Virus record (IMG/VR): IMGVR_UViG_3300037882_004082 | Coordinates: 1 to 27,516 of that record | DNA from: a virus | Reading direction: 5' to 3' (one strand) | Length of the DNA stretch: 27,516 bases | Shown: positions 1 to 27,516 of the stretch, piece by piece | Layout: every line of letters starts with the position of its first letter | How positions within the stretch are numbered: position 1 is the first letter of the stretch | The notes under the pieces: generated by a model | Databases searched by the model: none | Told to the model about the DNA's origin: nothing | The model's input: only the letters and a program-made list of their open reading frames with translations | Made by a program: the position numbers and the translations under genes

Positions 1-68
1 AACTGATACAATTCGCGTGCGGATACCGCTTGGGTATCGGGATTGATTTTGATGAGTTCGTTACGCAT
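1..68 (-). CDS. Phage antirepressor, AntA-type N-terminus (partial, runs off left edge)
   Basis: Only the first 22 codons are in the window. The minus strand reads MRNELIKINPDTQAVSAREL followed by YQ. The VSAREL signature after a short Asn-Glu-Leu-Ile start is typical of the AntA/phage antirepressor N-terminal domain, which in temperate phages inactivates or bypasses the CI repressor. The start ATG (66-68) lies downstream of the Cro-like gene on the same strand, which fits an early operon. A 15-codon reading frame (61-108) precedes it and its stop overlaps the start region. What follows the AntA domain (for example a KilAC domain) cannot be seen. A Rha-type regulator is the main alternative. 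Confidence 0.72.
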   Translation of the reverse strand, partial: MRNELIKINPDTQAVSARELYQ

Positions 69-108
69 AAGGGACTGTTTGATTGGGTTGAAGTAGTTTC
101 TTTTTCAT
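61..108 (-). other. Possible 15-codon leader peptide before antirepressor
   Basis: On the minus strand an ATG at 106-108 opens a 15-residue frame, MKKKLLQPNQTVPYA, ending in TAA at 61-63. It sits between the Cro-like gene and the antirepressor, and its last codons overlap the antirepressor ATG. An A-rich Lys-rich start is common for Bacteroidota initiation, so translational coupling is possible. It may equally be chance; there is no independent support. Confidence 0.2.
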
Positions 109-127
109 GGTAGTAGGTGTGGGTGGT

Positions 128-379
128 TTAAGCATTGACTGCTTGATTTACTTCTTCTTGGAGCAATGCGGTAGCTTGATTTTTTTCGAGCTGCTGCACT
201 TTGAGTTCTTTTAATAGTGTAGCACCAAGTGCTACGACTTTAAGATTTTGTCGTTTTTGTTGCAGTACCAAACTCACATAGCGCGGTGTCAAGGCTGCAT
301 CGGTGGCTATCTGGGTAATAGAGCCTTTGAACTTTCGTAAGCCACGATAAAGTTCTAAGGTGTTAATTTTTTCTTCCAT
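128..379 (-). CDS. Cro-like small HTH DNA-binding protein
   Basis: This is an 83-residue protein starting MEEKINTLELYRGLRKFKG. The segment after it, SITQIATDAALTPRYVSLVLQQKRQN, has the spacing of a helix-turn-helix (about residues 18-45), and the C-terminus is helical and charged. A longer frame opens at 478, but I reject that start: the likely promoter (TATATTTG at 464-471, TTG at 493-495 on the minus strand) would begin transcription near 457, downstream of that ATG. The gene is divergent from the CI-like repressor and is the first gene of a leftward operon leading to the antirepressor, the usual place of a Cro or Ner early regulator. Operator specificity is inferred from position only. Confidence 0.62.
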   Translation of the reverse strand: MEEKINTLELYRGLRKFKGSITQIATDAALTPRYVSLVLQQKRQNLKVVALGATLLKELKVQQLEKNQATALLQEEVNQAVNA

Positions 380-463
380 ATATTTTATTTGTTGGTAATT
401 TGATGTTTCGGTATTACTTTTGTTTCTTGATGATGTGCGTGTTCTTGTACGCTTTTCATAGTG

Positions 464-495
464 CAAATATAGTATCATTTTGAAACATAAAGCAA
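464..495 (-). promoter_or_regulatory. Bacteroidota-type promoter of the leftward early operon
   Basis: On the minus strand TTG (493-495) is followed after 21 bases by TATATTTG (464-471), a full match to the TTG / TAnnTTTG primary sigma consensus of Bacteroidota. The spacer contains one operator-like site (476-488), so repressor bound there would cover the promoter. Confidence 0.6.
476..488. promoter_or_regulatory. Candidate operator site 1 (CATTTTGAAACAT)
   Basis: Twelve of its 13 bases recur at 518-530. The core ATTTTGAAA(C/T) is nearly self-complementary, as expected for a dimer-binding site. It lies inside the promoter of the Cro-like gene. Confidence 0.45.
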
Positions 496-517
496 GTTTT
501 TAGGCAATTATTTTTTT

Positions 518-530
518 CATTTTGAAATAT
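518..530. promoter_or_regulatory. Candidate operator site 2 (CATTTTGAAATAT)
   Basis: Second copy of the site at 476-488, in the same orientation, 42 bp away: four helical turns, so both sites would face the same side of the DNA. It sits 21 bp before the repressor ATG at 552, where it could serve autoregulation. Confidence 0.45.
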
Positions 531-551
531 TTTTTAAATCATTATACATTT

Positions 552-1271
552 ATGCTTGATAATCAATTAATTGATAAAAATAAATTATTTATAGAAGAAG
601 GTTCAAGGCTAAGGAAGGTTCGACTTTTATTAGATGAGAATAAGAATTTAACAGATTTTGCGGAAGAAATGGATATGGCTTATACAAATTATAGTAGAGT
701 AGAGAATGGATATAGAGACGTTCCAAAGTCTTTATTGATTAAACTATCTAATGTTTCAAAAGGAAACATGAGGGTTAATATAGAATACCTACTTACTGGT
801 AAGGGAGAACCATTGAAACCTATTGAAAAGGAAAATACCGCAATAGATGTAGAAACATCTATTGGACCATTATTTAAAATACCCTTACTAAATATTAAAG
901 CGCAAGCGGGAGATGGATCGACTTCACAGTTGATTGAGTATTCGGGAGAGTTTATAGAGATACCTACGAAGATGCAAGAGGGAGATTTGGGTATTCAGGT
1001 AAAAGGTAATAGTATGGCTGGGGTACTAGAGCATGGTGATATTATAGTGGTACGTAAGTATTTAGAGCCAATAGACAAAAAGAAACTATTGGTAGTGGCA
1101 GAGAGTGATGGTTCGTGCTGTGTAAAGTTTGTGGAGCGTTTGGGGGAAGATAAGTTTCAACTTATATCACAAAACAATAGCTATCTGCCTAGGCAAATAG
1201 ATGCTTCCGATGTGCTTGGGTTTTGGTCACCTGTATTGCGAATTACATCGGTAGTTGGTATGACGGAATAA
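552..1271 (+). CDS. LexA/CI-like self-cleaving phage repressor (HTH + S24 peptidase)
   Basis: A 239-residue protein. Residues about 13-80 form an HTH_3-type DNA-binding domain (RLRKVR, DFAEEMDMAYTNYSRVENG) ending in the IEYLLTGKGEP segment typical of this family. Residues about 108-235 are a LexA/UmuD-type S24 domain: an Ala119-Gly120 cleavage site in KAQAGDG, catalytic Ser154 in KGNSMAG and Lys192 in CCVKFVE. It should bind the divergent operators as a dimer and cleave itself when RecA filaments form after DNA damage. I chose ATG 552; a TTG start at 522 in the same frame would add ten residues but overlaps operator site 2. All catalytic residues are present, so the switch looks intact. Confidence 0.88.
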   Translation: MLDNQLIDKNKLFIEEGSRLRKVRLLLDENKNLTDFAEEMDMAYTNYSRVENGYRDVPKSLLIKLSNVSKGNMRVNIEYLLTGKGEPLKPIEKENTAIDVETSIGPLFKIPLLNIKAQAGDGSTSQLIEYSGEFIEIPTKMQEGDLGIQVKGNSMAGVLEHGDIIVVRKYLEPIDKKKLLVVAESDGSCCVKFVERLGEDKFQLISQNNSYLPRQIDASDVLGFWSPVLRITSVVGMTE

Positions 1272-1277
1272 AAGAAA

Positions 1278-1308
1278 GGACACTACCTGGAGAAAGTAGG
1301 TAGTGTCC
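1278..1308. terminator. Hairpin after the repressor gene
   Basis: Perfect 11-bp stem (1278-1288 with 1298-1308) around a 9-base loop, seven bases after the repressor stop. No T-tract follows on the plus strand. On the minus strand it is followed by TTTCTTTTA, so it may better serve the 49-residue leftward gene, or both strands. Confidence 0.6.
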
Positions 1309-1331
1309 GATGAATAAGTAGGAAATTGCCT

Positions 1332-1481
1332 CTATAAAACTATTTTTCTGGCATTTTTGGGATCTAATCCATTTTGTTTTAGGTAGTTCCACAGTAGGGT
1401 AACGATATAGCCTAAATAGATAACCATGGTAACTAAGCCAAGTATAATGGCTAGTAATATGACAATAATACAAATTTTCAT
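1332..1481 (-). CDS. 49-residue single-span membrane peptide
   Basis: A small gene on the minus strand, beginning MKICIIVILLAIILGLVTMV and ending in a polar tail with DPKNARKIVL. Residues 3-31 are almost wholly hydrophobic (Ile, Leu, Val, Gly), giving one strong membrane span. The ATG (1479-1481) follows an A-rich leader of the kind used in Bacteroidota, and the stop (1332-1334) lies 23 bp before a hairpin terminator. It is divergent from the next gene with a 25-bp gap. It could be a holin-like, toxin-like or superinfection-exclusion peptide; I see no residue that decides. It is more convincing than the overlapping 76-residue frame because it has a clean start, a membrane segment and a terminator. 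Confidence 0.5.
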   Translation of the reverse strand: MKICIIVILLAIILGLVTMVIYLGYIVTLLWNYLKQNGLDPKNARKIVL

Positions 1482-1506
1482 AATATTTTTTTTAAAGTTT
1501 TAAAGT

Positions 1507-1917
1507 ATGGTAACTGTTACAAGTGAATTAAAAGATAGCGTTTTACGCTTTTTACTAACTCATTATGAACCTGAACAGGTATATGATAGGGGAGATACGA
1601 ACTATATTCTTTCAACGCTACATTTAGATTATGTTTCGCTCAATGCTATCTTGAAACAAATGGAGCAACGGGGATACATTGCTAACCTTAGACTCACACC
1701 CCATAGTCTTGGCGTAAAATTTCGTCAAGATGGTGCAGATTTTATTCAGCGTGGTGGTTTTTATGCTCAAGATGAACTTTTAAAGAATAATATAGAAAAA
1801 CTATTGCTCGAAATAGAGTACCTCCGACAGGAACTTGCCCCTAAGCATCTTGAAAGTGCTGAAAAAATAGTGACTATTGGTGCAGGTATTTTGACTGCGC
1901 TATCATTTTTCAAATAG
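1507..1917 (+). CDS. Hypothetical protein: winged-helix-like N-terminus, C-terminal hydrophobic segment
   Basis: A 136-residue protein of unknown function. Residues 5-70 resemble a winged-helix fold: helices around DSVLRFLLTHYE and SLNAILKQMEQRGYI, then a short strand and turn. Residues 88-115 are a charged, probably coiled-coil helix. Residues 118-136 (KIVTIGAGILTALSFFK) look like a short membrane or oligomerisation helix. It lies between the repressor and the endolysin and is convergent with the latter. A role in lysogeny or immunity would be a guess. Confidence 0.6.
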   Translation: MVTVTSELKDSVLRFLLTHYEPEQVYDRGDTNYILSTLHLDYVSLNAILKQMEQRGYIANLRLTPHSLGVKFRQDGADFIQRGGFYAQDELLKNNIEKLLLEIEYLRQELAPKHLESAEKIVTIGAGILTALSFFK

Positions 1918-1927
1918 TGTTGGGTTA

Positions 1928-1946
1928 GGTAACCGCGAGGGTTGCC
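1928..1946. terminator. Hairpin between convergent genes
   Basis: GGTAACC (1928-1934) pairs with GGTTGCC (1940-1946) with one G-U wobble around a five-base loop. It stands between the stop codons of the rightward 136-residue gene and the leftward endolysin gene. There is no T-tract. Confidence 0.3.
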
Positions 1947-1963
1947 GCGCCAAGATGGTAGTA

Positions 1964-2782
1964 CTAGATGATGGTTGTTTTTTGGAGCGAATAATTGGGT
2001 TCGACGATGGTACTGCCTGTCAGAGCAGCCAGTCGATCGTAGTCGAAGGCAGGAGAGAGGTCTGTTTTTCCTTTTTCTCGGAAATTGACGTGCGATAAGA
2101 TGCCTTGATAGTCGGCTACTTGTTCCTGGGTAAGGGTATCGAAGCGAAAAGCAGGAGGGAGCATATTGTTTTGAATGCCAAAGGCAGTAGTGAGGTAGTC
2201 AATCAATTGTGCTAGGCGAGTGTATTGGTCGTCGGTAAAGGTCGCAAAATGTTGGTATCCGCGATACGGGGTTGGTAGCGTAACGTATTGGCTCGTGTCC
2301 GCCACACTACAATATACGCGGGTTGGGTTGCTTGCAGCTACCATGTGTTCGCCTCTTGGTATCAACTCCCCAATATTGGATAACTCAATAGCCACGCTAC
2401 TTCGCGAGCCTATGCTGTTGCCTCCAACAGCTTCTTTGCCTAAGTGGTAGGACCAATAACGAGGGTCGAACAATTGATATACCGTGCCTTCGCGTGCTAT
2501 GACAAAGGCAGTAGAAACATGGTAATCGGCTTGAGTGAGCTGCGCTATGTCCCCTTTTAAGTATCCTCCAGTGTGGTGGAGTACGATTTTCGTTTTTGGG
2601 GTTTCTTCTTGAAAGAAGAAGGACTGAACGCCATCGTTTCGTTTGAGCTGAACGATAGGGAGTTGGCAATCATAGGTTGGCAACTCTAGGGTTGTGGGTA
2701 AGAAGTCGAATGAATTGCCACTGCTATCTACCCGATTGTTGTAAAAGTTCCTTTCGTGGATTGAAATTTGTTTGTAATTCAT
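1964..2782 (-). CDS. Endolysin: N-acetylmuramoyl-L-alanine amidase (Amidase_2 type)
   Basis: A 272-residue protein with an Amidase_2/PGRP-like fold from about residue 62 to 245. Candidate zinc ligands are His69 or His70 in VLHHTGG, His231 in SHVNF and Asp241 in KTDLSPAF, with the strand SVAIELSN between them. His113 in WSYHLG is a further conserved position. The enzyme cuts the bond between muramic acid and the stem peptide at the end of the lytic cycle. It is the last gene of the leftward late operon. No signal peptide is visible, so a holin is needed; candidates are the 49-residue peptide and the four-helix protein at 18236. The first 60 residues are not recognisable and may contact the wall or prolong the fold. 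Confidence 0.87.
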   Translation of the reverse strand: MNYKQISIHERNFYNNRVDSSGNSFDFLPTTLELPTYDCQLPIVQLKRNDGVQSFFFQEETPKTKIVLHHTGGYLKGDIAQLTQADYHVSTAFVIAREGTVYQLFDPRYWSYHLGKEAVGGNSIGSRSSVAIELSNIGELIPRGEHMVAASNPTRVYCSVADTSQYVTLPTPYRGYQHFATFTDDQYTRLAQLIDYLTTAFGIQNNMLPPAFRFDTLTQEQVADYQGILSHVNFREKGKTDLSPAFDYDRLAALTGSTIVEPNYSLQKTTII

Positions 2783-2804
2783 AAAAAAAAGGTAATTACT
2801 TAGC

Positions 2805-2836
2805 AGCCTCCCCCCTGCCCCTCCAAAGGAGGGGAG
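2805..2836. repeat. REP-like GC-rich palindrome, copy 1
   Basis: A C-rich lead, then CCCCTCC (2818-2824), AAA and GGAGGGG (2828-2834). It is related to the two copies at 3483-3513 and 3532-3562 and lies in the 160-bp gap between endolysin and tail-terminator-like genes. Hairpins of this form are scattered through many Bacteroidota genomes. Confidence 0.7.
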
Positions 2837-2942
2837 AAATATAGAGTAATCACTAATTTAGACAAAAAATCCTTTTTGGGGAGGAGCAGCCAAGTTCTTA
2901 TAAAAAAAGTTAATTGAATAATAAAAATGCTTTCAACAGCAG

Positions 2943-3476
2943 TTACTGTATGCGGAAGGCATTTACCTGTTTGGTCATTGCTTTCTGCTCGGTCGGTGGA
3001 TTGGCTTCACAAAGGCTATTGTCGGCGACGTGGGCTATGCAATTGATTTGGTGGTGTATCATGTTGCTGCGGTCGTGGTCAATGCGCTCTGCTACAAATC
3101 GGAGCTTGACGAGGTGCGGTTGGGCGGAAAACTCGTCGAGGGCATTGATGATTTTGTCCACAAAATCAAGATGATCAAGCGCAGGGCTTTGGCTGTCGCT
3201 GCCACTGTGACTGTCTTGATAACTGGTCGTGCCGATGTGCAAGCGAAGCAGGTATTGTTCGTTGTAACGTTGCATGGTGCCCTGTCGCACCCATTTGCCG
3301 TCGCCCACAAATTCGAGGAAGGCATTTGGAAAGTCAAAGGCATACTCGTAGTTGCCGTCGTTGTCGCTTTTGAAGTCGTCGAACTGATTGTTGTAGAGGT
3401 CAAAGACCTTTAATTCGCTTACTTCGTGGAGTAAGTGTGCTTGAATGCTTAGGAATGTTTGTTTTCTCCAACCCAT
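2943..3476 (-). CDS. Probable tail terminator / minor tail protein (Mu gp37 position)
   Basis: A 177-residue protein starting MGWRKQTFLSIQAHLLHEV. It shows KVFDLYNNQFDDF, a β-rich stretch with AFDFPNAFLEF, a strand LLRLHIGT, the acidic helix DHLDFVDKIINALDEF and a final strand-rich part with MIHHQINC. This order is seen in head-tail completion or tail-terminator proteins of Bacteroidota Mu-like prophages; the assignment is by pattern and position, not by catalytic motif. The reading frame stays open to 3578, but that extension translates two REP-like hairpins and looks non-coding, so I start at ATG 3474-3476. It lies between the gpG-like gene and endolysin, in gaps filled by REP-like repeats. 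Confidence 0.55.
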   Translation of the reverse strand: MGWRKQTFLSIQAHLLHEVSELKVFDLYNNQFDDFKSDNDGNYEYAFDFPNAFLEFVGDGKWVRQGTMQRYNEQYLLRLHIGTTSYQDSHSGSDSQSPALDHLDFVDKIINALDEFSAQPHLVKLRFVAERIDHDRSNMIHHQINCIAHVADNSLCEANPPTEQKAMTKQVNAFRIQ

Positions 3477-3482
3477 ATAAGA

Positions 3483-3513
3483 AGCCCACCCCAACCCTCC
3501 CCGAAGGGGAGGG
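3483..3513. repeat. REP-like GC-rich palindrome, copy 2
   Basis: AGCCCACCCC, two variable bases, then CCCTCCCC-GAA-GGGGAGGG (8-bp stem, 3-base loop). It matches copy 3 at 29 of 31 bases and begins just upstream of the tail-terminator-like start codon. Confidence 0.8.
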
Positions 3514-3531
3514 AGTACCGTGGCGATTTGT

Positions 3532-3562
3532 AGCCCACCCCTGCCCTCCCCGAAGGGGAGGG
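3532..3562. repeat. REP-like GC-rich palindrome, copy 3
   Basis: Same 31-base element as copy 2 in the same orientation, 49 bp further on. The two copies form a tandem pair between the gpG-like and tail-terminator-like genes, where they could stabilise or divide the leftward transcript. Confidence 0.8.
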
Positions 3563-3626
3563 GGATTAGATGGAACATTGTAATTTATCTTTTTAAAATT
3601 TGATTTGAATGGCGTTTAAATCCAGT

Positions 3627-4205
3627 TTAAAATTGGTCGAAAATGCTTTTGATGTGCTTTTCGATTTCGGTTTGGATTTGTGCGCGCAGCACTGGGCTAT
3701 CGCCCATAAATTGGCGTTGTGGCATTTTGAGGTTCATCTTGCGGGTGTGTGCCTTGACGTAGGTGAAGCCTTGCGTGTCTTTTACGAACTGGACACGGGA
3801 GGAACGCTTGCCTTGTTTGCCCTGTACGGTGCGGTGGGTATCGCGCTGTCGCTGCTGGCGACGGTGCGCTTTGACACGCACGGTGGTAGCGATGGTTTCG
3901 CCCTCGTTGTGCGCTTTGGCATAGGGAACATCAGAGCCGATGACTACTTTGTTCAAGTCTTTGCTTATGACACGAATACTTTGCTTGAGCCGCCCTGTCT
4001 GGACTAAGATAGCGCGTTTTTGCTTGGTGTTTTTGTCTTTGCTGCTGCGCTCCTTCCAGGTTTGGCTTGCGCCACCATCTTGGAAACGTTGCGCTCTAAA
4101 GTTGCCTTTGGCAAAAACGATGGCTTCATTGCCAACAATGGTTGGCAAATCATTGCCCAATCGTTTTGCTTTTCGGAGGATTTCGTCGAATGGGTTTTTA
4201 AACAT
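3627..4205 (-). CDS. Mu gpG-like phage virion morphogenesis protein
   Basis: A 192-residue basic protein. The centre carries the family signature of phage virion morphogenesis / tail completion proteins: LVQTGRLKQSIRV (about residues 67-79), VVIGSDVPYAKAHNEGE (87-103), and near the end MPQRQFMGDSPVL (160-172). These proteins act at the head-tail joining or tail completion step. Residues 104-155 are an Arg/Lys/Gln-rich stretch. It follows the tape measure gene by 32 bp. The start ATG is followed by KNPFDEILRKAK, a sensible first helix. Confidence 0.85.
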   Translation of the reverse strand: MFKNPFDEILRKAKRLGNDLPTIVGNEAIVFAKGNFRAQRFQDGGASQTWKERSSKDKNTKQKRAILVQTGRLKQSIRVISKDLNKVVIGSDVPYAKAHNEGETIATTVRVKAHRRQQRQRDTHRTVQGKQGKRSSRVQFVKDTQGFTYVKAHTRKMNLKMPQRQFMGDSPVLRAQIQTEIEKHIKSIFDQF

Positions 4206-4237
4206 TTTCGTCCGTACCCCAATATGGAGTATTTTTT

Positions 4238-6205
4238 TTAGTTAGAAGAAATCGCAATTTCGGTATCTTGTACTGCTTTTACTAGGGTTCGATTGATGGC
4301 TTCGCCTATGATGTGTGGGTCGAAGTCGCGGGTATTTTGTATGTGAAAGCTCTCTACTCCATTCATGCGCTGAATGGTGACATTGATGTTTCGGATATTT
4401 TTGCCGCCTCCTAGTGTGTCGTCGCGGTCTTTTTTAGCTGCGCTTAGGTCAGGGAGGGCAGTTGGCTTTTTGCTCTTGCCGTCGGCTTTGTTTTGTCCTA
4501 TCAATTCGGATAAGCTTTTACTCTTCAAATCTTCGGTACGCAGTGTTTGGAGTTTGTCTTGCAAAATAGCTTCGTAGTATTTTTTGCCTCCGCGCCCTTT
4601 GTAGCCGTCGCTATTGAGTACGCTTATCATGTTGGTGTATATCTCTTTTTGCTGTTCCTTGTTAGCACCTTCTAAGTATTGCATAGAAGAGCCTACATAA
4701 TCCAGTACTTTGCCATCGAAGTAGTGTTTTTTGGTATCATTGGCATCAATACGCTCTGTGCCTAAGCCATAGGAGGCAACGTCTGCCCAGTTTTGGGAGG
4801 TTTTTCGCCCGTGCATTTGGGTTTCGCGTCCCCAGTTCCGAATGGTATCGGGGGCGTGCCATACTGCACTCAATGCTGCGCCAACTCCTTTGACCATCAT
4901 ACCAATGCCTTCGATGGACTGCGAAAATACTTTTAATCCGATGGTTGCTGCGGGTAATAGTTCCGTGCCGAGCTTAGTGAGTTCGTTGTTGAAATTTACT
5001 TTTAGCTTTTCTGTAAGCAAGGTAATGTCTTTGTCTGCATTTTGTGTCGCTTTTGCCATGTTGTAGGTCACGGTATTGTACTTATTGAGCTGCTCCATTG
5101 CGGTTTCACTTCGTTGCCCAAAGAGTTTGACCATATTGATAAAACCCTCACTGCCTGAGAAAAGGTTTATTACTTTTGCCAATTCGCGGTCATTTCCTTT
5201 GATGCTATCCGTTTTTTGGGCAAGGTCTTTGAAGATTTCATCAAACTGTCGCATTTGATTGTTGGTATCATATACCTTAATTTTAAGTTTATCGAATGCT
5301 TCTAAGTTTCTCTCGTCTGACAGGTCTTTGAAAAACTCTTTTGTTCCCGTAGCGGCTTCATCAGCGGTGTTGTACATTTGGCTTTGTAGCAAAAAGGCTT
5401 TGCCCGCACTGTTCGCTGATTGCCGTGAGCTACTGGCATTGCTCGCAAAATCCGCTTGTAAGCGTCCTGCTTGGTCGGTATTCATACTGCCTAGCATGGC
5501 GGTGCGATAGATAGCCTCATTGTATTTGTCCACATCTGTTTCGCCGTAGGCTAGCATGGATTTTCCTGCGCTACTTACATAGTTGTTAAAATCTGCTCCA
5601 AAGTTTCGGGCAAACTTTCCCAATTTTGTAATATCTCCTACGGCATCGGTGCTAAACTTACCGATTGAGCTTTGGTAGTCAAAAAAAGCAGTAGTCATCT
5701 TATCGCTGCTTATACCAATGTCGTTGCTTGTTTTGAGGACATTCTCCCGTAGCGAGTCTATCTGACCATTGCTTTTGTCTAGGTTCAGTTGCTCTAAACT
5801 TAGAAAGCTATGTTGAAAATCTATTGCTTTGCTTGTTGCATCTGCGATGCCAGCTGCAACGGCAGTTATACCCATTGCCGCCGCGCTACCTGCACTACCT
5901 GCGAAGTCGCCTATACCTACACCGCCTAATTCGGGCAGTGCATCGGAAGCGCGGTCGCGGAGCGTGCGGCTGAAGTCTGGTCTGAAGCCACTTTTGCCAA
6001 TTTTGTCCAAGTGCGCTTGTAGTGACTTGGCATTGTTGAGGGCTTCTTTGAGTTCGCGGTTAAATTTATTCATGCTGCCTATGTCTAGTTTGTCAATTTT
6101 GACAAGGCGTTTGGTGAGTTCGTCCGCAGCTTCTTTGGATTTTTCGATAGCAGGGATAAGCAAGTTCTTGACTTGCAACTCGGTCAATATAACGGTTTTA
6201 CTCAT
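4238..6205 (-). CDS. Tail tape measure protein
   Basis: A 655-residue, mostly helical protein. Residues 1-85 are coiled coil, 94-125 are a Gly/Ala-rich hydrophobic segment, and about 130-360 resemble the TP901-type tape measure core (KAIDFQHSFLSLEQL, ENVLKTSNDIGISSDKM, repeated Gly-Ser-Asn-rich helices). A second hydrophobic stretch lies near residues 415-445. It sets the length of the tail tube during assembly and is ejected with the DNA. Its ATG overlaps the MuF stop in an ATGA arrangement, so it is translationally coupled to head genes. It is on the opposite strand and about 14 kb from the sheath, tube and chaperone genes, which is unusual, since chaperones normally sit directly before it. 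Confidence 0.82.
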   Translation of the reverse strand: MSKTVILTELQVKNLLIPAIEKSKEAADELTKRLVKIDKLDIGSMNKFNRELKEALNNAKSLQAHLDKIGKSGFRPDFSRTLRDRASDALPELGGVGIGDFAGSAGSAAAMGITAVAAGIADATSKAIDFQHSFLSLEQLNLDKSNGQIDSLRENVLKTSNDIGISSDKMTTAFFDYQSSIGKFSTDAVGDITKLGKFARNFGADFNNYVSSAGKSMLAYGETDVDKYNEAIYRTAMLGSMNTDQAGRLQADFASNASSSRQSANSAGKAFLLQSQMYNTADEAATGTKEFFKDLSDERNLEAFDKLKIKVYDTNNQMRQFDEIFKDLAQKTDSIKGNDRELAKVINLFSGSEGFINMVKLFGQRSETAMEQLNKYNTVTYNMAKATQNADKDITLLTEKLKVNFNNELTKLGTELLPAATIGLKVFSQSIEGIGMMVKGVGAALSAVWHAPDTIRNWGRETQMHGRKTSQNWADVASYGLGTERIDANDTKKHYFDGKVLDYVGSSMQYLEGANKEQQKEIYTNMISVLNSDGYKGRGGKKYYEAILQDKLQTLRTEDLKSKSLSELIGQNKADGKSKKPTALPDLSAAKKDRDDTLGGGKNIRNINVTIQRMNGVESFHIQNTRDFDPHIIGEAINRTLVKAVQDTEIAISSN

Positions 6206-7446
6206 GGCTGTGGTGATTGAAATAGTAAAATACCTTCGCGTAAGTCATTGATAATCTTAGTTTTATAAAAGGTATTAATGGCTGTCACGGTTTCGATTTC
6301 AGTTTTGCTAAACTGGATATTTAGTGCGATGGTTCTATCCTCAAAAAACAGAAGGTGTCGTCTATTGTATAGGTCGCCTTCGAGTTGCCACACTTCATCG
6401 GGTTTTTGTAGGGCATTTTCGATTTGCAGTATGGTGTGCGTTTCTTGTTCTTCGATGATTTCTGCCATCAATGCTCTATCTATCTCAATAGGTCGTGCGC
6501 GGTAATCAAGCAATCGGATTGTTTCGTCATCGGTCAATTCGTTTTTACCGATTTGGCTTTTAAACCAGTTTTGGGTTTCGATTTCGCTTAGTGTTGGCGT
6601 ATGGAATTTTGCCTTTCCTACTGTTGGAGTTGCGCTCAATTTGTAGCTTTTGTAATCCAGTCCGTTGGGTTCAAAGCCTTTGATGTATTCTTCATTTTTA
6701 GTAAAAATGATGTGCTGCGCGCCTCTATTTTGGTCCCAGCCTTTTTCTGTCATGGTGTTCCACTCTGTTCCTAGTGCGCCAATTGCTTGTTCTAGAGTGG
6801 AGGCTTTCCCTTTTGAAACAGGTATCATCTCACAACGGCAATTCCATGAGTTGGGTGGATAGATGCGAGTTAGGGCTTCGTCCCCGATTTTGAATGTCAT
6901 GCCATCAAGTGCGCGGTGTGCTGCGCGCACGCGCTCGTCGCCCACTGTTTGATATTGCAGATAGGGATATACGTCAGCATCTGCCATAAACCGCCGATAC
7001 TGTGCAGCATTGGTCGCCACGCTGCGGGCAGTGTTGTACTCGGTTTTGAGCCAGTTTCGGTTGTACTCTATTGCTAATGTTTTTGCTTTTTGCTCAAAAT
7101 CATTGAAATCTATTGCTGCATTTTTAAACTCATTTAAGGCTTGCACCAATGCGAGGTTTTTGGCTGCCGAAAAACGGGCAACATTGGCTTCTAGGAGTGT
7201 CTTGTATAGATTGTCCTTGGTGTTGTAGTCAATGGTTGCACCATAGCCTTCTGCGATGCCTCGTGTCAGCTCTTGTGCTATGGCATGGGTACTTGCTGCG
7301 TCAAGCTCTCCTTTTTGTAATTTTTTTTCCCAAACTCGCTTGATTAGTTCTAAATCAAGTGCGTTTGGGCGTGGAGTATCTTCACTAGATAAGGTGATGA
7401 TGGTGGTGCAACAATCATTCGGATAGTTGGGCAGTTGTAGGCTCAT
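6202..7446 (-). other. MuF domain as possible separate cistron (internal start at 7446)
   Basis: An ATG at 7444-7446 begins MSLQLPNYPNDCCTT, giving a 414-residue MuF protein, the usual independent gene in Mu-like phages. If the A11 tract at 7457-7467 were read or present as A10, the portal frame would end in TGA overlapping this ATG (ATGA), exactly as MuF overlaps the tape measure gene. The internal start is therefore plausible as an independent or coupled product. Confidence 0.45.
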
Positions 7447-8769
7447 GGCGATTGTCTTTTTTTTTTTACTCCCTTCGGGTAGCGGGTTGTTTTTTTGTAC
7501 TTGTTTCTCTTTTTGGGCATTTATGGCGTTTGCTTCTGCTGCCGTTGGTTCGGGAATAGAAAAACGCTCATAAATAAAGGAAGGCGGAATATCAATAAAT
7601 GGCTGTAATTTTGCTAAAACATCGCTCAATTGAGCAAGGTTTAGCTTTTCGTTGTGATCATACGCTAGTACGCCTTCCCCAAGATCGTAGCCGTGTAGTG
7701 AAAGGATATGCTTAAATTTATCATTCAAATCGAACTCCACCCCCATTTTGTAGTGGGCGATGACTTCACGCTCTGTATCGAGATGCGTTTGACTTTGCGA
7801 TAAGGAACTCCCTGCTTCGGTTGTCATGGTTTGCCCAAGGAATAACTTACTTATTTCCTTGTTGTGGAAGGCAGCGTGCATCTCAAAGGCTTGGTAGTTT
7901 CCTGCCTTTGCGCTGTCTTTTAACTCAAACTCACTGCCGATGGGTACAGCGATGCCACCATTAGAACCACGGTTTTCGAGGCTTTGTTTGGCTTCGTTGT
8001 ACGAACCTGGAATACGTGGGTCGTACTTGATGACAGGGATAGGCATTCCGTAAATTTCGAGAAATTCCGCAGCATCGCGCATACCGAAGCGTTTGTACAT
8101 GATGGACGGTACAGCTTTATTGAGCAAGCCCAAATCGTCGCTTGCTCCAATTTCTAAAAGAAAAAAGTTATAGGGGGGGTCGCGATATGGAATACCTGTC
8201 TGGTCGCTTTGATTTTGGAGAATGTCTCCAAACTCAGGGCGGACGTTCCAACGGTATATCAATTCCACTCCTTGCTGTTGCACTGGGTCAAATTGCGGGT
8301 GCAGAAAATTTAACTGGATTAGGCTGTGTCCCCAAAACCTTGCATCAATGATGTGCTTGATGAGGTCTTGAAAAAACTTGGTTTTCAAAATCTTATTGAT
8401 TGGGTGCTTGGTATCTGGTTTTCCATTTACTAGGTAAAGGATTTGCGTGTTGGTGCATTTGAACCTTATCCTGTCCATAACGGCTTGCAGGTGTGTGTCC
8501 AATACGATTTCCTTGTAGATGTTGTAGAGGTAGTTGCGGTTTGGAAAAAAAGGATTTTCAGCAAACTCAAGCGCTTGTTTCCACTCCTCCAACTCGTAGC
8601 TGCGACGCGGCATATAGGCTCTTTCGATTTCAAGGTTTTTGCCTCTCATCGGAACGGACTGCATTAGGTTATTTTGCATGGACAATGCTACATCGGGCAT
8701 TTTTTCTGCTTTTTCAGAATAGGCGGTTTTTAGGCGATTTAAGCAACTATTTTTATTTGTGGCTGTCAT
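6202..8769 (-). CDS. Portal (DUF935/Mu gp29) fused to MuF head protein (gp30) with BECR-like C-terminus
   Basis: An 855-residue fusion. Residues 1-415 are a DUF935 portal: LYNIYKEIVLDTHLQAVMDR, EIYGMPIPVIKYD, GQTMTTEAGSSLSQSQTHLD, then a Pro-rich end. Residues about 460-655 are a Mu gpF minor head domain with RAAHRALDGMTF and YPPNSWNCRCEMIPV. The last 80 residues (PDEVW, then a strand-rich stretch) resemble phage-type Barnase/EndoU/ColicinE5/RelE-like domains often found behind MuF. The join is the sequence EGSKKKKTIAMS, encoded by an 11-A tract ending ten bases before an internal ATG. I start at ATG 8767-8769; an in-frame ATG at 8838 adds a 23-residue unrecognisable stretch. The portal forms the DNA channel, MuF enters the capsid. 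The gene may be two cistrons in reality. Confidence 0.82.
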   Translation of the reverse strand: MTATNKNSCLNRLKTAYSEKAEKMPDVALSMQNNLMQSVPMRGKNLEIERAYMPRRSYELEEWKQALEFAENPFFPNRNYLYNIYKEIVLDTHLQAVMDRIRFKCTNTQILYLVNGKPDTKHPINKILKTKFFQDLIKHIIDARFWGHSLIQLNFLHPQFDPVQQQGVELIYRWNVRPEFGDILQNQSDQTGIPYRDPPYNFFLLEIGASDDLGLLNKAVPSIMYKRFGMRDAAEFLEIYGMPIPVIKYDPRIPGSYNEAKQSLENRGSNGGIAVPIGSEFELKDSAKAGNYQAFEMHAAFHNKEISKLFLGQTMTTEAGSSLSQSQTHLDTEREVIAHYKMGVEFDLNDKFKHILSLHGYDLGEGVLAYDHNEKLNLAQLSDVLAKLQPFIDIPPSFIYERFSIPEPTAAEANAINAQKEKQVQKNNPLPEGSKKKKTIAMSLQLPNYPNDCCTTIITLSSEDTPRPNALDLELIKRVWEKKLQKGELDAASTHAIAQELTRGIAEGYGATIDYNTKDNLYKTLLEANVARFSAAKNLALVQALNEFKNAAIDFNDFEQKAKTLAIEYNRNWLKTEYNTARSVATNAAQYRRFMADADVYPYLQYQTVGDERVRAAHRALDGMTFKIGDEALTRIYPPNSWNCRCEMIPVSKGKASTLEQAIGALGTEWNTMTEKGWDQNRGAQHIIFTKNEEYIKGFEPNGLDYKSYKLSATPTVGKAKFHTPTLSEIETQNWFKSQIGKNELTDDETIRLLDYRARPIEIDRALMAEIIEEQETHTILQIENALQKPDEVWQLEGDLYNRRHLLFFEDRTIALNIQFSKTEIETVTAINTFYKTKIINDLREGILLFQSPQP
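7457..7467 (-). other. A11 homopolymer at the portal/MuF junction
   Basis: Eleven T on the plus strand (A11 in the mRNA) code for Lys codons in the linker. Tracts of this length are prone to transcriptional slippage, replication slippage and sequencing miscalls. Loss of one A closes the portal frame at a TGA overlapping the MuF ATG. Confidence 0.6.
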
Positions 8770-8860
8770 ATACGGAAAGTTAAAAATAAAAGAATTTGAA
8801 CAGTAATTGAACAGGGTTACGGCGATTTTATGAAACAAAAAAGTAATTGGAATTTAAAAC

Positions 8861-9562
8861 TTACCATTTATTGTTTCGGCGCGGATTTGACACTGTAAAA
8901 ATGCGATGAAACACCAAGTCATTTGCGCCATCACCGTCGCCGTCTGTAAATGGGCGGGGCAGCGCAGGGCAGCTTTTACCTGTCTGAATTTTGGTCAATT
9001 CCTCCAATGCCATTTCGTATCGAGTATGGCGAGTGAGTGGTACTTCTTTTTGTTGTATAGATGCGTGCAGGTGGTATATTGCAATGTCAATGAAATACAT
9101 CAAAATCAGCTCGTTCCGTTTTAGATAAAAGTGTTCGGTGCTGCTCAGTGCGATGCCTACTGCTGTCTTGATGCATAGGTATTCTAAGCCTTCGGAGTCT
9201 ATAATGACTTCGCCAGGTACAAAGGTATTGAGGGCATTATATTGGCGGCGTATGAAACTAGATGACACAAAATACAGTGGGTCAAGTAGCAGCGTGTCAT
9301 TGCCATTTTGAATACAGTAAAATTGTGTCCCATCTAGTTTTACAACAACTTGCCCTTTCGTAAAAATAGTATTGGTTGTGAATGACACGATTTGATGCGC
9401 GTCCAATACCCTAAATGTATCATACAGACCGCACAAGTAGCCTTTTACTTGTTGGTAAGCGAAGGCTTCGGCTACCTCTCTTTTGCCTGTATCGTCGAGT
9501 ACTTGTGCCAATACGGGTGTTTTGATTTGTGCGATGTAATCGTTGGAACAAATAAAATTCAT
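8861..9562 (-). CDS. Mu gp36-like (DUF1320) head-tail connector with internal insertion
   Basis: A 233-residue protein. Its ends match the gp36/DUF1320 connector pattern: an N-terminal helix-rich part (residues 1-50, with EVAEAFAYQQVKGYL) and a C-terminal part (149-210) with NELILMYFIDIAIYHLH and RHTRYEMALEELTKIQTGK followed by PALP. Between them residues 52-148 form a β-rich insertion with two similar halves: FTKGQVVVKLDGTQFYCIQNG and FVPGEVIIDSEGLEYLCIKTA, resembling small carbohydrate-binding-type modules. The gene starts two bases after the terminase large stop. The role is joining portal and tail; a surface or decoration role of the insertion is inference. Confidence 0.7.
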   Translation of the reverse strand: MNFICSNDYIAQIKTPVLAQVLDDTGKREVAEAFAYQQVKGYLCGLYDTFRVLDAHQIVSFTTNTIFTKGQVVVKLDGTQFYCIQNGNDTLLLDPLYFVSSSFIRRQYNALNTFVPGEVIIDSEGLEYLCIKTAVGIALSSTEHFYLKRNELILMYFIDIAIYHLHASIQQKEVPLTRHTRYEMALEELTKIQTGKSCPALPRPFTDGDGDGANDLVFHRIFTVSNPRRNNKW

Positions 9563-9564
9563 AA

Positions 9565-11085
9565 TTAAAATTTATATTTTGATTTTTTACGTGGTGCAAA
9601 AAAAGCGGTAGCACTTCGCTGTGGGAATGTATCACATTCTGTTACAGCACTTTCGGTGGCATCGGGTCCGTCATCGTTAATTCTACTTCCTTTTTGGAAG
9701 CCCAAGAATTGTTTTATCATAAGAAGCATATCGGGGTCGTCTTTTTCAGCTTCATTGAATAGGAACTTGCCTGATTGAAAAAGCGGCTGTAGCGTCGAAA
9801 TACGAAAAAACTTATCCGATTTTACGCGTTTATCCTCATTCATACGTAGTCGGTAGCCCATTTCTTGCTCTAGTGGGTCTAACATTTTGGAGTGCATATC
9901 TTGGGCAAAATTTGCCTCGAAGCAGTGGCGCACGATTGCAATATCGCCCGCCAGTTTATCCATTTCGTAGTGCCACAAAAACATATCCCGAATGTCTGCT
10001 TTTTGGACATAGGCTTTTATAAGGTGATATTTGTCCCCTGTTTTGCCCACAAGGGCGGTTGCCTTGTAATCGCTTCGGTCAGAGTTCTTGTAGGAAGGGT
10101 CTGAATATGCTACGGCAATATCGTATTCATTGATTGGTAGTACCTTGGTGTATTTTATATCGTCTGGCTTAAAGACTTTGCCTATTGTAACTGGCGTATT
10201 CATGTATTCGCGCATTCCCGCTAGTGATGTTGGGTTTGCTTTGGCGATCATTTCTTCGGTCGTAAAGTGTTCGGGATAATTGCTCTCCCCTTTGGCATTC
10301 AAGGCATCTACTCGAAGTATGTATTTGTTTTTCACCTCTTTGTCCATCTCAAACTTCATGGTTACGGTATTGACGTGGAAGCGATTTTGAGGAACAACTA
10401 GCATCCATTGCTTTGTAGAGAGGGCAGGCATAAACGCCTCACGTACCCAGTTGTACATATCATTGCTTATTTCATCGTTGCGGACGGTTTCTTCGTCATT
10501 GAAGTCGTCTATAGTGCCGTAGTTTGGTCGGCGTGGTCCGAATTTTGTTCCACGCGGTGTTTGTCCCGAACCGAAGGCATAAAAAGCAATGCCCGATTTG
10601 GTTGAAAAATGCTCTTCCTTCCAATTTCCATACCCGCGTTGTTCGCCAAAATCTGAAACTATCTTGTAGTTGCTTTCCAGGTTCGCTCTTATATCGGATA
10701 GTAGGCGGACTGCCAACTTCTCATTTAGGGCACCACACATCATTCCCGTCAATGCGCCTCGAAAAAGCAGAAACATTGGAAACAGAAAATTGAAGTGCGT
10801 ACTTTTCCCAAACTCGCGGGACCACTGCATAAGCCCAATTGTATTCCAGTTTTGCATTAAGTAACTAGAGGCTTCCTTATGAAACCATCCGAAGGGTGCA
10901 AATACATAGTCGGGAAAATAGTATTTACAAAAGGCTTCGTAGTCGGATAGTAAAAACTCGATACGCGCTGCTTTTTCTCGTGGTGTTTCGAGTTTGGCTG
11001 ATACCCCACGTGCGCTGCTTTCAGCAATGCGCTTGCACTTTTCCTGATAGTCTATTAGACTTTGCTCCCGTTCGTTTTTTAGCAT
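9565..11085 (-). CDS. Terminase large subunit (Mu gp28-like)
   Basis: A 506-residue DNA packaging motor. The ATPase domain carries a Walker A-like motif WSREFGKST (residues 88-96) after an adenine-site segment near FGWFHKEA, and a Walker B motif GTIDDFND with Asp193/Asp194. The RNase H-like nuclease domain starts around residue 305; likely metal ligands are Asp329 in AYSDPS, Glu390 in CFEANF and the Asp cluster in DDGPDATESA (471-480). It pumps DNA into the prohead through the portal and cuts the concatemer or, in Mu-like phages, the host flank. It overlaps the small subunit by seven bases, and ends two bases before gp36. Length and motif order fit the gp28 family. Confidence 0.9.
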   Translation of the reverse strand: MLKNEREQSLIDYQEKCKRIAESSARGVSAKLETPREKAARIEFLLSDYEAFCKYYFPDYVFAPFGWFHKEASSYLMQNWNTIGLMQWSREFGKSTHFNFLFPMFLLFRGALTGMMCGALNEKLAVRLLSDIRANLESNYKIVSDFGEQRGYGNWKEEHFSTKSGIAFYAFGSGQTPRGTKFGPRRPNYGTIDDFNDEETVRNDEISNDMYNWVREAFMPALSTKQWMLVVPQNRFHVNTVTMKFEMDKEVKNKYILRVDALNAKGESNYPEHFTTEEMIAKANPTSLAGMREYMNTPVTIGKVFKPDDIKYTKVLPINEYDIAVAYSDPSYKNSDRSDYKATALVGKTGDKYHLIKAYVQKADIRDMFLWHYEMDKLAGDIAIVRHCFEANFAQDMHSKMLDPLEQEMGYRLRMNEDKRVKSDKFFRISTLQPLFQSGKFLFNEAEKDDPDMLLMIKQFLGFQKGSRINDDGPDATESAVTECDTFPQRSATAFFAPRKKSKYKF

Positions 11086-11543
11086 TTCTTGTGTTTTATT
11101 TTTAGAAATTCAAGAATAAGAGGCGCGAAAAGGTTTGCTTTTTCTATATCAATTTCTAGCAGAAAATCCGTGAATTGATTGAGTACATCGTAATAGAGCG
11201 AGTAATCGAATTTTTTGCCAAATCGGTCAAGGTTAGCCGAAAGGCTATTGATTATTTTAACCTCGTCTTCGGTCGGAAATCGCCAACCATCAGCCCTACT
11301 TGTGATTTGTCTATTGAGGTCTAGTAGCATATTTGCGTACTGATTGCTCAGATTTTGTCGGTTTGCGGAATAGGAATTACGCTGTCCTTTCCAATTTTCG
11401 ACATTATCATTCACCCATAAAGACATGGTTTTTTCAGACACTTTCACAATGTCTGAAATCTTAGTTTGTGTCAAATCAGTTTGCACAAATAACTCAAAAG
11501 CACGCTCTTTGGCAGTTTTTAATTGTTCTTTTGTTAATTCCAT
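11079..11543 (-). CDS. Terminase small subunit-like HTH protein (Mu gp27 position)
   Basis: A 154-residue protein. Residues 5-50 form an HTH: KERAFELFVQTDLTQTKISDIV then KVSEKTMSLWVNDNVENWK, close to the DNA-binding heads of small terminases and of transposase-like HTH proteins. Residues 55-150 are helical and should form the oligomer that offers DNA to the large subunit. It is the first gene of the leftward late operon and overlaps the large subunit by seven bases. Function is inferred from position and HTH; sequence identity to a named family is not certain. Confidence 0.75.
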   Translation of the reverse strand: MELTKEQLKTAKERAFELFVQTDLTQTKISDIVKVSEKTMSLWVNDNVENWKGQRNSYSANRQNLSNQYANMLLDLNRQITSRADGWRFPTEDEVKIINSLSANLDRFGKKFDYSLYYDVLNQFTDFLLEIDIEKANLFAPLILEFLKIKHKKC

Positions 11544-11612
11544 GCTACAAAATTATACGTATTAAAATTGATTTTCTTTGATTATTATTTTTATTAAGTC
11601 TAAATAATAATA

Positions 11613-11643
11613 ATATATTTAAAACAAATTGTTTTAAATATAT
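11613..11643. promoter_or_regulatory. 31-bp perfect palindrome between the divergent late operons
   Basis: Two 15-base arms (11613-11627 ATATATTTAAAACAA and 11629-11643) are exact reverse complements around one A. The right arm ends four bases before the TTG (-33) element of the rightward late promoter. The site is in the 187-bp gap between terminase and capsid operons, a fitting place for a late activator or repressor dimer that controls both arms. Confidence 0.6.
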
Positions 11644-11647
11644 ATTT

Positions 11648-11678
11648 TTGTAAAACAAAATAAACTACTTTACCTTTG
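11648..11678 (+). promoter_or_regulatory. Rightward late promoter (Bacteroidota -33/-7)
   Basis: TTG at 11648-11650 and TACCTTTG at 11671-11678 with a 20-base spacer match the TTG / TAnnTTTG consensus. Transcription would start near 11684, leaving a leader of about 45 bases before the protease ATG at 11731. Confidence 0.7.
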
Positions 11679-11730
11679 CATCATTATTAAACGGTCACGC
11701 TTTTTTTTCACTAAAAATCGTATTTATGGA

Positions 11731-12768
11731 ATGGCATTAAATTATACAGCAACATACGTCCTAAGTACAGAGGACGTGAATGATAGAGGGTTTTGGACGC
11801 TGACATCAGGTATAGATTTGAGTTTTTTGAAAAAACATGGTGTTGCGTTGGTTAATCACGTGCGTTATGAAAAAGACGCACTGGGAGGCACTCCAGAACA
11901 TTTGAAGGGTCGGCTGCCATACGGTAGATGGAATAATGTTAGAGTAGAAGGTACAGAGGTATTAGGTGACTTATGGTTAGATGATACGGACGAAGATGCG
12001 GTTTATTTGGCAGGGAAAATAGCTGATGGTTTGATGCCTACAGCGTCATTGCGTTTGCAGGTCATAGGAGTGAGTGAAGACCCTTCTTTAATTAAAGAAG
12101 GACAGACACGCCCTGTTTTAACGAGAAGTAAAGCATTGGAGGCGAGTGTTTGTGACATTTCGAGTAATCATTCTTGCTGCAAGTTAGAGGCAGGATTAGA
12201 GAATAATGTATTTCTTTCAATCAGTAACGGCAACGAGGGCAAATTAGAACTTGTACTGCCATTGCTACAAAATAGTACCACTCAGATGGATTATACAGAA
12301 ATTGCCCTTTCGCTTGGGTTGGCTTCAACGGCAACAAAAGCGGAAATAGATGCTAAAATTGCGGCAAACAATCAGATGTTATCTGATTATCGCACACAAG
12401 AAGACCAGCGCGCAGTACAGCAACGTGCGACAAATATAGAGGTTGCTTTGTCGAGTGCGCTGTCGAAAGGTAAAATTGTAGAAGCAATGCGCCCGCACTA
12501 TAAGCGATTGCTTGAAGCTAATTACCAAGAGGCGTTGTCGCTCTTGGATAATTTGCCTGCTTATACGCCTCCTTCGCAAGGTATTAATCATAATCCAGCA
12601 CATTCTACTCAAAATGCTCCTGTGCAAGCAACTAAGGCGCAACGCTATCTTTCTCTGACTACGGAAGAGTTGAGTGGAATGTCAAAAGAAGAAGCATCGG
12701 AATATGCTTTGGCATTCGTACAAGACCTGAAAAAGAAAAATCTGGTTGGAGATTCGTTTCAGCGATGA
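11731..12768 (+). CDS. Prohead maturation protease with C-terminal scaffold (HK97/S78-like)
   Basis: A 345-residue protein. Residues 1-150 resemble phage prohead proteases: His43 in VNHVRY, the segment GRWNNVRVEG, LWLDDTDEDAVYLAGKIADG, then candidate nucleophile Ser106 in PTASLRL and the closing strand ALEASVCDISSN with Glu137. Residues 185-345 are helical, charged and end with a lysine-rich tail, as in scaffold domains that are removed after shell assembly. It is the first gene of the rightward operon, two genes before the capsid protein. An earlier ATG at 11726 leads to a stop after four codons. The exact catalytic triad should be taken as likely rather than shown. Confidence 0.75.
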   Translation: MALNYTATYVLSTEDVNDRGFWTLTSGIDLSFLKKHGVALVNHVRYEKDALGGTPEHLKGRLPYGRWNNVRVEGTEVLGDLWLDDTDEDAVYLAGKIADGLMPTASLRLQVIGVSEDPSLIKEGQTRPVLTRSKALEASVCDISSNHSCCKLEAGLENNVFLSISNGNEGKLELVLPLLQNSTTQMDYTEIALSLGLASTATKAEIDAKIAANNQMLSDYRTQEDQRAVQQRATNIEVALSSALSKGKIVEAMRPHYKRLLEANYQEALSLLDNLPAYTPPSQGINHNPAHSTQNAPVQATKAQRYLSLTTEELSGMSKEEASEYALAFVQDLKKKNLVGDSFQR

Positions 12769-12803
12769 TAATGTAATTTATTTTAGGCTACGTTTATTTT
12801 TAC

Positions 12804-12850
12804 GATTAAAAGAGAAGCACTACTAAAAACATTTTTTTAGTCTTTTAATC
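12804..12850. terminator. Nested hairpins between protease and capsid region
   Basis: An outer perfect 10-bp stem (GATTAAAAGA 12804-12813 with 12841-12850) encloses an 8-bp stem (12822-12829 with 12834-12841, sharing one base). It lies nine bases before the next ATG and may be an attenuator or RNA-processing site that raises capsid mRNA relative to protease. Confidence 0.35.
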
Positions 12851-12858
12851 AATATAAC

Positions 12859-13104
12859 ATGGACCCGTTAAGTTTTGGGAATATTGCAACTATCATCAGT
12901 ATGGGAATTGGTGGCGCGATTGGTTATGCCAATTTGATGAGTCGCATTACTGCCAATGAAATGGAAATCAAAGGCTTGAAAGCTGAAAATGCCCATCTTC
13001 GTGAGTTGATAGATGTTAATAACATCAACTTAGACAAACGGCTAAGTGGTATTGAATCAGGGATTAAAGAATTGCATTCTTTAATTTTAAATTCAAAAAA
13101 ATAA
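12859..13104 (+). CDS. Small protein: membrane helix plus coiled coil
   Basis: An 81-residue protein of unknown function between protease and capsid genes. Residues 4-24 (LSFGNIATIISMGIGGAIGY) are a Gly-rich hydrophobic helix, residues 30-78 a heptad-like coiled coil (ANEMEIKGLKAENAHLREL). The build resembles spanin- or holin-accessory-like proteins, but the place suggests a head component. It ends five bases before the capsid start, so it is co-translated with it. Confidence 0.6.
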   Translation: MDPLSFGNIATIISMGIGGAIGYANLMSRITANEMEIKGLKAENAHLRELIDVNNINLDKRLSGIESGIKELHSLILNSKK

Positions 13105-13109
13105 ACTCA

Positions 13110-14084
13110 ATGTCTGGATTACAAAAAGAATTTTATTCGAGTATGCTTGTTAAAGTGACCGATAAATTTTGGAATAGAGCTGCATTTTTAGGCGACGGAA
13201 AAAGCATGACAGATTTAGTAAAAACTGTTCGTGACCAGAATGCGAAAGATGGTTATTTCCAATACATTAATTTCCCTATTCAGGGAGGCAGACCAACCAT
13301 TACTAAGAATTTTCGTACCAATGGTACGACTACATTGTCAGTATATGACCGTGTTGATACTCCTGAACGTATTGGTTTAGAAAATTATTCCACTCAGCAG
13401 ATAATGATGCCTTCGGTGGATTTGTACACGTTGGCATACAATAAATGGGGTGATATGTTGGACGAAACGGGACAGGCATTGACTGAGGATATTGCGAAAG
13501 AGGGGATTTGGAAAATTGCCCCACCAACGAATGTACCGAATAAGTTGCCTGTTTTCAATGTTGCAAGTACGAACCCTGTGTTGGAAGATGGCAAAAAATC
13601 AATAACCGAAGCCGATATTATGAAATTGCGAAATCAGCTAAATGTAGCTTATCCCGCTTTAATTAATGCGCCGTGGGTGCTGATGGTAGATACATATTCA
13701 TTCAGTGAATTGGTTAAAAACTCGAATGTTTTACAGCAACAACAAGCATTTAAAGGCTTGTATGGAAAGGTGAACAGCGATTTGCCTGCATTTAAAATAT
13801 GGGGTTTTGAAATTCGCGAAGAGGGCGATTTGCCTTACTATGGTGGTTTGGTAAAAAAAGCTCTAGGTAGTGTTCCAATTTTGGCAGATAGCCGTTCTGC
13901 GGTGGCTTATGTCAAGCAAAAAACCTACGTGGTTGCAAGAGGTATGACACAAACCTTTTCTACGTTGAATGATGCAGGTCGCCAAGCGGATTTTGTGTCC
14001 TTCTTGACTCGCGCATATATTGGTCCATTCGGTGAGAATATCAGTAACTTGATGTGGGCGGGGGCGATTTTGCGAACCCCATAA
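13110..14084 (+). CDS. Major capsid protein
   Basis: A 324-residue protein in the expected place after the protease. It begins with an N-terminal helix (LQKEFYSSMLVKVTDKFWNR), has a long β-rich centre and a C-terminal part with TYVVARGMTQTFSTLNDAG and AYIGPFGENISNL, consistent with an HK97-like fold. Several hundred copies would form the icosahedral shell. No cleavage site is evident, though the protease suggests that either scaffold or capsid is cut. It is followed by a stem-loop that may end part of the transcript, which would suit a highly expressed gene. The call rests on position, length and general composition as well as similarity to Bacteroidota phage capsids. Confidence 0.75.
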   Translation: MSGLQKEFYSSMLVKVTDKFWNRAAFLGDGKSMTDLVKTVRDQNAKDGYFQYINFPIQGGRPTITKNFRTNGTTTLSVYDRVDTPERIGLENYSTQQIMMPSVDLYTLAYNKWGDMLDETGQALTEDIAKEGIWKIAPPTNVPNKLPVFNVASTNPVLEDGKKSITEADIMKLRNQLNVAYPALINAPWVLMVDTYSFSELVKNSNVLQQQQAFKGLYGKVNSDLPAFKIWGFEIREEGDLPYYGGLVKKALGSVPILADSRSAVAYVKQKTYVVARGMTQTFSTLNDAGRQADFVSFLTRAYIGPFGENISNLMWAGAILRTP

Positions 14085-14121
14085 TTATATTTGGCTTCTT
14101 TTTTTTTTTGGTAATAGTTTG

Positions 14122-14157
14122 TGCCTAGGGGGGTGCGCAAGTACTCCCCATTAGGCA
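14122..14157. terminator. Stem-loop after the capsid gene
   Basis: TGCCTA (14122-14127) pairs with TAGGCA (14152-14157), and GGGG (14130-14133) with CCCC (14146-14149). It stands 37 bases after the capsid stop and 18 before the next ATG, and is followed by TAAAAAATC rather than a T-tract. A partial terminator or mRNA-stabilising hairpin is likely. Confidence 0.4.
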
Positions 14158-14175
14158 TAAAAAATCATTTTAATT

Positions 14176-14451
14176 ATGCCTTATAACATTAAACTCGCAA
14201 CTCGTTTTGTACCTTATTCAAATGGGTATCTTTTCGGGGAGGCTACTCCACTCCAAAAGGAAGACTATAATCCTTACCGTGTTGCAGTAAGACCTACTGT
14301 AATAGACCTCAATGGTCGCTATGAGCAAATAGAAGAACCTAGTGTTGCTTTTCAAGGTGACGGAATAGGTGACGTGCCGAATGGAGCATGGGTGACAGCA
14401 GATGGTGCTGTCTATACAGGTGATGATGGGATATGGGTTGAGCCTTCTTAA
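14176..14451 (+). CDS. Small hypothetical structural protein (decoration or fibre-adaptor candidate)
   Basis: A 91-residue protein, β-rich, Pro/Tyr/Gly-rich, without signal peptide or membrane segment. Its end, GAWVTADGAVYTGDDGIWVEPS, resembles the end of the LysM-like baseplate protein at 21650 (QWVTADGETWGNAGEQGWNN). It is placed between the capsid and the fibre-like gene, where capsid decoration proteins are common. Function unknown. Confidence 0.55.
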   Translation: MPYNIKLATRFVPYSNGYLFGEATPLQKEDYNPYRVAVRPTVIDLNGRYEQIEEPSVAFQGDGIGDVPNGAWVTADGAVYTGDDGIWVEPS

Positions 14452-14482
14452 TTCTCTATACTTTTAAACTTTTCATTTTATT

Positions 14483-16711
14483 ATGCGTAAAATTAAAACT
14501 TCTTTTTTGCCCTTTTTGGCGTGTTTCTTCTTTCTATCTATTGCCTTTTGGCATTGTTCTGCACCTAAAACAACACATCAGGGCATTGTGGGTAGTACGG
14601 TTCGCCCTGACCAGTTTCAAGAAATTGGGTTGGATTTGACAGACCAAAACTTTGAGACCTACTCTCAAAAAAATGGTGTGTCGCGTAAAATTGATGCACT
14701 GCGATTGAAAAAGTATGCCGCAGCAAAAATTTTGAGTACGCCTATTAATTTTATTCCGAATACAACAGGAAACACCGCTTATCTGAATTACTTTGTAAAA
14801 AGTAGTGTAGATAATTCTTGGTATTTCGTAGATGTTTGGGGGAAGGCGGAGAAAATCGGAGCAACAACTGATCCTATGACATTGATTAGTGGAGATACAG
14901 AGAACGGTTTGGTAATAGGCAGCGATGGGAAATTATTTAGTAAAAAGGGAATATCAGGCATCATTAGTACGCCAACCATTGTTCTGTACTTAAACCAAGA
15001 AGACAGTCTATCTGCTCATATAGAGCAACAAGGTATATTAAAGGAACACTTGTCAGATGAATGTGTAACGACAGAAAAAATAGCAGATAGCACAATAACA
15101 AGTGTAGATTTGACGGATAATTGTATTTTCACGAACCATATTTATGATAATGCAATAACGAGTTCAAAGATTTATGATGGTACGATTATGCCAGTAGATT
15201 TAGCTCCTGCCGACCAAGATGGTAAAGTTGGAATGTTTATAGGTGGGCAGTGGGAAAACAGGTTTGTGAATGCCTCACAGGGACCCGCAGGGTCGGGGTT
15301 TTATTATGAGCCAGGTTATCAAGGCTATATACTGGGTGGTAATGCTGCAATACCTATTGCTTGGGATGGGTATAATTCACTCACAGGAGAGGAAGAAGGA
15401 GCGTTGTATGCTGGTAGAATGCGTGGTATTGAATTCACGTCTTCGACGTATCCGTATGATTCTTATATCTTTCAAGCGGGATTAGGAACTACTCCGATTC
15501 GATTGAGTAAGGTAAATGGAAGTTATACGAATGCAATATTGCACAACCCGAAAGCTCTCTCTTATATGAGAGCAGGACAATATCTTAATTCCCAAAATTT
15601 TAAGCATAGTGGCTTGGGCTTTGGCTATTTGAACGGAAGCCTTTACACGCAGTTAGAGTATTTTCGTTTGGGGCTTGGACAATCTACAGCAGATTTATTC
15701 TTTAGGATAGACAGCAGTGGATACAAAGCAAAGGATATTCCGATGGGAACTGCCGCAAATATTTTATATTATGACCCTGCAACGGAGGAAATAAAAGCAG
15801 GGGTAGCACCTAGTACGGCAGGTGATAATTGGGGTAGTCAAGGGGTGGTTAGTAATTCTACATTGACTGGCTCAGGTACATTGGCAACGCCACTGGGCGT
15901 AAATGTGTCAAGTAATGGATTGGCGGCAGACCCAACCTTTATTAATTCGTCGAAAGAACGGATTAGTATAAAAGACTTGAACGATGTTAATCAAACCACA
16001 CCAAGTACTGGACAGGTTCTTTCTTGGAATGGCACACAATATTCCCCTATTTCTATTTCGGCAGGGGATAACTGGGGCAACCAAGTAGTATCAAGTACAG
16101 GTAATACCCTTTTTGGAGATGGTACAGCGGCAAATCCTCTGACCGTGAATACCACAGCATCGGGATTAGCGGCTAATGCTATTTTTATCAATAGTATGAA
16201 AGAAAAACTGGCTATCGAAGACTTGACCAATGTTGCTGCTACACCCGTGGCGGTTACGGGGAATGTACTAAGATACAATGGTACAACATGGGGACCAAGC
16301 ATTGAAACATCATTAACTCCTCCGCCAAATTATTTTACTACTTGTAATGGAGGAACGTACTCTTCTGGGCAAAATACAATTCCTTATTTTATCAATTCGG
16401 TTAATGGTGTTGTTACTCCTGCTGCAACACCTGGCTCATGGACTTTTAATCAAACAGGTGTATATACTGTATATGGGTATGCCGCAGTAAATCTTACTGG
16501 CGTTAATGGAACAATAGATTTTGCGATAACTGGAGGTGGCTTGCGAACTAGTAATATGCTTGGGTCAGCGAGTCAGCAATTTTTAAGTGGCGTGTTTTTA
16601 ATAAACTGTACTTCAACGAGTACTGTTTATACTGCAACCTCCTCTGCAAGCGGCGTAACAGCTGGTGCAACCTTCGCATACGGAACATTAGACTTTGTAA
16701 AAAACCGCTAA
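14483..16711 (+). CDS. Fibre-like protein with N-terminal signal/lipoprotein-like segment and C1q-like end
   Basis: A 742-residue protein. Residues 1-24 form a hydrophobic signal-like helix followed by Cys25-Ser; the -1 His makes the lipobox atypical. Residues about 185-235 contain repeats of the TTEKIADSTITSVDL type seen in trimeric fibres. A short GPAG collagen-like turn follows near residue 270. Two 81-residue repeats begin AGDNWG at residues 446 and 527, each with ATPL/ANPL, a SSKER or SMKEK segment and a VLSWNGTQY/VLRYNGTTW end. Residues 615-742 are a β-sandwich resembling C1q/TNF-like receptor-binding heads. The fold suggests host recognition. A leader peptide on a virion fibre is contradictory: it may instead be a surface protein made by the lysogen. 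Confidence 0.65.
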   Translation: MRKIKTSFLPFLACFFFLSIAFWHCSAPKTTHQGIVGSTVRPDQFQEIGLDLTDQNFETYSQKNGVSRKIDALRLKKYAAAKILSTPINFIPNTTGNTAYLNYFVKSSVDNSWYFVDVWGKAEKIGATTDPMTLISGDTENGLVIGSDGKLFSKKGISGIISTPTIVLYLNQEDSLSAHIEQQGILKEHLSDECVTTEKIADSTITSVDLTDNCIFTNHIYDNAITSSKIYDGTIMPVDLAPADQDGKVGMFIGGQWENRFVNASQGPAGSGFYYEPGYQGYILGGNAAIPIAWDGYNSLTGEEEGALYAGRMRGIEFTSSTYPYDSYIFQAGLGTTPIRLSKVNGSYTNAILHNPKALSYMRAGQYLNSQNFKHSGLGFGYLNGSLYTQLEYFRLGLGQSTADLFFRIDSSGYKAKDIPMGTAANILYYDPATEEIKAGVAPSTAGDNWGSQGVVSNSTLTGSGTLATPLGVNVSSNGLAADPTFINSSKERISIKDLNDVNQTTPSTGQVLSWNGTQYSPISISAGDNWGNQVVSSTGNTLFGDGTAANPLTVNTTASGLAANAIFINSMKEKLAIEDLTNVAATPVAVTGNVLRYNGTTWGPSIETSLTPPPNYFTTCNGGTYSSGQNTIPYFINSVNGVVTPAATPGSWTFNQTGVYTVYGYAAVNLTGVNGTIDFAITGGGLRTSNMLGSASQQFLSGVFLINCTSTSTVYTATSSASGVTAGATFAYGTLDFVKNR

Positions 16712-16717
16712 AAAAAC

Positions 16718-16972
16718 ATGGCAACAATACAAGTTCAAAAAAAAGTAGAACGAGGTGTCGTATTATTAGAAACCATTGTGATAGATGGTTTGAATAAAAA
16801 CTCACACCTACAACCCATTGGGAACGAAGCGGACTGGAAAGAAAAACAGGCAGCGTTAGTAACTGCTTATAATGCCCAAATTAAAAGTTTGGATATTCAA
16901 CTTGAATTTATTCTACTCCAAAAATCAATTGCGGAACAGGAATTAAAAACGATACAACATGAAGCTAATTAA
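16718..16972 (+). CDS. Hypothetical coiled-coil protein
   Basis: An 84-residue soluble protein, unknown. Residues 1-25 look β-stranded (IQVQKKVERGVVLLETIVIDG), residues 42-82 are a long Gln/Glu/Lys-rich helix with heptad spacing of Leu and Ile. It starts six bases after the fibre stop and overlaps the next gene by 14 bases, so the three are one translational unit. A fibre chaperone or attachment protein is a reasonable guess from position only. Confidence 0.6.
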   Translation: MATIQVQKKVERGVVLLETIVIDGLNKNSHLQPIGNEADWKEKQAALVTAYNAQIKSLDIQLEFILLQKSIAEQELKTIQHEAN

Positions 16973-17297
16973 CGAAATGATTATTGGTTTTTTGATAGAA
17001 GGTAATTTTATCAAAATTGAAACTCCAAATGATGTCTATATGATGACAAATGTAGATGTGCAATTTGAAAATCGGACTAGCCAGGTTATCGTTTATGGCA
17101 ATAATTCGGAAGTAGCTTTTAGGTACAAACAAATCGAAAAACTTTATAGTATCCAAGATTTACGCATATTAGTAGAAAATGAATTGAAACGCAACTACGG
17201 TGCGAATAGAGTAATCAGTACAGGGGGAGGAGCTATGAGTACGGAAGCAATAGACATAGAAGCGATAAAAGCGAAGCTTTTACCTTTTAAGGTCTGA
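16959..17297 (+). CDS. Hypothetical protein
   Basis: A 112-residue protein of unknown function. The first 75 residues are β-rich (GFLIEGNFIKIETPNDVYMM, SQVIVYGNNSEVAFRYKQI), then a helix with EKLYSIQDLRILVENELKRN, a glycine turn (STGGGAMS) and a terminal helix. The ATG lies within the end of the preceding gene, a coupling overlap. It may form a small complex with that protein. Confidence 0.58.
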   Translation: MKLINEMIIGFLIEGNFIKIETPNDVYMMTNVDVQFENRTSQVIVYGNNSEVAFRYKQIEKLYSIQDLRILVENELKRNYGANRVISTGGGAMSTEAIDIEAIKAKLLPFKV

Positions 17298-17347
17298 AAT
17301 GGATTGAAATTAATTTTATTTTTCATATTTTAAATTCTTTATTACTT

Positions 17348-17722
17348 ATGCAAAAAGCATTAGAGTTTTTAGTAACCTGTTTCGCGTGGATAGCCAATTT
17401 ACTTGGTATCTACAAGGAGGAAACAGTAACTGTCATCAAAGCTTCAGCGGAGGCTACTCAAGCTGCGGTCGCAGAAACCACTCAAACTGTTGTCAAGTAT
17501 GGCGATCATCTAGCAGGTGAAATCAAAGCCGTAGATGTTCGAGTTAATCAATTTCAAGAGCAGAACAAGAATGACCTGAGCGCATTGCAAGGCAATTTGA
17601 ATACTGTATCAGAGAAGGTCGACGCACTCGGTAACATTGATGTTGACAGCTTACGTAAGCTGTTCGTTGGTAGCTTGAATGAAAACGTCCGTAGAAACTA
17701 TGAAGAAACGGTAACTGCGTAA
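17348..17722 (+). CDS. Hypothetical protein: hydrophobic N-terminus and coiled coil
   Basis: A 124-residue protein. Residues 5-21 (LEFLVTCFAWIANLLGI) form a hydrophobic or amphipathic helix; residues 28-110 are Ala/Gln/Val-rich with heptads (AEATQAAVAETTQTVVKYG, VNQFQEQNKNDLSALQGNL), a long coiled coil. Such a layout fits a membrane-anchored rod or a tail accessory protein. A strong inverted repeat with a tandem duplication follows the stop, which marks a transcript end or processing point. Confidence 0.58.
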   Translation: MQKALEFLVTCFAWIANLLGIYKEETVTVIKASAEATQAAVAETTQTVVKYGDHLAGEIKAVDVRVNQFQEQNKNDLSALQGNLNTVSEKVDALGNIDVDSLRKLFVGSLNENVRRNYEETVTA

Positions 17723-17756
17723 TTTTTCGCAGGCTGCCTTTTTTTAACAAAAAGCG

Positions 17757-17821
17757 AAAAGTATAGCCAAATGTTCTCTGTTTTCGTTTGATGTTCTCTG
17801 TTTTCGTTTGGCTATGCTTTT
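17757..17821. terminator. Terminator-like inverted repeat with duplicated loop
   Basis: AAAAGTATAGCCAAA (17757-17771) and TTTGGCTATGCTTTT (17807-17821) pair at 14 of 15 positions and the right arm ends in T4. The loop holds a 20-base unit repeated exactly twice. Confidence 0.6.
17771..17810 (+). repeat. Exact 20-bp tandem duplication
   Basis: ATGTTCTCTGTTTTCGTTTG occurs twice without a mismatch (17771-17790 and 17791-17810), inside the loop of the terminator-like inverted repeat. It is probably a recent slippage event. Confidence 0.9.
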
Positions 17822-17841
17822 AAAAAAAACATTTCTATTTT

Positions 17842-18198
17842 ATGAAATTACTTTTGAAATCCTTAAAACTGCCCGATACTGCAACGGAGCAAGACGCGAT
17901 TGCTAAAATTAATTCGGATAGTGCTATTGCTCTAGAAAAACACAAGGAGTTGTTAGAAAAATACAACACCTTGCTCTCTACTTCTAAAAAAAGTAAAGAA
18001 GACGAGCTTATTGCCTTAGCCGAGAAAGCAAAAGCGATATTTGACCTTCCCGAAGTGGATTATTGGATATTATCTGATGGCAATATTTTCGATGATGAGA
18101 TTAAGTTACTCAATGCGAAAAAAGAAAACCATTGTTATCAAATCAAGGTAATTGACCGAGAAAAGAAGCAAGTTGAATTAGCGTTAATAGTCATTTAA
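17842..18198 (+). CDS. Hypothetical protein
   Basis: A 118-residue protein, unknown. Residues 1-20 contain LLKSLKLPDTATEQDAIAKI, a pattern seen in small phage structural or scaffold-like proteins where a pair of short helices precedes a coiled coil (residues 25-68, Lys/Glu/Leu-rich). Residues 70-118 are β-rich (YWILSDGNIFDDEIKLL, QIKVIDREKKQVELALIVI). No signal or membrane segment. An 11-base tandem duplication covers its stop codon and the next leader. Confidence 0.58.
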   Translation: MKLLLKSLKLPDTATEQDAIAKINSDSAIALEKHKELLEKYNTLLSTSKKSKEDELIALAEKAKAIFDLPEVDYWILSDGNIFDDEIKLLNAKKENHCYQIKVIDREKKQVELALIVI

Positions 18199-18222
18199 AT
18201 CACCTTTAAATCACCTTTAAAT
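18194..18222 (+). repeat. 11-bp tandem repeat in the leader of the membrane protein gene
   Basis: TTTAAATCACC occurs at 18194-18204 and 18205-18215, and TTTAAAT again at 18216-18222. The first copy holds the stop codon of the preceding gene; the third creates the ATG at 18221. Copy number could change spacing before the next start. Confidence 0.7.
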
Positions 18223-18235
18223 GCCTTTTAAAAAT

Positions 18236-18712
18236 ATGAAAAACACTAATTTTCTTTTTTTCGTATTCCTTTTTTTGCCACTCTTGGCAATGGCAAATAT
18301 TGTACCCATTTATGCTAGTCTAATAGGAACGGATACTACTGCTATTGATACGCACAGTTTGGTGCGTGTTGTTCCGATTGCCGCAATGCAGGATTATTTT
18401 TTCAAGAATTTTGATAGTAGCTATATGCTTTTGGAGTTAGCTCTTGGCTTCTTCATACAAGCTTATGGGCATAAAATCCCAGTTCTTCAAAAAATAACCA
18501 CTGTTGGGTTACGTGTTGTAGTTGCTTTTGCTTTGTTCTCTTCTATGATTTATCTTTTTGGACTAAAAGATGTGTGGTATCTAATAAGCCACTCTACTTT
18601 TGTAATGTCGTTCTATGACCTGTTCATTAAGCCTGTTATACGAAAACGAGAAGATAAAGCTCGCGAGGACTTAACGAATGCCATTTTAGAAGAAAAATTA
18701 AAACTCGCATAA
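18236..18712 (+). CDS. Multi-span membrane protein, holin candidate
   Basis: A 158-residue membrane protein starting MKNTNFLFFVFLFLPLLAMA. Hydrophobic segments: residues 5-24 (signal-like), about 65-80 (YMLLELALGFFIQAYG), 91-112 (GLRVVVAFALFSSMIYLFGL) and 117-134 (YLISHSTFVMSFYDLFIK). The tail is charged (RKREDKAREDL). Size and charged C-terminus agree with a phage holin, but the place before the tail sheath rather than next to the endolysin is not typical, so this stays a candidate. An upstream in-frame ATG at 18221 would add five residues; I prefer 18236 because of its A-rich leader. It ends two bases before the sheath start. Confidence 0.55.
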   Translation: MKNTNFLFFVFLFLPLLAMANIVPIYASLIGTDTTAIDTHSLVRVVPIAAMQDYFFKNFDSSYMLLELALGFFIQAYGHKIPVLQKITTVGLRVVVAFALFSSMIYLFGLKDVWYLISHSTFVMSFYDLFIKPVIRKREDKAREDLTNAILEEKLKLA

Positions 18713-18714
18713 CT

Positions 18715-19971
18715 ATGGGAATACCTAAATTAATTATCAATCGCATTGCGGGTGGTCTTGGTCGTTTTGTTCAAAATGATGAAGGACAGGCTGCTCTGAT
18801 TGCAGGTGGAGTGAGTGTTGTAGGCGGCGTACAACTAGATACACCATACTTGCTAAATTCACTCAAAGCAGCAAAAGGTCTAAATATTACGGCTGACTAT
18901 GATGTTTCTAATAAAATATTAGTCTATTATCATATTTCAGAATTTTTTAGACTAAACCCAACGGGAAAGTTGTATTTGATGCTTGTTGCACAAAACACAT
19001 CGCTTACTGCAATGTGTGACAAAGCGAATGATAACTTGAAAAAGTTACTACAATTTGGGCAAGGAAACATTCGCAAAGCGGGAGTTGTCTTGAATCCGAA
19101 TATTAATTACACTCCTACACTACAAGATGGTTTAGATGCAGATGTTTTGGCAGCTATTCCAGTTGCACAAGATTTGGCGGACTACTGCTATGCCAATGGT
19201 TTTGCCGTCAATAACATTTGCATCGAAGGTAGAAGTTTTAACGGAACAGTTGGAAGTGCAAAAGACTTAACCGCCTTAGTTGGCGGACCTTATAGAGATA
19301 TAAGTGTTTGTATTGCACAAGATATATTAATTGCTTCGGTAGATGCGCTATTTGCGCCAACAGCAGCCATTGGGACATATCTTGGTGTGGCAACAAACAA
19401 ACGTCCGAGCGAATGTTTTGCACAACCTATTCTAAGAAACAATTTGACCAATGCAATTTATGGTCGTTTTCTGAAAGCAGGATTGAGCAATAGCCAAACA
19501 TTGAGCAGTTTAGACCAAAACGATGTAGATTTATTACACGATAAAGGCTATGTTTTTACTCGTACTTTTAATAATTACGCTGGGGTCTATTTTAATCAAT
19601 CCAATGTCTGCGCTCCTAAGACTGATGACTATGATAGTTCTGAAATGCGCGATGTAATGAATTATGCAGTTCGGTTAGTTTCGCCTGTTTTGGTGCCTTA
19701 TTTGAACAGTACTGATTTTCAGATTGATTCAGGTGGGCGCATTGCTAAGGTGAGTAAAGCACTGGTTGAAGCTGATGTACGTAAGGCATTACGTGCGCTA
19801 GCTTCTGAGGTAAGTGAAATTCGCTTTATCTTCATCGACCCAACAGTCGATGAAGATGGAAATTCTTACCCTTCTTTTTTATCTGAAAAAGTGTTGCGGG
19901 TAAATATTGGATTTATTCCGAAAGGGAAGGCTGAAACAATTATCGCTAACTTGGGTTACACCACAAAATAA
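18715..19971 (+). CDS. Contractile tail sheath protein (DUF2586-like)
   Basis: A 418-residue protein with the order seen in DUF2586-type sheath proteins: an N-terminal part with GGVSVVGGVQLDTPYLLNSL, a Rossmann-like middle (ISVCIAQDILIAS, NKRPSECFAQP, LLHDKGYVFTRTFNNYAGVYFNQSN) and a C-terminal part with RDVMNYAVRLVSPVLVPYL, DVRKALRAL and IGFIPKGKAE. It polymerises around the tail tube and contracts to drive it through the cell envelope. The tube protein follows nine bases later. Together these show a myovirus-type tail, as in phage Mu. Confidence 0.82.
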   Translation: MGIPKLIINRIAGGLGRFVQNDEGQAALIAGGVSVVGGVQLDTPYLLNSLKAAKGLNITADYDVSNKILVYYHISEFFRLNPTGKLYLMLVAQNTSLTAMCDKANDNLKKLLQFGQGNIRKAGVVLNPNINYTPTLQDGLDADVLAAIPVAQDLADYCYANGFAVNNICIEGRSFNGTVGSAKDLTALVGGPYRDISVCIAQDILIASVDALFAPTAAIGTYLGVATNKRPSECFAQPILRNNLTNAIYGRFLKAGLSNSQTLSSLDQNDVDLLHDKGYVFTRTFNNYAGVYFNQSNVCAPKTDDYDSSEMRDVMNYAVRLVSPVLVPYLNSTDFQIDSGGRIAKVSKALVEADVRKALRALASEVSEIRFIFIDPTVDEDGNSYPSFLSEKVLRVNIGFIPKGKAETIIANLGYTTK

Positions 19972-19980
19972 CATTTTTTT

Positions 19981-20403
19981 ATGCAATATGTAAATCGAAA
20001 CGGCTATTCTTTTGCGAACCTAACACTCAGTATGCTAGGTAATACTAATGTGGTTGGATTTCAATCCATTGAGTATAGTGAAAAAGTAGCCAAAAGCAAT
20101 ACTTATGGCGCTCTGTCCAATCCAGTGGAACGCGTATCAGGCAAAAGAGAGTTTTCTGCTTCAATAAGCCTTACTCTTGCCGATGTGCGCTTGATGCAAG
20201 CAATAGCAGGAGGTAAATCTTTGACGGAGTTTGCGCCATTTGAATTGGCGATCACATTCAATAATTTAGAAGACACAATCACTACAGATATTTTGCACTA
20301 TTGCGAATTTACGGAGGATACAATATCTGCGAGTGTTTCAAGTGACGATGGAATCGTAGTATCCTTACCGTTGATAATCGGTGGGATTACTCGCTCAATA
20401 TAA
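19981..20403 (+). CDS. Tail tube protein
   Basis: A 140-residue β-rich protein directly after the sheath. It begins MQYVNRNGYSFANLTLSMLG, has a central loop with KSNTYGALSNPVERVSGKRE and ends in DGIVVSLPLIIGGI. That is the size and layout of contractile-phage tube proteins, whose hexamer rings stack into the inner tube. The link to Mu gpM is by order (sheath, tube, chaperone). Confidence 0.75.
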   Translation: MQYVNRNGYSFANLTLSMLGNTNVVGFQSIEYSEKVAKSNTYGALSNPVERVSGKREFSASISLTLADVRLMQAIAGGKSLTEFAPFELAITFNNLEDTITTDILHYCEFTEDTISASVSSDDGIVVSLPLIIGGITRSI

Positions 20404-20505
20404 TACAGAATGGGTAGTAATAGAGTAGCTGAATTAAGAATTAAAAGTAATTCGGGCGGTTCAATTCCGCGCTACCCACTATTTAAAACTTTTAAACTTT
20501 TTAAA

Positions 20506-20868
20506 ATGACTGCTAAAAAAAACAACATTTCGGAGCAACTCTTAGAGGAACTAATTGCTCAATACGGGAAAGATAATGTTTTAGATAAAACATTAAAAGA
20601 TGCAGATGGAAAAGAAGTAAGAGCTCTTTTTCGGAAACCAAGCACAACCGACGCAAGTAAAATATTTGCACTGTACAGTCAGGTCATGCAGCATATCCGC
20701 AAAGATAACTTGTTGGAAGCGGGGTATGTCATTGCCAACAATTGCTTCATCAGTGGCGATGAAAGTGCCAAAAATCGCAACTCCTTGGTTGGTATTTCTT
20801 TTGCATTAGCCCTGTCCAGTGAATTGGATTTTTTTCCAGTTGGGGATTCGACTACTACGAAAAACTAA
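20506..20868 (+). CDS. Tail assembly chaperone, short product (gpG analogue)
   Basis: A 120-residue protein starting MTAKKNNISEQLLEELIAQY. It shows DKTLKDADGKEVRALFRKPST, then helices ASKIFALYSQVMQHIRKDN and LEAGYVIANNCFISGDESA. Position between tube and baseplate genes, small size and the slippery T7 near its end identify it as the tail assembly chaperone. The frame is open from 20410, but that stretch (SNSGGSIPRYPLFKTFKLFK) is not conserved-looking, while ATG 20506 follows an A-rich leader. Chaperones of this kind coat the tape measure before tube polymerisation; here the tape measure is encoded on the other arm. Confidence 0.75.
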   Translation: MTAKKNNISEQLLEELIAQYGKDNVLDKTLKDADGKEVRALFRKPSTTDASKIFALYSQVMQHIRKDNLLEAGYVIANNCFISGDESAKNRNSLVGISFALALSSELDFFPVGDSTTTKN

Positions 20869-21056
20869 TTGCAAAAATACCTCGAATAAGCGACGGTAAG
20901 TATCCCGACCTCGGCGAGGTTATAGAGCAAATGTATGCCATCGTTTCATACTACTATCGAATTGTCAATGTAGAAGAATTAGATGATGAAACACTCCTAA
21001 GACTATATCGTAGGATAACCTATGTTCGTAGTCAAGAATTAAAATTAAGTCTTTAA
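20829..21056 (+). CDS. -1 frameshift extension of the tail chaperone (T part of gpG-T)
   Basis: At 20829-20835 the zero frame reads GAT TTT TTT, a canonical T_TTT_TTT slippery heptamer. A -1 slip continues at TCC (20835-20837) through 73 sense codons to TAA at 21054-21056: SSWGFDYYEKLIAKIPRISD, then a helical part with DLGEVIEQMYAIVSYYYRIV and NVEELDDETLLRLYRRITYV. This has no ATG of its own upstream, so it can only be made as an extension. The fusion would be 183 residues. It is the arrangement known from lambda gpG/gpGT and equivalent in many tailed phages. The extension ends four bases before the next ATG. Confidence 0.82.
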   Translation, partial: FFSSWGFDYYEKLIAKIPRISDGKYPDLGEVIEQMYAIVSYYYRIVNVEELDDETLLRLYRRITYVRSQELKLSL

Positions 21057-21060
21057 ATAT

Positions 21061-21657
21061 ATGCCATTTGAACCTTATCGTTTTGTTGCAGATAAGCTAT
21101 TTAGAAAAGCCTTTGAAGGCTATTCTAATATAGAAGTTTATTCACCTGAAAACTTTTTAGGTAATCCTGTTTCTGCATTAGGTACAATAATAGCAATGCC
21201 TATTTATTTTCCTGCGGGCAACTATGATGTTAGAGAGGCGAATGGCAATACGGAATTTATTGGCTATCCAAGTTATACGTTGCCTCATACGGCAATATTG
21301 GAAATTAGTCAACCTAAAAAAATCATTCGCACCGATATAATAGGTGTTGATGGTTCGATAGCAGAATACATCAATAGAGGCGATATTCGGATTAATGTTA
21401 AAGGTATTATTGTCAATAATGACAATCAAGCGGACGTGCCATATTTAGAAATTCAATCTTTTAATGAATTTGTAAATCTTACTGCCTCTCTGCCTGTCGA
21501 ATGTGAATTGCTCAATCTACTTGGAGTTAATAATGTAGTGGTTGAAGATAGTGAATTAATCCAAATAGAAGGCGTGAGCCATGCTGTAGCCTTTACTTTG
21601 GTTTTAGTCAGTGATAACCTATTAGAATACCAACTTGGAATAATGGAAGATGAATAA
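21061..21657 (+). CDS. DUF6046-like baseplate/tail protein
   Basis: A 198-residue, β-rich protein in the place of Mu gpN, before the LysM-like and hub genes. Recognisable pieces are KKIIRTDIIGVDGSIAEYIN, GDIRINVKGIIVN, the helix EFVNLTASLPVECELLNLLG and NNVVVEDSELIQIEG. I associate these with the DUF6046 family of Bacteroidota phages by memory. It probably belongs to the hub or the tail-baseplate joint. The stop overlaps the next start by eight bases. Confidence 0.62.
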   Translation: MPFEPYRFVADKLFRKAFEGYSNIEVYSPENFLGNPVSALGTIIAMPIYFPAGNYDVREANGNTEFIGYPSYTLPHTAILEISQPKKIIRTDIIGVDGSIAEYINRGDIRINVKGIIVNNDNQADVPYLEIQSFNEFVNLTASLPVECELLNLLGVNNVVVEDSELIQIEGVSHAVAFTLVLVSDNLLEYQLGIMEDE

Positions 21658-21976
21658 TTATGACACTACTTTTTATCAAAAAAGGGTCGAAGATGGGCAA
21701 ACTATTTTCGACCTTGCCCTACAAGAATACGGCAGTACCCTTTCCGTATTTATGCTTTTAGAGGATAATGATTTAGATATTGAAATAGATTTAGAGGACT
21801 CTGCTATGCTATCTTTTCAAATATTACCAATCGTTGTTCCTAATTCAAAAATTATGCAACAATTTAGACGGGAACAAACCCGTATTAATAATCATTACTC
21901 AACAAACGTTGCTCAATGGGTCACAGCCGACGGCGAGACGTGGGGTAATGCAGGTGAGCAGGGTTGGAATAATTGA
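21650..21976 (+). CDS. LysM-like baseplate protein (tail protein X-like)
   Basis: A 108-residue protein. Residues 12-62 match the LysM-type pattern used in baseplate hub adaptors: VEDGQTIFDLALQEYGSTLS, a helix with VFMLLEDNDL and a final strand QILPIVVP. The tail NVAQWVTADGETWGNAGEQG is unstructured and resembles the end of the 91-residue protein at 14176. Such LysM domains hold the hub to the tube rather than bind cell wall. It overlaps both neighbours by a few bases. Confidence 0.65.
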   Translation: MNNYDTTFYQKRVEDGQTIFDLALQEYGSTLSVFMLLEDNDLDIEIDLEDSAMLSFQILPIVVPNSKIMQQFRREQTRINNHYSTNVAQWVTADGETWGNAGEQGWNN

Positions 21977-21981
21977 AAACT

Positions 21982-22971
21982 ATGCTTTTATTAACCAGTA
22001 AAGTCCAAATTAACGAACTCATTTTCTTTTTTGTTTCTGAAATTGAGATTGATAGCAGCTGGAAAAATTTTACTTCTACCTGTAAAATAACGCTGCCTAG
22101 AAATCTTATTTGGCGCGATAAGAATTTAAGAAATGAACTAAAAAAAGGTGATGAAGTTCGGGTTTGGTTAGGCTATAATTTTAAGTATAATCTAGAATTT
22201 CAAGGATTTGTTTCTTATGTAGGTGATGGTATTCCATTGGTCATAGAGTGCGAGGATAGTATGTTTTTATTGAAACAAACAGAAGTTACCAAGTCGTTTA
22301 AAAATATTGCTTTGAGCCAGCTTTTGCAAAAGATATTGCCCCCCAGTATTAAATTTGAGGCAGTTGGTTTTATGATTGGCAAAATAACTATCAATCAGTT
22401 AAGTGTCGCAAAAGTCCTAGAACATATCAAAGAAAGATATGGATTGGTGTCTTACTTTCGAGGTGATAAGCTCATTGTTGGCTTCCCTTATACGCAACCG
22501 AGCCGAAGCATAAACCTAGCGCACCGCAAAAATATTATTGATGCTAATTTGAGGTATGAAGATGCAACACAGACAAAAATAAAGTTAAAGGCGGTGTGGA
22601 TTAAACCCAATGGCAAGCAAGTAAAAATCACGCTTGGCGATAAAAATGGTGAAATCAGAACGCTGCATTTTATGTCTGAAATACACTCAGTAAAAGAACT
22701 TGAAAAGGTTGCCCTCGAAAAAATGAAACTTTTGCGTTGGGTTGGGTATCGTGGCTCTTTAAAGACTTTTGGTGCGCCATTCGCGGAGCATGGTGATATT
22801 GTTCGCATAAGTGATACCGATTATCAAGAACGGAATGGGGACTATTTAGTAGATGGGACAAGGGTGAGTTTTGGAGTAAAAGGATTTCGACGAACCTTAA
22901 TTATTGGACCTAAAACAAAGATTAAAAATGACGACATTGCAAGCTATTCGCCAACTTTCACGGAAGGATAA
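21982..22971 (+). CDS. Baseplate hub protein (Mu gp44 / P2 gpD-like)
   Basis: A 329-residue protein. Residues 15-75 give the first β-barrel (IDSSWKNFTSTCKITLPRNL, KKGDEVRVWLGY), followed by a short FQGFVSYVGDGIPLVIECED segment. Residues 95-160 carry the KSFKNIALSQLLQKIL and SVAKVLEHIKERYGLVSYFR helices typical of gpD hubs. The C-terminal barrel has GAPFAEHGDIVRISDTDYQE and NGDYLVDGTRVSFG. Trimers of such a hub link tube and spike. I chose ATG 21982; a TTG at 21973 overlapping the previous stop would add three residues. Confidence 0.78.
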   Translation: MLLLTSKVQINELIFFFVSEIEIDSSWKNFTSTCKITLPRNLIWRDKNLRNELKKGDEVRVWLGYNFKYNLEFQGFVSYVGDGIPLVIECEDSMFLLKQTEVTKSFKNIALSQLLQKILPPSIKFEAVGFMIGKITINQLSVAKVLEHIKERYGLVSYFRGDKLIVGFPYTQPSRSINLAHRKNIIDANLRYEDATQTKIKLKAVWIKPNGKQVKITLGDKNGEIRTLHFMSEIHSVKELEKVALEKMKLLRWVGYRGSLKTFGAPFAEHGDIVRISDTDYQERNGDYLVDGTRVSFGVKGFRRTLIIGPKTKIKNDDIASYSPTFTEG

Positions 22972-23482
22972 CCCTATATTTATTCTTTGTACTGTTATCA
23001 GCATTGATAAGTCAAAACAAACGGCTGAACTACAGCCAATTAATGACGGAGCACCCTTGCTTGACTGCCGCTTGAAGCCTGTTATTGATGAACAGGAGCA
23101 AGGGATTATAATTTATCCCGCTATTCAGAGTGTTGTGATTGCGGCTAAATTAGATAATTCGGACGATTATTTTGTGTGTAGTATAGCTAACTTCGAGAGC
23201 GTTCTTATTTCAATAACTGATATTTTTAAACTAGAATTGAAGGCAGATGGAACGTTGGAGTTAAACGGTGGCACGCTCGGCGGACTGGTAAATCTCCATG
23301 AGTTGGTTACAGAAATACAGAAGTTAAATAGATTTTTAGCAGCCATAAAACAAACCTTCACAACCTGGACACCCGTACTCGGCGACGGCGGAGCAGCCTT
23401 AAAAATAGCAATGAATGTGGCATTAGCTACTCAACAAGTAGCTGATACATCAAAATTAAGTAACGATAAAATTAAGCAATAA
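22928..23482 (+). CDS. Baseplate spike protein (Mu gp45 / gpV-like)
   Basis: A 184-residue protein starting MTTLQAIRQLSRKDNPIFIL. Residues 20-95 form an OB-fold-like barrel (FILCTVISIDKSKQTAELQP, GIIIYPAIQSVVIAAKLDN); residues 105-130 contain short β repeats ending in LELNGGTLGGLV, the kind of turn that starts a spike; residues 132-180 are helical with TTWTPVLGDGGAALKIA. It overlaps the hub gene by 44 bases. The frame is open from a TTG at 22904, but ATG 22928 is better. The spike pierces the outer membrane when the tail contracts. Confidence 0.7.
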   Translation: MTTLQAIRQLSRKDNPIFILCTVISIDKSKQTAELQPINDGAPLLDCRLKPVIDEQEQGIIIYPAIQSVVIAAKLDNSDDYFVCSIANFESVLISITDIFKLELKADGTLELNGGTLGGLVNLHELVTEIQKLNRFLAAIKQTFTTWTPVLGDGGAALKIAMNVALATQQVADTSKLSNDKIKQ

Positions 23483-24703
23483 ATGAGCTTTTATAAAAAA
23501 GAAAATCAAGATATTTTGCTTGATGACAATGATTTACTCATAGCCAATGGCGATTGGGTAATAGACGAAAGTACCGAGCAGCACATCGAATTATTGCTTA
23601 ATTCTGAAAAAGGAAACTGGCTACAATATCCATTTTTTGGGGTTGGAATTTCACGGTATATTAACAGCCGTGGTGGTTTAAATAATCGGGTAGCATTACA
23701 AAAAAGCATCCGAGAAAACGCAAAAGACGATGGTTTAACACTTAAACTACTAAGTTTTATTTTAGATGGCAACAACGAGAATATATACATTAGTGGCGAA
23801 TACAAAAATATGAATTTAAAGTCTATCTATACCAATTCAGAGCGTAGCTTTGATACGATTTTAAAACTAGCAATTGACAGCAAAGAGCGAGTGAAAGAAT
23901 TGTATGAGCAAATCCTAGAAGAAAAATTAAGTGAGCCAACTCTTGCTCAACTCACCTCTACCTCTAAAACTGCTGTGTGGCGATTATGGACGTTTATTAC
24001 CTCTTTTCAGATTTGGGCAATGGAAATGAAGTACCGAATTTATAAAGAAAAGTTGGACGATGCTGCGGAGTATGCACAAAGTCACACAACGGCTTGGTAT
24101 CAAAAAAAAGCTACACTATTTCAATATGGAGATGCTCTTACCGTTATCAATGGTGCGGTTGTCTATCCTGTAATAGATACAACAAAACAAATAATAAAAG
24201 CAGCAGCCGTAAGTGTAACACCCAACGCTACACTGCTTATAAAAGTAGCCAAATTAGATGCCAATAATGATACTTTAGTAGCTCTTGAAAGTTCGGAATT
24301 TGACGCTTTTAAAGCGTATGTAAATGAGTTTCAAGATGCAGGAGTATTGACACAAGTATCTAGTCAAAATGCAGATGTTTTAAAGTTAAATATTATTGTT
24401 TATTATAATCCATTGGCTTTGCCTTTACAACAATTTCAACAAAATACAGAAGCGGCAATCAACACGTACCTTAAAAACCTGCCGTTTAATGGCGTATTTA
24501 GAACTACCAGCTTGATTGACGCGATGCAGAAAGTAACTGGCTTTATTGACGTAAAAATCAATCAATTAGAGGCTTCTGTATCTTATTTGATTGTGCCTTA
24601 TTATGCTCCGATTGATACGCTATATCCGACTGTGGCAGGGTATATGAAAATAGACCCTAATTTTCCATTAAGCAATAATATTACCTATATGCCCTATGTT
24701 TAG
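23483..24703 (+). CDS. Baseplate wedge fusion: gp25-like + gpJ-like
   Basis: A 406-residue protein joining two baseplate parts. Residues 1-125 are a GPW/gp25 domain: NGDWVIDESTEQHIELLLNS, QYPFFGVGISRYINSRGG and ENAKDDGL. Residues 150-406 are a gpJ-like wedge: LTSTSKTAVWRLWTFITSFQ, AWYQKKATLFQYGDALTV, VLKLNIIVYYNPLAL, NTYLKNLPFNGVFRTTSLID and a C-terminal KIDPNFPLSNN. In Mu these are separate genes (gp46, gp47); here one reading frame covers both. No slippery run is seen at the join. The stop overlaps the gpI-like start by eight bases. Confidence 0.8.
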   Translation: MSFYKKENQDILLDDNDLLIANGDWVIDESTEQHIELLLNSEKGNWLQYPFFGVGISRYINSRGGLNNRVALQKSIRENAKDDGLTLKLLSFILDGNNENIYISGEYKNMNLKSIYTNSERSFDTILKLAIDSKERVKELYEQILEEKLSEPTLAQLTSTSKTAVWRLWTFITSFQIWAMEMKYRIYKEKLDDAAEYAQSHTTAWYQKKATLFQYGDALTVINGAVVYPVIDTTKQIIKAAAVSVTPNATLLIKVAKLDANNDTLVALESSEFDAFKAYVNEFQDAGVLTQVSSQNADVLKLNIIVYYNPLALPLQQFQQNTEAAINTYLKNLPFNGVFRTTSLIDAMQKVTGFIDVKINQLEASVSYLIVPYYAPIDTLYPTVAGYMKIDPNFPLSNNITYMPYV

Positions 24704-25169
24704 CAAATCATTTATTCGTAAATTATTGCCACCTTTTTTACGAAAAAACAAGCAACTGTCGTGGCTTAGTATTCTAGTAATTGGTGGTCGAAATATATTA
24801 TCTGATTTCAAAGTATTCAAAGTCAATACAGATAATTGTATTCACTACAATAGTCAAACACTGTCATTACAAGCCTTTTTGAGAATAAAATTTAATGACA
24901 ATTTGATTGAAATAGTGAATCGGGAATTAGATACAATATACATCAGTTGGCTGAATGAAAATCAACAGCCGCCCTTATATATAGGTTGGTTAAGTGAAAA
25001 TCAACAGCCGCCCTTGTATATAGGTTGGTTAAGTGAAAGTAACCAAGCCTACGATTATGATTTTATAGTTAGAGCTCCAATAGCATTACAAGGTGAAGAT
25101 TTTTATATTAAATTTTATACTAGTAAGTTGAAACTTGCTACAAAAAGATTTAAGGTAGTTTATTTTTAA
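24696..25169 (+). CDS. gpI-like baseplate/tail protein with internal 13-residue repeats
   Basis: A 157-residue protein after the gpJ-like gene, as in the Mu/P2 order J-I. Residues 1-60 (IRKLLPPFLRKNKQLSWLSI, then NILSDFKVFKVNTDNCIHYN and QTLSLQAFLRIKFNDN) resemble the start of gpI-like proteins of Bacteroidota phages. The middle holds WLNENQQPPLYIG, WLSENQQPPLYIG and a partial third copy WLSESNQ. Residues 120-157 form strands typical of the closing part (FIVRAPIALQGEDFYIKFYT). It joins the wedge to fibres. No fibre gene follows; the next gene is a methyltransferase. Confidence 0.6.
   Translation: MFSKSFIRKLLPPFLRKNKQLSWLSILVIGGRNILSDFKVFKVNTDNCIHYNSQTLSLQAFLRIKFNDNLIEIVNRELDTIYISWLNENQQPPLYIGWLSENQQPPLYIGWLSESNQAYDYDFIVRAPIALQGEDFYIKFYTSKLKLATKRFKVVYF
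24947..25024 (+). repeat. 39-bp in-frame tandem repeat inside the gpI-like gene
   Basis: Two full 39-base units (24947-24985 and 24986-25024) and a partial third from 25025. Each codes for 13 residues (WL-x-ENQQPPLYIG), so a change in copy number keeps the frame. Confidence 0.88.
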
Positions 25170-25217
25170 ACATTCAAATATTATTATTTTTTTTCATATA
25201 CGAAACCCGTTACTAAC

Positions 25218-26024
25218 ATGGCTGAAAAGCAAAAAGTAAATTCTTTATTAAAACCACCAATTTCATATTATGGCGGCAAGCAACAATTGTTAAGTAGAAT
25301 TCTACCACTCATTCCTGCACACGAAAAATACATTGAACCATTTACTGGTGGTGGTGCTGTATTTTGGAGTAAAGAACCTTCCAAAGTGGAAGTTCTTAAT
25401 GATTTAAACGGTTTTATTTCTAATTTCTATGAAGTTTGTAAAACACGTTTTGAGGACTTAGACCGTTTGATTAAATCCAAGCCTTATAGCCGCCTAACGC
25501 ATGATCACGCGCTTGTTATTATGACTAACGCCGAAATGTTTGGTAAAGTCAAACGCGCTTGGGCGTTTTACTATTTGGCTAACACATCTATGTTTTCCAT
25601 ACTAGATGCGCCGCAAAAAACACCCGACAATAAAAACAAACCAATCAATACGTACAACAATAAAAACGATCGTTTTACTGCTGTGTATGAGGAACGTTTG
25701 AAGAATGTGCATATTGAAAGCCGCGATGCGCTATATATCATTTCAAAGAATGATGCAGCCGATAATTTCATGTTCATTGATCCTCCATATTTCAATAGTG
25801 AGTGCGGGCATTATGCTGGGTACTCAAAGGAGGATTATAGGAATTTATTGGACAAGTTGGCAATTACACAGAGTAAGTTTTTATTAACTTCTTATCCGTC
25901 TGATATACTTAACGAGTATATTGAAAAGTACGGCTGGATTGTTGAGCGACACGATATGTCACTTTCAGTGAGTAATAAATCAAAGCGTAAAACAGAAGTG
26001 TTTGTACGCAATTATAAAGCCTAA
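25218..26024 (+). CDS. dam: DNA adenine-N6 methyltransferase (Dam/D12 class)
   Basis: A 268-residue class D12 methyltransferase. The AdoMet-binding start is SYYGGKQQLLSRILPLIP (residues 13-30) with YIEPFTGGGAVFW (38-50; FxGxG motif); Asp in VLNDLNGFISNFYE binds the cofactor; the catalytic DPPY motif is at FIDPPYFNSECGHY (about 189-202). The target domain lies between (NTSMFSILDAPQK onward). It methylates adenine N6, by family usually in GATC. As a lone phage enzyme without a restriction partner it probably protects phage DNA or modulates transposition or packaging. It stands after a 48-base gap from the tail genes and is followed by a strong terminator. Confidence 0.9.
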   Translation: MAEKQKVNSLLKPPISYYGGKQQLLSRILPLIPAHEKYIEPFTGGGAVFWSKEPSKVEVLNDLNGFISNFYEVCKTRFEDLDRLIKSKPYSRLTHDHALVIMTNAEMFGKVKRAWAFYYLANTSMFSILDAPQKTPDNKNKPINTYNNKNDRFTAVYEERLKNVHIESRDALYIISKNDAADNFMFIDPPYFNSECGHYAGYSKEDYRNLLDKLAITQSKFLLTSYPSDILNEYIEKYGWIVERHDMSLSVSNKSKRKTEVFVRNYKA

Positions 26025-26029
26025 TAGTG

Positions 26030-26071
26030 AAAAATGCACTGATTAAAGTAAAACTTATTCAGTGCATTTTT
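26030..26071. terminator. Terminator after the methyltransferase gene
   Basis: AAAAATGCACTGA (26030-26042) pairs perfectly with TCAGTGCATTTTT (26059-26071) over 13 bp with a 16-base loop, ending in T5. It begins five bases after the stop and closes the rightward late operon. The A-rich left arm makes it work on both strands. Confidence 0.85.
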
Positions 26072-26094
26072 ATCTATATTTTTTGTAAAAAGAC

Positions 26095-26125
26095 TTGACT
26101 TTGAATGAAAAAATGTCGTACTTTG
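26095..26125 (+). promoter_or_regulatory. Promoter of the amidoligase cassette
   Basis: TTG (26095-26097), 21-base spacer, TACTTTG (26119-26125): a Bacteroidota primary-sigma promoter with one base less in the -7 box than TAnnTTTG. It lies between the preceding terminator and the amidoligase ATG at 26168, so the cassette should be expressed independently, perhaps in the lysogen. Confidence 0.65.
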
Positions 26126-26167
26126 TAGTATCAAACAACCTAATAAATAACTGATAATCAACAAATT

Positions 26168-27106
26168 ATGAATATTGAAATTCAAAATATTTTATCACAA
26201 AGTAGCACTAAGACTGCCAAGATACAAGCATTAATTTTATTCGGACTTACTAGAACAGAAATAGCAGCCTTAGTAGCAAATGGAAATTATGGCTTTGTAC
26301 AAAATGTATATACAGCAATGAAGCGCAATGGTAAATTAAACACCATTGCGCTTCTTAATTTTACGCCAAAGCCTTTTGATAAACGCTTTGGTATTGAGAT
26401 AGAGGCGTATAATGTAAATAAGTCGCTTCTGTCAAAAAAATTAATAGAATCAGGAATAAATGTTTTTTCCGAAAACTATAACCATAATACTTGTACGTAT
26501 TGGAAAATAGTCAATGACTCTAGTATTGATGGCTCAAATGGCTTTGAGTTAGTTAGCCCAGTACTTGAAGGATTAGGTGGGTTAGAACAGGTTAAAATTG
26601 TTTGTGATGTTTTAAGACAGTGTAATGCTTATATCAATAAAAGTTGTGGTTTGCATATACATTTCGATGCAAGTAATTTAACATTAAAAAATTGGAAAAA
26701 TATATATAAGAATTATGGAGGCTTTGAAAATGAAATTGATAGTTTGATGCCACAAAGTCGGAGAGCTAATTCAAATAAATATTGCAGAAGTCTAAAAAGT
26801 ATTGTAAATTTGGACTTAAAATTAGAAGCTGCTAAAAGCCTAGCTGCAATTGCCAATATTTTTAATAACACACGTTATTTTAAAATTAATCCAATTTCTT
26901 ATGCTCGCCACCAAACAATAGAGTTTCGCCAACACTCTGGAACAATAGAATTTGAAAAAGTACAAAACTGGGTAACTTTCTTACATAATTTAGTAGATTA
27001 TTCAGCGGACAACCTAGCTACTGATTTTACTTTTGATGGGTTTTCTAAATTTAATCAACAAGAAATTACAAATTATTATCATAATCGCAAACAAGATTTA
27101 ATTTAA
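26168..27106 (+). CDS. Putative amidoligase (GCS-like COOH-NH2 ligase) with N-terminal HTH-like domain
   Basis: A 312-residue protein. Residues 70-275 carry the signatures of the amidoligase_2 family (glutamine synthetase/GCS-like fold): KRFGIEIEAYN (72-82), WKIVNDSSI (112-120), FELVSPVLEG (126-135), CGLHIHFDA (160-168), MPQSRRANSNKYC (194-206) and TIEFRQHSGTIEF (250-262). The Glu and His residues in these would bind metal-ATP, as in the family. Such enzymes form amide bonds between an amine and a carboxylate; substrates here are unknown. Residues 12-55 (KIQALILFGLTRTEIAALVA, then NGNYGFVQNVYTAMKRNG) look like a DNA- or RNA-binding HTH. The gene has its own promoter and is followed at five bases by a 79-residue partner. 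Confidence 0.82.
   Translation: MNIEIQNILSQSSTKTAKIQALILFGLTRTEIAALVANGNYGFVQNVYTAMKRNGKLNTIALLNFTPKPFDKRFGIEIEAYNVNKSLLSKKLIESGINVFSENYNHNTCTYWKIVNDSSIDGSNGFELVSPVLEGLGGLEQVKIVCDVLRQCNAYINKSCGLHIHFDASNLTLKNWKNIYKNYGGFENEIDSLMPQSRRANSNKYCRSLKSIVNLDLKLEAAKSLAAIANIFNNTRYFKINPISYARHQTIEFRQHSGTIEFEKVQNWVTFLHNLVDYSADNLATDFTFDGFSKFNQQEITNYYHNRKQDLI
26320..26354. other. Perfect 13-bp hairpin inside the amidoligase gene
   Basis: GAAGCGCAATGGT (26320-26332) is exactly complementary to 26342-26354 around a nine-base loop. It falls between the HTH-like and catalytic domains (residues 51-63). Confidence 0.75.
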
Positions 27107-27111
27107 AAAAT

Positions 27112-27351
27112 ATGATTACATTTTTATTAAACGATGGTGCAGCACTAACTGCACCATCAAAGTCTGAGAATGACTTTTGGGAAGCAATGAGGCTTTCTTC
27201 AAAATTTGACCAATCTATTGATTGGTCATCATATCGTACTAATTTCATAAGTCGTTGGGAACTAACCACTGGACAGAAATGGTCTGCCATTTGGAAAGAT
27301 AATGATATTAATACAATGATTAATATTGGTATTATCAAGAGCTTTTCTTGA
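27112..27351 (+). CDS. 79-residue partner protein of the amidoligase
   Basis: Unknown function. It starts MITFLLNDGAALTAPSKSEN and continues with an aromatic, charged middle (DFWEAMRLSSKFDQSIDWSS, NFISRWELTTGQKWSAIWKD), with four Trp in 79 residues and a hydrophobic end. It lies five bases behind the amidoligase, before a strong terminator, so the two form a two-gene operon. It could be substrate, specificity factor or a small effector. The DNA also holds several perfect inverted repeats (27133-27158, 27207-27228, 27298-27336), so an RNA role in addition to or instead of a protein is open. Confidence 0.58.
   Translation: MITFLLNDGAALTAPSKSENDFWEAMRLSSKFDQSIDWSSYRTNFISRWELTTGQKWSAIWKDNDINTMINIGIIKSFS
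27133..27158. other. Perfect 10-bp hairpin in the 79-residue gene
   Basis: GATGGTGCAG (27133-27142), loop CACTAA, CTGCACCATC (27149-27158). It begins 21 bases after the ATG, close enough to influence initiation. Confidence 0.7.
27207..27228. other. Perfect 9-bp hairpin in the 79-residue gene
   Basis: TGACCAATC (27207-27215), four-base loop TATT, GATTGGTCA (27220-27228). Second in a row of inverted repeats within this small gene. Confidence 0.65.
27298..27336. other. Two-part inverted repeat near the end of the 79-residue gene
   Basis: GATAAT (27298-27303) with ATTATC (27331-27336), and inside it ATATTAAT (27305-27312) with ATTAATAT (27319-27326) around a six-base loop. AT-rich, so chance is more likely than for the other two. 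Confidence 0.45.
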
Positions 27352-27375
27352 TACAGACACACTGCATATTTGTGA

Positions 27376-27418
27376 AAAAAAAGCACTGTTTAAACTTATT
27401 TTAAACAGTGCTTTTTTT
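27376..27418. terminator. Strong intrinsic terminator closing the amidoligase cassette
   Basis: A perfect 19-bp inverted repeat: A7GCACTGTTTAAA (27376-27394), loop CTTAT, TTTAAACAGTGC and T7 (27400-27418). It acts on both strands by symmetry. Confidence 0.9.
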
Positions 27419-27515
27419 CATAGAATATGTATATTTAGTTTTTCGCTTTTTTTCATAGAATATGTATATTTAGTTTTTCGCTTTTTTTCATAGAATATGT
27501 ATATTTAGTTTTTCG
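27411..27515 (+). repeat. Three perfect 35-bp tandem repeats at the window end
   Basis: Units at 27411-27445, 27446-27480 and 27481-27515 are identical; one further matching base completes the window, so the array may continue. The first unit starts inside the right arm of the terminator. Each unit contains the near-palindrome AATATGTATATT. No reading frame of note is present. Confidence 0.92.
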
Positions 27516-27516
27516 C

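Follow-up and report, generated by a model that had tools for sequence, protein, structure and literature searches.

A probable programmed slippage site at a phage portal–MuF joint, and candidate recoding signals at the same joint in Bacteroidota relatives

Is a homopolymer that lies exactly where a portal domain meets a MuF domain a signal, the trace of a fusion, or an error of sequencing? The question is raised by the 27,516-nucleotide stretch of viral DNA analysed here (IMG/VR record IMGVR_UViG_3300037882_004082; hereafter, the window), in which one minus-strand frame, running from an ATG at 8769 to 6205 and encoding 855 residues, matches both Portal_Mu (PF06074, E 1.7e-62) and Phage_Mu_F (PF04233, E 2.5e-18) above the cut-off. 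The frame is open from a TTG at 8838, a start that would give 878 residues. Direct reading places a run of eleven adenines (A11) at 7457–7467 of the minus strand, exactly at the joint and within the single frame, as an earlier, sequence-only reading of this DNA had stated; its context is AGT AAA AAA AAA AAG ACA ATC GCC ATG AGC (S-KKKK-TIAMS), and the joint site is present once in the 27.5-kb IMG/VR contig. The four lysines of the tract fall inside residues 422–467 (7369–7506, minus strand), a linker that has the portal and MuF domains on either side and is predicted by a structure model to be disordered (pLDDT < 50). A PBECR2 nuclease-like domain (6217–6507, minus strand; PF18810, E 3.7e-07, above the cut-off) forms the C-terminal end of the MuF part, which is possibly a MuF-type polymorphic toxin and in this phage would be tethered to the portal. 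Elsewhere, the plus strand of the window encodes an S24/HTH repressor-like protein (522–1271), a DUF2586 tail-sheath-like protein (18715–19971), making a contractile tail likely, a D12 adenine methyltransferase (25218–26024) and an amidoligase (26168–27106).

Judging from sequence comparison, we consider it quite likely that this A11 is a programmed slippage site, by which the expression of one gene would be split into two proteins. Messenger RNA with eleven As would yield the portal–MuF fusion, the 855-codon frame (6205–8769, minus strand) corresponding to the unslipped transcript, and mRNA with one A more or fewer would yield a portal stopping 14 or 4 codons past the tract, respectively. An added A (frame −1) would lead to a TGA at 7415–7417 and to a product of 451 residues (7415–8769, minus strand) with the tail KKKKDNRHEPTTAQLSE, while a lost A (frame +1) would give 441 residues (7444–8769, minus strand) with the tail SKKKRQSP and a TGA, its last base at 7443, that overlaps the MuF ATG as ATGA (7443–7446). 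The sequence-only reading had foreseen both this overlap and a short product arising by loss of an A, although it put the length at about 445 residues rather than the 441 found. The A10 mRNA could also allow re-initiation at the overlapping ATG, giving a MuF part with its own stop (6205–7446, minus strand) that holds the PF04233 and PBECR2 matches. On the simplest account, slipped mRNA would specify bare portal, with added As commoner than lost ones. Both shifted frames of the window end no more than 14 codons past the tract, in the linker, with the complete portal domain before them. Of the non-redundant fused A-tract loci, the window included, all 22 have a stop within 15 codons in each shifted frame, compared with 12.8 on average for random positions in the same ORFs.

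As an uninterrupted run of at least nine As in a coding region, the tract belongs to the A/T ≥ 9 class of transcriptional slippage sites. Its occurrence is unremarkable by composition, since the window holds four runs of ten or more As against 2.5 expected and 26 of 100 composition shuffles reach four, so that the argument must rest on position and on relatives. The second and only other A11 of the window (14099–14109, minus strand) is intergenic, lying between an ORF that ends at 14084 and one that starts at 14176. That such runs are not rare favours an explanation we regard as improbable, namely that the fusion is fixed and the tract incidental: the 855-residue fusion alone would matter, the A11 would stem from a lysine-rich linker in an A-rich phage, and slippage products would be noise. 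The excess of closed shifted frames speaks against it, and relatives provide further evidence on both sides.

Alignment-based searches of viral contigs and genomes gave 128 loci, mostly from Bacteroidota, of which 124 were usable; they were gathered by similarity, their redundancy was reduced by simple filters, and several are MAGs. Portal and MuF share one ORF in 84 of the 124, spread over the Bacteroidota set, a proportion biased upward because the query alignment held fused proteins. Phages of Porphyromonas gingivalis, 28% identical and without an A-tract, likewise encode both domains in a single ORF. A form so widespread argues that the fusion is not young, and the earlier suggestion of a recent fusion created by one inserted A was abandoned. 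In two loci (L038 and L321), the portal stop is followed at once by a MuF ORF in the same frame (TAA ATG in L038). The portal/MuF of one Clostridia MAG contig (L117), possibly misbinned, clusters closely with that of a Rikenellaceae locus (L120). In trees, the window stands alone on a deep branch, sharing no more than 34–35% identity with anything, varying in its exact place and falling outside both A-tract clades; its grouping with proteobacterial loci in a first tree changed in a second, was taken as long-branch placement and was left unused. Close relatives were absent from a nucleotide search of phages and from samples of 395 Bacteroidota genomes (largely one overlapping sample), and single-protein searches of viral and genome contigs returned none or distant ones only. 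The comparison of A10 and A11 among relatives, which the sequence-only reading had recommended, was made on fF4-like and L068-like tracts, no close relative of the window having been found.

At loci that lack the T6-hairpin signal described below, eight sense runs of at least nine As lie in 12.9 kb of joints, whereas the remaining 73 kb of their portal and MuF genes has none, so that such runs are enriched where the window has its own; at T6-hairpin loci, neither 17 kb of joints nor 95 kb elsewhere contains one. Among fF4-like loci, which like the L068-like ones form a larger group that came from searches started at A-tract loci, 31 of 35 fused joints carry A9 (4), A10 (20) or A11 (7), and a further 102 kb of these portal and MuF genes contains no other run of nine or more. 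The first nine tract bases are identical in all 31, whereas neighbouring 9-nt blocks average 31–65% identity. The four remaining fused joints (one with A7, three with fewer than seven As) indicate that the fusion can be kept without a tract, and the ten split fF4-like loci have no tract of eight or more, the MuF ATG of most of them lying well before the portal stop. Eight loci of the L068-like group have A10 at the end of the portal, and about eighteen others have T6C in that position; MuF is in frame −1 with either signal and mostly lacks an ATG, which argues that the same shift is obtained by either signal within one clade. Conservation of the tract beyond its flanks is thus seen in fF4-like and L068-like relatives, the window having no close relative for comparison. 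An incidental tract would agree with the commonness of single-ORF fusions, with the three fF4-like joints of 35 that have fewer than seven As and with the 5 of 46 fused relatives that carry neither an A-tract nor the T6-hairpin signal; it is hard to reconcile with the lack of such runs elsewhere in the same genes, with a tract kept while its flanks diverge, and with its exchange for a frameshift signal.

The same tracts bear on the suspicion of a homopolymer miscall, under which the true sequence would be A10 and portal and MuF would be two ordinary genes joined by an ATGA overlap and translational coupling. The next junction in the operon, between MuF and the tape measure, does use ATGA (6202–6205), as the sequence-only reading had correctly noted, and tract length differs between near-identical records: GenBank fF4 (L004, MN850656) has A9 and two ORFs, and a 98% identical IMG record (L292) has A10 and one ORF, a difference that is either true variation or a tract-length error. 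However, the frame is consistent among relatives, whether they have A9, A10 or A11, and 31 of 32 fF4-type records have nine to eleven As in the fused frame, which random errors of one base either way would not give. At ATG-A, chance readily produces an ATGA in the alternative frame, and a true A10 would still be slippery. We therefore hold a miscall to be very improbable.

The sequence-only reading had also held that relatives fused without any homopolymer would speak against slippage. Such relatives exist, but the objection holds only superficially and was dropped, because most of them carry a T_TTT_TT[C/T] heptamer and a hairpin at that place. In 81 non-redundant loci, this heptamer, in the portal frame and followed about 6 nt on by a perfect GC stem, is found in 35 of the 46 that are fused and in 10 of the 35 that are split. 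The FF pair at fused joints is encoded as T_TTT_TT[C/T] in 36 of 36 cases (6.6 expected from synonymous codon shuffles, which count related loci as independent); away from the joint, these ORFs use it for 8 of 53 FF pairs. The −1 frame of fused loci has a short tail with PH in 32 of 36 (4.1 expected). RNA 3′ of the site in fused loci is more stable than that of synonymous shuffles (mean z −1.84), and the stem arm starts at +6 in 41 of 49 loci, other tested offsets giving 0–2 of 49. Most stems share one G-C rich sequence, with few matched changes, so covariation is modest; Rfam held no family matching the signal in the loci tried. Among these relatives, MuF either shares the portal frame (0) or lies in −1. 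At split loci, the portal ends shortly past the start of the hairpin, with a tail such as FFGKAPGRDGAALEW, and frame −1 runs into MuF via a stretch that is conserved (GSFRLVVNxLYYG and similar) and that often lacks a preceding ATG; in a B. thetaiotaomicron phage with the T6 signal (L006), the predicted −1 fusion joint reads FF followed by RESPGERRGSFR, and the bare portal would end in GAALEW.

A blind scan of viral contigs for TTTTTTC-N6-GCCCCG-N3..8-CGGGGC, which used DNA alone and no protein information, returned at least 120 sites. Profile searches found portal and/or MuF within 1.8 kb of 115 of 120 sites among the matches listed, the other five (L188, L197, L228, L263 and L288) having no such match nearby. 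Among the 104 distinct sites in the matches listed, 79 combine a portal in frame 0 with a long −1 frame downstream, and another 22 have a fused ORF whose −1 tail is short. Just past the portal FF, the −1 frame of fused loci (L010, L011, L021 and others) conserves a tail, FFR..P..RG..W.[SC]PH, to a degree that far exceeds the demands of frame 0. Two loci (L064 and L111) have the W.CPH tail in the portal's own frame and MuF in +1, with T6C and a hairpin-like repeat present though MuF is not in −1, an arrangement that suggests a +1/−2 shift or an upstream indel. We regard a conserved, putative −1 ribosomal frameshift at the portal/MuF joint of these relatives as established by comparison.

Which machine would slip at the A11 of the window is a separate matter. 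A ribosomal shift of −1 on A_AAA_AAA or A_AAA_AAG, with the portal ending 14 codons later, would have the same outcome, and we give this account a minor though real chance. Both heptamers are in frame in the window, −1 signals of ribosomal type occur at this joint in relatives, and one of these relatives (L070) combines an A7 heptamer with a MuF in frame −1. Shine-Dalgarno-like elements precede the slippery site at some ribosomal frameshift sites, and a candidate sequence of this kind, GAAGGGAG / GAAGGGAGT (7468–7476, minus strand), stands directly 5′ of the A11. Measured against the −1 frameshift class, however, the window has the heptamer in the right frame but not the downstream structure that T6 relatives possess: a hairpin was looked for past the tract and none was found (MFE −1.8, z +1.46). 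The A-tract groups likewise show no stimulatory structure (mean z −0.17 and −0.36, compared with −1.08 at T6 sites of the same clade), and their tracts, nine to eleven long, exceed what a heptamer needs. A hairpin at T6 sites only is what would be expected if A-tracts act on RNA polymerase and T6 on the ribosome. Slippage by RNA polymerase is the likelier mechanism in the window, given that an A11 needs no helper structure and that none follows it, with a ribosomal contribution being possible. In Escherichia coli and Buchnera, transcription insertions rise exponentially with homopolymer length, and A/T runs are where they fall (PMC5574713). The A11 of Citrobacter rodentium tssM1 slips in about 20% of cases, giving mRNA with 10–15 As, and both protein lengths are needed (PMC4256274). 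The earlier proposal that programmed slippage makes portal alone as well as portal–MuF is, on sequence grounds, strongly supported by comparison with relatives; that the tract slips, how often, and that its purpose would be to set the ratio of bare to MuF-bearing portal are what we infer.

Taken together, these observations make it likely that the portal–MuF joint is a family-wide programmed recoding device of Bacteroidota Mu-like phages, supplying bare and MuF-bearing portal in a set ratio. Its signal would be either T6[C/T] with a hairpin or A9–A11, interchangeably, with MuF in frame 0 or −1 and with the −1 tail FFR..P..RG..W.SPH having a selected function of its own, and the window would be an A11 member. 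If true, this would show how a phage can place a limited number of MuF-bearing chains in a 12-fold portal ring, and would explain why many MuF frames of these phages begin without a start codon and have been annotated from one further along. It would also provide a natural experiment in which a ribosome signal and a probable RNA polymerase signal replace each other at one site. The parts are of known kinds: a Mu portal, MuF, A-tract slippage and heptamer-hairpin frameshifting. We found no earlier report of recoding at the portal/MuF joint in the open-access literature searched, most subscription papers lying outside it, nor, in the same literature, of two interchangeable signals there with either frame as the long one. 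Passages retrieved from papers on P. gingivalis phages, fF4, Leptospira transposable prophages and P. aeruginosa Mu-like phages make no mention of a portal/MuF frameshift, and neither do those from a frameshift review and from the GeneTack and PRFect predictor papers.

Among phage assembly genes, tail chaperones and a few capsid proteins provide most of the known programmed frameshifts. Xu, Hendrix and Duda reportedly described −1 frameshifting in tail assembly chaperones in 2004, and dnaX uses −1 programmed ribosomal frameshifting on a slippery heptamer followed by a hairpin. Relatives of the window resemble this class in having, at the joint, T_TTT_TT[C/T] followed after a fixed 6-nt spacer by a GC hairpin, and in the fused ones, as in dnaX, the short product would be the shifted one; the window itself has A11 instead of a hairpin, and portal/MuF in place of a tail chaperone. 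The major head protein of bacteriophage A2 is said to be subject to a −1 frameshift (Garcia et al. 2004), which, as predicted for the window, gives a head protein in two lengths by recoding, but A2 extends a major capsid protein at its C-terminus, whereas the window fuses a portal with MuF. The portal–MuF fusion as such is already a protein cluster, PHROG 35074, whose 890-position profile matches both halves of the window gene; its function is listed as unknown, and the search output is silent on recoding. The Pseudomonas Mu-like phage PaMx73 carries T_TTT_TTC, as relatives of the window do, although at putative tail assembly genes (core ORFs 35/36) and not at portal/MuF (PMC4378225). A close parallel in form to the window is tssM1, where, likewise, exactly eleven As in a coding region, with no helper structure, specify two protein lengths (PMC4256274). 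Slippage and both length variants are proven there and predicted here, and the genes are unrelated; the unslipped frame encodes the short form in tssM1 and the long form in the window.
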